This document shows, in pieces, positions 1-64,000 of a DNA stretch of 64,000 nucleotides. The notes under the pieces were generated by a model that saw nothing but the letters and a program-made list of their open reading frames with translations, was not told the origin of the DNA and did no database searches. The position numbers were made by a program, and so were the translations under genes. How positions within the stretch are numbered: position 1 is the stretch's first letter; each line of letters begins with the position of its first letter. Source of the stretch: Candidatus Nanopelagicales bacterium (lineage in GTDB: Bacteria; Actinomycetota; Actinomycetes; Nanopelagicales; Nanopelagicaceae); the NCBI GenBank assembly GCA_030834095.1, contig JAURGA010000001.1:40018-104017 (forward strand). Reading direction: 5' to 3'.

Positions 1-234
1 AAGAAGAATGGTTCGAAGTTAAGTAGCGCAGCATTTTCGCCAATAGGTTATTCAGGCACCACTCACGAAGCCTTCACCGGTTTCTGGTTAGGTGAATATG
101 ATGCCTCGTTAGTACTCAAGCCAATCGATGGAACTCGTGTTGTTTACACAACTGATTCCGCAAATGGCCCAGTAACTGTCTCAAACTACAAGCGCCCAGC
201 AATCGCTGCTGATGCGCTTCCAAGGGTTGGGTAA
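1..234 (+). CDS. C-terminal part of an unknown protein (5' end outside window)
   Basis: An open frame runs from the first base to a TAA at 232-234 and gives 77 residues. The residues are rich in G, T, Y and V with alternating small and aromatic residues, suggesting a beta-rich, possibly exported domain. No family is recognised. Its stop codon overlaps the AAGGA ribosome-binding site of the next gene, seven bases before that gene's ATG, so the two are probably co-transcribed. Function unknown. Confidence 0.6.
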   Translation, partial: KKNGSKLSSAAFSPIGYSGTTHEAFTGFWLGEYDASLVLKPIDGTRVVYTTDSANGPVTVSNYKRPAIAADALPRVG

Positions 235-241
235 GGATAAA

Positions 242-1888
242 ATGAAAAACGTTAACTTGAAAAAACTAATCGCAACACTTGGTGCTACTGCGCTGATCTC
301 AGCCGGTTTGGTAGTCGCAGTTGCGACTCCAGCTCAAGCTGCTGATCCAGTTTGTGTCACTGATGCAAAAACTGGTCTCATAACTTGTAATGGAACCCTA
401 AGCAACGGTGCTAAGTACAGAACTATGGAACCGTCTAATTACGGTGGAACCTTCTTCTTCTGGCAGCACGGTGTTCGCCCTTCATATCCTTACCCAGGTT
501 ATGTCGTGCCAACAGGTGTTGAACAAATGTCACCAACAAGTGTTAACCACAAAGTCAGCACAGTAAAGTCAATGCTTCAACTTGGCTACGGAATTGCTGC
601 ATATGATTGTTCATCAAGTGGCTTGCGCGGCTGGAACACAGCTGATTGCGTTGAAATGCTAAATGAACTAGTAACCATTACTAAGAAGCGCATTTCGATC
701 ACCAAGACAGTTGTCTACGGTGCTTCAATGGCTGGCGCAATTTTGACTCCATACATTGAAAAGTATCCAAATGGTGCAGATGCAGTCGGAATTCTTGCCG
801 GTGTATCGCCATCAATTGCTAACACACTCAAGTCTGGTTGTGACTTCCTCTATATCTTTAGTGTTTTCTTTGATCCAACAATCAAGGGCTGCACAGTTAT
901 GGGGACCAAGGGTGTACCTGGTCATATGGCAGTTCTAGGTGACTTTGCAAAGGTTGGTGCACTTCTTACAAAGTGGAGCGTTAATTACGGCAGCTTGCCA
1001 ATTGCTTATCCAGCCCCACTTGCAGCGGCTGGAATTCCACAACGTTCTGCCCTATTGATGGCAGGACTAATTGCTGGTATCCCAACAAAGTCTGCTCACA
1101 TGGATGGAATCTCAACAAATAGAACTCTCATTCCAGAGGGAAGTATTAACTCGACCGTTGCGATTCTTGAAAATGCTCAAGACTTTCTTGGAACCGCTTA
1201 CTTCGGTGGCCAAGGTGTTGCTGAAGTCGTAGGGGCTGGTTTCTACGACAACACAAAGACTGATTTCTCGGCACTTCTTTCAGATGAAGATCTAGGCCGC
1301 TTTACGGTTGGTCTATCTGGCGAAGAAGCAGTCGGTGCGATGCTTGCAACACTTGCAGCGTATCCACGCGTTGAGGGAGATCCAGCTGCAGTCGCAAAAT
1401 TAGCTGCACTTGATAAGTCTAAATTCGACACCACAAAGCCAGTAGTCCTGCTTTCAAATGAAGCAGATCGTCTGGTGCTGTCTGGTAACCAGGTTCACTA
1501 CGTAAACAAGGCGAAAGCTATTTATGAAGCAAGAATTGCTGCCTGGGATAAGAGATATGCGGAAGCAACAGATGAATCTGAAATAAGGTTCTTGCTAAAG
1601 AACAAGCCGGTCTGGAATACAGTGTCAATGTATGCGCTGACTCCTGAAACGTATACAAAGTTCACCGCAACTGGTGCACCTGATTTGACTGCTCCGGTCG
1701 CTATTTCTGGCGTCGGACACGAATCATTTACCAAAGAGCAGTTAATGACTTGGGTTCGAGTTCTAGCTTCTTCAGCTAAGACTGGAAAAGTTCCAAGCCA
1801 GACTGTCTTGGACACAATTCTGCCAAAGGTTCCGAATCTAAATACTGATCCGGATTACCAACCAGCCGAGTTGAAGTATCAGGACTAA
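242..1888 (+). CDS. Secreted alpha/beta-hydrolase-fold protein
   Basis: The 548-residue product starts with a Sec signal peptide: KNVNLKK, a hydrophobic run to about residue 30, then a TPAQA-A cleavage site near residue 33. A nucleophile-elbow motif GASMAG (Ser about 162) follows an FFFWQHG strand, and a late ADR aspartate plus a GVGHESFT histidine could complete a Ser-Asp-His triad. I infer an extracellular esterase, lipase or peptidase-like hydrolase; the substrate is unknown. The start at 242 is chosen because AAGGA lies at 233-237 and the signal peptide begins there; an ATG at 212 would add ten residues ahead of it. A rho-independent terminator follows. Confidence 0.7.
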   Translation: MKNVNLKKLIATLGATALISAGLVVAVATPAQAADPVCVTDAKTGLITCNGTLSNGAKYRTMEPSNYGGTFFFWQHGVRPSYPYPGYVVPTGVEQMSPTSVNHKVSTVKSMLQLGYGIAAYDCSSSGLRGWNTADCVEMLNELVTITKKRISITKTVVYGASMAGAILTPYIEKYPNGADAVGILAGVSPSIANTLKSGCDFLYIFSVFFDPTIKGCTVMGTKGVPGHMAVLGDFAKVGALLTKWSVNYGSLPIAYPAPLAAAGIPQRSALLMAGLIAGIPTKSAHMDGISTNRTLIPEGSINSTVAILENAQDFLGTAYFGGQGVAEVVGAGFYDNTKTDFSALLSDEDLGRFTVGLSGEEAVGAMLATLAAYPRVEGDPAAVAKLAALDKSKFDTTKPVVLLSNEADRLVLSGNQVHYVNKAKAIYEARIAAWDKRYAEATDESEIRFLLKNKPVWNTVSMYALTPETYTKFTATGAPDLTAPVAISGVGHESFTKEQLMTWVRVLASSAKTGKVPSQTVLDTILPKVPNLNTDPDYQPAELKYQD

Positions 1889-1908
1889 TTCCTGAATAAG
1901 TAGAAATT

Positions 1909-1939
1909 GCGGGGTCAGTTAATTCTGGCCCCGCTTTTT
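1909..1939 (+). terminator. Rho-independent terminator after the secreted hydrolase
   Basis: A 10-base stem (GCGGGGTCAG paired with CTGGCCCCGC, one mismatch) with a TTAATT loop is followed by TTTTT. It lies 20 bases after the hydrolase stop and just before the tsaE promoter. Confidence 0.85.
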
Positions 1940-1945
1940 CATGGG

Positions 1946-1951
1946 TAACCT
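1946..1951 (+). promoter_or_regulatory. -10 element of a leaderless tsaE promoter
   Basis: TAACCT fits TANNNT and sits exactly six bases before the GTG of tsaE, which has no Shine-Dalgarno sequence. Confidence 0.5.
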
Positions 1952-1957
1952 TCTCTT

Positions 1958-2407
1958 GTGTGTGAAAAAATTGAAGTTAATAGCCTGGCTGAGATGCACA
2001 AATTAGGTGCACGAATTTGCACACAATTAAAGCGCGGAGATTTACTACTTTTATCTGGCCCCTTGGGAGCAGGCAAAACCGGACTGACTCAAGGTATTGG
2101 CCAGGCACTTGGAATTGAAAACATAACTTCACCAACCTTTGTAATTTCTAGAATCCATCCCACCAAAATTCCGCTGGTCCATGTCGATGCTTACCGATTG
2201 CAGGGCGATTCAGCCGCGATATTCGATGATTTAGATTTAGAGAGTTTCCTTCCGACAAGTATCACAGTTGTGGAATGGGGCGAAGGTTTAGCAGATCGGT
2301 TAGCCGATGATTATCTCGAGATCCAAATTGAGTTTGGTGCAAACGATGGCCAAAGATTGGTCTCATTAATTGGCCATGGTCAGAGATTTGCTGGATTTAA
2401 ACTGTGA
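1958..2407 (+). CDS. tsaE: tRNA threonylcarbamoyladenosine biosynthesis ATPase TsaE
   Basis: The 149-residue P-loop ATPase has Walker A GPLGAGKT at residues 34-41, followed by the TsaE-type SPTFVI segment and VHVDAYRL. TsaE drives the TsaB-TsaD complex that makes N6-threonylcarbamoyladenosine (t6A) on ANN-decoding tRNAs. Length is normal for the family. The GTG start at 1958 follows a TAACCT hexamer by six bases, so the mRNA is probably leaderless. It overlaps the next gene by four bases (GTGA) and opens the t6A operon. The alr gene that often precedes tsaE in actinobacteria is not here. Confidence 0.93.
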   Translation: MCEKIEVNSLAEMHKLGARICTQLKRGDLLLLSGPLGAGKTGLTQGIGQALGIENITSPTFVISRIHPTKIPLVHVDAYRLQGDSAAIFDDLDLESFLPTSITVVEWGEGLADRLADDYLEIQIEFGANDGQRLVSLIGHGQRFAGFKL

Positions 2408-3399
2408 GCACTTATCTTCTAATTGACACATCAACTTCTCGCACAAGTGTCGCGATAGTGGGGGATGGCAAAACTCTCTTTGCTTCTCATCACGATGGTG
2501 CACTTTCACATGGTGAAGCCCTGCCCGAACTTGTTGCGCAAGGTCTAAAGCTTGAAAGCAGAATTGATCAAGTGATTGTCGGAATGGGCCCAGGTCCATT
2601 TACTGGACTTCGAGCCGGTATCTCATTTGCCCAGAGCTTTGCACTTGGCCGTGGGATCCCCTGGCAAGGAGTCTGCAGTTTGGATGCGATTGCAACCCAA
2701 AATTCTGAAAGTGATTTCATCGTCGCGATTGATGCCAGACGAAAAGAAGTTTTCTACGCCAGATATACAAATGGATTACGTATTGGCGAACCAAAAGTTT
2801 GTCAGCCATCCCAGTTGGCTGCATTTGATTCTCCGATTTACGGTGAAGTATCGAATCAATATCCAGATCCAACAGAATTTATCGCTATTGCAGAATCCAG
2901 CGCCATTTATTCGCAGCCTATTTATGTTCGAAGGCCCGATGCTTACCCAGCACCTGTCGGTGTGAAATTTAGGCCGATGAATCAACTCGATTTAGTCCCA
3001 ATATTTTCAATCGAGAGAAGCGCTTATGGCAAAGAGGCCTGGACTATGGCTCAACTTAAAGAAGAATCTGCTGGTAAAGATCGGATGTATGTAGTCGGAG
3101 AATTCGAGGGGGAACTTATTGCTTATGCTGGGGTAGTTAATCTGGCAGGAACTGCAGATGTTTTAACACTTACTGTTGCCGATCCACATCGCCGTAAAGG
3201 GATTGGCCGTGAATTACTGCGCAGATTAATTGATTGGTCTCGAACCCAAAAGTGCGAAGCAATAATGCTTGAGGTCCGAGTTGGAAATGAAGAAGCAATT
3301 CCGCTCTATGAAGCATTTGGTTTTATCGAAATTTCGCGTCGTAAGGATTATTACGGCCCTGGTAAAACCGCAATCATCATGCGAAAAGAGTTGGTATGA
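2404..3399 (+). CDS. tsaB: TsaB-RimI fusion: t6A synthesis subunit plus GNAT acetyltransferase
   Basis: This is one uninterrupted 331-residue frame. Residues 1 to about 180 are TsaB, an ASKHA-fold scaffold: LIDTSTS at the N terminus, [13 protein letters not shown] at about 61-72, and the usual YVRRPDA ending at about 174-180. Residues from about 187 form a GNAT domain with the acetyl-CoA loop RRKGIG at 263-268 and a RimI-like tail ([13 protein letters not shown]). RimI acetylates the N terminus of ribosomal protein S18. In M. tuberculosis, as I recall, tsaB and rimI are separate adjacent genes (Rv3421c, Rv3420c), so the fusion joins neighbours. GTG start; four-base overlaps on both sides. Confidence 0.9.
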
Positions 3400-4433
3400 A
3401 AAGCTCTGGCGTCCTAGTTCTTGGAATCGAAACTTCTTGCGATGAGACTGCAGTTGGAATTGTCCGTGGTCGAAAATTACTCGCCAACGTAATTTCATCG
3501 AGCGTTGATGAACATGCCCGATTTGGCGGCGTGGTTCCCGAGATTGCTAGCCGTGCACATTTAGAAGCTATGCCAAACGTTATTGCAAAAGCACTTAGCG
3601 ATGCCAAAGTTTCACTGAAGGATATAGATGCCTTTGCTGTTACTGCTGGTCCAGGTTTAATTGGTGCGCTATTAGTCGGAACTTCGAGTGCTGCTGGTTT
3701 AGCACTTGCGCTAGATAAACCACTTTATGGCGTTAATCATTTATCGGCACATATCGCAGTAGATTCACTGAATTCGATTCACAAGTTGGATCCAGCAATC
3801 GCACTGCTAGTGAGTGGTGGCCATAGTTCGATTCTGCAAGTAAATGATTTGACAAGTGATGTTAAAACACTTGGTTCAACTATTGATGACGCTGCTGGTG
3901 AGGCTTTTGATAAAATTGCCAGAATTTTAGAGCTTGGCTTTCCGGGTGGACCCGCGATTGATCGTGAAGCAAAGTCTGGCAATCCAGATGCGATTGAATT
4001 CCCAAGAGGGCTTACTCTGGCTCGCGATTTGGTTGATCACAAATATGATTTCTCATTTTCAGGGCTGAAAACTGCAGTCTCAAGATACCTAGCAAAAACT
4101 CCAAACCATCTGCGAGCCGATGTTGCAGCATCATTCCAAGAAGCCGTTGTTGATGTGCTGCTGATGAAGGCAATTGGTGCAGCAAAAGATAGTGGTATTG
4201 AAACTTTGATTATTGCTGGCGGCGTCGCCGCCAACAGCAGGTTGCGAGATCTGGCTTCGGAACGGACGACTAAGGCCGGTCTTCAACTGCGGATTCCCCC
4301 TATGGATTTATGCACTGATAATGGGGCAATGGTTGCGGCAATTGGCTCTCTTGCCGTGGCAAAGGGCTTAAAACCCTCACAAATCGGCTTTGCCGCCGAT
4401 TCCAGCTCAGGTATTTCAAAGCCCATCTTTTGA
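3396..4433 (+). CDS. tsaD: tRNA N6-adenosine threonylcarbamoyltransferase TsaD
   Basis: The 345-residue protein has the family start [15 protein letters not shown], the metal-binding HLSAH motif (HxxxH), the glycine-rich VSGGHS loop and a late DNGAMVA aspartate. It transfers the threonylcarbamoyl group to A37 of tRNA together with TsaB and TsaE, encoded just upstream. The ATG overlaps the stop of tsaB-rimI (ATGA). The next genes, groES-groEL, have their own promoter and operator about 20 bases downstream. Confidence 0.96.
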
Positions 4434-4444
4434 TTAGTTATCTT

Positions 4445-4474
4445 TTGACGCCCCGCCCACCCCTGCCTTAGAGT
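4445..4474 (+). promoter_or_regulatory. Promoter of groES-groEL
   Basis: TTGACG (4445-4450) and TAGAGT (4469-4474) are separated by 18 bases and resemble -35 and -10 hexamers. The CIRCE-like repeat starts six bases after the -10, where repressor binding would cover the transcription start. Confidence 0.55.
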
Positions 4475-4479
4475 TTGCG

Positions 4480-4506
4480 TTAGCACTCGAAGGGTGAGTC
4501 TGCTAA
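4480..4506 (+). promoter_or_regulatory. CIRCE-type heat-shock operator (HrcA site)
   Basis: TTAGCACTC, nine bases, then GTCTGCTAA matches the CIRCE consensus (TTAGCACTC-N9-GAGTGCTAA): left arm 9/9, right arm 7/9, correct spacing. It lies 42 bases before the groES ATG. HrcA repression of groESL is established in actinobacteria; HrcA itself is not in this window. Confidence 0.8.
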
Positions 4507-4548
4507 TCGAGTAGAGCCCTCCAATAAGTCAATCATGAAGGAGCAATC

Positions 4549-4845
4549 ATGGCCGTAACCATCAAGCCACTAGAAGATCGCCTAGTTGTAAAGGCAAATG
4601 AAGCCGAACAAACAACAGCATCAGGTTTAGTAATTCCAGATACTGCAAAAGAGAAGCCACAAGAGGGCACTGTTATTGCAGTTGGTCCAGGTCGTTTTGA
4701 TGATGGCGTTCGCACACCAATGGATGTAAAAGTTGGCGATGTAGTTCTTTATAGCAAGTATGGCGGAACTGAAGTTAAGTACAACAACGAGGAATACCTT
4801 GTTCTTTCAGCTCGCGACGTATTAGCAATTATTGAGAAGAAGTAA
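4549..4845 (+). CDS. groS: Co-chaperonin GroES (Hsp10)
   Basis: The 98-residue protein has the family start [11 protein letters not shown], a mobile loop region around residues 17-33 ([12 protein letters not shown]) and the [15 protein letters not shown] segment. It forms the heptameric lid for GroEL in the cytoplasm. A clear AAGGAG ribosome-binding site precedes the ATG. It is followed by groEL six bases after its stop and lies behind a CIRCE-like operator, so heat-inducible expression is likely. Confidence 0.97.
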
Positions 4846-4848
4846 TAG

Positions 4849-6486
<1,638 letters not shown>

Positions 6487-6514
6487 CTTAGGCGCTAATT
6501 AACGCTTGATATTT

Positions 6515-6550
6515 AAGGCCCCAAACTTTTATTAGTGCGGGGCCTTTTTT
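6515..6550 (+). terminator. Rho-independent terminator after groEL
   Basis: GGCCCC and GGGGCC form a six-base stem around a 16-base loop, followed by six T. It lies 30 bases beyond the groEL stop. Confidence 0.8.
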
Positions 6551-6567
6551 ATTGCTTTAATTAGCAC

Positions 6568-7332
6568 ATGGCAAATTCCCCAACCATGACACTCAGCATT
6601 GATTGCGGTGGTCTCAGCATCAAAGCCTCTGTTCTCGATGAAGATGGCACGATGCACGCACCTGCAGTTGCAGTGCCTACGCCATACCCACTTACACCAG
6701 CTGGCTTAATCGAGGTTTTTAAAGATATCGCAGCAAAGTTGCCAAAGGCTGATCGCATAACAGTTGGATTTCCAGGAATGGTTCGACATGGCGTTGTTGT
6801 TCACACCCCGCATTACATAAATGTAAAGGGTCCCCGAACCAGAGTAGATCCAGAGTTGTTTTATGCTTGGAAAGGTTTAGATTTTAGAAGTCTGGTCCAA
6901 GAAACATTTGGCCTTCCTACACTTATGTTAAACGATGCAGAAGTTCATGGCGCCGGCGTAGTTGCAGGTTCAGGTTTCGAAGTTGTTTTAACTCTTGGAA
7001 CCGGCCTAGGTTGCGCGGTATTTGATGGCGGAAAACTAGCCCCACACATTGAACTTTCACATGCACCAATTCGACGTTCAACTATTTATGACGAGTGGAT
7101 TGGCGAACACGAACGTCGCCGACTTGGGGACTCATTCTGGTCGCGGCGAATTCGCCTAATGGTCACAGACTTGCGCCCCGTCTTTCACTGGGATCGACTT
7201 TATTTAGGTGGCGGAAATGCTCGCCGAATTCGCCCTGAAGTCTTAGAACTTATCGGGGATGACGTTGTTATTGTTCCGAACGCAGCTGGAATTGTTGGCG
7301 GCGTGCGGGCTTGGAATCTCACTCGGGTTTAA
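6568..7332 (+). CDS. ROK-family sugar kinase, polyphosphate-glucokinase-like
   Basis: The 254-residue protein opens with SIDCGGLSIKASV (phosphate-1 loop of the ROK/hexokinase fold). It has MLNDAEVHG with the likely catalytic Asp, TLGTGLGCAVF (phosphate-2 loop) and a late LGGGN adenosine-binding motif. The zinc-binding CxCGxxGCxE motif of many ROK kinases is absent, as in PpgK-type glucokinases, so phosphorylation of glucose from polyphosphate or ATP is a reasonable guess but not proven. GG replaces the usual GGT in the first loop. A TTTAAT hexamer lies six bases before the ATG at 6568, suggesting a leaderless mRNA; a second ATG lies at 6586. Confidence 0.8.
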   Translation: MANSPTMTLSIDCGGLSIKASVLDEDGTMHAPAVAVPTPYPLTPAGLIEVFKDIAAKLPKADRITVGFPGMVRHGVVVHTPHYINVKGPRTRVDPELFYAWKGLDFRSLVQETFGLPTLMLNDAEVHGAGVVAGSGFEVVLTLGTGLGCAVFDGGKLAPHIELSHAPIRRSTIYDEWIGEHERRRLGDSFWSRRIRLMVTDLRPVFHWDRLYLGGGNARRIRPEVLELIGDDVVIVPNAAGIVGGVRAWNLTRV

Positions 7333-7372
7333 GCAAGTTCTAAGCCAAAATGCGCAAGTAACTTTGCTCAGG

Positions 7373-7378
7373 TAATCT
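7373..7378 (+). promoter_or_regulatory. -10 element of a leaderless promoter (cytochrome b5-domain gene)
   Basis: TAATCT lies exactly six bases before the ATG at 7385; no Shine-Dalgarno sequence is present. Confidence 0.5.
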
Positions 7379-7384
7379 TTTCGC

Positions 7385-8236
7385 ATGCGCAAATCATTAG
7401 CAGGGGCTTTAGCATTTTTAATTATTGGGTCAAGTATTGGCAGCGGGGTAGCCAATGCTCATCAACCTTTAGTTCTGTTGGATACAGATACATCAGCTGC
7501 TAAAGGTCCGCTGATTGTCGATGGAACACTTTCATTTGCTGTGCGAGCTGCATTCACTAAAGCCGGCCAGAAGAAGGCTTTTCGCGCCCAATTTAAAGAG
7601 GGCGAAGAGCTCACTGTTCAGTATTTGATAGTTGATAAAAAACCAGAGAGCGCTTTGCGCAAAAAGTCTTTGCCAAAACTTGTGATTACAAGTCCAACGG
7701 GATCTAAAGTTAGAATGAAATTTACAGAACGAACAAAATTTTTTGAGCCTTACAGTGGCGTTAATTATCTTTATCTTGGGCGCTATAACAGTGAAGCGCA
7801 GGGTGGTATTTATAGCTTTGAAATCACTTCAAAGAGTAGAGCAGCAATCACAATTGGCGTTGGCGAAAAAGAGGGTGTAGTTGGTGAGGTAATTCGCGGA
7901 AATAATGAGGCACCAAAACCAGTTGCAACTCCAACTCCAACACCAAAGCCAGTTGCAACTCCAACACCAACTCCAACATCAACTCCAATGGCAGAACAGA
8001 GTGGTTACACCATGGGGAAAGTTCGGGCCAATAACAGCGAGGCTAGCTGCTGGTCAGTTATCGATGGAAATGTTTATGATTTAACAAAGTGGATTGGTTC
8101 GCACCCAGGTGGAAGGGGAAACATACTTTCACTTTGTGGCAAGAATGGAACTGCAGAATTTGCAGCTAAACACAGAGGGGATAGCAATCCTCAAGCACGG
8201 CTAAGGGGATACTTGCTAGGGCCACTAGCAGATTAA
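7385..8236 (+). CDS. Exported protein with C-terminal cytochrome b5-like heme domain
   Basis: The 283-residue protein has three parts. A signal peptide (MRKSLAG, hydrophobic stretch, VANA-H near residue 25) is followed by an unassigned domain to about residue 175. A Pro/Thr linker made of PKPVATPTPT repeats spans about 177-205. A cytochrome b5 fold covers about 206-283: SCWSVIDGNVYDLTKW, then HPGG (His 240) and AAKHRGD (His 263), the two expected axial heme ligands. Export implies heme handling or electron transfer outside the membrane. The partner is unknown. The gene converges with whiB 22 bases away. Confidence 0.8.
   Translation: MRKSLAGALAFLIIGSSIGSGVANAHQPLVLLDTDTSAAKGPLIVDGTLSFAVRAAFTKAGQKKAFRAQFKEGEELTVQYLIVDKKPESALRKKSLPKLVITSPTGSKVRMKFTERTKFFEPYSGVNYLYLGRYNSEAQGGIYSFEITSKSRAAITIGVGEKEGVVGEVIRGNNEAPKPVATPTPTPKPVATPTPTPTSTPMAEQSGYTMGKVRANNSEASCWSVIDGNVYDLTKWIGSHPGGRGNILSLCGKNGTAEFAAKHRGDSNPQARLRGYLLGPLAD
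7909..7995 (+). repeat. In-gene repeat encoding a Pro-Thr linker
   Basis: A near-perfect duplication of a segment beginning CCAAAACCAGTTGCAACTCC, merging into ACTCCAACACCA units, encodes the PKPVATPTPTP linker between the two domains of the exported cytochrome b5 protein. Confidence 0.75.
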
Positions 8237-8257
8237 ATTTTTAGAGAGTGAAGTAAT

Positions 8258-8566
8258 TTAAGAAGCAGAAGAGAATGAGTGCTCGACAACTTTCTGTTCA
8301 CGACTTAAAATTGTTAAGCGATCTTCTTCAGTAAGTCCGCCCCAAATACCATATGGCTCAGCCAGAGTTAGTGCTTGTTTTCTGCACGCTTGAATTACTG
8401 GGCAAGAAGCACAAACTGCCTTAGCAGCGTTCTCGCGATTCTTGCGGCGAGGACCACGTTCGCCATCTGTGTAGAAGAACATTTCAGTTGGAAGCTCGCG
8501 ACAGGCAGCAGATTCTTGCCACTCCCAATCAGATGCGATTGGTCTAGGTTCTAATTGACTTGTCAT
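8258..8566 (-). CDS. whiB3: WhiB3/WhiD-type [4Fe-4S] transcription regulator
   Basis: The 102-residue protein has the four Wbl cysteines (Cys22, 52, 55, 61; the last three as CxxCxxxxxC) and a GIWGG turn at 73-77. MFFYTDGERG and the basic RRKNRE segment match WhiB3/WhiD rather than WhiB1 or WhiB2. Such proteins carry an oxygen- and NO-sensitive cluster and bind the primary sigma factor. The start at 8566 is chosen because GGAG lies a few bases upstream; the frame extends further but with non-family residues. In M. tuberculosis whiB3 (Rv3416) also lies between groEL1 and guaB, as I recall, which supports orthology. Confidence 0.92.
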   Translation of the reverse strand: MTSQLEPRPIASDWEWQESAACRELPTEMFFYTDGERGPRRKNRENAAKAVCASCPVIQACRKQALTLAEPYGIWGGLTEEDRLTILSREQKVVEHSFSSAS

Positions 8567-8715
8567 TTTGGCTCCAATTCCTATTCCGTGTATGGCCCTA
8601 ATGCTACAACCGCGCCATAGGTTGTTCAAGTATTTTGGGGGTTTTGTTGCCAAATTGCTGCAAAATTCCAAGGTTTCAAGTGGCGCGCCTCACTCTTAGT
8701 AGGGAGAATTGCGGA

Positions 8716-9648
8716 ATGGCCCGCACAATCGACACAGTTGTCGAAACTCTTGACGAAGATGATTCTCTAACCGTCGCAGCCGTCGCCAGAAGGCTCGGAG
8801 TGGCCCCAGCAACCCTTCGAACCTGGGACCGCCGATATGGCATTGGCCCAAGTGAACATGATTCTGGAACTCATAGAAGATATTCCGCAACAGACTTAAT
8901 GAGATTAACCGCAATGGCTCGGCTAATTGTTGCTGGTGTTTCACCTAAAGATGCAGCTAGTAAGGCGCTCGCTTTAAGCACTAAGAGCACAAAGAATAAA
9001 GTTGAGAAAGTCGTTCAAGAATCTGAAGCTAAATGCGATTTAGTCGCACTGCTCTATAAATCTGCCTTGAAGTTTGATCAAGCTAATATCGAAAAGTTGT
9101 TGAAGAAATCAATATCCGAAAGCGGATTGGAAACGACCTGGATTGAAGTTATCGCACCGTTGCTGACTGACGTCGGCAATGATTGGGCTCGAACTGGAAT
9201 CGGTATTGAGACCGAACATTTCTTAAGCGAAGTCTTACGTAAAATCCTTAGCGAAAATTTAGGGAAAATAGCAAAGCCAAAAAACGCTCGACCGGTCTTG
9301 CTGGCGTGTGTTGAAAATGAATACCACTCACTTGCACTAGCCGCTCTTGCCGCGGTCCTTGCTGAGTCAGGAGTTGAATGTATCTATCTTGGCGCAAGGA
9401 CTCCACAAAGTGCATTGAACGAAGTCATCATTAAATCTGCGCCACCAGCAATTTTTCTCTGGGCTCAGTTGAGTGAAAATGCAGATCATAAGTATGTTAA
9501 ATCCCTGCCAGCAATCCGACCGGCTCCACGAATACTTCTTGGCGGACCAGGATGGAAATCTTCGAAAGTTGAGTTAACAAATAAGTTGGTTATCACCAAA
9601 GGATTAAGCGATGCTCGAGAGCAGATAATGCAGGCTGTTGCTCTTTGA
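8716..9648 (+). CDS. MerR-type regulator with cobalamin-binding domain (CarH/LitR-like)
   Basis: This 310-residue protein has an N-terminal MerR helix-turn-helix (residues about 18-80: LTVAAVARRLGVAPATLRTWDRRYG). A helical bundle follows with W157 and E167-H168, which is exactly the Wx9EH signature of CarH. The B12-binding Rossmann domain carries E202-Y-H204, the ExHxxG motif with Ala in place of the last Gly. H204 would be the lower axial ligand. In CarH/LitR, adenosylcobalamin makes the repressor light-sensitive. Light sensing here is inference. GGGAG precedes the ATG at 8716. Divergent from whiB3. Confidence 0.85.
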   Translation: MARTIDTVVETLDEDDSLTVAAVARRLGVAPATLRTWDRRYGIGPSEHDSGTHRRYSATDLMRLTAMARLIVAGVSPKDAASKALALSTKSTKNKVEKVVQESEAKCDLVALLYKSALKFDQANIEKLLKKSISESGLETTWIEVIAPLLTDVGNDWARTGIGIETEHFLSEVLRKILSENLGKIAKPKNARPVLLACVENEYHSLALAALAAVLAESGVECIYLGARTPQSALNEVIIKSAPPAIFLWAQLSENADHKYVKSLPAIRPAPRILLGGPGWKSSKVELTNKLVITKGLSDAREQIMQAVAL

Positions 9649-9700
9649 TTCCCGCTTAAAAGGCGGGTGAAACGGGGGAAAACTAGCCAATTTGATTGAC

Positions 9701-9706
9701 TAGACT
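9701..9706 (+). promoter_or_regulatory. -10 element of a leaderless guaB promoter
   Basis: TAGACT lies exactly six bases before the ATG of guaB; no Shine-Dalgarno sequence is present. Confidence 0.5.
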
Positions 9707-9709
9707 TAA

Positions 9710-10834
<1,125 letters not shown>

Positions 10835-10836
10835 CC

Positions 10837-11949
10837 ATGAACGAAATCGAAATCGGACCAGGCAAGCGGGCCCGCGTAGGTTATTCATTCGATGATATTG
10901 CAATAGTTCCTAGCCGACGAACCCGAGATCCAGAAGAAGTTTCGATTGCCTGGCAGATTGATGCCTACAAGTTCTCACTTCCAATGATGGCAGCACCAAT
11001 GGATTCTGTTGTGTCACCCGAAACTGCAATTACTATCGGAAAACTTGGTGGCCTTGGTGTTTTAAATCTTGAGGGACTTTGGACTCGCCATGATGATCCA
11101 AGAATTCCACTTGGTGAAATTGCTTCAATGCCACAAGATAAAGCTATTCGCAGAATGCAGGAACTTTACTCACTGCCAATTCGACCAGAATTAATTAAAG
11201 AGCGCATTGCCCAGATTCGTGCCGCAGGAGTAACTGTTGCGGCAGCACTTTCGCCTCAACGCACAGCAGAACATGCAAAGGCTGTTATTGATGCCGGCGT
11301 AGATATTTTCGTTATCCGTGGAACAACTGTTAGCGCTGAACATGTATCTGCCGAGATCGCGCCCCTTAATTTAAAGAAGTTTATTTATGAATTAGATGTG
11401 CCGGTAATCGTTGGTGGATGTGCAACCGGAACTGGTGCTCTGCATCTAATGCGCGCAGGCGCAGCAGGTGTATTAGTTGGTTTTGGTGGTGGAGCCGCCC
11501 ACACAACGCGTTCAGTACTGGGAATTGCAGTACCGATGGCATCAGCAGTTGCTGAAGTTGCATCAGCACGTCGAGATTACATGGATGAATCTGGTGGACG
11601 TTTTGTTCACGTAATTGCAGATGGATCTGTAGGAAAGTCTGGCGATATTGCAAAAGCTATTGCATGTGGCGCAGATGCAGTGATGATGGGTTCACCACTT
11701 GCTAAAGCGGTTGAATCACCAGGAAAAGGCTGGCACTGGGGATCGGAAGCACATCATCTCGAATTACCTCGCGGCGACAGAGTTCAAGTTGGAACTGTCG
11801 GAAGCTTGGAAGAAATTCTCATCGGACCATCACATCTTGCTGATGGCAGCATGAATTTATTTGGCGCACTACGACGTGCAATGGCTACATCTGGCTACTC
11901 GGACCTCAAAGAGTTCCAGCGCGTTGAAGTTGTAATTGACCGTGTCTGA
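10837..11949 (+). CDS. guaB3: GuaB3-family IMPDH/GMP-reductase-related oxidoreductase
   Basis: The 370-residue TIM-barrel protein begins [33 protein letters not shown], typical of the actinobacterial GuaB3 subfamily. It keeps [12 protein letters not shown] and the phosphate-binding [16 protein letters not shown]. The loop that carries the catalytic Cys in IMPDH reads GGGAAHTTR, with His222 at the Cys position, so ordinary IMPDH chemistry through a cysteine is unlikely. The biochemical role of this subfamily in actinobacteria is not settled to my knowledge. It sits between guaB and guaA, as in M. tuberculosis (Rv3410c), and overlaps guaA by eight bases. Confidence 0.9.
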
Positions 11950-13501
11950 TTCAAAGAATCAGGAACTAGTTTTAGTAGTTGATTTTGGCGCTCAATACGC
12001 ACAGTTAATTGCTCGTCGCGTTCGCCAAGCGCAGGTTTATTCTGAAATAGTTCCGTCATCAATGCCGATTGCAAAGATGTTAGAGAAAAACCCTAAAGCT
12101 ATTATTTTATCTGGTGGACCTTCTAGTGTTTATGAAGCCGGTGCGCCAACTCTTGATTCCAAGATTTTTGAAGCCGGTATTCCAATCTTTGGAATTTGTT
12201 ATGGTTTCCAGGTTATGGCCGCCGCGCTTGGAGGAGTAGTAACTAAGACTGGAAAATCAGAATTTGGTCGAACCACACTTACCCATAAATCGAATTCAAA
12301 ATTATTGGCCGATCTACCAAAAGAGTTCAGTGTTTGGATGAGTCACGGCGACAGTGTCACAACCGCACCATCTGGATTTACATCAACCGCAAGCACCAGT
12401 GACACTGAAATTGTTGCATTCGAAAATAGTGATGCCAAATTTGCTGGTGTGCAATTTCATCCTGAAGTTTTACATTCCGAAAATGGCCAAGAAATTCTGC
12501 GTCGTTGGCTGATAGATGTTGTTGGATGCAAACCAACTTGGAATTCTGAAAATATTGTGATTTCTGAGGTTGAAAAGATTAAGAAACTTGTTGGAAGTGG
12601 AAACGTGCTTTGTGGTTTATCCGGTGGCGTGGATTCGGCGGTCGCCGCAGCCATCGTGCAAAAAGCGGTGGGCTCTCAACTGACTTGCGTATTTGTAGAC
12701 CACGGTTTACTTCGTGAAGGTGAAGCCGAACAAGTAGAGCGTGACTTTGTTGCATCAACTGGAATAACTCTCAAAGTTGTGGATGCCAAGGAACGCTTCT
12801 TGAGCGCCCTTGCGGGTGTTACCGATCCGGAAACAAAGCGAAAAATTATTGGCACTGAATTTATTAGAGTATTTGAAGCTGCAGCTCGCGAAATTTCAGC
12901 AACCGAGCCAATTGATTTTCTGGTTCAAGGAACTTTGTATCCCGATGTTGTTGAATCTGGCGGTGGGGATGGCGCAGCAAATATTAAGTCGCATCACAAC
13001 GTAGGTGGCTTACCTGAAGATTTACAATTCAAATTAATTGAACCACTTCGCACTTTGTTTAAAGATGAAGTTCGTTATGCGGGCTTATCTCTGGGTTTGC
13101 CGGAAGAAATTATCTGGCGTCAGCCCTTCCCGGGACCTGGCCTAGCGATTCGAATAGTTGGCGAAGTGACTGAGAATAGACTTAGAATATTGCGAAAAGC
13201 TGATGCGATTGCCCGAAATGAATTGCGCATTGCAAATTTAGATCGGATAATTTGGCAGTGTCCAGTTGTTTTATTAGCTGATGTAAGAAGTGTAGGAGTC
13301 CAGGGCGATGGCCGAACTTATGGTCATCCAATTGTGCTTCGACCAGTTTCATCAGAGGATGCAATGACTGCAGATTGGAGTCGGATTCCATACGAAGTAT
13401 TGGAGAAGATTTCAACTCGCATTACAAATGAAGTAAGTGAAGTAAATAGAGTAGCTCTCGATGTAACATCGAAGCCACCAGGGACAATTGAGTGGGAATG
13501 A
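11942..13501 (+). CDS. guaA: GMP synthase (glutamine-hydrolysing)
   Basis: The 519-residue bifunctional enzyme aminates XMP to GMP. The N-terminal glutamine amidotransferase has [16 protein letters not shown], the nucleophile in [10 protein letters not shown] and the HPEV histidine. The ATP pyrophosphatase P-loop is [11 protein letters not shown], and the C-terminal dimerisation domain ends in the conserved TIEWE. The GTG at 11942 is chosen (eight-base overlap with guaB3); a TTG at 11936 would add two residues. A 14-base unit covering the stop codon is repeated three times. Confidence 0.96.
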
Positions 13502-13528
13502 TTGAGTGGGAATGATTGAATGGGAAAG
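13487..13528 (+). repeat. Triple 14-base tandem repeat over the guaA stop codon
   Basis: ATTGAGTGGGAATG occurs twice in a row (13487-13500, 13501-13514), then once as ATTGAATGGGAAAG (13515-13528). The first copy encodes the last residues of GuaA; the others lie in the spacer to the next gene and repeat the in-frame TGA context. Confidence 0.9.
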
Positions 13529-13540
13529 ATTGGAGATAAT

Positions 13541-14245
13541 GTGCAGATGAGACGAGTCAGCCGTTCAATAACCTTTACAGTTGTTGCCGCTTTTAGTCTC
13601 TCGCTATTTGCGGTATCTCCGGCAAGCGCTGAAAAGAGGGCAAAGAATGGAAAGAAAGTTAGCCAAATAAATAAAGTGCAATCAATCTGCAAGCCAACTA
13701 AAGCTGTTGGTCACAAGCCAATGAAGCTTCCGGTCCCAGAAGTTAAGAGGCCATATGTAAATCGAACTTTTACTCTGATAACAAACTGTGGCGAGATTAA
13801 GATCCAAGCAGATGGAGTAAGTGCGCCGCTCACTGTAATTTCAATGTCTTACTTAGCGAATAAAGGGTTTTTTAATAAATCGCCATGTCATCGCTTAACA
13901 ACGCGGGGGATATTTGTTCTGCAATGCGGTGATCCTTCAGGCACAGGTTCGGGAGGTCCGGCCTACACAGCGCCCGATGAGAATCTTCCAAGGGGAATTG
14001 GGAATATTTATCCTGCAGGTTCGGTAGCGATGGCAAATTCTGGACCAGGAACAAATGGCAGCCAATTTTTTATTGTTTATGATGACAACTCTAGACTTGG
14101 CCCTAATTACACCTTATGGGGCAGAGTTGTTAAGGGCTTAGACATTGTGAAAGCAGTAGCCGCACGTGGTTCTAATAATTCAAACGGACCCGGAGATGGT
14201 GCACCAAACCAGCCGATTGCAATCGAAAAAGCTGTAGCTCGTTAA
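13541..14245 (+). CDS. ppi: Secreted cyclophilin-type peptidyl-prolyl isomerase
   Basis: The 234-residue product has a signal peptide (RRVSRS, hydrophobic core, SPASA-E near residue 30) and a basic segment. A cyclophilin domain follows from about residue 75: TNCGEIKIQ, FVLQCGDPSGTGSGGP, SVAMANSGPGTNGSQFFI and TLWGRVVKGLDIV. These cover most active-site residues, so cis-trans proline isomerisation of exported proteins is likely. GTG 13541 is preferred because GGAG lies five bases upstream; an ATG at 13547 is an alternative. It converges directly with the PIG-L gene. Confidence 0.88.
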   Translation: MQMRRVSRSITFTVVAAFSLSLFAVSPASAEKRAKNGKKVSQINKVQSICKPTKAVGHKPMKLPVPEVKRPYVNRTFTLITNCGEIKIQADGVSAPLTVISMSYLANKGFFNKSPCHRLTTRGIFVLQCGDPSGTGSGGPAYTAPDENLPRGIGNIYPAGSVAMANSGPGTNGSQFFIVYDDNSRLGPNYTLWGRVVKGLDIVKAVAARGSNNSNGPGDGAPNQPIAIEKAVAR

Positions 14246-14971
14246 TTAATCGCTAGAAACTATTTTAAATATTTCAACTAATCTTCCATCAGGCAGATTA
14301 TGCAACTTTGCATTTTTCTCGCCCCATTCGCGCAACATATTTTCTAGATTTGGATTATGTGCAGTCTGGCTCACATGTGCATGCAATGCAGCAATCTTCC
14401 TATCGAAAGTATCAGTCACATCAACAACGTGATCGGGTGTGTGGTGAGACATCACCCAAAGTTCCTGAACCCGCCAAGGCTCTAAGCCCTCATTCTTTAG
14501 TAAATCCTCAAAGGCAAATGGATTTCTGGCATCTGGATAGACGGCTTGAATTGCAGCTTCTCCTGCTGCCATGTGATCTGGATGGCTTGCAAATAACCGA
14601 TCCCAATTCCGCTCGGGACTTTGGACCAACATCCGCTGTGGTCTGCTCTTTCTAATTTCACGCACAATTTGTTTACGCAATTCAATAGTTGGAACTAACC
14701 AGCCATCGCGATGATTTAAAAATTCGATATTCGTAACGCCTAAAATTTTTCCAGCATCACGCTGCTCTTTCTGTCTGATCTTAGGCATTTCTTCACGTGG
14801 AACATCAGGATCTTCGCCGCCTTGATCACCGTTGGTGCAGATGCAATATGAAACTTCGATTCCTCGCGCCGTCCATTGTGCAATAGTTCCGGCGGCTCCA
14901 AAATCAAGGTCATCCGGATGCGCAGTAACGACTAAAACACGTTCAATTTCAGAATCATCTAAAGGAGGCAT
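14246..14971 (-). CDS. PIG-L/LmbE-family zinc deacetylase
   Basis: The 241-residue protein has the zinc site of this family: VVTAHPDDLDFGAAG (AHPDD) and a later ASHPDH histidine. Members remove acetyl groups from GlcNAc-type sugars (MshB, Mca, BshB). A true MshB homologue is encoded at 59614, so this one may act as a mycothiol conjugate amidase or on another amino sugar; the substrate is not predictable. TAAGAT lies exactly six bases before the ATG, so the mRNA is probably leaderless. It diverges from pcrA with a palindrome between them. Confidence 0.85.
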   Translation of the reverse strand: MPPLDDSEIERVLVVTAHPDDLDFGAAGTIAQWTARGIEVSYCICTNGDQGGEDPDVPREEMPKIRQKEQRDAGKILGVTNIEFLNHRDGWLVPTIELRKQIVREIRKSRPQRMLVQSPERNWDRLFASHPDHMAAGEAAIQAVYPDARNPFAFEDLLKNEGLEPWRVQELWVMSHHTPDHVVDVTDTFDRKIAALHAHVSQTAHNPNLENMLREWGEKNAKLHNLPDGRLVEIFKIVSSD

Positions 14972-14977
14972 TACCCA

Positions 14978-14983
14978 ATCTTA
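14978..14983 (-). promoter_or_regulatory. -10 element of a leaderless promoter (PIG-L gene)
   Basis: On the minus strand TAAGAT lies exactly six bases before the ATG at 14971. Confidence 0.5.
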
Positions 14984-14993
14984 GGAGACTTCC

Positions 14994-15018
14994 ACACATT
15001 ATGTGTACCGATAATGTG
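14994..15018. promoter_or_regulatory. Palindromic operator-like site between PIG-L gene and pcrA
   Basis: ACACATTATGTGT (14994-15006) is a perfect palindrome around a central T, and CACATTAT / ATAATGTG (14995-15002 and 15011-15018) form a second inverted repeat with an eight-base gap. The site covers the expected -35 regions of both divergent promoters. The regulator is unknown; it does not match the actinobacterial LexA box. Confidence 0.55.
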
Positions 15019-15024
15019 AGTCGT

Positions 15025-15030
15025 TAGACT
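15025..15030 (+). promoter_or_regulatory. -10 element of a leaderless pcrA promoter
   Basis: TAGACT lies exactly six bases before the ATG of pcrA; no Shine-Dalgarno sequence is present. Confidence 0.5.
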
Positions 15031-15036
15031 CCGTCT

Positions 15037-17262
15037 ATGTCAGCAGAATCGCTAGTAAATGGCTTAAACCGGCAGCAGCAAGCTGCTGTGATTCACCAAG
15101 GTTCGCCACTGCTTGTCGTGGCCGGAGCCGGGTCTGGGAAGACCCGAGTTTTAACTAGACGGATTGCTTATTTACTTGGGCAACGCGGAGTTAATCCTTA
15201 TGAAGTTTTAGCAATTACCTTCACAAATAAAGCAGCAGCAGAAATGAAAGAGCGAGTCGCCGAACTTGTTGGCGATCGCGCAAGGTCGATGTGGGTTTCA
15301 ACATTCCATTCAGCTTGCGTTCGAATACTGCGCCAAGAAGCGGCAAAGCTTGGCTATTCAAATTCCTTTACGATTTATGATTCATCTGACAGTTTGCGAC
15401 TGATTACCTTAGTAATGAAAGATATGAATTTAGATATCAAGCGCTATGCTCCAAGGGCGGTCGCTGGGCTGATATCTCAAGCCAAGAATGAATTACAGGG
15501 ACCAGCAGATTTTGTGCAATCAGCAGATAATCAATTCAATGAAGTGGTTGCCGAAGTTTTTGCGCATTATCAAAGGCGATTAATCAGCGCTAATGCTATG
15601 GATTTTGATGATTTGATTGGCAGGACTGTAGAGATATTGCAACGCAATCCAGAGAGTCGCCAGCGATATCGATCGCGTTTTAGACATGTGCTTGTTGACG
15701 AGTATCAGGATACAAATCACGCACAATATATGTTAATTAAAGAGTTAGTAGGAACTGAAGGTGAAGGAATTCCGTTAGCTGAATTATGTGTAGTTGGAGA
15801 TGCAGATCAATCTATCTATGCATTCCGTGGAGCGAACATTAGAAATATTCTGCAATTTGAGGCCGACTATCCAAGTGCAAAAACAATTCTTCTTGAACAG
15901 AATTATCGATCTACTCAAAACATCCTTTCGGCTGCAAATGCAGTGATTTCAAATAATGAGGGTCGCAAGGCTAAGAACTTATGGTCAGAGTCTGGATCCG
16001 GTTCAAAGATAACTGGTTATGTGGCAGAGAGCGAACATGATGAAGCGAACCATGTGGTCACTGAAATTAGTCGACTGCGTAATGAGAATATTTCACAGCC
16101 AGGGGAGGCGGCAATCTTTTACCGAACCAATGCGCAATCACGTGTTTTTGAAGAAACCTTCTTGCGTTCCTCAATTCCCTACAAAGTTGTCGGCGGTGTG
16201 CGATTTTACGAACGTAAAGAGGTAAAGGATTTCCTTGCATATTTAAGAGTCTTAGTTAATAGCGAAGATGAAATTTCCCTACGAAGAATCATTAATACTC
16301 CAAAGCGGGGGATTGGCGATCGTGCACTAGATACCGTCGATTTATTTGCTAAAGACGCAGGTATCTCGTTCTGGAGCGCACTAAATCGGGCATCAGAAGT
16401 TCCGAGTATTCCCACCAGATCTATTACTGCAATCAATGATTTTGTTCATTTAATCACTTCGCTAACCGTCCTTGTCGAGGCAAAGAGCCGACCATCGATA
16501 ATCGCCCAGGCAGTTCTAGAGCAATCAGGTTTATTAAACGAGCTCGAGAAGAGTGATGACTTGCAGGATGAAAGTCGGGTTGAAAACTTACAAGAATTAG
16601 TATCGGTTGCCGTTGAATATGAAGAGGGCGAAGTTGAAGTTGGTGAAGAGATTTCGTTACTAGGCTTTTTAGAGAACGTATCACTTGTCGCAGATTCAGA
16701 TCAGATTCCAGATGGTGAAGATCATGGTGGAGTTGTCACCTTGATGACTCTGCATACTGCAAAGGGGTTGGAATTTCCTACAGTTTTTCTTACCGGTATG
16801 GAGGAAGGAATTTTTCCACACTCTAGAACTTTGGGAGATCGCGAAGAGATTGAAGAAGAACGAAGACTTGCATATGTTGGCCTAACAAGAGCGCGTGAGC
16901 GGTTATATGTTTCAAGATCTGAATATCGAAGTTCGTGGGGCGCACCAACTTACAACCCACCTTCTCGTTTTCTTGCAGAAATTCCAGATGAAGTTATCGA
17001 ATGGAATGAACATGCACCTGCACCTTCTCGTGCCAGTGTTCTTAAGACTTCACACTTCACTCCGGCGCCACGAGCTACGGGGCGAAAGGCTTCGACAACT
17101 ATGGTCTTAGTAACTGGAGATCGTGTGTCACATGACACATTTGGTTTAGGGACTGTAGTTGCGGTTGTTGGCGACGGTGATCGCGCGGAAGCTACGATTA
17201 ATTTTGGCTCGCTCGGCGAAAAAAGGTTGTTGCTCCGTTATGCGCCGGTAGAGAAGCTCTAA
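15037..17262 (+). CDS. pcrA: ATP-dependent 3'-5' DNA helicase PcrA/UvrD
   Basis: The 741-residue superfamily 1A helicase has all core motifs in order: Q motif LNRQQQAAV, Walker A VAGAGSGKT, AITFTNKAAAEM, Walker B LVDEYQDTN, GDADQSIYAFRGA, LEQNYRST, TLHTAKGLEFP and YVGLTRARERL. The C terminus (GDRVSHDTFGLGTVV) is the Tudor-like domain that binds RNA polymerase in PcrA. It acts in nucleotide excision repair and in resolving replication-transcription conflicts. It precedes sucCD, as uvrD1 does in M. tuberculosis as I recall. Confidence 0.96.
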   Translation: MSAESLVNGLNRQQQAAVIHQGSPLLVVAGAGSGKTRVLTRRIAYLLGQRGVNPYEVLAITFTNKAAAEMKERVAELVGDRARSMWVSTFHSACVRILRQEAAKLGYSNSFTIYDSSDSLRLITLVMKDMNLDIKRYAPRAVAGLISQAKNELQGPADFVQSADNQFNEVVAEVFAHYQRRLISANAMDFDDLIGRTVEILQRNPESRQRYRSRFRHVLVDEYQDTNHAQYMLIKELVGTEGEGIPLAELCVVGDADQSIYAFRGANIRNILQFEADYPSAKTILLEQNYRSTQNILSAANAVISNNEGRKAKNLWSESGSGSKITGYVAESEHDEANHVVTEISRLRNENISQPGEAAIFYRTNAQSRVFEETFLRSSIPYKVVGGVRFYERKEVKDFLAYLRVLVNSEDEISLRRIINTPKRGIGDRALDTVDLFAKDAGISFWSALNRASEVPSIPTRSITAINDFVHLITSLTVLVEAKSRPSIIAQAVLEQSGLLNELEKSDDLQDESRVENLQELVSVAVEYEEGEVEVGEEISLLGFLENVSLVADSDQIPDGEDHGGVVTLMTLHTAKGLEFPTVFLTGMEEGIFPHSRTLGDREEIEEERRLAYVGLTRARERLYVSRSEYRSSWGAPTYNPPSRFLAEIPDEVIEWNEHAPAPSRASVLKTSHFTPAPRATGRKASTTMVLVTGDRVSHDTFGLGTVVAVVGDGDRAEATINFGSLGEKRLLLRYAPVEKL

Positions 17263-17330
17263 TTAACCACTAAGATTTTGCCTATTCGCAAGCACTAAAA
17301 ATTTGCAATGATTAATGGACGGGGAAACTA

Positions 17331-18491
17331 ATGGATCTCTTTGAGTATCAAGCTCGAGATCTTTTTGAATCACATGGTGTTCCAGTATTAGGTGGCGCAG
17401 TTGCGTTCACACCTGAGGAAGCCGAAGCAGCTGCCGCATCAATGGGTGGCCGCGTGGTCGTAAAAGCTCAAGTAAAAGTTGGCGGTCGCGGAAAAGCTGG
17501 TGGCGTAAAGCTTGCAGAAAGCGCAGCAGATGCCCGAGAAAAAGCTGCAGCAATTCTTGGAATGGATATCAAAGGCCACACAGTTCACAAAGTAATGATT
17601 GCGCAAGCTGCGCCAATTGAAGCTGAGTATTACTTGGCAATTCTCTTAGATCGCGCAAACCGAAACTTCCTGGTTATGGCATCAGTTGCTGGTGGTATGG
17701 AAATTGAAGAAGTTGCACATAAGACTCCAGAGAAGTTAGCTCGAATTGGTATTGATCCAAATGTTGGAATTTCAAAAGATAAAGCTCGCGAAATTATCTT
17801 GGCTGGACAATTCCCCGTAGATGTAGTTGATCAAGTAGTTGAGGTTCTTCTCAAGTTGTGGGCCGCATTTGTTGCAGAAGATGCAACTCTTATGGAGATC
17901 AATCCACTCGTTAAAACTAGCGATGGAAAAGTTGTTGCACTAGATGGCAAAGTAACTCTTGATGACAGTGCAGATTTTCGTCACCCAAGCCATGAAGATC
18001 TAATTGATCACGCAGCAGCAAATCCACTCGAAGCTGCAGCTAAAGCTAAGAATCTCAATTATGTAAAGCTTGATGGCCAAGTCGGAATCATCGGCAACGG
18101 AGCAGGCCTAGTAATGAGCACTCTCGATGTTGTTGCTTATGCCGGCGAAAAGTTTGGTGTTAAACCAGCAAACTTCCTAGATATTGGCGGAGGTGCATCA
18201 GCGCAGGTTATGGCAGATGGCCTAGGGATTATTCTCGGCGACCCTGATGTTCGAAGTGTTTTTGTAAATGTCTTTGGCGGAATCACTGCTTGTGACGCTG
18301 TCGCTAATGGAATTGTTCAGGCGCTAACAATGCTTGGTGCCCAAGCAACTAAACCAATCGTCGTTCGCCTAGATGGAAACAATGTAATTGAAGGTCGTCG
18401 CATTCTTAATGAAGCGGCGCACCCACTAATTCAGCAGCTCGAAACTATGGATGGCGCAGCAGCACGCGCTGCAGAATTGGCGGCAAAGTAA
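17331..18491 (+). CDS. sucC: Succinyl-CoA synthetase (ADP-forming) beta subunit
   Basis: The 386-residue ATP-grasp protein starts [19 protein letters not shown] and has [26 protein letters not shown] and [18 protein letters not shown]. With SucD it interconverts succinyl-CoA and succinate with substrate-level phosphorylation in the TCA cycle. GGGGAAAC precedes the ATG. The stop overlaps the sucD start (TAATG), giving coupled translation. Confidence 0.97.
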
Positions 18492-19378
18492 TGGCTATTT
18501 TCATTAATGAAAACACCAAAGTTCTAGTTCAGGGGATGACTGGATCTGAAGGAACCAAGCACACTGCCAGAATGATTAAGTCCGGAACCAAGATTGTCGG
18601 TGGTGTTACTCCAGGCAAGGGCGGACAGAGCGTCGAAATCGAAGGCGTCACACTTCCGGTTTTCAATAGTGTTACTGAAGCAGTTGCCGCAACCGGTGCG
18701 AATGCATCTGTTGTGTTCGTTCCACCAAAGTTTGCAAAGGCTGCGGTTATTGATGCGATTGATGCAAAATTGCCACTAGTCGTTGTAATCACTGAGGGAA
18801 TTCCAGTTCATGATTCAGCAGCTTTCTACGCTTACGCTGTTGAGAAAGGAACAACTCGTTTAGTTGGGCCAAACTGTCCAGGACTTATAAGTCCCGGAAA
18901 ATCAAATATCGGAATTATTCCAGCGGACATCACAGGTCCAGGTCGTATTGGTTTAGTTTCTAAATCAGGAACACTTACTTACCAAATGATGTACGAACTT
19001 CGTGACTTCGGCTTTAGTACCGCAGTTGGTATCGGTGGAGACCCAATCATCGGAACAACTCACATTGATTGTCTGCGCGCATTCCAAGATGACCCAGATA
19101 CTGATGCAATTGTCATGATTGGTGAAATCGGCGGAGATGCTGAGGAGCGAGCCGCAGCCTTTATTGGTGAATATGTAACAAAGCCAGTAGTTGGTTATGT
19201 TGCAGGCTTCACTGCACCAGAAGGAAAAACTATGGGACATGCCGGCGCAATCGTTTCTGGATCATCCGGAACAGCTGCTGCTAAGCAGAGTGCACTTGAA
19301 GCTGTTGGCGTGAAAGTAGGGAAGACACCGAGTGAGACCGCGCAGCTAATGCGCGATATCTTAAATAATAAAGGTTAA
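18491..19378 (+). CDS. sucD: Succinyl-CoA synthetase alpha subunit
   Basis: The 295-residue protein has the CoA-binding start [45 protein letters not shown] and the phosphohistidine loop [15 protein letters not shown]. It carries the phospho-histidine intermediate of the enzyme and pairs with SucC. In other actinobacteria the sucCD pair is also followed by the DUF6350 membrane protein and purN. Confidence 0.97.
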
Positions 19379-19383
19379 CTAAC

Positions 19384-20481
19384 TTGAGCCGCATCCTGCT
19401 GATTGCTTTTCAACAGGCGCTGCGCAGTGTGGCCTTAATTCTGCTTCCCTTGAGCTTTATCACGCTCTTTGCCTGGTCCACCGCAGGAAGTGCAACTGGA
19501 AATACCTCTGATCCAATTCGGGCTGCGATTTGGATGTGGCTAGGCAGTCACTTAGTTCCATTTGAGCTATCCCTCTCCGCAGGTTTTTCAAGTGGCGCAC
19601 TTTCTTATCTTCCAATTGGCGCGGCAATATTTCCGTGGCTAGCGATTCGAAGTGGCTACAAGCGAGCAAGTGAATTCTCGAATAACTCTAGGGGCTCACG
19701 AACTTTCGTAATATTTTTCTATACTGCGATCGCGGCCATTGCAGCAACTCTTAGCCAGAGCGAAAATATAAAGCCGAACCTACTTTTAACCCCAGTATTT
19801 GTTCTCTTTTTGGGACTAAGTGCGACACTAAATTACCAAGGTAATTTCTTCCAAAAATTTAAGTTCATTACTTTTACATTCATCTCACTTTTGGGACTAT
19901 CAATTCTGGCAATAGGAATTTCCTTGGTTCTGCACTTTGAAATTGTTAAATCATTGGCGATCGTGATTCAACCAGGAATCATGGGCGGAATTCTATTTAC
20001 AATTTTACAATTACTTTATCTACCAAATTTTGCACTAGCAGGCCTCTCATACTTCTTCGGCCCAGGATTCTCTATCGGGCTTGGAACTCTGATTTCACCG
20101 GTAACACTAGATATAAATTCGCTTCCAGCGATTCCATTACTTGGTTCACTTCCAACATCAGAATATCCACTAGTCCTAATTGCTTTGGTTGTTCCAGTCC
20201 TAATTCTTGCTTTAAACCAGTTAATGATTTCGCTAGCGCATAATGAATTTAGAGTTCGGCAAAAAGAGATTATGTTCAGCGTAATCCCATTTTTAATCTT
20301 GCTAACCCTCTTCTCATTTTTAGCAGGTGGCACACTTCTCACTCAAGATATGCACCCAGTGGGAGTTACTTGGTGGAAACTTCCAGCAATATTCGGAGCC
20401 ATTCAGATACTAATTTTAATTTTTGGCCTGTATCTACCTAAGTTGGTTAAGTCATTTAGATCATCTAAGAGGGAAATCTAA
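19384..20481 (+). CDS. DUF6350/PerM-like multi-pass membrane protein
   Basis: The 365-residue product is strongly hydrophobic with about eight or nine membrane segments and very few charges between them. Position between sucD and purN matches DUF6350 (M. tuberculosis Rv0955, PerM, linked to cell division and persistence); I rely mainly on this synteny since I see no catalytic motif. It starts with TTG at 19384, five bases after the sucD stop, with AAAGG about ten bases upstream. It ends directly before purN. Confidence 0.7.
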   Translation: MSRILLIAFQQALRSVALILLPLSFITLFAWSTAGSATGNTSDPIRAAIWMWLGSHLVPFELSLSAGFSSGALSYLPIGAAIFPWLAIRSGYKRASEFSNNSRGSRTFVIFFYTAIAAIAATLSQSENIKPNLLLTPVFVLFLGLSATLNYQGNFFQKFKFITFTFISLLGLSILAIGISLVLHFEIVKSLAIVIQPGIMGGILFTILQLLYLPNFALAGLSYFFGPGFSIGLGTLISPVTLDINSLPAIPLLGSLPTSEYPLVLIALVVPVLILALNQLMISLAHNEFRVRQKEIMFSVIPFLILLTLFSFLAGGTLLTQDMHPVGVTWWKLPAIFGAIQILILIFGLYLPKLVKSFRSSKREI

Positions 20482-21051
20482 ATGCGCATTGTTATATTGG
20501 CCTCTGGAAATGGTTCACTTGCGCAATCGATTATTGATGCAAAGCAAACAGGAGCATTGGACTTAGAAATCCTCGAGCTAATTTCAGATAAAGAATGTGT
20601 AGCTATTGAACGAGCAAAGTCAGCAGGCATCGCCACACAATGTTTACCCATACTTGAGCATCGATCAACTTGGGATAACCAAATATTTGAAGCTGTTTTG
20701 CGATTAAATCCTGACCTAGTTGTGAGCGTTGGGTTCATGCGGATTTTGGCTGCGCCATTTGTTTCTAAGTTTCCAACTATTAATACACATCCCGCTTTGC
20801 TACCTAATTTTCCGGGTGCCCATGCGGTTAGAAATGCATTGGATTCGGGAGTTGAAGTAACTGGTTCAACCGTGCATTGGGTAGATGCGGGGATTGATAC
20901 CGGAGCCATAATCCGGCAGCAAGAAGTCGCAGTTCTGCCACAAGATGATGAGGCAAGCCTTCATGAACGCATTAAGATTGTGGAACGATCGCTCATAGTT
21001 GAGACTCTTCAACGTTTTATTGCTGATGGAATACCAAGGCGGAATCAATGA
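20482..21051 (+). CDS. purN: Phosphoribosylglycinamide formyltransferase PurN
   Basis: The 189-residue protein uses 10-formyl-THF to formylate GAR in purine synthesis. It has the phosphate loop LASGNGS, the catalytic Asn-His-Asp set in [13 protein letters not shown] and [11 protein letters not shown], and the GSTVHWV strand. The stop overlaps the purH start by four bases (ATGA). Confidence 0.96.
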
Positions 21052-22586
21052 ATCGTAAGAAAATATCACGTGCACTTGTCAGTGTTTTTGACAAGACCGG
21101 CTTAGCAGAACTTGGTAAAAGCCTTGAAAAACATGGAATCGAAATACTTTCTACCGGTTCGACGGCAAAGGTATTGCGTGACGCTGGAGTAAAAGTAATC
21201 GCAGTTGAAGATCACACCGGATTTCCTGAAATGCTTGGCGGTCGAGTGAAAACACTACACCCACGAATTCATGGTGGAATTTTGGCTGACCAGAGCAACC
21301 CAAATCACTTGCAAGAGTTGGCTGATGCTGACATTGCACCTTTTGATTTGATAGTTATAAACCTTTATCCATTCACACAAACAATTGGGAGTGGCGCCGA
21401 GTTCACTGAATGCATAGAACAAATTGATATCGGTGGCCCAAGTATGTTGCGGGGCGCAGCCAAGAACCACAATTCGGTTGCTGTTATTTCAGACCCATCC
21501 CAATACACATTGCTAAATTCCGCGCTCGAACAAGGCGGCTTTACGCTAGAAGAGCGCCGTAATTTAGCCATGAATACATTCCGCAAAACTGCCGAATATG
21601 ACATTGCGATAGCTGATTGGCTTGCCAATGAATTAAATCAGAGCGATTGGCGCGCAAAGGTTTGGCACAAAGTTGCAGATCTTCGATATGGCGAGAATCC
21701 ACATCAAAGCGCAGCAGTCTTCACAGATATTTCGAGCACTAAGGGAATTAGTAGCGCTAAGCAGCACCATGGCAAAGAGATGTCCTTCAATAATTTTACC
21801 GATGCCGATGCTGCACTTCGTGCAGCATTTGATCACAGCCAACCATGTGTAGCGATTATCAAACATGCAAATCCATGTGGCATTGCAATAGCAGCCGATA
21901 TTAAAAGTGCATATTCGGCAGCCAATGCTTGTGATTCGGTTTCAGCATTCGGTGGCGTAGTTGCTGCAAATCGCACGGTCACTGTTGAAATGGCAAGAGT
22001 GTTAAGTGAGGTATTTACTGAAGTTATTGTGGCTCCGGGATATGAAGCAGGGGCAATTGAAATATTGGCCGCTAAACCATCAATCAGAATTCTTGAACTA
22101 GCTAATTACAAGATTGCTAAAGAGGAGCTCCGACCAATTTCTGGAGGAATCTTGATTCAACATAGCGATTTGATTGATGCCCGTGGTGATGATTCTGCAA
22201 ATTGGCAGCAGGTCTCAGGTGGGGAAATTAGTGTGCAAGTTAAAAACGATCTTGAGTTTGCCTGGCGGAGTGTGCGCTCGGTAAAAAGCAATGGGATTCT
22301 TCTAGCAAAAAACGGTGCATCAGTCGGTATTGGAATGGGCCAAGTAAATCGCGTTGATAGCGCAAAGCTTGCAGTGGCACGTGCCGGCGAGCGAGCAAGT
22401 AATTGTGTTGCCGCAAGTGATGCATTCTTTCCCTTTGCCGATGGACTGCAGATTTTGCTTGATGCTGGAATCACAGCAGTAGTGGCTCCGGGTGGAAGTG
22501 TGCGCGATGCCGAAGTAATCGAGGCGGCAAAAGCGGCAAATATTGCGATGTTCTTCACGGGAGTCCGTCATTTTTCGCATGCTTAA
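21048..22586 (+). CDS. purH: Bifunctional AICAR transformylase / IMP cyclohydrolase PurH
   Basis: The 512-residue enzyme performs the last two steps to IMP. The N-terminal cyclohydrolase (MGS-like) domain has [27 protein letters not shown] and GGRVKTLHP. The transformylase part has [13 protein letters not shown], the catalytic IIKHANPCG (Lys-His), [13 protein letters not shown] and the late [11 protein letters not shown]. Length is normal. Confidence 0.97.
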
Positions 22587-22596
22587 TGCTTCTCGA

Positions 22597-22602
22597 TAGG
22601 AT
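22597..22602 (+). promoter_or_regulatory. -10 element of a leaderless folD promoter
   Basis: TAGGAT lies exactly six bases before the ATG of folD, 10 bases after the purH stop. Confidence 0.45.
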
Positions 22603-22608
22603 TCGAAT

Positions 22609-23448
22609 ATGAGCGCGATAATTCTTAATGGCAAGGCAACTGCCACCATTATTAAAGATGAATTACGCCAAGTCGTTTCAAAGATGGCAAAGAAGCCCGG
22701 CCTCGGAACAATACTTGTTGGTGATGATCCTGGTTCGATGTCTTATGTATCTGGAAAGCATAGAGATTGCGCCGAAGTTGGAATAAATTCGATTCGAATT
22801 GATTTGCCTGCTACAGCGTCTGCAAGTGATATTTCTGCAGCCCTTAAAGATTTAAATAACAGCAATGATTGCACAGGATACATAGTTCAACTTCCATTAC
22901 CTTCCAGCATCAACGCGAATAGTATTTTGGAGAGCATTGATTCAAATAAAGATGCTGATGGTTTGCATCCACTGAATTTAGGTAAATTAGTTATGGGAGC
23001 AAAGGCCCCATTGCCTTGCACGCCTCGCGGAATCTTAGAGTTGCTGCACCGATATTCACTTACTACATCAGGCAAAGAAGTGGTTGTTATTGGTCGAGGC
23101 TTAACCGTTGGCCGACCACTTGGTTTATTGCTTTCACAACGAGGATGCGATGCCACAGTCACAACTACGCATACCAAGACCAAAGATTTGATTTCTCATA
23201 CAAAGCGTGCAGATATTGTTATTGCTGCAATTGGTAGCGCGCACTTCTTAACTTCCGAAATGGTAAAACCTGGGGCAGTGGTTTTAGATGTTGGAATTAC
23301 GCGAACAAGTTCAGGTTTGCAAGGTGATGTTCATCCTGATGTTGTAAACGTTGCATCTGCATTTGCACCAATGCCTGGTGGCGTAGGACCAATGACAAGA
23401 GCAATGTTGCTATCTAATGTTGTAGAAATGGCCCAGAGTAATTCATGA
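22609..23448 (+). CDS. folD: Methylenetetrahydrofolate dehydrogenase/cyclohydrolase FolD
   Basis: The 279-residue bifunctional enzyme interconverts 5,10-methylene-, methenyl- and 10-formyl-THF, supplying the formyl donor used by PurN and PurH encoded just upstream. It shows the catalytic YVSGKH lysine, [32 protein letters not shown] and [16 protein letters not shown], with [14 protein letters not shown] at the end. The stop overlaps the next gene by four bases. Confidence 0.96.
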
Positions 23449-23684
23449 AAATTGCAGTCGGTCGAATTCAACTTTTAGCTTTTGCTTTGATCGTTCTGGG
23501 CATTATTTTCGGGATTTTTGATGCGGTCCGGACCGGCGCACTGCTTCTTTCAATCGGAACCGGAATAGTTGCAACAACCAAGTATTTACGCTCAAATCGT
23601 CGTCGGAAAATTGAATTAATACTTCCAGTAGGCATGGCAGCGCTGCTCTTTGTGGTGGCGCTCACACTGCCTAACGCCAAGTAA
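23445..23684 (+). CDS. DUF3017-like small membrane protein
   Basis: The 79-residue protein has three predicted membrane segments (about 10-27, 30-46 and 58-76) separated by a basic RSNRRRK loop. Position directly after folD matches the actinobacterial DUF3017 family (Rv3355c-type). Function unknown. It overlaps folD by four bases, so it is translationally coupled. Confidence 0.7.
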
Positions 23685-23754
23685 TATTTAGCCAGTGAAT
23701 TTTCAAAGAGTCTCAATCCAAATCAAGTCAAAGTAAATAAAGAAGGAAGAGAAC

Positions 23755-24711
23755 ATGAGCAGATCAGGGAAAGTAACAGTTGTCGGAGCTGGTTTTTATG
23801 GATCAACAACCGCACTTCGATTAGCCGAATATGACATCTTTGAAACAGTTGTCCTTACAGATATTTTAGAGGGAAAGCCTGAAGGTCTAGCTCTTGATAT
23901 GAATCAATCAAGATCTATCGAAGGCTTTGAAACCAAGATTGTCGGGGCCACAACAACAGCAGATGGCGCCGGATACGAAGCAACTGCTAACTCAGAAGTT
24001 GTAGTTATCACTGCAGGACTTCCGCGCAAACCAGGTATGAGCCGAATGGATTTAATTGGTGTAAATGCCGGAATCGTTCGTAGCGTTGCTGAAAATATTG
24101 CAAAGCACTCACCAAATGCCGTAATCATCGTGGTTTCAAACCCACTCGATGAAATGACTGCACTTACCCAACTTGCAACTGCATTCCCTAAGAATCGCGT
24201 TATGGGTCAAGCTGGAATGTTGGACACTGCACGATTCACAAATTTTGTTGCCGAAGAGTTAAAGGTTCCAGTATCAGCAGTGAAGACACTTACTCTGGGA
24301 TCACATGGGGACACCATGGTTCCAGTTCCAAGTCGTTGCACAGTCAATGGCAAGGCACTTACCGAATTGCTTGATGCTGCAAAGATTGAATCACTTGTTG
24401 ATCGCACTCGAAATGGTGGCGCCGAAGTTGTTGCGCTACTAAAAACAGGTTCTGCATATTACGCACCATCAGCAGCAGCAGCTCGTATGGCTAAAGCAGT
24501 TAAGGAAGATTCAGGCGAAGTTATGCCAGTCTGTGCCTGGGTAGATGGCGAATATGGAATCAGCGGTGTTTATCTTGGAGTAGAAGCCGAGATTGGAAAG
24601 AGTGGAGTTCGTAAAGTTGTCGAAAGCGCTCTGACTGCAGGAGAAGTAGAAGCCCTAATGGCTGCAGCAGAAGCTGTCCGCGCTAAGCAAGCAGATGTTA
24701 AAGACCTCTAA
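23755..24711 (+). CDS. mdh: Malate dehydrogenase (LDH-like type)
   Basis: The 318-residue NAD-dependent enzyme has the Rossmann glycine motif VVGAGFYGS, an Asp at the end of beta-2 (VLTDI) for NAD, RKPGMSR with the malate-specific arginine, VSNPLDEMT, GMLDTARF and the catalytic histidine in LGSHGDTMVP. It oxidises malate to oxaloacetate in the TCA cycle. A strong ribosome-binding site (AAGGAAGAG) precedes the ATG. It lies 33 bases before icd. Confidence 0.95.
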   Translation: MSRSGKVTVVGAGFYGSTTALRLAEYDIFETVVLTDILEGKPEGLALDMNQSRSIEGFETKIVGATTTADGAGYEATANSEVVVITAGLPRKPGMSRMDLIGVNAGIVRSVAENIAKHSPNAVIIVVSNPLDEMTALTQLATAFPKNRVMGQAGMLDTARFTNFVAEELKVPVSAVKTLTLGSHGDTMVPVPSRCTVNGKALTELLDAAKIESLVDRTRNGGAEVVALLKTGSAYYAPSAAAARMAKAVKEDSGEVMPVCAWVDGEYGISGVYLGVEAEIGKSGVRKVVESALTAGEVEALMAAAEAVRAKQADVKDL

Positions 24712-24744
24712 AACTTACGGATAACAGAGAAACGAGCAGAGAAC

Positions 24745-25959
24745 ATGTCGAAGATAAAAGTTGAAGGAACAGTTGTAGAGCTTGATGGCGATGAGATGAC
24801 TCGCATTATCTGGTCATTCATTAAAGAAAAATTGATCTTGCCTTACCTCGATATAAACCTTGAATATTATGATCTTGGAATCGAGCATCGAGATGCTACA
24901 AATGATCAGGTAACAATTGATTCTGCCAATGCAATCAAGAAGCATGGCGTTGGAATCAAGTGCGCAACTATTACTCCAGATGAAGCTCGTGTCGAGGAAT
25001 TTGGTCTTAAGTCGATGTGGAAGTCTCCTAACGGAACTATCCGTAATATTTTGGGTGGCGTAATTTTCCGCGAGCCAATCATCATGAAGAACGTTCCAAG
25101 GTTGGTCCCTAATTGGACTAAGCCAATTGTTATTGGCCGTCACGCATTTGGTGATCAATACAAGGCAACAGATTTCAAGGTTCCAGGTGCTGGAACTCTA
25201 ACAATGACTTTCACGCCAAAAGATGGTTCAAAGCCAATGGAGTTCAATATCTTTGATTTCCCAGCAGCTGGTGTTGCAATGGGTATGTATAACCTCGATG
25301 ATTCAATTCGTGATTTTGCACGTGCATCGATGAACTACGGCTTAATTCGTAACTATCCAGTATTTCTCTCGACAAAGAACACAATCTTGAAGGCCTACGA
25401 TGGCCGCTTTAAAGATATCTTTGCTGAAATATTCGAAAGTGAATTTAAGGCGAAGTTTGATGCAGCAGGAATCACCTACGAGCATCGCCTAATCGATGAC
25501 ATGGTTGCAACCTCACTTCGATGGGAGGGTGGTTATGTTTGGGCTTGTAAAAACTATGACGGAGATGTGCAATCAGATACTGTCGCACAAGGTTATGGCT
25601 CACTTGGCTTAATGACTTCAGTTCTTATGACTCCAGATGGAAAGACTGTTGAATCAGAAGCTGCACACGGAACTGTTACTCGCCACTATCGCGATCACCA
25701 AGCCGGAAAAGCAACATCTACGAATCCAATCGCATCAATCTTTGCTTGGACTCAAGGCTTAACTCATCGTGCGAAATTGGATAACAATCCTAAGCTCGCT
25801 GAGTTTGCATCAACACTTGAGAAAGTTTGTATCCAAACAGTTGAATCGGGAAAGATGACAAAAGATCTTGCAATCCTTATCTCAAAAGATAGTCCATGGT
25901 TAAACACCCAGGACTTCTTGGCTGCAATCGATGAAAATCTAAAGATCGCACTTAAGTAA
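24745..25959 (+). CDS. icd: NADP-dependent isocitrate dehydrogenase (eukaryote-like dimeric type)
   Basis: The 404-residue enzyme converts isocitrate to 2-oxoglutarate. It starts with the type-II signature [14 protein letters not shown] and has [13 protein letters not shown] (substrate serine loop), the metal-binding LIDDMVA and DGDVQSD aspartates, and [12 protein letters not shown] (NADP binding). This matches the ~400-residue dimeric enzyme, not the large monomeric form of some actinobacteria. A bidirectional terminator follows. Confidence 0.96.
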
Positions 25960-25966
25960 TTACAAT

Positions 25967-26004
25967 AAAAAAGCCCCGCACCAGAGATGGCAGCGGGGCT
26001 TTTT
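25967..26004. terminator. Bidirectional terminator between icd and msiK
   Basis: AAAAAGCCCCGC and GCGGGGCTTTTT form a 12-base stem around a 13-base loop, with A and T tracts on both sides, between convergent genes. Confidence 0.9.
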
Positions 26005-26012
26005 AATTTAAA

Positions 26013-27098
26013 TTAATTGATTCGTTCTCCGGAATTAGCATCAAATAGATGAACTGCTGATGCAATTGCATTAACCGAAATAGTGTCACCTGGCTTAGGT
26101 GGATTCTTTGGATCCCAACGCACAATTACTTGGGCACCCTCATCAGTTTCTTGGGCAAACTTAATGCTCTTATCTGCTGGCTTTCCATAGATAAATGCAT
26201 CAGAGCCAAGCTCTTCAACAACTTCAACTAGAACATCGAAGCCACCTGAAGCAGCAGGAGTAAATCCTTCTGGGCGAACACCGACGGTCACAAGTGCACC
26301 AGCGCTTACTGGAACATCAACACTAAATCCACCAAGGTTTGCTTTACCGCCAGAAACTGGAACGTTTAGCAAGTTCATTGCAGGCGAGCCTATGAATCCA
26401 GCGACGAATGCATTTGAAGGCTTGTCGTAAAGATTGCGAGGCGTATCGACTTGCTGTAGCAAACCATCCTTTAGCACTGCAACGCGATCTCCCATGGTCA
26501 TCGCTTCAACTTGATCGTGTGTTACATAAACAGTTGTGATTCCAAGGCGGCGTTGTAGCGCAGCGATTTGAGTACGAGTTGCAACGCGAAGCTTTGCATC
26601 CAAGTTTGAAAGTGGTTCATCCATCAAGAAAACTTGTGGTTCTCGAACAATTGCGCGACCCATTGCTACGCGCTGGCGTTGTCCACCAGAAAGTGCCTTT
26701 GGTTTGCGATCTAAATAATCTTCAAGGTCAAGAAGTTTTGCAGCTTCTTTAACGCGGCGATCACGTTCGGCCTTATCTACACCAGCAATCTTTAGTGCGA
26801 AGCCCATATTTTCAGCGACGGACATATGTGGGTAGAGCGCGTATGACTGAAACACCATTGCAATATCGCGATCCTTAGGTGCAACGTGAGTCACATCTTT
26901 ATCGCCAATACGAATTGATCCAGTATCAACTTCTTCTAGGCCAGCGAGCATGCGGAGTGATGTTGATTTTCCACAACCAGATGGGCCAACTAGAACAAGG
27001 AATTCACCATCATTAATTGTTAGATTTAATTTATCTACTGCAGGCTTGGTGGTGCCTGGATAAACCCGTGATGCGTTTTCAAAGACGACTGATGCCAT
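26013..27098 (-). CDS. msiK: Sugar ABC-transporter ATPase, MsiK/UgpC type
   Basis: The 361-residue nucleotide-binding subunit has Walker A GPSGCGKST, the Q-loop VFQSYALYPH, the signature LSGGQRQRVAMGRA, Walker B VFLMDEPLSNLDA and the switch VTHD. A C-terminal OB/TOBE domain from about residue 235 is typical of MsiK, the shared ATPase that powers several sugar importers in actinobacteria. No permease or binding-protein gene is nearby, which fits a shared subunit. GGAGG lies nine bases before the ATG, and the leader folds into three short hairpins. Confidence 0.93.
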   Translation of the reverse strand: MASVVFENASRVYPGTTKPAVDKLNLTINDGEFLVLVGPSGCGKSTSLRMLAGLEEVDTGSIRIGDKDVTHVAPKDRDIAMVFQSYALYPHMSVAENMGFALKIAGVDKAERDRRVKEAAKLLDLEDYLDRKPKALSGGQRQRVAMGRAIVREPQVFLMDEPLSNLDAKLRVATRTQIAALQRRLGITTVYVTHDQVEAMTMGDRVAVLKDGLLQQVDTPRNLYDKPSNAFVAGFIGSPAMNLLNVPVSGGKANLGGFSVDVPVSAGALVTVGVRPEGFTPAASGGFDVLVEVVEELGSDAFIYGKPADKSIKFAQETDEGAQVIVRWDPKNPPKPGDTISVNAIASAVHLFDANSGERIN

Positions 27099-27111
27099 TT
27101 TCTTCCTCCTT

Positions 27112-27185
27112 TTCCGGGCAGGTACGTGCCCGACGATCCTTTGGATAAAGGTAAAGCTGGTAGTTCGCGCTCGGGTGAGCGTTGC
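27112..27185 (-). ncRNA. Structured msiK leader, candidate msiK RNA motif
   Basis: Three hairpins lie in series just upstream of the msiK ribosome-binding site: CGGGCA/TGCCCG (27115-27132, 6-base loop), CCTTT/AAAGG (27138-27151) and CGCTC/GAGCG (27169-27182). The stretch is far more GC-rich than its surroundings. A conserved actinobacterial cis-RNA named the msiK motif is known upstream of msiK genes. Assignment rests on location and hairpins; I could not align it to the covariance model. Exact ends are uncertain. Confidence 0.6.
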
Positions 27186-27259
27186 CTTAGGTTACGCGCC
27201 CGCCGCCGCTTTGGCTATCGGAAGCCCGGAAATCAGCATTTCCCTTAAGGTAAAGAAGT

Positions 27260-27265
27260 TACCCT
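27260..27265 (+). promoter_or_regulatory. -10 element of a leaderless promoter (CorC/HlyC gene)
   Basis: TACCCT lies seven bases before the GTG at 27273; no Shine-Dalgarno sequence is present. Confidence 0.45.
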
Positions 27266-27272
27266 TACGCCT

Positions 27273-28580
27273 GTGAGCATTCAAGTCCTCGGCGATATTG
27301 GCATAGTCCTCTTGTTTATCGGGACTGCCGGGATCTTCGTGGCAGCCGAGATTGCTCTGATCTCGCTTCGAGAGTCACAGATTCGCCAGCTTGCGGGCAA
27401 GGGCAAGCGCGGAGACCGAGTCGTTGCACTGACGAAAAATCCAAATGGGTTTCTAGCAGCAGTTCAAATTGGAATTACCTTCCTTGGCTTTCTTTCAGCG
27501 GCATTCGGTGCTGAGCGATTGGGCAGATACATCTCTCCAGTATTTGAAGATTGGGGATTGTCAGAAGGAGTAAGTAAAACCCTTGCGCTTATCTCGATAA
27601 CTATTGTCATTGCATATGTGTCATTGGTATTTGGCGAACTCGTTCCCAAACGTTTGGCACTTTTTCGAACTGAGATAATTGCGCTCGCCGTCGCGCCACT
27701 TATTGATTTCACCGCAAAGGTTTTTCGCCCGGTAATTTGGTTGTTATCTAAATCAACGGATGCCATCGTTAAGATTTTTGGAATAGGCGCTAAAGAGATT
27801 AGAAATGAGATTTCTGAAGCTGAATTAGCTGAATTGGTCTCGGGCCACACTTCGCTGAGTGATGAAGAGCGTGAAATTGTCGAAGAGGTTTTTGCAGCTG
27901 GCGATCTTCAACTTCATGAAATTATGGTTCCAAGAACTGAAGTTGATTTCATGGATGTTGGCCTTTCAATCACGGATGCAATAGCTGTTGCAATTGAACA
28001 TTCACATTCTAGATATCCAGTAACTCGTGGCAGCACAGATGAAGTTATCGGCTTTCTCCATGTCCGTGATTTATTAAATCCAAAGATTCATTCTTCTGCC
28101 GGCGAAACAATTTTGGATTTAGTTCGCCCAGTACTCAATCTACCCGGAACAAAGGGAGTTCTTCCCGCCCTTGCTGAAATGCGATCTAAACGAAGCCACA
28201 TAGCGGTAGTCCTAGATGAATACGGTGGCACTGATGGAATCATCACCCTTGAAGATTTAGTTGAATGTTTAATTGGGGATATCCACGATGAATATGATTC
28301 CGAAGAGGTTGAAGTAACTCCACAGGCAAGAACCGGAGAGTTCGAAATTGATAGTTTGATTTCACTCGAGGATCTATTTGATGAAACTGGAATAGTTCTC
28401 CCAGAAGGTCCATATGAAACTGTAGGTGGATTGGTTATGGATCACCTAGGGCGGATTCCAGAACCTCATGATTCAATAACCGTCAACCAAGTTCAGATTA
28501 CAGTTCTGACAATAGAAGGAAAACGCGCTGGGCAATTATTAATCTCAAGTAATAAATGGAAAGATACACCTCATGAATAA
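27273..28580 (+). CDS. CNNM/CorC-HlyC family membrane protein with CBS pair
   Basis: The 435-residue protein has an N-terminal DUF21/CNNM membrane domain (about 1-165, four hydrophobic segments; [15 protein letters not shown]), then two CBS domains (about 200-340; [32 protein letters not shown]) and a C-terminal CorC/HlyC transporter-associated domain ([16 protein letters not shown]). Members act in Mg2+ or Co2+ export; the older name haemolysin is misleading. GTG start. It overlaps trpS by eight bases. Confidence 0.9.
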
Positions 28581-29586
28581 CACTGTGAAGGAGCGAGTGT
28601 TATCTGGCATTCAGCCAACTCATGGTTCTTTTCATCTAGGGAATTACTTAGGCGCAATTAAGCAATGGGTGGATTTACAGAACACCAACGATGCCTTTTA
28701 CTGCGTTGTTGACCTTCATGCGCTTACTGTTGAAACCAAACCAGAAGATTTTCGCAAGCGCACACTGGCCTCTGTTGCTCAGTTAATTGCGCTAGGGCTC
28801 GATCCAGATAAGTGCACGCTCTTTATCCAATCCCATGTTCCCTCCCACAACCAATTGAGTTGGGTTCTGGAGTGCTTAACTGGATTTGGTGAAGCAAGTC
28901 GGATGACCCAATTTAAAGATAAGTCGCAGAAGGCTGGTTCGGATCGCACCGTTGTTGGTTTATTCACCTATCCAATTTTGCAGGCCGCTGACATCTTGTT
29001 ATATCAAGCAAATAAGGTTCCGGTAGGCGAAGATCAGAGACAACATATTGAATTAACACGAGATCTTGGGCAACGTTTCAACTCAAAATTTGGTCAGACT
29101 TTTACAGTTCCTGAAGGCTATATTCTTAAAGCTGGAGCGAAGATAAATGATTTGCAGGATCCAACATCGAAGATGAGTAAATCAAGTTCATCAGGCGGTG
29201 GTGTAATCGAGCTGATGGATAGTCCCGAGGTAAATACTAAGAAGATAAAGAGTGCAGTTACCGACACTGGTCGCGAAGTAATCTTCGATGAAAAGGAAAA
29301 GCCTGGAGTATCAAATTTACTTACTATCTATAGTGCTTTAACTGGTAAGACTATAGATCAAGCACAGAATGATTTTGCTGGTAAGGGCTATGGAGATTTC
29401 AAGTCCGCTGTTGCAGAAGTCGTAGTCGAGTATCTAAACCCAGTTAGAGAAAGAGCGGAAGAATTATTGAAAGATGAAGCACACTTGAAAAAGCTACTAA
29501 AAATTGGTGCAGAGAAAGCAGATGCAGTTGCTTCGAAAACACTAAAAGATGTTTATGAAGCGCTAGGACTAATTCCCCGTGGCTAA
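28573..29586 (+). CDS. trpS: Tryptophanyl-tRNA synthetase
   Basis: The 337-residue class Ic synthetase shows [17 protein letters not shown] (HIGH-type motif), [34 protein letters not shown] and SKMSKS. It charges tRNA-Trp. The ATG lies inside the end of the upstream gene (eight-base overlap), and its own end overlaps the next gene by eight bases, so all three are likely one transcript. Confidence 0.96.
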
Positions 29587-30580
29587 GAGATTTTTTATAA
29601 TTGCTGCGCTCATGGCACTTCTGCCAATTGCGCCAGTAATTGCCGCACCAGAAAAAGTAAAAATCGGAATTATTTACGATGTAGGTGGCCGAGGCGATAG
29701 AGCCATAAATGATGCTGCTGCCGCCGGAGTAGATAGCGCCAAAGCGAAGTTAGGTTTTTCAGATTTCGATGTGCGCGAATTAGTGACAACCGGAATAGAT
29801 TTTGATCGCGAAAACCGAATCGAATTCTTGGTTAAAGCAAGTTATGACTTAATAATTGGTGTTGGACCTTCTTTCAACCAAGCAATGATCTTTATGTCAG
29901 ATAAGTATCCAGAGTCCCAATTTGCTGTAATCGCAAGTGATGGCGTTGAATCTCTAAATGTGAGTTGCATGGCCTTTGATTTAAATCAGGGCTCGTTCTT
30001 GGCAGGAGTGACGGCAGCCTTAAATTCAAAGTCTAAAAAAGTCGGATATCTAGGAGATGCATCCAATCCGAACAATTCAATTAATCGTAAGAATTTTAGA
30101 GCTGGCGTAAAATATGCTGGGGTTAAAGCAAAGGTTTTTGCCGCAAATGCATCGACATCTGCTGAAGCTGAACTTGCAAAACTTTCAGGGCAGGGTGGGG
30201 ATGTTTTTTTCATAAACTGGTCACGAAATGGCAGTGTTTTAACGGAAGCAAATAAGCTGGCAAAGGCTAAGAAATCTATAAAGTTAATTGGCATTCGGCC
30301 AGATCAATTCTTTATTGCAACCAAGAGCGCCCAGAAATTTCTAATTGGTTATGTTAATCAAAGATATGACATTGCTATCAGCGATTTATTCAGTGCCGCA
30401 ATAACTGGAAGATCAATTACGGAAGAGGTAGATGGCGAGCGGGGTGTCTTTGGTCGAAATTACACATTTTCGAATAAGGGAATAGATTTAATTGCAACAT
30501 CATCTAATTCGGCTTCAAAGAGCGCTCTAACCCGAGTAAAGAGAGCAATCATTTCAAAGAAAATTACAATCGTAAGCTAA
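29579..30580 (+). CDS. BMP/PnrA-type ABC substrate-binding protein (nucleoside type)
   Basis: The 333-residue product has an N-terminal signal sequence ([21 protein letters not shown]) and a BMP (basic membrane protein) fold: [39 protein letters not shown] and GYLGD. The family commonly binds purine nucleosides. No lipobox cysteine is visible at the cleavage site, unusual for a Gram-positive-type binding protein, and no permease or ATPase gene adjoins it. GTG start inside the trpS end. It converges with a deoxyribose operon, which fits nucleoside use, though this link is inference. Confidence 0.75.
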
Positions 30581-30583
30581 AGC

Positions 30584-31423
30584 TTAGATTCCAATCGGGT
30601 GCCAAATAGTTTTAATCTCCATAAAGCTTGTCATCCGTTTCGTCGATTGTAATTCGCCGAAGGTATGTATCCGCTTTAGATTCTCTGAACCAAGCTCTCT
30701 AAGTTCCGCTAGATCCTTGCTGCTGGCTCCGGTTGCATCAATTCCATCAATATCCATGTGCGAACCAGCCCAAGTTACGAATTGATCAAACTTTCCGGTC
30801 AGGATATTTACTACTCCGGCAGGGACATCGCTTGTTGCCAGACATTCAGCTAGCGTGATTGCGCATAATGGGAACTCTTCATTTGCAATGAGAATCGCAG
30901 TATTTCCTGAAGCTATAACTGGTGCTAATCCTGAAACTAAATTAAGCAGAGATGGCTTGGCATCAGCAAAGATTGCAATTACACCTAAGCTTTCTGGAAT
31001 TGAGAAGTTATAGAACGGTCCAGAGACTTGATTCGATGATCCTGAGATAGCTTCAATTTTGTCACACCAACCGGCATACCAAACCCAAGTATCTATTGCG
31101 CTCTGCACTTGAGCCTTTGCTGCCGCAGCAGTTGCTCCTTCTTGCGCAATGATCTCTGCAATGAATTGATCGGCACGTCCTTGCATTATTTCGGCTACCC
31201 GATAGAGAATCTGGCCACGATTAAACGCACTTGCGTTAGACCAACCTTGATGGGAATTGCGCGCTGATACAACAGATTCACGTAAATCTTTTCTTGATCC
31301 AAGACAGGGATTTGCCAGAAACCTTCCCTTGCTATCAGTGATTTCATAGACTCGACCAGATTCACTTCGGGGAAAGCTGCCATTTATAAATAATTTATAA
31401 GTTTTCATAACATCAATGCGCAT
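30584..31423 (-). CDS. Truncated aldehyde dehydrogenase homologue without catalytic Cys
   Basis: The 279-residue product resembles only the N-terminal NAD-binding part of ALDHs (KLFINGSFPRSESGR; LAPVIASGNTAILIANEE; LAECLATSDVPAGVVNILTG) and ends before the region holding the catalytic Cys. ALDH-glycine motifs such as FTGS are replaced (DGIDATGAS). It is therefore unlikely to be an active dehydrogenase alone; it may be a structural partner of the full ALDH encoded just upstream. A deoC, ALDH, short-ALDH order occurs in other actinobacteria, as I recall. The ATG overlaps the stop of ALDH (TAATG). Confidence 0.8.
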   Translation of the reverse strand: MRIDVMKTYKLFINGSFPRSESGRVYEITDSKGRFLANPCLGSRKDLRESVVSARNSHQGWSNASAFNRGQILYRVAEIMQGRADQFIAEIIAQEGATAAAAKAQVQSAIDTWVWYAGWCDKIEAISGSSNQVSGPFYNFSIPESLGVIAIFADAKPSLLNLVSGLAPVIASGNTAILIANEEFPLCAITLAECLATSDVPAGVVNILTGKFDQFVTWAGSHMDIDGIDATGASSKDLAELRELGSENLKRIHTFGELQSTKRMTSFMEIKTIWHPIGI

Positions 31424-32865
31424 TATTTTTCGCCCTTCAAATAGCCACTTAGGCCATGCCGTCCACCTTCGCGGCCCCAACCAGATTCCTTATAGCCACC
31501 GAATGGGCTAGCAGGATCAAATTTATTAAATGTATTTGACCAGATTACGCCAGCTCGAAGTTGCTTCGCGGCCCAGAGAATTCGTGAACCTTTATCGCTC
31601 CAGATTCCTGCTGATAGTCCGAAAGGAGTGTTATTCGCTTTATCGATTGCTTCTTGTGGAGTACGGAAAGTAAGAACAGATAGAACCGGCCCAAATATCT
31701 CTTCGCGCGCAATTCGATGTGATTGTGAAACCCCAGTAAAGATTGTTGGGGGATACCAGAAACCAGTTGTCGGAAGTGAGCAATTTGGACTCCAACGCTG
31801 CGAGCCTTCAATGTCACCTGAATCAGCAAGCTCTTTAATCCTAGAGAGTTGTTCTGAACTATTGATTGCACCCAGATCAGTGTTCTTATCCATTGGATTA
31901 CCAATCCGAATTAAATTAATTCGGTTCTTGAGTTTCTCTAGGAGTTCATCCTGGATGTTCTCTTGAACTAATAACCTTGATCCAGCACAGCAAACATGTC
32001 CCTGATTAAAGAAAATTCCATTAACTATGCCTTCAACCGCTTCGTCAATCGCGGCATCTTCAAAAACTATGTTCGCACCCTTGCCGCCAAGTTCAAGGGT
32101 TGCACTCTTCTTGGTTCCAGCAATCGCTTTAGCAATCGCCTTTCCAACACTTGTTGAACCAGTAAAGGCAACTTTATCTACCCCTGGATGATTGACTAGA
32201 TGAGAGCCAGTAGCGCCATCGCCGGTAATTATGTTGACAACACCTGCTGGCAATCCTGCTTGTTGGCAAACTTCTGCAAACAAGAGCGCGGTAAGTGGTG
32301 TTGTCTCTGCCGGCTTTAATACAACTGTGTTGCCAGTTGCAAGTGCTGGTGCAATTTTCCAGGCCAACATCAGCATCGGGAAATTCCATGGAATTATCTG
32401 AGCAGCGACACCATAAGGTTTTGGATTTGAACCAACGCCCGCGTATGAAAGTTTGTCAGCCCAGCCAGCATGGTAAAAGAAATGAGCAGCAGCAAGTGGG
32501 ATATCAGTATCTCTAGTCTCCCGAATTGGTTTTCCATTATCTAAAGTTTCAAGGACAGCGAATTCCCGGGATCGCTCTTGCAAGATTCGGGCAATTCTAA
32601 AGAGATACTTTCCACGTTCAGATGCAGGCATTTTTGACCAAGTTTTTGTAAAAGCGTTGCGGGCAGCTGTTACAGCTAGGTTTACATCAGCAAGTTCGGC
32701 ATAAGCAATTTTTGCCAATACTTCTTCGGTTGCTGGATTAACGGTTGTGAATGTTTTGCCAACCTTTGGTGCAACAAATTTTCCATTTATAAACAGCCCA
32801 TAATGGCTCTTAATATCTACAAGCGCGGCCGATTCTGGCGCTGGTGCGTATTCAAACTTTTCCAT
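31423..32865 (-). CDS. Aldehyde dehydrogenase
   Basis: The 480-residue enzyme has the expected ALDH elements: IPWNFPMLMLAWKIAPALATGN, FTGSTSVGKAI, LELGGKGANIV with the catalytic Glu, FFNQGHVCCAGSRL with the catalytic Cys, and EEIFGPVLSV. It oxidises an aldehyde with NAD(P)+. Between deoC and the short ALDH, its natural substrate may be acetaldehyde released from deoxyribose-5-phosphate; this is an inference. Confidence 0.93.
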   Translation of the reverse strand: MEKFEYAPAPESAALVDIKSHYGLFINGKFVAPKVGKTFTTVNPATEEVLAKIAYAELADVNLAVTAARNAFTKTWSKMPASERGKYLFRIARILQERSREFAVLETLDNGKPIRETRDTDIPLAAAHFFYHAGWADKLSYAGVGSNPKPYGVAAQIIPWNFPMLMLAWKIAPALATGNTVVLKPAETTPLTALLFAEVCQQAGLPAGVVNIITGDGATGSHLVNHPGVDKVAFTGSTSVGKAIAKAIAGTKKSATLELGGKGANIVFEDAAIDEAVEGIVNGIFFNQGHVCCAGSRLLVQENIQDELLEKLKNRINLIRIGNPMDKNTDLGAINSSEQLSRIKELADSGDIEGSQRWSPNCSLPTTGFWYPPTIFTGVSQSHRIAREEIFGPVLSVLTFRTPQEAIDKANNTPFGLSAGIWSDKGSRILWAAKQLRAGVIWSNTFNKFDPASPFGGYKESGWGREGGRHGLSGYLKGEK

Positions 32866-32881
32866 TACTTATTCACTCTCA

Positions 32882-33829
32882 TCAATCTAGCGTCACGTAG
32901 TTTGGGCTAGCGTAATACCCATCACGCATTTTCATGCGCTGCATGAGCAAATCATTTAGAAGCGCACTTGCTCCGATTCTAAATAGCGAAGGATCAAGCC
33001 ACTTTGGACCAGCTATTTCATTCACCAAGACCAATTGCTTGATTGCATCTTTAGTATTTCGAATTCCGCCAGCTGGCTTTACCCCAATTCGGGTGCCAGT
33101 CATCTTGTAATAATCTCTTACCGCTTCAAGCATTACATATACGACGGGTGCTGTGGCAGCGGGTGCAACTTTTCCGGTGCTGGTCTTAATAAAATCGGCG
33201 CCAGCAAGCATTGCCAGATAGGACGCCATTCTTACATTATCTAAGGTAACAAGTTCGCCAGTCTCTAAAATAACTTTTAGATGGATATCACTTCCGCAAA
33301 CCTCTTTAATAGTTCTGATTTGATCAAAGACATATCCCAACTTACCTGCCAAGAAAGCGCCGCGATCAATGACCATATCGATTTCTGTTGCGCCATTTGC
33401 AATCGCATCTCGCGTATCTTGAATCTTGACTTCAATACTTGCTCGCCCAGATGGGAACGCGGTCGAGACTGCTGCGACTGGAATATTCTTACCGCCGCCA
33501 GCATCAAGCGCCTGGCGAGCAATTTTCACCATGTCGTTGTAAACGCAGATTGCACCAACAGATGGAACGGTTAAATCAGTTGGGTCCGGATAAACACCTT
33601 TTGCACAGAGCGCTCTTACTTTTCCTGGAGTATCCGCGCCTTCGAGGGTAGTTAGATCCACCATTCGAATTGCTAAATCTATTGCCCAATTTTTGCTTGA
33701 AGTCTTGATGCTTCGAGTGGCGAGCATCTCTACTCGGGCTTTTGCACCAACTTCATCAACAGCAGAGAGCGTATTTAGGAATTTCTTTAACGAAGCTTCG
33801 CTGTTATCTGCCAGTAGCGTTGAATTCAC
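32882..33829 (-). CDS. deoC: Deoxyribose-phosphate aldolase
   Basis: The 315-residue TIM-barrel enzyme splits 2-deoxyribose-5-phosphate to acetaldehyde and glyceraldehyde-3-phosphate. The Schiff-base lysine is in DFIKTSTGKVAP and the second lysine in IGVKPAGGIRN; EIDMVIDRG and KVILETGEL complete the barrel. The length is that of the longer DeoC class. It starts with GTG; TAGATT lies exactly six bases upstream (leaderless). First gene of the deoxyribose operon. Confidence 0.95.
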   Translation of the reverse strand: MNSTLLADNSEASLKKFLNTLSAVDEVGAKARVEMLATRSIKTSSKNWAIDLAIRMVDLTTLEGADTPGKVRALCAKGVYPDPTDLTVPSVGAICVYNDMVKIARQALDAGGGKNIPVAAVSTAFPSGRASIEVKIQDTRDAIANGATEIDMVIDRGAFLAGKLGYVFDQIRTIKEVCGSDIHLKVILETGELVTLDNVRMASYLAMLAGADFIKTSTGKVAPAATAPVVYVMLEAVRDYYKMTGTRIGVKPAGGIRNTKDAIKQLVLVNEIAGPKWLDPSLFRIGASALLNDLLMQRMKMRDGYYASPNYVTLD

Positions 33830-33835
33830 GCCACA

Positions 33836-33841
33836 AATCTA
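33836..33841 (-). promoter_or_regulatory. -10 element of a leaderless deoC promoter
   Basis: On the minus strand TAGATT lies exactly six bases before the GTG at 33829. Confidence 0.5.
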
Positions 33842-33868
33842 GCACTTAGTAATTAGCCTGCTATCTAT

Positions 33869-35584
33869 TTAATCTTCAATTAAACATAAGGTCGCACCGC
33901 TGGCAACAGTCTGGCCGACATTTACTTGCAACTTTGCGATGGTTCCGGCCTTATGTGCAATAAGTGGCTGCTCCATCTTCATTGCTTCTAGAACGACTAT
34001 TAAATCCCCAACTTCGACGCGGTCACCGTTGGATTTAACAATTTTTACAACGGTGCCTTGCATCGGGCTTTCAAGTGAATCACCAGCAAGTGCGGTGATT
34101 GCATTGCTTTTAACACGATGTCGCTTCTGGATTGGCTCTGGGGTGTGAAGTAAAACTTCGAATCTGTGCCCATCAACTTCGGCAATTATCTTCTGAGATG
34201 CAGCCTTGGAATCAGCAGTTCCTTGCTTGAAGGAGAATGGTGGAATCTCATTTTTGAACTCATTTTCGATATAACTTGTGTAAACCTTAAAATCTTTATT
34301 GAAGTTTGGATCATCAACAATTGCGCGGTGAAAAGGTAGCGCGGTTGCCAATCCGCCAATATCAAATTCGCGAAGTGCGCGACGTGCTCGTTCTATCGCT
34401 TCTTCGCGAGTAGCAGCTGTCACAATTAACTTTGCTAGAAGTGAATCAAAGTGTGAGCCGATTGTGTGGCCGTGGTCGAAGCCAGCATCAATTCGGACTC
34501 CGGGACCTGATGGAACTTCCCACTTGGTAATTGTTCCTAGTGATGGAAGGAAGCCCTTACCGGGATCTTCGCCATTGATTCTAAATTCGATACTGTGCCC
34601 GCGGACTATTGGATCAACTGGATTAATACTCTGACCATCTGCAATTCTGAATTGTTCGCGAACTAGATCTAGTCCTGTTACTTCTTCACTGACCGGGTGT
34701 TCTACCTGAAGTCGGGTATTTACTTCAAGGAACGAGATTGTTCCATCCGAACCAATTAAGAACTCACATGTTCCGGCGCCGATGTATCCAGCATTCTTCA
34801 TAATTGCTTTACTTGAAGAGTAAAGCTGATCTATCTGTCCTTGCGTCAAAAATGGCGCAGGAGCTTCTTCGACTAATTTTTGATGGCGGCGTTGTAGCGA
34901 ACAATCACGAGTGCTTACTACGATCGCATTTCCCTTTGCGTCAATCAATACTTGAGTTTCGACGTGACGTGGTTTATCTAAATAGCGTTCAACGAAACAT
35001 TCACCACGGCCAAAACCGGTTATAGCTTCACGAACTGCAGATGCAAATAACTCTGGAATTTCTTCAATCGTATGAGCAACTTTTAACCCACGGCCACCGC
35101 CACCATGCGCCGCCTTTATTGCAACCGGAAGCCCATGTTCTTTAGCAAAGGCAATGATTTCTTCAGGCGAATCAACTGGATCAACTGTTCCGGCAACTAG
35201 AGGGGCACCTACTTCAGCGGCAATTTTTCTAGCTGAAACTTTATCGCCAAGAAGTCGAATTGCATTTGGTGGGGGACCAATCCAGATTAAATCTGCAGCG
35301 ATAACTAGATCAGCGAAGTCGGCATTCTCGGATAAGAAACCATAGCCAGGATGCACGGCATCGGCGCCAGATTTCTTTGCAATCTCAATAATCTTCTTCT
35401 GATCCAAATAAGTTTCAGCGGCCGATAAACCATTTAAAGCATAAGCCTCATCAGCAGTTGCGACATGAAGTGAGGTGCGATCTTCATCTGAATAGATTGC
35501 GATTGATTTGATTCCGTGATCACGGGCAGCTCGGGCCACACGGACTGCAATCTCACCGCGGTTCGCGATTAAAACAGCTTTCAT
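33869..35584 (-). CDS. accA: Acyl-CoA carboxylase alpha subunit (biotin carboxylase + BCCP)
   Basis: The 571-residue biotinylated protein has a biotin carboxylase domain to about residue 450 ([63 protein letters not shown]) and a C-terminal biotin carrier domain with EAMKM, whose Lys is biotinylated. It carboxylates biotin for acetyl- and/or propionyl-CoA carboxylation with AccD and AccE. The ATG at 35584 overlaps the maf stop (ATGA). It corresponds to AccA3-type subunits of actinobacteria; substrate range is not predictable from this subunit. Confidence 0.94.
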
Positions 35585-36201
35585 GCGCTCACCGCCGATT
35601 TTGCAATTGAATTCCAAGATAAGCCCAGCGAGTTAACAACGCGACGAAGTAATGGAAGAGAGAGCCCAATAATTCCTGACGGATCGCCTTCGATTCTTAT
35701 AATGAATGGCGCGCTCAAACCATCGAGAGTAAATCCACCCGCAACATTTAGTGGCTCACCTGATGCAACATATTCAGCAATCTCGGCATCAGTCATATCA
35801 GCAAAGAAGACTTTGGATGTTGAAACATCACTGATCTCGATACCTTGTTTAGTATCGATAATGCAGTGACCGGTGTGCAGAAGTCCGAAATTGCCACGCA
35901 ACTCTTTGCAACGTGCAGTCGCGAGCTCTGGTGTTAAAGGTTTGCCAAGTGATTTACCCTGAAATTCAAAGGTGGAATCGCAACCAATTATTAAATGTTC
36001 GCTGCCAACCTGAGATTTGATGGTGTGGGCCTTAAGTATTGCGAGTGCAATAACCATCTCTCTTGGCGCAAGTGAGGTTAGCTTTGGATCTTCTTCGTCG
36101 ACCCCACTTACAATTACTTGGGCCGAGATCCCGCAAGATTCTAATAATCTTCTGCGCGATGGCGAAGACGATGCCAGAACAACACTTCTTGAATCTGACA
36201 T
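35581..36201 (-). CDS. maf: Maf-family nucleotide pyrophosphatase
   Basis: The 206-residue protein has the Maf signature [32 protein letters not shown] and GGFTLDG. Maf proteins hydrolyse non-canonical or modified NTPs to limit misincorporation. The ATG at 36201 overlaps the accE stop (TAATG); an upstream ATG at 36219 lies inside accE. The accD-accE-maf-accA order matches the M. tuberculosis Rv3280-Rv3285 region, minus sseA. Confidence 0.93.
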
Positions 36202-36368
36202 TAGAAGCTCTGCCCCCACTTGCGTGGCAATGGTTGGCGAATCTGCGATTTACGCCAGAGGCTAGCTGTATCTACCTTCTTTATAACTGGAGTTGGCAGA
36301 GCTTTCTCTAGAGCAGCAAGTTCTTTATCGGTTGCAGTTCCGTTTAGAATCGTAAATTTCTTATTCAT
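36201..36368 (-). CDS. accE: Acyl-CoA carboxylase epsilon subunit (AccE)
   Basis: A 55-residue protein starting NKKFTILNGTATDKELAAL and ending SLWRKSQIRQPLPRKWGQSF, which fits the epsilon subunit: a short beta strand, a helix with TxxELAAL, and a basic Trp-containing tail. It bridges the alpha and beta subunits in actinobacterial acyl-CoA carboxylases. Its start overlaps the accD stop and its stop overlaps the maf start (both TAATG). It is short and easily missed. Confidence 0.85.
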   Translation of the reverse strand: MNKKFTILNGTATDKELAALEKALPTPVIKKVDTASLWRKSQIRQPLPRKWGQSF

Positions 36369-37939
36369 TAAAGTGGAATATTTCCGTGCTTCCGAGGAGG
36401 AAGTGCTACTCGCTTATTTCGAAGCGCATTGAGCGCCTTAACAATTTGATGTCTAGTTTCTTGTGGCTCGATTACGGCATCGATAAATCCACGATCTGCT
36501 GCGATGTATGGATTGAGCAAAGTCTCTTCATAATCTTCAATAAGTTCTTTTCGCTTAGCTTCAGTATCTTTAGCATCTGCAAGCTCTTTACGGTGAAGAA
36601 TGTTTACAGCCCCTTGTGCACCCATAACTGCAATCTGCGCAGTCGGCCAGGCCAGGTTTACATCTGCTCCAAGATGCTTTGATCCCATAACAATGTAGGC
36701 GCCACCATATGCTTTTCGAGTAATTACTGTAATTAATGGGACAGTCGCTTCACCATATGCATAAAGCAGTTTTGCACCACGGCGAATGATGCCGTTCCAC
36801 TCTTGCTCGGTGCCCGGCAAGAAACCTGGGACATCGACTAGAGTAATAACTGGAATTCCAAAGGCATCACAAGTGCGGACAAAGCGCGCGGCTTTCTCGC
36901 TTGCTGCAATATCTAGAGTTCCGGCCAGCGCTTGTGGCTGATTGGAAATGATCCCAACTGAATGACCTTCGACTCGGCCAAAACCAACCAGAATATTTGG
37001 CGCATATAGCGTGTGCACTTCCAAGAAATCAGCTTCATCTAAAATTGCTTCGACGAGAACCTTCATGTCATAAGGCTTATTTGGATTATCTGGAATCAAT
37101 GAATCAAGTGCGCGATCGGATGGTGAAACATCTTTACTCTCGGTCGCAGCCAATACAGGTGATTCATCCATATTGTTACTTGGCAAATAGGAGAGAAGTG
37201 CCTTTACATAATCAATTGCATCGTCTTCGCTATCGGCAAGGTAATGTGAATTTCCAGTTTTTGTATTGTGAGTTCTTGCGCCACCAAGTTCTTCCATCTC
37301 AACTTCTTCGCCAGTCACAGTTTTAATCACATCTGGACCAGTAATAAACATTTGAGAGGTTTCATTAACCATAATTACAAAGTCGGTTATCGCTGGTGAA
37401 TAAACTGCGCCGCCAGCTGTAGGCCCCATGATTAGGGAAATTTGCGGGATAACGCCAGAAGCACGAACATTTCGCTTAAAGATTTCGCCATATTGGCTTA
37501 AAGATGCAACGCCTTCCTGGATTCGAGCGCCACCAGAATCGTTGATTCCAACAATCGGAATTCCACTTTTAAGTGCAAACTCCATGACTTTTACAATCTT
37601 TTCACCAACGACTTCACCAAGGCTTCCGCCAAAAGTTAAGAAATCTTGCGAGTAAATCGCGATCGCGCGACCATCAACAGTTGCATGTCCAGTTACAACA
37701 CCATCTCCGTAAATTCGATTCTTATCCATACCAAAATTTGAAGAGCGGTGACGAGAGAACGCATCCATCTCGACAAAAGAACCTGGATCTACGAGGCGGG
37801 CAATCCGCTCGCGAGCGGTTAACTTTCCTTGGGCATGACGCTTCTCGATTGCCTCTGGCGTTCCATTTGTCTCCGCTTGTAAACGACGTCTACGAAGATC
37901 AGCAATCTTTCCGGCTGTAGTGCGAATATCATCGGTCAC
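36368..37939 (-). CDS. accD: Acyl-CoA carboxylase beta subunit (carboxyltransferase)
   Basis: The 523-residue PccB-type carboxyltransferase has N- and C-lobe crotonase folds: [75 protein letters not shown] and [16 protein letters not shown]. It transfers CO2 from biotin to acetyl- or propionyl-CoA. The GTG start is preceded exactly six bases upstream by TAATCT. It is divergent from birA, whose product attaches biotin to AccA. Confidence 0.95.
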
Positions 37940-37945
37940 GGTCGT

Positions 37946-37951
37946 AGATTA
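37946..37951 (-). promoter_or_regulatory. -10 element of a leaderless accD promoter
   Basis: On the minus strand TAATCT lies exactly six bases before the GTG at 37939. Confidence 0.5.
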
Positions 37952-37988
37952 CTAGTTCTCATCAGTTATTCCTACAAAGTAATATGAA

Positions 37989-38762
37989 ATGAGTCAGCAA
38001 GTGAAGCCAGAATTATTGAGCGCCGATTCAATTACAGGCGCAGTGAAGAGCAGTTACTGGCGAGTATCAGTTGTAGACGAGATTGATTCAACACAGAATT
38101 ATTTACGCACCAGTAATCCAAAACCTGGAGATTTAATTACTGCCGAGTATCAAAGTGCTGGACGAGGTCGCCTTGATCGTAAATTTGATGCAGAGAAATC
38201 GAGCGCACTTCTTTTTTCTTTTTATCTTGAACCAGAAATTAAAGTAGAAAGCCTTGGTTATTTAACCCTGCTTGTTGGGGCTAGTGTGACTGCTACTTTA
38301 AACGAAGTTACAAATTCAAATAAATTTAAATGTAAGTGGCCAAATGATATTTTGTTCGGCAATCTCAAAGTTGCGGGATTACTTGCTGAAAAAACAAAGA
38401 GTGGAGTAATTGTTGGAATTGGAATAAATGTTTCAACCGTAAAGAACGAACTTCCAGTTGCTCATGCAACATCAATATTTCTTGCAACTAATGCCCGCCT
38501 TGATCGAAATATTTTGCTTGCCCAGATCTTGAATAACTTAGAAAAGGATTTACTTTCTTGGCAGAATGGGGAGGACCTGACCTCAAAATACCGAGAACTG
38601 AGTGCAACTATCGGAAGAGAGGTTCGAATTGAGCGGCCAGATGGTTCGAAAATTGAGGCAACAGCTGTAGATATTGATGAGACAGGAAGCCTTCACCTCG
38701 ATAATGGTCAACTTATAACGGTTGGAGATGTTGTTCATCTGGACAGTAAACTTTCGCAGTGA
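37989..38762 (+). CDS. birA: Biotin-[acetyl-CoA-carboxylase] ligase (no DNA-binding domain)
   Basis: The 257-residue enzyme makes biotinyl-AMP and attaches biotin to the BCCP lysine. It has EIDSTQNYLR, the biotin/ATP loop SAGRGRLDR, KCKWPNDIL, GLLAEKT and VGIGINV. The N-terminal winged helix of E. coli BirA is absent, so it is a ligase only and not the biotin repressor. It overlaps purK by four bases (GTGA). Confidence 0.94.
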   Translation: MSQQVKPELLSADSITGAVKSSYWRVSVVDEIDSTQNYLRTSNPKPGDLITAEYQSAGRGRLDRKFDAEKSSALLFSFYLEPEIKVESLGYLTLLVGASVTATLNEVTNSNKFKCKWPNDILFGNLKVAGLLAEKTKSGVIVGIGINVSTVKNELPVAHATSIFLATNARLDRNILLAQILNNLEKDLLSWQNGEDLTSKYRELSATIGREVRIERPDGSKIEATAVDIDETGSLHLDNGQLITVGDVVHLDSKLSQ

Positions 38763-39871
38763 GCTTTCCACGAGTCGGAGTAATTGGCGCCGGCCAACTT
38801 GCCCGGATGATGGCAGTCCCAGCAAGCGATCTAGGAATAGATTTCAAAGTATTCGCTGCAATTCCAAATGACTCTGCTGCTCAGGTTTCACATTTTGTTC
38901 TGGGTGACTATACAAAGATCGATGCAGTCCTTGAATTCGCAAAGAGCTGTGATGTTCTGACCTTCGAACACGAGCTAGTCCCGCAAAGTGTTATCAAAGC
39001 GGTGGAGGCAGCTGGCATAAAGGTCTATCCACAATCGGAATCATTTACTTATTCGCAAGACAAGTTAGAAATGCGTATGAAGATAGCCGAATTGAATTTG
39101 CCCAATCCAAAATGGCAGAAATACCAAGGCGAAGGCTGCGAGATAGGTTTTCCATTGATAGCTAAATTACCCTCGGGTGGATATGACGGTCGGGGCGTAT
39201 TCCAAATAGATTCTGAAGCACAATTACAGGAGCTACATACAAAAGCTGGCACTTTGTTGCTCGAAGAGAAATTGAATTTTGATTATGAAATCTCAGTTAT
39301 GGTTGCCAGATCTCCACATGATCAAGCAGCAACTTGGCCGGCAACGCTAACGATTCAGAGCGATGGAATCTGCACTTCGACAGTTACGCCCGTTCCTGAA
39401 ATATCTGATGCTCTTGCAAATAAAGTTCAAGCTGCTGCACTAGAGATAGCATCCGGAATCTCGCTAGTAGGTGTGATGGCGGTCGAGATGTTTATCATTG
39501 GTGAAGTTTTTTATATAAATGAACTTGCACTTCGCCCACATAACTCGGGGCACTGGAGTATTGAAGGATCAGAAACTAGTCAGTTCGAACAGCATCTTCG
39601 TGCAATCTTAGATTTACCTCTTGGCAGCACAGCACTTCGAACCAAATTTACGGTTATGGGAAATGTGTTGGGTGGCGAAAAGAGCGACATGTATCGACCA
39701 TATCTTCACCTGATGGCACGAGCACCAAACCTTAAATTTCATCAATATGGCAAAGAGGTTAAGCCTGGACGAAAGATTGGCCACGTAACCATGTGTGGTG
39801 AAAATCTTCTACAATTGCAGCAAGAAGTTGCCCATGCCGTTGACTATATGAATGGAGTTATTGATGAGTGA
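38759..39871 (+). CDS. purK: N5-carboxyaminoimidazole ribonucleotide synthase PurK
   Basis: The 370-residue ATP-grasp enzyme makes N5-CAIR from AIR, ATP and bicarbonate. It has [34 protein letters not shown] and [17 protein letters not shown] start overlapping birA. It overlaps purE by eight bases; the product passes directly to PurE. Confidence 0.96.
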
Positions 39872-40370
39872 TGTAGCAATAATCATGGGTTCAGATTCTG
39901 ATTGGCCAATCATGGAAGATGCCGCAAAAGTTTTAGATTCACTTGGTATCACTTATTCAGCAGATGTTGTTTCTGCTCACCGCATGCCCCTTGAAATGGT
40001 CGAATTTGCGCAGAGCGCAAAAGCAAAAGGTTACAAAGTAATAATTGCAGGAGCCGGTGGCTCCGCGCACTTGCCAGGAATGGTTGCATCACTAACGCCA
40101 CTTCCAGTAATTGGAGTTCCAGTAGCACTTAAGAATTTAGATGGAATGGATTCATTACTTTCAATCGTTCAAATGCCAGCAGGAATTCCGGTTGCAACCG
40201 TTGGCGTTGGAAATGCAAAGAATGCTGGTCTGCTTGCGGCAAGAATTCTTGGAGTAAGCGATGAGGAAATTTCAAAGAAAGTCAGTGGAGAACTTGCAAA
40301 GATAAACACCGAAGCTAAAGAAAAAGGTGCAAACTTAACGAGCAAACGCAACCATAAAACTGGGTTTTAG
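39864..40370 (+). CDS. purE: N5-carboxyaminoimidazole ribonucleotide mutase PurE
   Basis: The 168-residue protein converts N5-CAIR to CAIR. It has [20 protein letters not shown] with the catalytic His, [12 protein letters not shown] and [14 protein letters not shown]. The ATG at 39864 is chosen because GGAG lies at 39855-39858; the next upstream ATG (39852) has no ribosome-binding site. About ten residues at the C terminus are basic and extend beyond the core fold. Confidence 0.96.
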
Positions 40371-40379
40371 TAGTCGTTA

Positions 40380-41615
40380 ATGAAAATTCTTTCACCAGAG
40401 TCACATCAGAGAAAAATTGTTAGAGTTCTTGGATTAGCCCAGGTTCTAAATGGAATTGGTGTAGCCGGAACAGTTGCTGCTGGTTCATTACTTGTCTCAT
40501 CAATAACTAAATCTGATGGCCTATCCGGTCTTGCACAAACTATTTCAGTTCTAGGAGCTGCCGTTATGGCGCTTCCGCTTGCTCGGCTTACTCAGAGTGG
40601 TGGGCGCAGACTTGCATTGACCTCTGGTTACTCCATCGGTGTAGTCGGTGCGGTGTTAGCAATTATTGGTGGCGCAAATCAGAATTTATTTTTTATGCTC
40701 CTGGGAGCTTTTATGGTTGGCGCGGCATCAGCATCGGGCTACCAAGCAAGATTTGCCGCAATTGATTTAGCAACACCAGAAAAGAGATCCAAAGATTTAT
40801 CTTTTGTGGTTTGGGGTTCAACGATTGGAGCTGTGACCGGGCCGAATTTAATGGAGCCATCTGGTGTATTTGCTGCAGCTTTAGGTCTTCCAAAACTAGT
40901 TGGGCCATATTTCATAGCTGCTTTTACTCTTGCGCTTTCAGTAGTTGTTATTCAATTATTCCTAAAGCCTGATCCCTTTCTAACTGCGAACAAGGTAGCG
41001 GCAGGGAGCTCTCTGCAAGAACAAAAATCTATGCGCTCGGCACTCAAACACATTCGAGAGTATCCGTTAGCGATTTTTGCAATTACTTCTGTAGCTATTG
41101 GGCATCTAGCGATGGTTTCAATAATGGTTATGACACCAGTGCATATGGCGCACTCCGACGCATCCCTACGAATAATTGGCTTTGTAATAAGTGTTCACGT
41201 TCTAGGAATGTATGCCTTCTCCCCAATAGTTGGTGCAATGAGTGACAAGTTCGGTCGAGTAAAAACTATTCAAGTTGGGATTTTAATTTTAATCGCATCC
41301 GCACTAATTTCTGCCCTGGCCCCACACCATGATTCATTCACACTAGGAATCGCATTATTTCTCCTTGGCCTTGGGTGGTCTTTTACGTTAATTGCGGGCT
41401 CAACACTTTTATCCGAAACTGTAAGTTTAGAAATGCGCCCATCAACGCAAGGCGCTAGTGATTTAGTTATGAACTTAATGGGTGCAGGAGGTGCCGCAAT
41501 TGGTGGTGTAATAATCGGATTCTTCTCATATGCTGTACTCTGTTATGCAACCGGATTGGTCGTTGTTGCTTTAGGAATTTGGTCTTTCAAACTTAAAACG
41601 CAAAAAGGCTCTTAA
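40380..41615 (+). CDS. Major facilitator superfamily transporter
   Basis: The 411-residue protein has about 12 membrane segments in two halves and a typical MFS loop (GAMSDKFGRVKT) between TM8 and TM9. Drug or metabolite efflux is plausible; the substrate cannot be told. Its stop overlaps the stop of the convergent CoA-binding gene by four bases. Confidence 0.82.
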   Translation: MKILSPESHQRKIVRVLGLAQVLNGIGVAGTVAAGSLLVSSITKSDGLSGLAQTISVLGAAVMALPLARLTQSGGRRLALTSGYSIGVVGAVLAIIGGANQNLFFMLLGAFMVGAASASGYQARFAAIDLATPEKRSKDLSFVVWGSTIGAVTGPNLMEPSGVFAAALGLPKLVGPYFIAAFTLALSVVVIQLFLKPDPFLTANKVAAGSSLQEQKSMRSALKHIREYPLAIFAITSVAIGHLAMVSIMVMTPVHMAHSDASLRIIGFVISVHVLGMYAFSPIVGAMSDKFGRVKTIQVGILILIASALISALAPHHDSFTLGIALFLLGLGWSFTLIAGSTLLSETVSLEMRPSTQGASDLVMNLMGAGGAAIGGVIIGFFSYAVLCYATGLVVVALGIWSFKLKTQKGS

Positions 41616-42061
41616 CCCTGTTTTTGGTATTCAATTGCGGGGCAGCGATCCATAACAGTCAATAAACCAGCAGCTTTTGCTCTATCAACCGCCTCCAGGT
41701 CAATAACATCTAATTGCAACCAGACCGCTTTTGCACCAATTGCAATGGCTTCATCTACAACTTTGCCAACTAGGTTGGAATTAACAAAGCAATCAACAAC
41801 ATCGATTTCAAATGGAATTTCTGAGAGTGTTTTGTAACCAACTTCGCCATGAACAGTCTCGGCACGAGGATAAACCGGAACAATCCGATGGCCTTTATTT
41901 TGCAAGAGCTTTGAAACTCCGAGCGCTGCACGCTCTGGATTATTCCCAAGCCCAACTACCGCCCAAGTCTTTAATCCAAGAATGGTTTTAATATCTTCTT
42001 CTTGGCTAATTTGCGCGCCCCAAAGCCCTAAATTTCCAACCAGCAGCAATCCAAGCTTCAC
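41612..42061 (-). CDS. CoA-binding domain protein (YccU-like)
   Basis: The 149-residue frame contains a CoA-binding Rossmann domain: KTWAVVGLGNNPERAALGVSKLL, the GHRIVPVYPR strand, DVVDCFVNS and AVWLQLDVID with a late CPAIEY. The family has no settled function. The ATG at 42061 lies 56 bases inside the 3' end of ugd, giving an N-terminal extension (KLGLLLVGNLGLWGAQ) not seen in homologues. The family core would start near ISQEED, where no ATG, GTG or TTG exists. The true start is uncertain. Confidence 0.75.
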   Translation of the reverse strand: MKLGLLLVGNLGLWGAQISQEEDIKTILGLKTWAVVGLGNNPERAALGVSKLLQNKGHRIVPVYPRAETVHGEVGYKTLSEIPFEIDVVDCFVNSNLVGKVVDEAIAIGAKAVWLQLDVIDLEAVDRAKAAGLLTVMDRCPAIEYQKQG

Positions 42062-43316
42062 GATCTAGCGCATTGCGGCCATCAATCATTATTGGATTTG
42101 CTACCAGCTTGGCCATCTTTGCCGGATCAAGTTCGCGATAAATTTTCCATTCGGTTAAATGCAGAACTAAATCTGCGCCCTCAAGTGCGCCTTCAATATC
42201 TTCCGAGAAACCAAGAGCAGGGAATCTCTTCCTTGCAGGAGCAATGGCTTTTGGATCATGAATTGTGACAGTGGCACCAGCTGCTGCAATTTGGGCAGCG
42301 ATATCTAGCGCAGGGGAGTCGCGAACATCATCGCTATCTGGCTTAAATGCCGCACCGAGAACTGCAATCTTCTTACCTGCAAGATTGTCTGATAAATCTC
42401 TACGGACTAATTCGATTACACGTTGTCTAGCGCGTAGATTAATTGAATCAATTTCGCGCAAGAATTCAAGTGCCTGATCAGCGCCAAGTTCACCAGCTCG
42501 TGCCATAAATGCACGAATATCTTTCGGTAAGCAGCCACCACCAAAACCAATTCCGGCTTGCAAGAAGCGGTTTCCAATTCTTGGGTCATACCCAATTGCC
42601 TTTGCGAGCACTGTTACATCTCCACCAGCAGCTTCACAAACTTCAGCCATGGCATTGATGAAGGAGATCTTTGTTGCAAGAAATGAATTTGCAGCCACTT
42701 TAACTAATTCCGAAGTCGGCAAATCTGCCCGAACCCATGGTGTATTTTCTGCCAAGTTACTTGCATAAATTTCCTTCAATTTTGCTTCGGCAGCATCACT
42801 AGTAACACCAACAACTAGACGATTTGGGCGCAGAGTATCTTCAACTGCAAAGCCTTCACGAAGGAATTCTGGGTTCCAAGCTAAATCAGCGCCCGGATTA
42901 ATTTTTAGCAATCGTTCACGGAGCCTGGCGGCAGTTCCGACTGGAACTGTTGATTTACCAACCACAAGAGCACCTGGTTTACAGATTGCAGCTACTGCAT
43001 CTAAAGCCGCATCGACATATTTAAGATCAGCCGCCAAGGAATCAGCCTTCTGCGGGGTTCCGACACAAATAAAGTGAACATCAACATCTGCAATCGCATT
43101 GAAATCTGTGGTGAATGTAAGTCGGCCAGAAGCAATCTCTTTCTGCAATAAGTCTTCTAGATCTGGCTCATAAAATGGAACTTTGCTAGCACTTAAAAGT
43201 TCAATTTTGGCAGCATCTACATCGACGCCAATTACTTCGAATCCCAGCGATGACATACAGGCCGCATGGGTGGCGCCCAAATATCCAGTGCCAATTACGG
43301 AAACTTTAAGCTTCAT
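42006..43316 (-). CDS. ugd: UDP-glucose 6-dehydrogenase
   Basis: The 436-residue NAD enzyme oxidises UDP-glucose to UDP-glucuronate. It has VSVIGTGYLGATHAACMSSLG, VDVDAAKIELL, GKSTVPVGTAARLRERL, NPEFLREGFAVEDTLRPNR, the catalytic loop GFGGGCLPKDIRAF with Cys, and AAFKPDSDDVRDSPALD. The ATG at 43316 gives a clean start; further upstream residues are not family-like. Divergent from a glycosyltransferase with only 40 bases between starts, suggesting shared regulation of polysaccharide synthesis. Confidence 0.95.
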   Translation of the reverse strand: MKLKVSVIGTGYLGATHAACMSSLGFEVIGVDVDAAKIELLSASKVPFYEPDLEDLLQKEIASGRLTFTTDFNAIADVDVHFICVGTPQKADSLAADLKYVDAALDAVAAICKPGALVVGKSTVPVGTAARLRERLLKINPGADLAWNPEFLREGFAVEDTLRPNRLVVGVTSDAAEAKLKEIYASNLAENTPWVRADLPTSELVKVAANSFLATKISFINAMAEVCEAAGGDVTVLAKAIGYDPRIGNRFLQAGIGFGGGCLPKDIRAFMARAGELGADQALEFLREIDSINLRARQRVIELVRRDLSDNLAGKKIAVLGAAFKPDSDDVRDSPALDIAAQIAAAGATVTIHDPKAIAPARKRFPALGFSEDIEGALEGADLVLHLTEWKIYRELDPAKMAKLVANPIMIDGRNALDREAWIAAGWKFRALGRAN

Positions 43317-43323
43317 TTGCCCG

Positions 43324-43329
43324 ATACTA
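43324..43329 (-). promoter_or_regulatory. -10 element of a near-leaderless ugd promoter
   Basis: On the minus strand TAGTAT lies seven bases before the ATG at 43316. Confidence 0.4.
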
Positions 43330-43343
43330 GTGCGAGGTAACAC

Positions 43344-43349
43344 TAACCT
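43344..43349 (+). promoter_or_regulatory. -10 element of a leaderless glycosyltransferase promoter
   Basis: TAACCT lies seven bases before the ATG at 43357. Its -35 region would overlap the ugd -10 element. Confidence 0.4.
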
Positions 43350-43356
43350 TGGAGAT

Positions 43357-44349
43357 ATGAATCAGGTTTCTGACGGTTTGATGGGCGTATCGGTTGTTCT
43401 GCCCATTCTCAACGAGGAGCGACACCTGCGGGAAAGTGTTTCAGCAATTTTGGCCCAGAATTTCAGCGCTCCCTTTGAAGTCATTCTGGCCCTTGGACCT
43501 TCCACTGATCGCACTACTGAAATTGCAAAGGAGATAGCCGCGGGTGATTCGCGGGTTGTTTTAGTAGATAACCCGACTGGGCGCACGGCAAATGGTCTGA
43601 ATGCAGCAATCGCTAGTTCAAAGTATTCGATTATTTCGCGCATCGATGGACATGCTGAGATATCTCCAACATATTTGCGTGATGCAATAGAGTTGTTGAA
43701 TAAAACTGGCGCCGTAAATGTTGGCGGCATCATGGCAGCTGTTGGTAAATCAAAATTCGAGAAAGCAGTTGCAACCGCGATGCGCTCGCCACTAGGTGTT
43801 GGTTCTTCAAGATTTCATACCGGAGGCAGCGCTGGCCCAGCCGATACGGTTTATCTTGGAACCTTTAAAAAATCAGCACTACTTGAAGCTGGCGGTTATG
43901 ACGAGAGATTTACTAGGGCGCAAGATTGGGAATTAAATTTTAGATTACGTAAGAATGGTGGTGTCATCTGGTTTGATCCATCCTTGGTTGTTGCTTATCG
44001 ACCACGTTCAACAATTAAGGCTCTTGCTAAACAATATTTCCAATATGGCACTTGGCGCCGCGCGGTCTCACGTAGCCATAAGGGAAGCGTTAATTTGCGT
44101 TACCTGGCGCCGCCGACCGCCTTCGCTGTTAATGCGCTATCCATAATCTTAGGCTTTTTTCTCTCACCAATATTTTTTCTTCCAGTAGCAACTTATCTAG
44201 CACTAATTCTTATTGGCTCGTTATTTTTAGGTAAGAGCATCGCAGAGAAGATTATTCTGCCAACAGTTTTGGTAACTATGCATATGGTTTGGGGGGCTGG
44301 CTATTTGTCATCACCAAAAGGATTGATGGCAGAAGAAGCTCAAGAATAA
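43357..44349 (+). CDS. Family 2 glycosyltransferase, ExoA-like, membrane anchored
   Basis: The 330-residue protein has a GT-A domain: VSVVLPILNEERHLRESV, the DxD-like RIDGHAEI, and RAQDWELNFRLRKNGG (acceptor/base region). Two or three C-terminal membrane helices lie from about residue 255. This resembles ExoA-type transferases of exopolysaccharide synthesis. The activated sugar may be UDP-glucuronate or a related sugar from Ugd, an inference from the neighbour. It overlaps the next gene (TAATG). Confidence 0.85.
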   Translation: MNQVSDGLMGVSVVLPILNEERHLRESVSAILAQNFSAPFEVILALGPSTDRTTEIAKEIAAGDSRVVLVDNPTGRTANGLNAAIASSKYSIISRIDGHAEISPTYLRDAIELLNKTGAVNVGGIMAAVGKSKFEKAVATAMRSPLGVGSSRFHTGGSAGPADTVYLGTFKKSALLEAGGYDERFTRAQDWELNFRLRKNGGVIWFDPSLVVAYRPRSTIKALAKQYFQYGTWRRAVSRSHKGSVNLRYLAPPTAFAVNALSIILGFFLSPIFFLPVATYLALILIGSLFLGKSIAEKIILPTVLVTMHMVWGAGYLSSPKGLMAEEAQE

Positions 44350-45539
44350 TGAAACGGTATCTAGCGCTAATTGTCTTATTCTCTCTGACTACAATCAGCA
44401 GTGCTTATGCAGTTGTCCCAAAGAGGTTTACCTTTACCGGTTCTGGATTCGGTCATGGCGTTGGACTTAGCCAATATGGGGCAAAGGGCCAGGCCCTTGA
44501 AGGAAAATCAGCAGTAGAAATTCTTAAATACTATTTTCCACAAGCAGAGGTAACGCCTGTTGTAGACACCGCAACAATCAGTGTGAATATTGCACATAGA
44601 GTGACAGCGCTTTCAATTGTTGTTCCACAATCTGATTCTGCAACGGTTGTAATAGGCAATGCAGTTGCAACTCCACTTCCTCAAAATTCACCACTAAATT
44701 TTGCCGTGAGTGACAAATCCATTATCGGTCCTGGTGGAATCGGTAGAACCTGGACGATCAGATGGAATAATCCGCAATCAGTTGTTTCTGTAAATTTTGG
44801 GAAAACTAGCTTCCAAGTCAGTCACGGTTATCTCCGCTTAAAGGCTGTGCGCGCACCCGGAATCGGATTTCGAATCGAAGCAACTAACTTGTTGAGATTG
44901 CGCGATCAATACCTTTATGGAATTGCTGAAGTCCCATCTTCGTGGCCAGAAGCAGCGCTGCAGAGTCAAGTGATTGCATCTCGCACCTATGCATTATTGC
45001 GAATGAATTCAATTAAAAGAGCTTGCGATTGTCATGTTTACAATTCAATGTATGACCAAGCCTTTGTCGGCTATTCCAAAGAGGGCGAACCTAGATATGG
45101 CCAGCTCTGGAAAGCGGCAGTTGATTCAACTCTTGTAGATGAGAGTCATGGGTTAGTCATAACTATTAACCAGCTTCCAGTACGCGTTTTCTTCTCTTCT
45201 TCTTCGGGTGGAATGACCCAACTCCCAGTTGATGTTTGGGGAACAGATATTCCACATCTAGAAAGTGTTCCTGATCCTTGGAGTATTGATCCTGCAGTTA
45301 ATAAAAATTTTGCGCTCTGGAAGAAGAAGGTTTCGCAGAGAGTTATGACAAAAGCATTTGGCTTAACTGATGTTGTTGATTTAAAACTGGGAGATCGAAC
45401 TGCAACTAATAGTGTTTTGAATGTAACTGCAACTTCAAGTGATGGCAGTTCAAAAACTCTGCCTGTTGGAACTTTCAAAAGCGCAGTAAAATTACCCTCT
45501 TCTTGGTTTGAATTAACAGCACAAAGCCAAAAAAACTAA
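44349..45539 (+). CDS. Exported SpoIID/LytB-domain protein
   Basis: The 396-residue product has a signal peptide (KRYLALIVLFSLTTISSAYA), an N-terminal FTGSGFGHGVGLSQYGAKG motif and the SpoIID core (YGIAEVPSSWPEAALQSQVIASRTYALL), plus FFSSSSGGMTQ. SpoIID in Bacillus is a lytic transglycosylase, but the motif order here is the actinobacterial arrangement and these species do not sporulate. A role in cell-wall remodelling or polysaccharide attachment is inferred. Cys residues (RACDCH) may form a disulfide. It converges with dapD by overlapping stops. Confidence 0.82.
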   Translation: MKRYLALIVLFSLTTISSAYAVVPKRFTFTGSGFGHGVGLSQYGAKGQALEGKSAVEILKYYFPQAEVTPVVDTATISVNIAHRVTALSIVVPQSDSATVVIGNAVATPLPQNSPLNFAVSDKSIIGPGGIGRTWTIRWNNPQSVVSVNFGKTSFQVSHGYLRLKAVRAPGIGFRIEATNLLRLRDQYLYGIAEVPSSWPEAALQSQVIASRTYALLRMNSIKRACDCHVYNSMYDQAFVGYSKEGEPRYGQLWKAAVDSTLVDESHGLVITINQLPVRVFFSSSSGGMTQLPVDVWGTDIPHLESVPDPWSIDPAVNKNFALWKKKVSQRVMTKAFGLTDVVDLKLGDRTATNSVLNVTATSSDGSSKTLPVGTFKSAVKLPSSWFELTAQSQKN

Positions 45540-46453
45540 TTAGCGTGAAGAACTGAATTCAATCCACCCCAACTGCCAGTCTTAGGTAGCGCCTCGAGTG
45601 CGCCGCTCTTTGAGTTGCGTCGGAATAACAGGTTATTTGCACCAGAAAGTTCACTAGCTTTAACAACACTGTCATCTGGAAGCGATATTTTTGAACCTGC
45701 AGTTATGTAAGTTCCAGATTCAACAACACAATCGTTTCCAAGTGAGATTCCCAAACCAGCATTTGCGCCCAATAAACAGCGTTCGCCAATTGAAATTACT
45801 TGCCTACCGCCGCCACTCAAAGTTCCCATGATCGAAGCTCCGCCACCAATATCACTTCCATCTCCGACAACAACGCCTGCACTGATACGGCCTTCAACCA
45901 TAGATTTGCCGAGCGTTCCTGCGTTGAAATTAACAAAGCCTTCATGCATGACAGTTGTGCCACTTGAAAGATAGGCACCAAGTCGAACTCGATCCGCATC
46001 AGCAATGCGAACACCTTCTGGAACTACGTAATCAACCATTCTTGGGAACTTATCTACTGAAAAAACTGTGAGGGTTCCATGTTTAGCTCGTAACTTTGGC
46101 CCAACCGAGCTAAAAGTTGAAACCGAACATGGTCCAGCAGATGTCCAAACCACATTATTTAAAATGCCAAATATTCCATCTAGTGATTGGCCATGAGGTT
46201 TAACAATTCGATGCGAAAGTAGATGAAGCCTTAGATAGGCATCGGCAACATCTGCCGGAGGAGCATCTAAATCGATTTCGATACTAACCTTTGATTTGGT
46301 TACCTCTCGGATTGGATCATCTCCGGTAAATTGCGAAAGGTCTGGGTCGTTATTTTCCGCAAGCTTGCCAATTCCAAGTGAATCAAACCAGACATCTAAA
46401 ACTTCGCCAGAATTTGTGGTACTGGCGATTCCAAATCCAAAGGCGCTTCTCAT
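45536..46453 (-). CDS. dapD: Tetrahydrodipicolinate N-succinyltransferase (actinobacterial type)
   Basis: The 305-residue protein has an N-terminal domain and a left-handed beta helix from about residue 150 built of hexapeptide repeats (VRLGAYLSSGTTVMHEGFVNFNAG, SDIGGGASIMGTLSGGG). The catalytic glutamate is in KSMVEGRIS. It succinylates tetrahydrodipicolinate in lysine and meso-diaminopimelate synthesis and pairs with DapC at 62816. TAGCGT lies six bases before the ATG (leaderless). Confidence 0.95.
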   Translation of the reverse strand: MRSAFGFGIASTTNSGEVLDVWFDSLGIGKLAENNDPDLSQFTGDDPIREVTKSKVSIEIDLDAPPADVADAYLRLHLLSHRIVKPHGQSLDGIFGILNNVVWTSAGPCSVSTFSSVGPKLRAKHGTLTVFSVDKFPRMVDYVVPEGVRIADADRVRLGAYLSSGTTVMHEGFVNFNAGTLGKSMVEGRISAGVVVGDGSDIGGGASIMGTLSGGGRQVISIGERCLLGANAGLGISLGNDCVVESGTYITAGSKISLPDDSVVKASELSGANNLLFRRNSKSGALEALPKTGSWGGLNSVLHAN

Positions 46454-46459
46454 GAGATA

Positions 46460-46465
46460 ACGCTA
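46460..46465 (-). promoter_or_regulatory. -10 element of a leaderless dapD promoter
   Basis: On the minus strand TAGCGT lies exactly six bases before the ATG at 46453. Confidence 0.45.
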
Positions 46466-46483
46466 CCAAAACCAATCTGATAC

Positions 46484-46489
46484 TAGACT
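46484..46489 (+). promoter_or_regulatory. -10 element upstream of the LOG-family gene
   Basis: TAGACT lies nine bases before the ATG at 46499, so the leader would be about three bases. Confidence 0.4.
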
Positions 46490-46498
46490 TCATTTATT

Positions 46499-47041
46499 AT
46501 GCGAATAGCCGTTTATTGCTCAGCATCGACAAGTATTGACCAGAAGTATCTTGATCTGGCCTTCGATGTTGGTGTTGCTATCGCCACCAGTGGCGCTGAT
46601 TTAGTCTGGGGCGGTGGTCAAGTTTCGATGATGGGTGCAGCTGCCCGAGGCGCACGTGAACGTGGCGCTAAAACTTTTGGAGTGATTCCGGAGAAACTTT
46701 TAACAATAGAGTTTGTCGATCCAGAAGCTACCGAAATGTTAACTGTTTCAAATATGCGAACTCGCAAAGCCAAGATTGAGGAGATCTCTGATGCCTTCAT
46801 AATGTTGCCTGGTGGAATCGGAACCTTAGAAGAGTTCTTTGAAATTTGGGTCGGTCGTAAATTGGGATACCACTCAAAACCCGTAGTCGTTTGTGACCCT
46901 TTCGGAACTTATGAGATGCTGCAAACTTCGCTGGATTATTTAAGTCAAGAAGAATTCATCGGCGCCACTTCAAATGAATTAGTTGCTTGGTGCCGCGACA
47001 TCCCAAGCGCAATTCGTGCCTGCAAGCCCCACAGGGATTAA
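46499..47041 (+). CDS. LOG-family cytokinin riboside phosphoribohydrolase-like protein
   Basis: The 180-residue Rossmann-fold protein has the LOG-family motifs GGGQVSMMGAAARGA (near 39-53), MRTRK and PGGIGTLEEFFE. Family enzymes split N6-modified AMP or AMP to a base and ribose-5-phosphate; in actinobacteria they are annotated TIGR00730 (M. tuberculosis Rv1205). It diverges from dapD by 45 bases. Confidence 0.88.
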   Translation: MRIAVYCSASTSIDQKYLDLAFDVGVAIATSGADLVWGGGQVSMMGAAARGARERGAKTFGVIPEKLLTIEFVDPEATEMLTVSNMRTRKAKIEEISDAFIMLPGGIGTLEEFFEIWVGRKLGYHSKPVVVCDPFGTYEMLQTSLDYLSQEEFIGATSNELVAWCRDIPSAIRACKPHRD

Positions 47042-47080
47042 CCTGGAAGTTAGTTACTTATAAACCTTAAGTTAGACGGG

Positions 47081-47086
47081 TAATCT
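47081..47086 (+). promoter_or_regulatory. -10 element of a leaderless promoter (mini sigma-region-4 gene)
   Basis: TAATCT lies exactly six bases before the ATG at 47093; no Shine-Dalgarno sequence is present. Confidence 0.45.
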
Positions 47087-47092
47087 AGGGTT

Positions 47093-47278
47093 ATGGGCGC
47101 ACTCTCCGAACTTCTCGCTAGTTTGCCGGAGGAAGAGCGTTTCATTCTTACGATGCATTACATCCGATCCATGTCGGCCGAGGAGATTGCCGAGGCGCTT
47201 GGAGTCCCAGAACGCGCGGTTCAAAGCGTTATCACGAGCGGCAAATCTCGTCTACTCTCCGCGTTAAATCAGGGCTAA
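47093..47278 (+). CDS. Stand-alone sigma-70 region 4-type HTH protein
   Basis: The 61-residue protein is nearly all sigma region 4: LPEEERFILTMHYIRSMSAEEIAEALGVPERAVQSV, closely like ECF/sigma-70 region 4.2 with EIAEALG and a VQSVITSGKSRL recognition helix. Regions 1-3 are missing, so it cannot act as a complete sigma factor. It could bind the -35 element or the beta-flap as a regulator. The O-methyltransferase and htrA that normally flank sigE in actinobacteria lie 2 kb downstream, without sigE. Confidence 0.7.
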   Translation: MGALSELLASLPEEERFILTMHYIRSMSAEEIAEALGVPERAVQSVITSGKSRLLSALNQG

Positions 47279-47404
47279 TCCCGAGGTTAATTTCAATTTC
47301 CTTTCACTACCGCTTTTGCGAGATACTTACCCACAGACTTACCCCCAAGATTTAAAGCACCACTAAATCATCAATAATGCAACCAAATGTAAAAGGAGCA
47401 AAAC

Positions 47405-47584
47405 ATGGCAGCCATGAAACCCCGAACTGGTGATGGACCCATGGAAGTTACCAAGGAGGCTCGCAGTTTCGTTATGCGGATCCCTCTAGAAGGCGGCGGA
47501 CGTTTGGTCGTCGAGTTAAATGTTGAAGAAGCCACAAATCTTGGAAATGCACTACAGGCAGCGGTCTCCCTCGTTAAGAAGTAA
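47405..47584 (+). CDS. DUF3117 protein
   Basis: The 59-residue protein begins MAAMKPRTGDGPMEVTKEAR and has RIPLEGGGRLVVELNVEEA, the conserved actinobacterial DUF3117 pattern (M. tuberculosis Rv1211 type). Function unknown. A strong AAAGGAG ribosome-binding site lies six bases before the ATG. Confidence 0.9.
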   Translation: MAAMKPRTGDGPMEVTKEARSFVMRIPLEGGGRLVVELNVEEATNLGNALQAAVSLVKK

Positions 47585-47618
47585 CAAGTCCTTGCGGGTA
47601 TTGGGATAAGCAAAAGTC

Positions 47619-49121
47619 GTGAAACTATTGCCGGAAATTGATTGCTTATCGATTTCAGATATCGATTTTTCTAAGTATGACGCTGTCGCGGTTCCAATTG
47701 TTAAATCAGATAATGGTCTTGAACTGGGCAATCCAAAAGCTATTAAGGCAATTGAAAAATCTTTTGATATTAAATTAGATAACTTACTTTTAAATTGGCC
47801 AGATGCCACTGGTAAAGCTGGTGAATTAATTGAAGTTCCAATTTCGGCGCCAGAAGCAAAAATATCTCGGATCTATTTTGTGGGGATTGGCGATAATAGT
47901 TCTGATGATTTACGCAAGGCCGGAACTTCGCTATCGCGTAAAGTTAAGAGCTCTGGATCCGCAATATTAAATGCGCTAGTCACAACAAAGCAGAGCGCTC
48001 GCAACCATTCTGTTGCAATTGCTTTAGCAAGTTATTCCTGGAGCCAGAAGAGCCCACCTCCAAAAGGTCTGAAGGCAGCCAGTTTTACCTTGGCCGGAAA
48101 TTTTAAAAATGAAATATCTGATGCCAGATTGCTTGCCGAAGGTGTCTGGGTTGCTCGCGATTTAATTCATACCCCTTCAAATATAAAGAATCCACTCTGG
48201 ATTGCGGACCAAGCTAAAGCTCTTGTCACAAAAGCGAGAGATTCTTCACTTAAGATTGAAGTTAAAAGCGGAGCGGCACTAGCTAAATTCGGCGGCCTAC
48301 TTGCAGTTGGAAATTCTGCTCCTAAACCCGGACCAAGGTTGGTTCAAGTTTCATACGAACCGCGGGGTTCTAAGAATTGGCCACATGTTGTTTTGGTAGG
48401 CAAAGGAATCACCTTCGATACTGGAGGAGTCTCGCTTAAACGACCTTATGAAAATATGGTTGGAATGAAGAGCGACATGTCTGGCGCAGCTGCAGTTCTA
48501 GCCACAGTAATTGCAATTGCAAAATTGGGTGCAAATGCTCCAAAGCTTCGGGTAACTGGAATTTTGATGTGCGCCGAAAATGCTTTATCTAGCACTTCAC
48601 AGAGACCTTCTGATGTTATTACTCATTATGGCGGAACCACAGTTGAAGTAATTAACACTGATGCTGAAGGCCGGTTAGTTCTTGCAGATGGTCTTGCTTA
48701 TGCAGATGCTGAACTAAAGCCAGATTATTTAATTGATGTTGCAACTCTCACAGGTGCAGCAACTCTTGGACTTGGCAGACAGTATGCAGCGATGTATACC
48801 CGCGATATTTTATTAGCCCAAGCTTTATACGATGCTGGGCAGAGCTCTGGCGAGCGGGTATGGCATATGCCTTTAATTGATGATTACAAAACCGCACTTG
48901 CAAGTGAAATTGCAGACTTCAATCACACCGCAGAAAAACCAGATTTTAACGGCGGCTCGATCACAGCCGCACTTTTCTTGGAGCATTTTGCTGGCAATCG
49001 AAAATGGGTGCACCTCGATATCGCCGGTCCGGCTCGCTCTGAAAATGATTCTGGAGAAAATCCAAAAGGCGGCACTGGCTTCGGCGTTAGATTGCTAATC
49101 GAGTGGTTGACTTCGCTATGA
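47619..49121 (+). CDS. pepA: Leucyl aminopeptidase PepA (M17)
   Basis: The 500-residue enzyme has the M17 metal site: VGKGITFDTGGVSLK, MKSDMSGAAAVL, and the signature NTDAEGRLVLADGLAYA, preceded by a Macro-like N-terminal domain. It removes N-terminal Leu and other residues using two metal ions; a role in glutathione or mycothiol conjugate turnover is possible. GTG start 34 bases after DUF3117. It overlaps the O-methyltransferase by four bases (ATGA). Confidence 0.94.
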   Translation: MKLLPEIDCLSISDIDFSKYDAVAVPIVKSDNGLELGNPKAIKAIEKSFDIKLDNLLLNWPDATGKAGELIEVPISAPEAKISRIYFVGIGDNSSDDLRKAGTSLSRKVKSSGSAILNALVTTKQSARNHSVAIALASYSWSQKSPPPKGLKAASFTLAGNFKNEISDARLLAEGVWVARDLIHTPSNIKNPLWIADQAKALVTKARDSSLKIEVKSGAALAKFGGLLAVGNSAPKPGPRLVQVSYEPRGSKNWPHVVLVGKGITFDTGGVSLKRPYENMVGMKSDMSGAAAVLATVIAIAKLGANAPKLRVTGILMCAENALSSTSQRPSDVITHYGGTTVEVINTDAEGRLVLADGLAYADAELKPDYLIDVATLTGAATLGLGRQYAAMYTRDILLAQALYDAGQSSGERVWHMPLIDDYKTALASEIADFNHTAEKPDFNGGSITAALFLEHFAGNRKWVHLDIAGPARSENDSGENPKGGTGFGVRLLIEWLTSL

Positions 49122-49762
49122 CCACTGAGAAGCCGTTATCCAACCGCGGTGACATGTCAGCCTTTGCTGAAAACTTTCCGCATGAAGATTTCTTTATGCA
49201 GCAGGCGAGAAAAAATGGTGCTGAAATCGGAGCACCCGATCCAACAATTGGTGTTGGTGGTTTAATCAATTTTGTTGCCGGATTAATCTCTGCAAAATCA
49301 ATTGTTGAAATCGGAACTGGCTCTGGCGTGAGCGGTCTATGGATTTTTAATGGAGCGCCAAAAGATGCGACATTTACCTCTATTGATTCTGAGCGCGAAC
49401 ATTCAGCCAGTGCGAAAGAGATTTTGGAAGAAGCCGGCATCTCTGCGCAAAGATTCAGATTAATCACAGGGAATATTGTTGAAGTTGTTGGAAAGTTAGC
49501 GGATTCTAATTACGACTTAATGATTGTGAGATCACCAATAGATATGGTTGATGTAGTGCAAGAGAGTTATAGATTATTGAAGCCAAGTGGCGTGCTGATT
49601 ATTGATAACGCGCTTGATGGTGGCAAGGTTGCCGACCCTACCCAACGCGACTTTGAAACCATTGCCCGCCGCGATTCCATTAAGGCCATCAAAGAAGATT
49701 CGAGATGGAGCTCATCACTAATTCCAATTGGCGGCGGGGCGCTTCTCGCTCGTAAGATTTGA
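49118..49762 (+). CDS. O-methyltransferase (caffeoyl-CoA-OMT-like)
   Basis: The 214-residue class I methyltransferase has the SAM motif SIVEIGTGSGVSGLWI (motif I), FTSIDSEREHSASAKE and a metal-binding-like LIIDNALDGGKV. The substrate is unknown. Orthologues precede sigE in other actinobacteria (M. tuberculosis Rv1220c); here the next gene is htrA, two bases after the stop, so sigE and rseA are missing between them. The start is set by the ATGA overlap with pepA. Confidence 0.88.
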   Translation: MTTEKPLSNRGDMSAFAENFPHEDFFMQQARKNGAEIGAPDPTIGVGGLINFVAGLISAKSIVEIGTGSGVSGLWIFNGAPKDATFTSIDSEREHSASAKEILEEAGISAQRFRLITGNIVEVVGKLADSNYDLMIVRSPIDMVDVVQESYRLLKPSGVLIIDNALDGGKVADPTQRDFETIARRDSIKAIKEDSRWSSSLIPIGGGALLARKI

Positions 49763-49764
49763 TT

Positions 49765-50919
49765 ATGGCCGGTAACTCGAACAACCCTGATGGACCAGTT
49801 ACTCCATGGTGGATTTCAGATTATAAAGTTGTAACAGCGCAAGACATTAAGAAGCGAAATACCAGAACCGTAAGTTTCGGAATTGCGATTGCAATGGCCT
49901 TAATTGCTGGAGTAGTTGGAAGCATTGTTGGGCGAACTTCGGCAGAACTTGATACACGAACCAATTTAGTATCAACAGAGAGCACAATCGAACGTAGACC
50001 AGGGTCAATTGCCGGAATTGCAGCTCGGGTTTCACCATCAGTGGTGTCGATTGAAGTCAGCAGAGGCAACAGTGGTGGTTCTGGGTCAGGATTCTTTCTC
50101 GATAACACCGGGCACATACTTACAAATAACCATGTGATCTCACTTGTTGCAACAGCTGGTGCTTCGATGCGAGTTCAATTAGCTAACGGCAAGACTTATG
50201 GCGCCGAATTAATTGGTCGCGATATTGCATATGATTTAGCAGTAATCAAAATTAAAGTAATCGATGCGCCTGCATTACAACTGGGTGATAGCGATGCGGT
50301 TCAAGTTGGCGATGGTGTAATCGCAATTGGCTCACCACTTGGCTTAACCGGAACTGTTACATCAGGAATCATTAGTGCAAAAAATCGCCCTGTAACATCT
50401 GGAAGCGGAACTAGAGAGAGCTCATTTATAAATGCTATTCAGACTGATGCCGCAATTAATCCTGGCAACTCTGGTGGTCCATTGGTAGATCTTTCAGGTG
50501 CAGTCATTGGAGTGAACTCTGCAATCGCCACAACCGGTTCAGTATTTAGCGGCCAGAGTGGATCGATTGGATTGGGTTTTGCAATACCAATTAATCAAGC
50601 ACGGAAAACTGCTGATCAATTAATTAAAAATGGTAGTTCTACTTATCCAATTATGGGCGTCTCTCTTGACATTGCCTTCAATGGAACCGGTGCGAGGATT
50701 CCTGATGCGGCTGGCTCTGTAACTCCAAATGGTCCAGCGGATCGTGCTGGAATTAAACCTGGGGATGTCATCATTGAAATTGCTGGCAAGGCGATAAATA
50801 CTGCGGATGAGGCAATCATTAAGGTTCGCTCATTTAACGTTGGTGACAAGATTGAAATTAAATTCAAACGCGACGGCGTTACCAAAGATGTCTCACTTGT
50901 GCTTGTCGCTGCAAAATAA
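49765..50919 (+). CDS. htrA: Membrane-anchored HtrA/DegP-type serine protease with PDZ
   Basis: The 384-residue protein has a single transmembrane anchor (about residues 35-58), a trypsin-like domain with His (LTNNHV), Asp (YDLAVIKI) and Ser (GNSGGPL), and a C-terminal PDZ domain (GVSLDIAFNG; PADRAGIKPGDVIIEIAGK). It degrades or refolds misfolded envelope proteins. An RseA anti-sigma gene that HtrA often sits next to is absent. The gene after it is tatB. Confidence 0.92.
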   Translation: MAGNSNNPDGPVTPWWISDYKVVTAQDIKKRNTRTVSFGIAIAMALIAGVVGSIVGRTSAELDTRTNLVSTESTIERRPGSIAGIAARVSPSVVSIEVSRGNSGGSGSGFFLDNTGHILTNNHVISLVATAGASMRVQLANGKTYGAELIGRDIAYDLAVIKIKVIDAPALQLGDSDAVQVGDGVIAIGSPLGLTGTVTSGIISAKNRPVTSGSGTRESSFINAIQTDAAINPGNSGGPLVDLSGAVIGVNSAIATTGSVFSGQSGSIGLGFAIPINQARKTADQLIKNGSSTYPIMGVSLDIAFNGTGARIPDAAGSVTPNGPADRAGIKPGDVIIEIAGKAINTADEAIIKVRSFNVGDKIEIKFKRDGVTKDVSLVLVAAK

Positions 50920-50942
50920 ATGCAGATAACTGAAATTAGGGA

Positions 50943-50948
50943 TAGGCT
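50943..50948 (+). promoter_or_regulatory. -10 element of a leaderless tatB promoter
   Basis: TAGGCT lies exactly six bases before the ATG at 50955, within the short gap after htrA. Confidence 0.4.
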
Positions 50949-50954
50949 TCGAAA

Positions 50955-51260
50955 ATGTTCGGAATCGGTGCTGGGGAGTTCATTGCGATAGCCTTGGTTG
51001 CTGCAGTTTTAGTCGGTCCCGATCGGCTACCAAAATTAACCTCCGACTTAGCAAGTCTTATTCGCAAAGTTCGCAATCTGGCGCAGGGAGCAACTAAGGA
51101 TTTACGCCAGAATCTTGGGCCCGGTTATGAAGATTTGACCGTCGCGGATTTAAACCCGAAGAAGTTTATTTCAAGGCACGTCAGTGAAGCTTTGGCGGAA
51201 CCTGCAGCTGAAATAGCAGAAATAAAAAAAGCTGCGAAGATTGATCCCGATTTACTATGA
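50955..51260 (+). CDS. tatB: Sec-independent translocase subunit TatB
   Basis: The 101-residue protein has a single N-terminal membrane helix (IGAGEFIAIALVAAVLVG), a GPDRLPKL turn and an amphipathic helix (LASLIRKVRNLAQGATKDL), the TatA/TatB pattern. With TatC it exports folded twin-arginine proteins; TatA and TatC are not in this window. A conserved htrA-tatB pair is known in actinobacteria. It overlaps the next gene by four bases. Confidence 0.9.
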   Translation: MFGIGAGEFIAIALVAAVLVGPDRLPKLTSDLASLIRKVRNLAQGATKDLRQNLGPGYEDLTVADLNPKKFISRHVSEALAEPAAEIAEIKKAAKIDPDLL

Positions 51261-52381
51261 CAAGTGCAATAGTTGAAAGAATTCACGAAGCGCTAAAGGG
51301 TGTTTCTGATCCAGAATTACATCGCCCACTTCCAGAATTAGGAATGGTGCAATCAGTTGAATTCGTAAATGGTGTTGCTGCAATAACAATTCTGTTAACC
51401 ATCTCTGGTTGCCCAATGCGCGATAGGTTGCAGAAAGATATTTCAGACTCGCTCGAACCGATTACTGAAGTGAAGTCTCTCGATTTAACTTTCGGCGTTA
51501 TGAATGAAGAACAACGCAACAATGTTAAGAAGTTGTTAAATGGTGGTCGCGAAAAATTCATTCCATTTGCCCAACCAGATTCGCTGACCCGGGTCATAGG
51601 AATTGCCTCAGGCAAAGGTGGCGTCGGAAAATCATCAGTAACTGCAAATTTGGCAGTTGCAGCAGCACAGAAAGGTTTGAAAGTTGGAATTTTGGATGCC
51701 GATGTTTACGGACATTCAATTCCAAGACTAATGGGAATTGTTGGCAAGCGACCAACAGCAATTGATCAAACTTTTATTCCAGTCGAGGCATATGGCGTAA
51801 AAGTTGTTTCAATGGAGATGTTTAAGCCAGAGCGTTCAGATGCAGTTGCATTTCGGGGGCCGATGTTGCATAAGGTTCTAGAACAATTATTGAGTGATGC
51901 TTATTGGGGAGATCTTGATTTACTCCTTTTGGATTTGCCACCAGGCACCGGTGACATTGCAATCTCATTGGGCCAGCTATTACCAGCATCGGAAATTATT
52001 GTTGTTACTACACCACAAATTGCGGCTGCTGAAGTTTCAGAGCGTGCTGGACGAATCGCTCACCAATTAAAACAGCACATCATTGGGGTTATCGAAAATA
52101 TGTCGGACTCGGCTTGTGCTAAATGCGGAGAACCAATTGCGATATTTGGCACGGGTGGCGGATTGGAAACCGCAAAACAACTATCTGAATTAGTTGGCGC
52201 TGATGTTGCATTGATTGGGCAGATTCCATTTGCCCCTGCACTGCGTGAGGGTGGAGATATCGGAAATCCAATTGTTATAAGTGATCCAACATGTCCAGCA
52301 AGTGAATCTTTCGCGGCGATAGTCGAGAAAATTACCCTTCGGCCGAAGTCTCTAGTTGGGGTCAGGCTCTCCCTCTCTTAA
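51257..52381 (+). CDS. mrp: Mrp/ApbC-type iron-sulfur cluster carrier ATPase
   Basis: The 374-residue protein has an N-terminal MIP18/DUF59 domain (about 1-95; ELGMVQSVEFVNG), then a P-loop ATPase with GIASGKGGVGKSSVTANLA, LDADVYGHSIPRLM, LLDLPPGTGDI and a CxxC pair (CAKCGEPIA) that binds a bridging Fe-S cluster. It delivers clusters to target proteins in the cytoplasm. Confidence 0.93.
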   Translation: MTSAIVERIHEALKGVSDPELHRPLPELGMVQSVEFVNGVAAITILLTISGCPMRDRLQKDISDSLEPITEVKSLDLTFGVMNEEQRNNVKKLLNGGREKFIPFAQPDSLTRVIGIASGKGGVGKSSVTANLAVAAAQKGLKVGILDADVYGHSIPRLMGIVGKRPTAIDQTFIPVEAYGVKVVSMEMFKPERSDAVAFRGPMLHKVLEQLLSDAYWGDLDLLLLDLPPGTGDIAISLGQLLPASEIIVVTTPQIAAAEVSERAGRIAHQLKQHIIGVIENMSDSACAKCGEPIAIFGTGGGLETAKQLSELVGADVALIGQIPFAPALREGGDIGNPIVISDPTCPASESFAAIVEKITLRPKSLVGVRLSLS

Positions 52382-52388
52382 CATCGCC

Positions 52389-52394
52389 TAAGAT
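52389..52394 (+). promoter_or_regulatory. -10 element of a leaderless promoter (MgtE_N/CBS gene)
   Basis: TAAGAT lies exactly six bases before the ATG at 52401. Confidence 0.5.
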
Positions 52395-52400
52395 TGGGAT

Positions 52401-53738
52401 ATGAGAACGCCACCAGTAAAGAGCATCAACACGGTGGCTAAACGGTTCGCCGGCCGCAGCGAATTAGCCTTGAAACGTAAAAGTATTCGCGAATCTTTGG
52501 TCTCATTAGCTGGCTTAATTGGTAAGCCCGTTAAATATCAAGGCGGAAAAGAAATTGGGCGCCTTGTAGATGTTGTAGTTAGACATGGGGAAGATTCATA
52601 TCCACCAGTATCAGGATTAATCATAAAAGTTGGTCAGAGCAAATCATTTATTGATGGTGCCAGAATTTCAAAGTTAGCGCAGAATGAAATTGAATTATCT
52701 TCAGCAAAAGTGGACCTGACAGAATTCACAAGACGCGAGGGTGAATCCTTGTTGGAAGCTGATGTTCTAGACCATCAAATTGTCGATGTAAATGGGCTCC
52801 GGGTAGTTCGGTCTTCCGATCTTTACTTGGCACCACTAGATCGTGAAATTCGAGTTGTGGGGGTAGATATTTCATTTAAAGCATTCATTCGCAGAATTTT
52901 CCCAGGTGCGCTTGGCCGTGGACCAATTCCAAAGCATGTTATTGACTGGGCGAATGTGGCTTCGCTGGCACATGGAACTGGAGTTGTTAAATCCACCGAA
53001 TCTCGCGCTGCGCTTGGACAACTTCGGCCAGCAGATTTGGCAGACTTGATTGAGGATTTAGCAGGCCGTGAACGAAATGCCTTAATCGAAATGCTCGATC
53101 CAGATCTCGCTGCAGATGCGTTAGAAGAGATGGAAGATGAAGAGTTACAAGGATTATTGCGTGGCTTATCAGCACAGAGATCTGCCGAACTGGTTTCACG
53201 CATGGAGCCAGATGAAGGTGCCGAAGTTCTTCGTGACTTAGATGACAATCACCGTGAAAGTATTTTATTGGAGATGGATGTTTCGGTCGCAAAGCAACTT
53301 CGCAAGCTGGTTGAATTCGATGAAACTCTTGCTGGTGGAATCATGACTTCTCACATGCTTATTACTCACGAAGACGATACGGTTGCATCAGCTTTAGCAC
53401 TTCTAGTTGATCATAAAGGGCGCGATATTTCAGATGGCATTGTTGTAGTAGATGCTCGCGGAAAACTTCTTGATCACATTCAAATTATCGAGTTAATAGC
53501 TGCAAAACCCAGCGCTAAATTGTCATCCCTAATGGGTCCGCCATTTCCAACTACAGTGAACTTAAATACTAGGCTAGATGAAGTAATTGATGAATTTGCA
53601 AACAATCGTGGATCTTCAATAATTGTTGTCGATGAAAAAAATAAACCAGTTGGTCGAATTCTTGCCGATGATCTGGTTGATGCGCTGGCATCAACATCAG
53701 ATACCCAAGGTTTCTCTCAGGGAAGTGGTGCGCTCTAA
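52401..53738 (+). CDS. Soluble MgtE_N plus CBS-domain protein (Rv1232c-like)
   Basis: The 445-residue protein is made of a PRC-barrel-like part (LIGKPVKYQGGKEIGRLVDVVV, repeated at VLDHQIVDVNGLRVV), an MgtE intracellular N domain (LRPADLADLIEDLAGRERNAL; LLRGLSAQRSAELVSRM) and two CBS domains (GIMTSHMLITHEDDTV; DEFANNRGSSIIVVDEKNK). The five transmembrane helices of a full MgtE Mg2+ channel are missing. It is followed without gap (TAATG) by an NRAMP-like transporter, so it could be a Mg2+-sensing partner of that transporter; this is inference. Confidence 0.85.
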   Translation: MRTPPVKSINTVAKRFAGRSELALKRKSIRESLVSLAGLIGKPVKYQGGKEIGRLVDVVVRHGEDSYPPVSGLIIKVGQSKSFIDGARISKLAQNEIELSSAKVDLTEFTRREGESLLEADVLDHQIVDVNGLRVVRSSDLYLAPLDREIRVVGVDISFKAFIRRIFPGALGRGPIPKHVIDWANVASLAHGTGVVKSTESRAALGQLRPADLADLIEDLAGRERNALIEMLDPDLAADALEEMEDEELQGLLRGLSAQRSAELVSRMEPDEGAEVLRDLDDNHRESILLEMDVSVAKQLRKLVEFDETLAGGIMTSHMLITHEDDTVASALALLVDHKGRDISDGIVVVDARGKLLDHIQIIELIAAKPSAKLSSLMGPPFPTTVNLNTRLDEVIDEFANNRGSSIIVVDEKNKPVGRILADDLVDALASTSDTQGFSQGSGAL

Positions 53739-54982
53739 TGGCAAATAGAACAACGCTGTCACCAAAGAAAATTCGAATAGCAGCATTTGTGGCTGTAATG
53801 GGTCCAGGGCTTATTGCTGGACTTGCTGACAATGATCCTGCAGGCATTACAACTTACTCAGTTCTCGGTGCTGATTATGGTTATCAACTGCTCTGGGTTT
53901 TGGTTGCTTCGATGTTGGCGCTCATTGTCTTACATGATTTAGCAGCAAGAATTGGCGTTGTTACTCGCCAAGGAATGATTGGCTTGATTCGCCAGAAATA
54001 TGGTGCAAGAGCGGGAACCTTAAGTGCAGGTGCGCTAATTCTTGCAAATGTTGGAACAATGACTGCAGAGTTCGCCGGCATTGCAGCTGCAGGACAGCTA
54101 TTTGGTTTTAGCAAGTATGTAACAGTTCCAGTGGCTGCGATTGCAGTTTCATTTCTGGTATTACGTAATTCATTTGCCACGGTTGAGAAAGTTTTCTTTA
54201 TTATCTCCGCTGGTTTTATCGCCTACATAATTGCTGGCTTTATGTCAGGACCTGATTGGGGGGCAGCAGCTCGCGGCGCTCTAGTCCCAACAATCCCATT
54301 TACCGAAGAAGCTATTTTTATTGCAACTGCAACAATCGGAACGACACTTGCACCTTGGGGGCTGGCTTTTATTCAGTCGTATGCCGTTGATAAGAGATTA
54401 ACCAAAGATGATTTAAAACTTCTAAGAGTTGATGTTTGGACAGGTTCTCTGCTCACCGGAGTAATTGGTTTCTTTGTGGTTGTTACTTGCGCTGCAACTC
54501 TGCATAAGCAGGGGATTCAAATAAATGATGCTGCTGATGCCGCAATTGCTCTTGAACCGCTGGCCGGGGCCCTAGCCAAAGAACTATTTGCCATTGGCTT
54601 AATTGGCGCAGCGCTTCTTGCTGCTTCGATTCTTCCGCTATCAACCGCATATTCAATAAGCGATTTAACTGGTAGACCAGCAGCGTTAGATGACAGTCCT
54701 AGGGAAGCACCACTTTTTTATCTCACCTTTGGCTTGATAACCGGAGTCAGTGCTTTCTTAATTTTGATTCCTGGTGCACCATTAATCAAAATTCTCATTA
54801 TCACACAAGTAATTAATGCAGTTCTGTTGTTGCCATTATTGATTTACATGTTTGGCATCTCCAAAGATAAGCAACTAATGGGTGAATTTGTAGCTACTCG
54901 CACGATGAAAACGATTTATTCGATCATAATTACAGTTGTTGGATTCGCAATTGGTTGCATGCTCTGGTTTATGATTAATTAA
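53738..54982 (+). CDS. NRAMP-related divalent metal transporter
   Basis: The 414-residue protein has about 11 membrane helices of the NRAMP/LeuT type. The TM1 metal motif reads DNDPAG (residues 31-36) instead of DPGN, and the TM6 motif reads LAPWGLAF instead of MPHNLYLH, so the Mn/Fe-selective Met and His are Ala and Trp. This altered site resembles the NRAMP-related Mg2+ transporters (NRMT) more than MntH; the ion is therefore uncertain. Its pairing with an MgtE_N/CBS protein supports Mg2+ or regulated transport. Confidence 0.85.
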   Translation: MANRTTLSPKKIRIAAFVAVMGPGLIAGLADNDPAGITTYSVLGADYGYQLLWVLVASMLALIVLHDLAARIGVVTRQGMIGLIRQKYGARAGTLSAGALILANVGTMTAEFAGIAAAGQLFGFSKYVTVPVAAIAVSFLVLRNSFATVEKVFFIISAGFIAYIIAGFMSGPDWGAAARGALVPTIPFTEEAIFIATATIGTTLAPWGLAFIQSYAVDKRLTKDDLKLLRVDVWTGSLLTGVIGFFVVVTCAATLHKQGIQINDAADAAIALEPLAGALAKELFAIGLIGAALLAASILPLSTAYSISDLTGRPAALDDSPREAPLFYLTFGLITGVSAFLILIPGAPLIKILIITQVINAVLLLPLLIYMFGISKDKQLMGEFVATRTMKTIYSIIITVVGFAIGCMLWFMIN

Positions 54983-55881
54983 TGAGCAAACATGACCACA
55001 CTGCAATCCCTGGAGCCAAAGACTTAGGACTTCTATCTATTGGTGTGGTTGGTATTGGAACTTCTGGTCCAGTTATCGCAGCTAGCATCATGCCGGTGCC
55101 CTCACTAATTTTTTGGCGCAATCTCGGTGGCGCGTTAATGATGCTTCCCTTTGCACTTAAAAGAGCAGAGTGGCGAACCAAGGATCAGCAGCGAGCCATT
55201 GCCTGGTCAGCTCTTGCCGGTTTTTTTCTTGCAATGCACTTCATATGTTTCTTTCTTGCAATGCGATACACAAGTGTTGCAACTGGGACTGCACTCACCG
55301 CTTTGCAACCGATTTTTGCCGCAATTTTCTTTAAGGTTCGCGGTGGAGTAATTCCCTCACGTGCATGGAGTGGAATGCTGATTGCATTTTTCTCAGTAGC
55401 GCTAATTACCGGCATCGATCTTCAGATTAGCCTGCGCAATTTTGCTGGAGATTTGCTTGCGATATTAGGTGCTGCTCTGTCAGCCGGGTATGTCTTGATT
55501 GGATCTAAAGCCCAGCAAAAACTAACAACATCTACTTATACAACTGTTTGTTATCTGACCTGCGCAGTGACTGGGTTTGTTATTGCGATTGCAAGTGGAA
55601 GCGAGCTCTTTAACTTTCAAGCGGGGCAATGGTGGTTGGTATTGGCTCTGATAATTGGCGCTCAATTCCTGGGTCACACAATGTTCAATATGACACTCTC
55701 TCGGGTTTCGCCAGTTATCGTTTCACTGGTTGTCTTCTTTGAAGTTCCAGTAAGCGCGATTATTGCTTTTATCTGGCTAGATCAAATTCCTGCTGCTGGA
55801 ATAATTCCGGGAATTATTGGGCTATTAATAGGCTGCGGTATCTTTGTTTCACGAGCGAAAGTGCGGCCAGATAATGATTGA
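54982..55881 (+). CDS. EamA/DMT-family transporter
   Basis: The 299-residue protein has ten membrane segments in two EamA repeats (FWRNLGGALMMLPFAL; TALQPIFAAIFFKVRGG in the first; VSLVVFFEVPVSAIIAFIWL in the second). Likely a metabolite exporter; substrate unknown. It starts at TAATG overlapping the metal transporter stop and overlaps the PHP gene by eight bases. Confidence 0.82.
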   Translation: MSKHDHTAIPGAKDLGLLSIGVVGIGTSGPVIAASIMPVPSLIFWRNLGGALMMLPFALKRAEWRTKDQQRAIAWSALAGFFLAMHFICFFLAMRYTSVATGTALTALQPIFAAIFFKVRGGVIPSRAWSGMLIAFFSVALITGIDLQISLRNFAGDLLAILGAALSAGYVLIGSKAQQKLTTSTYTTVCYLTCAVTGFVIAIASGSELFNFQAGQWWLVLALIIGAQFLGHTMFNMTLSRVSPVIVSLVVFFEVPVSAIIAFIWLDQIPAAGIIPGIIGLLIGCGIFVSRAKVRPDND

Positions 55882-56719
55882 TCTTCATACTCATTCACTT
55901 GCGAGTGATGGCACAGATACTCCGGGCGAACTTATAAATAAAGCACATGCTCGTGGAATTTCAGTTTTAGGCCTGATGGATCACGACACTGTTGCCGGGT
56001 GGGATGACGCTACTAGTAATCTGCGACCAGGTATGTCTCTTGTATTAGGTTCAGAAATTTCTTGCCAAACTTTAGATGGCACCAGTGTCCATATGCTTGG
56101 TATGTTATTCGATCGTGAAAATACTGCTCTCGCAGAAGTTCTATCCACTACTCGTGACAATCGATTAACTCGAATGAATCGCATAATTGGGCGGCTAAAT
56201 GAAGCTGGATTTGAAATAACTATTGAAGATGTTCTGGCACAACTTGCTCCAGGCGCAACTCTTGGTCGCCCACACCTTGCCGATGCCTTAATTGCTAAGA
56301 AGATTGTGGCAAGTAGAGATGAAGCATTCACCGAACTGCTTCACAATAATTCTAAATACTATATCTCTCACTATTCACCAACGCCTGAAGATGCAATTAA
56401 GTTAATTAAGCAAGCTGGTGGAGTTGCAGTTATTGCTCATCCACTTGCTTCACTGCGCGGGCGGACTGTAAGTATCGATAGTTTTAAATCAATGGTTGAG
56501 GCCGGATTAGATGGAATTGAAATTTCTCATCGCGATCAGAGCGAAGATGAGCGTCAATTGCTGCGCGAGGTAGTTGAGCAATATGGCATTATTGCCACTG
56601 GTTCGAGTGACTACCACGGTAATGGAAAGTTAAATGAGTTGGCAGAATTTACGACTACGCCCGAAGATTTCGAAGCCTTAGAATCTAAGGCAGATGCAAG
56701 AAGAGTGGTCCGCAAATGA
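55874..56719 (+). CDS. PHP-domain phosphoesterase
   Basis: The 281-residue metal-dependent phosphoesterase begins MIDLHTHSLASDGTDTP and has LGLMDHDTV, VIAHPLAS and TGSSDYHG, covering the PHP metal ligands. Close relatives (YciV/RNase AM, TrpH-like) act on 3',5'-bisphosphonucleotides or 5' RNA ends. ATG 55874 is chosen because the domain starts there. It overlaps MarC by four bases (ATGA). Confidence 0.88.
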   Translation: MIDLHTHSLASDGTDTPGELINKAHARGISVLGLMDHDTVAGWDDATSNLRPGMSLVLGSEISCQTLDGTSVHMLGMLFDRENTALAEVLSTTRDNRLTRMNRIIGRLNEAGFEITIEDVLAQLAPGATLGRPHLADALIAKKIVASRDEAFTELLHNNSKYYISHYSPTPEDAIKLIKQAGGVAVIAHPLASLRGRTVSIDSFKSMVEAGLDGIEISHRDQSEDERQLLREVVEQYGIIATGSSDYHGNGKLNELAEFTTTPEDFEALESKADARRVVRK

Positions 56720-57336
56720 ACGATGTCCTCTTAGTTTCAGCAACAACATTTGGAATTCAAGCTTTCGTAACGCTATTTGTCATCATGGATCCACCTGGCG
56801 CAACCCCAATATTTTTAGCTCTAGTTAAAAATGAACCATCTCGTAAACGAATTCTGATGGCCTGGCAAGGCGCAACAGTTTCGCTAATTGTGATTGTTGT
56901 CTTCGCAATTTTTGGAAAGTTTCTTCTCGACTATTTGCATATCTCAGTTGAGGCCCTGCAAGGCGCAGGAGGGCTTCTTTTATTGCTAATCGCCCTCGAA
57001 CTGTTAACTGGGCGAGATAGTTCTAGTGATAACTCTAAGGATGTAAATGTCGCGCTAGTTCCTCTCGGAACACCGCTACTGGCTGGTCCTGGAGCGATAG
57101 TCACAACAATCGTCTTCGTACAAAATGCTGAAACTACTTCTATGAAATTAGCTTTAGCAGCTGCAATCGTCGCTGTTCATTTAGCAATCGGATTGACCTT
57201 GATGTTCTCGACAAAAATTGTCTCTATTATTAAGGAGTCAGGCGTAACTTTGCTAGCAAGGATTGCAGGTTTACTTCTTGCAGCAATTGCAGTGGAGATG
57301 ATTGTTCAGGCAGTTAAAGGATTCTTTAATCTTTAG
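56716..57336 (+). CDS. MarC-family membrane protein
   Basis: The 206-residue protein has about six membrane segments and the MarC features FVIMDPPGATPIFLAL, LLLLIALELLTG and LVPLGTPLLAGPGAIVTTI. Function is unsettled; the old antibiotic-resistance label is not supported. Its stop overlaps the DUF3107 stop on the opposite strand. Confidence 0.88.
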   Translation: MNDVLLVSATTFGIQAFVTLFVIMDPPGATPIFLALVKNEPSRKRILMAWQGATVSLIVIVVFAIFGKFLLDYLHISVEALQGAGGLLLLLIALELLTGRDSSSDNSKDVNVALVPLGTPLLAGPGAIVTTIVFVQNAETTSMKLALAAAIVAVHLAIGLTLMFSTKIVSIIKESGVTLLARIAGLLLAAIAVEMIVQAVKGFFNL

Positions 57337-57590
57337 GCTGAAGCAAAACCAACTTTTCGCTCTTCACTCTGTCCAACTTCGACAAAAGAAATCTTGTTGT
57401 TAGCTATTATAGTTTGACGGCCACGGATATCGGTAAGGGTCAGAGATTTTCCTGAATCTAGCGCTAACGTCACCGCTTCAATAACTTTATCTAGCGCTAA
57501 TTCACACTCGATATGAAGTTCTTGGGTTGAATCTGAAATACCAATACGAACTTCTGTTGTAGATCCTAATGAGGCTTTTTTAGTTGACAT
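57333..57590 (-). CDS. DUF3107 protein
   Basis: The 85-residue protein matches the actinobacterial DUF3107 family (TB9.4 type): TEVRIGISDSTQELHIE, SLTLTDIRGRQTIIANNKISFVEVG and a KVGFA ending. Function unknown. It lies directly after a TetR gene, as Rv3208A does in M. tuberculosis. TAAACT lies exactly six bases before the ATG. Confidence 0.85.
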   Translation of the reverse strand: MSTKKASLGSTTEVRIGISDSTQELHIECELALDKVIEAVTLALDSGKSLTLTDIRGRQTIIANNKISFVEVGQSEERKVGFASA

Positions 57591-57596
57591 GCTCTT

Positions 57597-57602
57597 AGTT
57601 TA
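57597..57602 (-). promoter_or_regulatory. -10 element of a leaderless DUF3107 promoter
   Basis: On the minus strand TAAACT lies exactly six bases before the ATG at 57590. Confidence 0.4.
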
Positions 57603-57607
57603 ATCGA

Positions 57608-58246
57608 TTAATTTGCTTTAGGGAATCCAGAAATTCCACGCCAGATGAGATTTGAAACTAATTCGACCGCTGTTTCACGATCCAACTTTCCATCACGTTC
57701 TAACCAATGGCGGGCTGAAGTCTGTGCTGTTCCGATTAAGCCGACAGCGAGCATCATTGAAGCCTCTTTTGTTAATCCGGTATCAAGAGAAATAACTGCA
57801 CTGAGAGCGGCCGCTGAATCGTAAGTCATACGACTTAAGCGTTCACGAACTTGGGGCTCAACGCTCATGTCACTTTCAAAGAGCAATCTAAAAGCTTCAC
57901 CTTCACGGTTTATGAATCCAAAATAGGCATCAACGGTCGCATGAACACGCGCTGCGTTATCAGAAGTTGAAGCAATTGCTTTTTGAATATCAAAGACCAA
58001 GGAATCAATATGCAGGTCAAGAACTGCAAGATAGAGATCTAGCTTTGATGGAAAATGTTGATAGAGAACCGGCTTACTGACTTTCGCTCGGTCGGCAATC
58101 TCATCCATGGCGGCAGAGTGGTATCCGGCCTGTGTGAAAACTTCGAGCGCTGCAGCGAGGAGTTGCGTGCGACGCTCATCTCGAGGAAGGCGCCCTTTAT
58201 TTCCATTCATAGCCGCTGCTGGATCAGTGCTCATTGAGTTGCTCAT
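57608..58246 (-). CDS. TetR-family transcription regulator
   Basis: The 212-residue protein has an N-terminal TetR HTH (RRTQLLAAALEVFTQAGYHSAAMDEIADRAKVSKPVLYQHFPSKLDLY region, residues about 23-70) and a helical ligand domain. Position beside DUF3107 and near moeZ mirrors Rv3208 in M. tuberculosis. Three ATGs are possible; 58246 is favoured because TACGAT lies seven bases upstream. A palindrome at 58245-58255 overlaps its start and could be an autoregulatory operator. Confidence 0.88.
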   Translation of the reverse strand: MSNSMSTDPAAAMNGNKGRLPRDERRTQLLAAALEVFTQAGYHSAAMDEIADRAKVSKPVLYQHFPSKLDLYLAVLDLHIDSLVFDIQKAIASTSDNAARVHATVDAYFGFINREGEAFRLLFESDMSVEPQVRERLSRMTYDSAAALSAVISLDTGLTKEASMMLAVGLIGTAQTSARHWLERDGKLDRETAVELVSNLIWRGISGFPKAN

Positions 58247-58255
58247 TGGGCCAAT
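58245..58255. promoter_or_regulatory. Short palindrome at the tetR start
   Basis: ATTGG-G-CCAAT is a perfect palindrome around one base, spanning the start codon and the spacer after the TACGAT -10. It may be a TetR autoregulation site; the site is short, so the call is weak. Confidence 0.3.
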
Positions 58256-58259
58256 CGTA
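58254..58259 (-). promoter_or_regulatory. -10 element of a leaderless tetR promoter
   Basis: On the minus strand TACGAT lies seven bases before the ATG at 58246. Confidence 0.4.
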
Positions 58260-58410
58260 GGTGTATTGCGCTATTAATGCGAGTTTCTGCGAGCAACTTG
58301 CAAGAAGAATCTAATTTTCAATTTTGAATTGCGAGGAATATCAGCGAAAATTAGGGCGTTGTAATAATGGCCCAACTAAATAATTGGCAAAATTAAAGAG
58401 ATGAGTATTT

Positions 58411-59598
58411 GTGTCGGCCACCTTAAAGCCACTGGTAACAGAAGGTCCACCGCTTAGCGTTGATGAAGTTCGTCGCTATAGCCGCCATCTCATAATTCCT
58501 GATGTAGGAATGAGCGGGCAACGTCGTTTAATGAATGCAAAAGTTTTATGTGTCGGAGCCGGCGGTCTTGGATCTCCTGCCTTGATGTATCTAGCTGCAG
58601 CAGGCGTCGGAACTTTGGGCATTGTTGAATTCGACACGGTAGATGAATCGAATTTACAACGTCAGATAATTCACGGTCAATCAGATATTGGTAAGAGCAA
58701 AGCGCTAAGTGCTAAAGAAGCGATTGCCGAGATTAATCCATATGTAAATGTGGTCTTGCATGAAACCAGACTAGATGTCGATAACGTGATGGAGATTTTT
58801 GCGCAATACGATTTGATAGTTGATGGCACTGATAATTTTGCAACTAGATATCTAGTTAATGATGCTGCAGTTCTATTAAAGAAGCCTTATGTATGGGGAT
58901 CTATTTATAGATTTGATGGGCAAGCCAGTGTGTTCTGGGCTGAACATGGTCCTTGCTATCGCTGCTTATATCCAGAGCCACCACCACCAGGGATGGTGCC
59001 AAGTTGTGCCGAAGGTGGCGTTCTTGGAGTTCTCTGTGCATCTATTGGTTCAATCCAAACTACCGAAGCAATTAAATTAATTGCTGGTATCGGCGAACCA
59101 CTTATCGGGAACTTAGTTGTTTACGACGCACTTGAGATGGAATATCGCAAGGTAAAGATTCGCAAGGATCCGGCTTGCCCAATCTGCAGTGCAAAACCAA
59201 CACAAACGCAATTGCTTCCAGATTACGAATCTTTCTGCGGAATGCTCTCAGAAGGTGCGGCCGAAGCTGCGACTGGTTCGACCATTGCGGTTACTGAATT
59301 GAAAGCCAAGATGGATAGCGGTGAAAAGTTCATGCTTATTGATGTGCGCGAACCTGGTGAATTCGAGATTGTTCGAATTCCTGGCTCAGTCTTAATTCCT
59401 AAACAAGAATTCTTAAATGGTTCCGCTCTTGAGGGATTGCCTCAAGATGTTCCAATTATTCTGCACTGTAAATCCGGTGTTCGGTCTGCTGAATGTTTAG
59501 CAGTATTGAAGCAAGCTGGATTTGCTGATGCAACACATGTTGCTGGTGGAGTTGTTGCTTGGGTTAAGCAAATTGATCCAGCGCTCCCTATTTACTAA
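58411..59598 (+). CDS. moeZ: MoeZ-type adenylyltransferase/sulfurtransferase
   Basis: The 395-residue protein fuses a ThiF/MoeB E1-like domain (RYSRHLIIPDVGMSGQRRL; VGAGGLGSPALMYLAAAGVG; zinc CxxC pairs CYRC and CPIC) to a C-terminal rhodanese domain from about residue 290 with the active-site LHCKSGVRS. MoeZ adenylates and thiocarboxylates sulfur-carrier proteins such as CysO or MoaD. GTG start. It is 165 bases from the divergent TetR gene. Confidence 0.94.
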   Translation: MSATLKPLVTEGPPLSVDEVRRYSRHLIIPDVGMSGQRRLMNAKVLCVGAGGLGSPALMYLAAAGVGTLGIVEFDTVDESNLQRQIIHGQSDIGKSKALSAKEAIAEINPYVNVVLHETRLDVDNVMEIFAQYDLIVDGTDNFATRYLVNDAAVLLKKPYVWGSIYRFDGQASVFWAEHGPCYRCLYPEPPPPGMVPSCAEGGVLGVLCASIGSIQTTEAIKLIAGIGEPLIGNLVVYDALEMEYRKVKIRKDPACPICSAKPTQTQLLPDYESFCGMLSEGAAEAATGSTIAVTELKAKMDSGEKFMLIDVREPGEFEIVRIPGSVLIPKQEFLNGSALEGLPQDVPIILHCKSGVRSAECLAVLKQAGFADATHVAGGVVAWVKQIDPALPIY

Positions 59599-59613
59599 CG
59601 GTTAGGTTAATCA

Positions 59614-60483
59614 ATGTCTGATCGCTCGCTACTTCTTGTCCATGCGCATCCTGATGATGAGACTATCAACAATGGTGCGACCATGGCGAAATATGTAAGC
59701 GAAGGTGTTCGAGTAACTCTGGTTACCTGCACTAGAGGCGAAGAGGGCGAAGTCTTAATTCCAGAACTTGCCGAACTAGCAAGCTCGCTTAAAGATCAAT
59801 TGGGAACGCATCGTGAAACTGAATTAGCAGATGCGATGGCTGCCCTTGGTGTTGTTGATTTTAGATTTTTAGGAGCCCCTGATCGCAAGTGGCGAGATAG
59901 CGGAATGATGGGAACTGAACCTAATAATCGTAGTGATGTTTTTTGGCAGGCTGGTTTAGACGATGCTGCAAGTTATTTAGTGAAAATTATTCGCGAGGTT
60001 AAGCCACAAGTTCTGATTACTTATGATGAATTTGGTGGTTACGGTCATCCAGATCATATTCAAGCTCACCGAGTTGCAATGCGAGCAGCTGATTTAGCGG
60101 CCGATGCAAATTTCGGTGATGGCTCACCCTGGGAAATCTCTAAAATTTACTGGAACACAATGCCAAGGTCGGTCATTCAAGAGGGCATCGACAAGATGAA
60201 AGAGATAGGTTCTGATTTCTTTGGTGCTGAAAGCGCAGATGATCTGCCATTCGCAAAGCCTGATGAACTTGTTACAACTCTTATCGACGGCACTGAATAT
60301 ATTGATGCAAAGATGAAGGCTATGGCCGCGCACCCAACCCAGATTGAATTAGATGGCCCATTCTTTGCACTTTCAAATAACTTAGGTAATCAAGTTTGGG
60401 GCCACGAGTATTACACCCTGGTAAAAGGCGAGAAGAGCAAGAACTTAGATGCCAAGGGACGCGAGGCGGATTTCTTTGCTTAG
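59614..60483 (+). CDS. mshB: N-acetyl-GlcN-inositol deacetylase MshB (mycothiol)
   Basis: The 289-residue zinc deacetylase has LLVHAHPDDETINNGATMAKY, CTRGEEGEV, the REVKPQVLITYDEFGGYGHPDHIQAH zinc and general-base histidines, and the MshB/Mca-type tail. It deacetylates GlcNAc-inositol in mycothiol synthesis. It lies 15 bases after moeZ. Mca would be similar but is normally without the GYGHPDH pattern plus this neighbour; I favour MshB. Confidence 0.88.
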   Translation: MSDRSLLLVHAHPDDETINNGATMAKYVSEGVRVTLVTCTRGEEGEVLIPELAELASSLKDQLGTHRETELADAMAALGVVDFRFLGAPDRKWRDSGMMGTEPNNRSDVFWQAGLDDAASYLVKIIREVKPQVLITYDEFGGYGHPDHIQAHRVAMRAADLAADANFGDGSPWEISKIYWNTMPRSVIQEGIDKMKEIGSDFFGAESADDLPFAKPDELVTTLIDGTEYIDAKMKAMAAHPTQIELDGPFFALSNNLGNQVWGHEYYTLVKGEKSKNLDAKGREADFFA

Positions 60484-60790
60484 GGCGATTGGCGCTCTAT
60501 TTTTTGGCGCGATAATTGGATTTATTGGAACCGTTCTCCACAATGCTTTCCAACCAATTGGAATTTTACTTGCGTTACTGACAACCGCAATTGGTATTAA
60601 CTTTGCTGGTCAAATGTTTGGATCCCAAAGATACAAGTTGATTGCCGCTATTACCTGGCTTGCAGTGGTATTGCGCGCTGGAACCTACGGGGTAAGTAAT
60701 GAAATCTTAATTATTTCAAATCTCTACGGAAACATATTCTTACTAGGTGGTTTATTGTTTGCATTTATCGCTGTTATCAAACGACGCTAA
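60476..60790 (+). CDS. DUF6113-like small membrane protein
   Basis: The 104-residue protein has three or four membrane segments (LFFGAIIGFIGTVLH; ILLALLTTAIGINFAG; IAAITWLAVVLRAG; LLGGLLFAFIAVI). In other actinobacteria a DUF6113 membrane protein follows mshB, so I assign it on position. Function unknown. The TTG at 60476 is chosen (GAGGCGG just upstream); an ATG at 60449 would overlap mshB by 35 bases. Its stop overlaps the cysS stop. Confidence 0.65.
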   Translation: MLRAIGALFFGAIIGFIGTVLHNAFQPIGILLALLTTAIGINFAGQMFGSQRYKLIAAITWLAVVLRAGTYGVSNEILIISNLYGNIFLLGGLLFAFIAVIKRR

Positions 60791-62196
60791 ATCCAATCCC
60801 ACTCTTGCCCACTCGGTGAATCTTTAATTGAAATTCCAAGCTTCAACAATTGATCTCGCAACTTATCACTCGCTTCAAAATCTTTTGATTCGCGGGCACG
60901 CTTTCGCTCTTCAAGTAAACCTGATATTTCTTGTGTAGCTTCAGCCTTAACCTTTGGCGCTCTTGCAATTTCTAGACCATAAATCTCATCAACTCTTTTA
61001 AAGCATACAACTTTCGTGGCCCCAGAAATCAATTCATCCTTCTCAAGTCTTCGGAGTTGCTGAAGCGCCCTAGGAGTATCTAAATCTTGTTGAACGTCGC
61101 CCAAAGTTCCTTCGCAAAAATCACTTACAAATTTATTATCTATTTCACCCTGCTCTGACCACTGCACCATTTTTTTTCGCCAGCGATCTAGCGTTGCATC
61201 AGCAGCGCGAAGCGAATCCCAAGTTAAATCCATCTGACTGCGGTAGCGGTTCTCTAAGAAACATAACCTCAAAGCCAGGGGATCGAGCCCCTTTTCAATT
61301 ACGTCACTAAGCAGAACGACATTTCCTGCACTCTTCGACATTTTGCGGCCTTCAAATAACAAGTGCTCGCCATGCACCCAATTTTCAACTACTTCATAAC
61401 CAACCGCAGAATTCGATTGTGCTCGCTCGTTTTCATGATGCGGAAAGCGCAGATCAATTCCACCTAAATGTAGATCAACGTTTCCCTCTAAAAGTTCTAA
61501 AGACATTGCAGAACATTCAATATGCCAACCAGGAAATCCCGGTCCCCATGGTGAATCCCAGATCATTTCACTGCGATTTGCTGCAGCTTTCCAGAGCGCC
61601 CAATCAGCATGAAACAATTTTGCGCCCTCTTCTGCTGAGTCATGTCGGTGACCCGGCTTTAGCGAATCCAGTCTGTTGCCCGAAATTTCCCCATACGATT
61701 CAAAGGTTGATGCCGCGAAATAGACACAACCATCAGAGCCCACATAAGCATGATTTGATGAAATCAAATCGGCAATAAGTTTTAACATCAAATCAATAGT
61801 TTCACTCGCTCGCGGATAAGCCGCTGCAGGAATCACATTTAACTTTGCTAGGTCTGCATGAAAACTGGCTTCATATTTCCGGGCGATATCAAATGGATCT
61901 TTTGCTTCTAGCTTTGATTGTTCAAGCAGCTTATCGCCACCGACCTCGTTGCCAGCTATATCTTCAGCCATATGACCGACATCGGTTATGTTCTGAATTA
62001 ACCTTGAATCTATTCCAGAAAATGTCAGAGTTCGTTTTATTAAATCACCGAGTAAGAATGTGCGCAGATTTCCGACATGAGCATCGCGATAAACAGTCGG
62101 TCCACAGCAATAAATAGAGACCTCGAAACCATTCTTAGCGCAGACTTCCTTTACCGATCTGGCCTTGGTATCAAAGATAAATAGTCCAGTGTTCAT
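60787..62196 (-). CDS. cysS: Cysteinyl-tRNA synthetase
   Basis: The 469-residue class I enzyme has CCGPTVYRDAHVGNLRTF (HIGH-type motif with zinc Cys), the zinc-site HIECSAM and FPHHENERAQS, and GRKMSKSAGN. The C-terminal DALR-like and RKRARESKDFEASDKLRDQL region shows it is CysRS and not the shorter mycothiol ligase MshC. The start overlaps the stop of the small SH3-like gene (ATGA). Confidence 0.95.
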   Translation of the reverse strand: MNTGLFIFDTKARSVKEVCAKNGFEVSIYCCGPTVYRDAHVGNLRTFLLGDLIKRTLTFSGIDSRLIQNITDVGHMAEDIAGNEVGGDKLLEQSKLEAKDPFDIARKYEASFHADLAKLNVIPAAAYPRASETIDLMLKLIADLISSNHAYVGSDGCVYFAASTFESYGEISGNRLDSLKPGHRHDSAEEGAKLFHADWALWKAAANRSEMIWDSPWGPGFPGWHIECSAMSLELLEGNVDLHLGGIDLRFPHHENERAQSNSAVGYEVVENWVHGEHLLFEGRKMSKSAGNVVLLSDVIEKGLDPLALRLCFLENRYRSQMDLTWDSLRAADATLDRWRKKMVQWSEQGEIDNKFVSDFCEGTLGDVQQDLDTPRALQQLRRLEKDELISGATKVVCFKRVDEIYGLEIARAPKVKAEATQEISGLLEERKRARESKDFEASDKLRDQLLKLGISIKDSPSGQEWDWI

Positions 62197-62384
62197 TTTT
62201 CAGGAACCACTTTCCAGAGCGCAATCACATTGTGATCAAACCGAACAAGTGAGCCATCTTTTTTGCGGACCGTATCAATCTCTTCCAAGGTCCCAAGTAA
62301 ATCTCGGAAGCCACCACCCGGCTCGTGTAGCCGAATTGATACTCGCTTTCCAATCTCAGCTAGCGAAGGAGTGGGATTTCCCAT
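62193..62384 (-). CDS. Orphan SH3-like domain protein (lost GNAT partner?)
   Basis: The 63-residue protein IGKRVSIRLHEPGGGFRD, LLGTLEEID and KKDGSLVRFDHNVIALWKVVP resembles the small N-terminal domain that precedes the GNAT acetyltransferase encoded near ferredoxin in other actinobacteria (recalled, not searched). No GNAT part follows; the frame ends in ATGA overlap with cysS. GGAG precedes the ATG. It may be a degraded remnant or a retained stand-alone domain. Confidence 0.6.
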   Translation of the reverse strand: MGNPTPSLAEIGKRVSIRLHEPGGGFRDLLGTLEEIDTVRKKDGSLVRFDHNVIALWKVVPEK

Positions 62385-62486
62385 ATTGGATGCTCCTTCT
62401 TTCTGCGAATTACTGAAGTTCGAGACCTACGAATTTGCAGGTATTCGCTATCCTAGGCGCATTAGATTAGTTAGAAAGGTAGCAAA

Positions 62487-62807
62487 TTGACATACATAAT
62501 CGCAGAACCATGTGTAGACGTTAAGGATAAATCCTGTATTGAGGAATGTCCTGTTGATTGCATTTACGAGGGTGGCCGGATGCTTTATATCCAACCCGAT
62601 GAATGTGTTGATTGCGGTGCCTGCGAACCAGTATGTCCAGTTGAAGCTATCTATTACGAAGATGACATTCCTTCGGCATGGAAAGAGTTCGGAAAAGCCA
62701 ATAGCGAATTCTTCGTAGAAATTGGTTCACCTGGCGGCGCTGCCAAAGTTGGTGCATCTGCAACAGATCACGCAATGGTTAAAGCGCTACCTCCTAAAGC
62801 TGAGTAG
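62487..62807 (+). CDS. fdxA: Seven-iron ferredoxin FdxA/FdxC
   Basis: The 106-residue ferredoxin starts [24 protein letters not shown] (3Fe-4S/4Fe-4S cysteines) and has [16 protein letters not shown] (4Fe-4S). It is an electron carrier of the actinobacterial 7Fe type and lies before dapC, as fdxC does in M. tuberculosis (Rv1177-Rv1178). TTG start with AGAAAGG upstream. A TATCCT hexamer at 62449-62454 may be its -10. Confidence 0.92.
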
Positions 62808-62815
62808 TTAGAACT

Positions 62816-63883
62816 CTGAAACTTCCAGATTTTCCTTGGGATACGTTGGCGCCTTTTGGTGCACGCGCTCGGGAACATACTGGCGGAATAATTGATTTAT
62901 CTCAGGGGACGCCTGTTGATGCGACTCCAGAATTTATTCAACAAGAGTTAAAGAGCGCAGCGAATTCTCCTGGTTATCCGTTAACAATCGGAACACCCGA
63001 ACTTCGAAGCGCAATGCGTAATTGGGCAACCAACGTTCTTGGTGCCAGTGGCGAATTTGATGTATTGCCAACAATCGGTTCTAAAGAATTAGTTGCTTGG
63101 CTACCCACAATTCTTGAGGCAAAAACTGTTCTGTATCCCAGAATTGCTTATCCGACTTATCTAGTCGGTTCAATGATTCATCAATCCACAAATATTGCAG
63201 TTGATATAGATGCAAAAAGTTGGCCAAAGTCCGATCTGGCTTGGATAAATTCACCTTCAAATCCAACGGGCCGGGTGCATAGCGAATCAGAACTTGAAGC
63301 AGTTATCGGGTATGCACGAGAACATAACACGGTCATTGCGAGCGATGAATGTTACATAAATTTTCCGGCAACAGGTCCAAAGCCAATTTCAATTCTCAAG
63401 GTAGCGGCCGGTAGCAATAAAAATCTATTGGCTGTTCACTCAATGTCTAAACGCTCTAACTTAGCTGGATATCGTGCTGGGTTAATTGCTGGTGATCCTG
63501 ATTTGATTGCCGAAATTCGTGAAGTCAGAAAACATGCTGGAATGTTAACTCCGCTTCCAATTCAAAGAGCGATGACTGCGGCACTTGGAGATGAAGAACA
63601 TGTTGCGATTCAGGCTGCGCGATATGCCAATCGTCGCAAGGCGCTAAGTTCTGCACTAATTGCAGCTGGATTTCAGATTGATTTTTCAAACGCTGGCCTT
63701 TACATCTGGTGCACACGAAACGAAGATTGCTGGAATTCTGTTTCGTGGCTTGCTGACATCGGAATTCTTGCAACGCCCGGAGTCTTTTACGGTGAAGCAG
63801 GTGCTCAACATATTCGGATTGCAATGACTGCTACCGATGCTCAAATTGCAGATGCCGCAGCTCGAATAATGAAAAGCCTCTAA
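62816..63883 (+). CDS. dapC: Succinyldiaminopimelate aminotransferase DapC
   Basis: The 355-residue PLP enzyme transaminates in lysine/DAP synthesis, following DapD. It has LSQGTPVDATPEF, INSPSNPTGR, ASDECYI, the PLP lysine in HSMSKRSNLAGYRAG, and a C-terminal RIAMT. The conserved start LPDFPWDTLAPF is encoded upstream of the nearest ATG-type codon, so a CTG at 62816 (nine bases after fdxA) is the likely start; a TTG at 62846 would remove ten residues. Confidence 0.9.
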   Translation: MKLPDFPWDTLAPFGARAREHTGGIIDLSQGTPVDATPEFIQQELKSAANSPGYPLTIGTPELRSAMRNWATNVLGASGEFDVLPTIGSKELVAWLPTILEAKTVLYPRIAYPTYLVGSMIHQSTNIAVDIDAKSWPKSDLAWINSPSNPTGRVHSESELEAVIGYAREHNTVIASDECYINFPATGPKPISILKVAAGSNKNLLAVHSMSKRSNLAGYRAGLIAGDPDLIAEIREVRKHAGMLTPLPIQRAMTAALGDEEHVAIQAARYANRRKALSSALIAAGFQIDFSNAGLYIWCTRNEDCWNSVSWLADIGILATPGVFYGEAGAQHIRIAMTATDAQIADAAARIMKSL

Positions 63884-64000
63884 ATGGCTACTGAATTAGA
63901 GGCAGCATTTAACAGCGCAGAACAATTAATTTCAGATACTTCAAAGCTGGTCCGAGTTGTTCTCTCAGGCCGACGCCGAAACATGAGCGTTCCATTTGAA
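63884..64000 (+). CDS. Start of an unidentified protein (runs off the window)
   Basis: An ATG follows the dapC stop immediately. The 39 visible residues (ATELEAAFNSAEQLISD... LVRVVLSGRRRNMSVPFE) are too few for a firm call. The LVRxVxSGRRR pattern recalls a SAM-dependent methyltransferase encoded after dapC in Streptomyces, but I could not confirm this. Confidence 0.6.
   Translation, partial: MATELEAAFNSAEQLISDTSKLVRVVLSGRRRNMSVPFE

Follow-up and report, generated by a model that had tools for sequence, protein, structure and literature searches.

In the 64,000-nucleotide stretch of DNA analysed here (the window), the gene for a CarH-like MerR-type regulator (merB12) lies divergent from the gene for a WhiB3-like iron–sulfur regulator (whiB) and is followed by guaB, and the intergenic DNA of the divergent pair carries a putative operator within a predicted promoter. 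The features, with the evidence for each, are as follows.

8258–8566, minus strand: whiB, WhiB3-like Fe–S regulator, 102 amino acids counted from the ATG; divergent from merB12 and its proposed target (Pfam Whib, 1.9e-22; PDB match)
8601–8629, minus strand: predicted whiB promoter, −35 TTGAAC (8629–8624), 17-bp spacer, −10 TAGCAT (8606–8601) (layout in 78 loci)
8606–8625, no strand assigned: putative operator, perfect dyad ACAACC-GCGCCATA-GGTTGT (conservation; co-occurrence with the gene)
8716–9648, plus strand: merB12, CarH-like MerR-type regulator, 310 amino acids (ORF; Pfam; AlphaFold2 model; Foldseek)
8770–8955, plus strand: winged-helix MerR DNA-binding domain, amino acids 19–80 (Pfam)
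9052–9252, plus strand: four-helix bundle B12-binding_2, amino acids 113–179, with W157, E167 and H168 (Wx9EH) (Pfam; conservation)
9187–9189, plus strand: A158, equivalent of His132 in Thermus thermophilus CarH (TtCarH) (column counts)
9295–9561, plus strand: Rossmann B12-binding domain, amino acids 194–282, E202-x-H204-x2-A207, x41, W249-x-Q251, x24, G276-G277 (Pfam; hhalign to TtCarH; column counts)
9325–9327, plus strand: H204, predicted lower axial cobalt ligand, equivalent of TtCarH His177 (His in 107/107)
9460–9462, plus strand: W249, family-specific, where the classical SxT/V has Ser (hhalign to TtCarH; Trp in 106/107)
9713–10834, plus strand: guaB (IMP dehydrogenase), conserved gene downstream of merB12; marks the gene-loss site and lies outside the mechanism (locus comparison)

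The merB12 reading frame is open throughout, and its ATG start agrees with the orthologues too. Pfam recognizes MerR_1 (1.3e-13, amino acids 19–80), B12-binding_2 (2.7e-9, amino acids 113–179) and B12-binding (1.5e-10, amino acids 194–282) in the product, all above the gathering cut-off. Among solved structures TtCarH is nearest in sequence (E approximately 1e-23, about 30% identity), and an AlphaFold2 model built from 57 family members (mean pLDDT 90.3) has full-length TtCarH (5c8f, 5c8e and 5c8d; E approximately 1e-15) as its top Foldseek matches. With CarH and LitR of class I the protein shares a MerR domain with RxW(E/D)RRY, a four-helix bundle with Wx9EH, a Rossmann domain with E-x-His and GG, a GxxxP interface loop, and the position of its gene divergent from or beside the proposed target. 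The recognition helix (RTWDRRY, amino acids 35–41) has the form RxW.RRY, nearly invariant across 107 sequences, and corresponds to the CarH recognition motif RxWERRY (PMC9304148). The NCBIfam CarH model (NF052513) scored the protein at 116.9 bits, below its cut-off of 400. The merB12 protein is CarH-like in architecture, yet it is not a canonical CarH and is not to be filed as one.

Relatives of merB12 were drawn from 60 related genomes, named genome contigs and plasmid records, and 107 members were aligned. The original prediction, a CarH/LitR-like B12 photoreceptor beside whiB3, rested on an exact Wx9EH (W157, E167-H168), on E202-Y203-H204 and on an ExHxxG motif whose last Gly is Ala (A207), and all of these residues are confirmed in the ORF translation. 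Across the family, Trp occupies position 157 in 105 of the 107 members, Glu position 167 in 106 and His position 168 in 105, and H204, P230 and an acidic residue (Glu or Asp) at position 202 occur in all 107, a degree of conservation that we do not put down to chance; loss of H204 in close relatives, named at the outset as one result that would refute that prediction, was therefore not found. Together with a cobalamin adenosyltransferase encoded in the genome, the Trp, Glu, His and His set favours adenosylcobalamin (AdoCbl) as the probable ligand. CarH-like paralogues in other actinobacteria lack both W249 and W280, by which the merB12 protein is assigned, on alignment, to a subfamily of its own. 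In two such paralogues (L221 and L223, from genomes G062 and G150), the Trp, the Glu-His and the lower-ligand His are all gone, and these proteins are apparently ligand-free relatives.

The family departs from CarH at several positions that the original prediction did not mention (A158, W249/Q251 and N201). Measured against the classical B12 motif, D/ExHx2G/P-x41-SxT/V-x22-27-GG (PMC9304148), the merB12 protein keeps the spacings (x41 and x24) and the GG (G276-G277), whereas the Gly/Pro position 207 is Ala in the window (Ala in 72 and Pro in 32 of the 107 members) and SxT/V is replaced by W249-x-Q251, with Trp249 in 106/107 and Q251 in nearly the whole family. Immediately before the lower ligand, GxxH is absent (N201-E-Y-H204), Gly being found at position 201 in only 7 of the 107. 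Given Ala for Gly in ExHxxG, Trp249 for Ser and Asn201 for Gly, the pocket for the cobalamin base may be altered. One reading goes further and holds that no base-tucked cobalamin is bound at all, the domain being either ligand-free, like that of Myxococcus xanthus CarA, or occupied by another tetrapyrrole (for example, heme, as has been suggested for SCHIC domains, considered here because of W249 and A207). The nearly family-wide W249 and Q251 with GG spacing retained, and the precedent of paralogues such as L221 and L223, are consistent with it, but a ligand-free domain has no need of an invariant H204 and a nearly invariant adenosyl-contact triad, and CarA, which acts without B12, has lost the Trp of Wx9EH (PMC9304148) that the merB12 family keeps; we consider this reading unlikely.

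The neighbour is indeed WhiB3-like, as had been predicted: the best PDB match of the whiB product is Mycobacterium tuberculosis WhiB3 (8cwr, 3e-26, versus 1e-11 for WhiB1). The divergent whiB/merB12 pair recurs in nearly all loci with enough flanking sequence, usually with guaB next, and ranges from the genus of the window, within the planktonic Nanopelagicaceae, to Pseudonocardia oroxyli, Saccharothrix deserti and Motilibacter deserti; on this comparison of loci, merB12 is an ancestral, or at least ancient, divergent partner of the WhiB3-like gene across Actinomycetes. In P. oroxyli (L131, 3389–9970), a groES-groEL-whiB/merB12 block is followed by genes for a LuxR-type response regulator and a sigma factor, an arrangement that we take to be reminiscent of the mycobacterial whiB3-sigD-guaB2 region. 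In the window, whiB is adjoined on its other side (7385–8236, plus strand) by a gene for a secreted-looking protein with an N-terminal signal-like stretch and a C-terminal cytochrome b5-like heme domain (Pfam 2.5e-15).

The DNA separating whiB from merB12 contains a conserved 25-bp block, TACAACCGCGCCATAGGTTGTTCAA (8605–8629), with a mean column conservation of 94% versus 47% in the remaining intergenic region (29 aligned loci), and this block encloses the perfect dyad ACAACC-N8-GGTTGT. The dyad fills the 17-bp spacer of the predicted whiB promoter, TTGAAC-N17-TAGCAT, and overlaps both hexamers. Of 78 loci that share this layout, 71 have a 17-bp and 7 an 18-bp spacer, and in approximately 31 loci the whiB ATG follows the −10 element by 6 nt, a leaderless arrangement that supports the assignment as a real promoter; a strict sigma-70 scan did not call it because the −10 element is weak. 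The −35 arm of the dyad holds one CarH half-site, TnnACA (TGAACA), which is paired with an inverted arm, and no tandem 11-bp nnnnTnnACAn repeats were found at the putative operator. CarH operators, in contrast, consist of three or four tandem 11-bp repeats. For CarA, too, inverted repeats were proposed first and later replaced by direct repeats (PMC9304148), a precedent that calls for caution in reading the present site as a palindrome.

Within the window's family, the dyad motif (at most two mismatches) and the gene co-occur one to one, as the motif occurs exactly once in each of the 24 genomes that have merB12 and in none of the 13 without it (Fisher 3e-10, uncorrected for kinship). The locus was read in seven merB12-less genomes of the window's genus: all seven retain whiB, which stands immediately next to guaB, and have lost the dyad. 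The best guaB DNA and protein trees place four to five merB12 losses within the genus, only one of which is forced by well-supported branches; with so few forced losses, the joint loss of gene and site is no strong independent test, and in some cases both could have been deleted together. It is from this side that the dyad might instead be read as belonging to the core whiB promoter, recognized not by the merB12 protein but by another factor, such as a sigma factor or WhiB, and lost with merB12 in one deletion spanning both. The overlap with both hexamers, the single forced loss and two loss genomes with a whiB–guaB gap of only 64 bp all fit such a reading. Against it, whiB is kept in every loss genome read, five of them have 156–228 bp of intergenic DNA without a dyad, and class-wide conservation extends to spacer bases that do not matter to sigma factors, so that we think it improbable.

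The site appears to serve a single target. No further occurrence of the dyad at up to two mismatches was found in the host genome outside the whiB–merB12 locus. We rejected a wider regulon, as the bare pattern ACAAY-N10-GTTGT gave 7–13 strand matches per genome in six genomes, about as many as the reversed-pattern control, and the whiB site was the only full motif that these genomes had in common. A canonical carotenoid-controlling CarH was likewise rejected, given that the phytoene synthase of the host genome is encoded on another contig than merB12 and that the site is found nowhere else in the genome. A looser, class-wide version of the motif had 27 matches in 148 genomes (4 for the reversed-pattern control), 18 of them exactly between whiB and merB12; the other 9, near unrelated genes (for example, of yidD/rnpA type or dus type), were judged chance-like, although they exceed the 4 control matches.

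The matching palindrome in the whiB promoter suggests that the merB12 protein directly switches whiB on and off. A winged helix–turn–helix protein whose gene neighbours a promoter with a dyad between −35 and −10 has the configuration of a MerR-superfamily regulator of a divergent gene, and classical MerR regulators likewise use a pseudo-palindrome at this position of a divergent promoter. Classical MerR activators work at long spacers of 19–20 bp, whereas the spacer at the merB12 site is 17–18 bp, so that repression is to be expected; where the −35 and −10 elements are near-optimally spaced, a protein of MerR type bound to the palindrome between them would most simply block the promoter. The TtCarH residues of the dimer and tetramer interfaces (R176, D201 and G160) are not retained in the merB12 family alignment, in keeping with a dimer bound to a palindrome. 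CarA offers a parallel as a dimer with a MerR and a B12-type domain that represses a sigma-A promoter, dimerization and repression being our proposal in the case of merB12. We therefore propose, with slightly more confidence than doubt, that the merB12 protein acts as a MerR-type repressor dedicated to the divergent whiB, with a CarH-like corrinoid-sensing domain and an AdoCbl-held dimer on the dyad. In this model, bound AdoCbl would keep the dimer active, with Trp157, Glu167 and His168 around the adenosyl group and His204 on the cobalt; the active dimer would sit on the dyad in the 17-bp spacer and thereby block RNA polymerase; and loss of the AdoCbl state (through photolysis, oxidation or B12 shortage) would release the dimer from the DNA and allow the WhiB3-like protein to be made.

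Which signal such a repressor would answer to depends on how the departures from CarH are weighed. Under a strict CarH/LitR photoreceptor reading, AdoCbl would hold the protein as an oligomer in the dark, light would break the Co–C bond and dissociate the oligomer, and whiB, rather than carotenoid genes as in CarH, would be turned on. Wx9EH, the lower His and the interface Pro of GxxxP are all retained, and the host is a planktonic cell with a rhodopsin gene in its genome. Of the light-responsive signature (GxxW, EH, GxxH and GxxxP; PMC11796333), however, the protein has three of the four elements, GxxH being the missing one. In TtCarH, His132 becomes the second axial cobalt ligand after light, and the H132A variant binds AdoCbl normally and stays mostly tetrameric in aerobic light, although an earlier report differed (PMC10442372); the equivalent position 158 is Ala in the window and His in none of the 107 members. 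The absence of this His is not decisive, as CtMerR (PMC11796333), a CarH-like protein that resembles merB12 in its W, EH, lower His and GxxxP but has Arg where TtCarH has His132, nevertheless dissociates from tetramer to monomer on illumination; unlike merB12, CtMerR has a demonstrated light response and keeps GxxH, the Gly of which (Gly201) contacts the corrin. The sub-threshold CarH model score, the inverted rather than tandem repeats, the Trp in place of the base-pocket Ser and the failure to find a carotenoid or photolyase gene linked to merB12 weigh further against a strict photoreceptor. Hence, of the original prediction, the CarH-like architecture and ligand residues stand, whereas the specific photoreceptor claim is not supported; we regard it as a serious possibility that falls short of being probable, and light control of whiB by the merB12 protein as possible.

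Alternatively, the protein may sense the supply or form of corrinoid rather than light, AdoCbl binding tuning whiB to B12 status. The host genome encodes a PduO-type cobalamin adenosyltransferase (that is, it is equipped to make AdoCbl) along with MetH-like and mutase-type B12 domains, none of the 107 members could form a bis-His light state, and the family extends to soil actinobacteria (for example, Saccharothrix and Pseudonocardia). The residues that contact the adenosyl group are, however, the same W, E and H as in photoreceptors, and within the genus the presence of merB12 does not correlate with that of a small mutase-type B12 protein; we put this reading forward only tentatively. In one genome of the same genus (G021, 91% complete), a PduO-type cobalamin adenosyltransferase is present and no B12-binding-domain protein was found. 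Returning to the repressor model, the best-supported description of the merB12 protein is a CarH-like, probably AdoCbl-dependent regulator of whiB.

The real gain over the original prediction is the putative operator and the ancient pairing with whiB. Little is known about the signals upstream of most WhiB-type genes. For many genera, the present analysis predicts a conserved regulator jointly with its probable single target and the precise site; in the literature searched, no paper linked whiB, CarH and MerR, and none linked WhiB3, MerR, vitamin B12 and Actinobacteria. Should AdoCbl prove to be the ligand, Fe–S redox regulation in bacteria that are among the most abundant in fresh water would take input from B12 chemistry and perhaps from light; should the base pocket be closed off by W249, the family would represent a new way of using a B12 domain. 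A broader and more doubtful conjecture is that this distinct, class-wide B12-type branch (marked by a base-pocket Trp and the lack of a second His for cobalt) might be the dedicated switch of a WhiB3-like regulator across Actinomycetes, with a changed mode of corrinoid or tetrapyrrole use that couples light or corrinoid state to WhiB redox control.

Further conserved sequence was noted in and beyond this locus. In one family (f5; L213, L215 and L217, read in L213 and L215), the loose whiB-promoter motif lies near a dus-like (tRNA-dihydrouridine synthase) gene, which is possibly a second target or possibly chance. In most Nanopelagicaceae loci, a second conserved patch, TTTCRRGTGG (approximately 8671–8688 in the window), lies about 30–45 bp before the merB12 start and is perhaps the gene's own promoter or a second site for the regulator.
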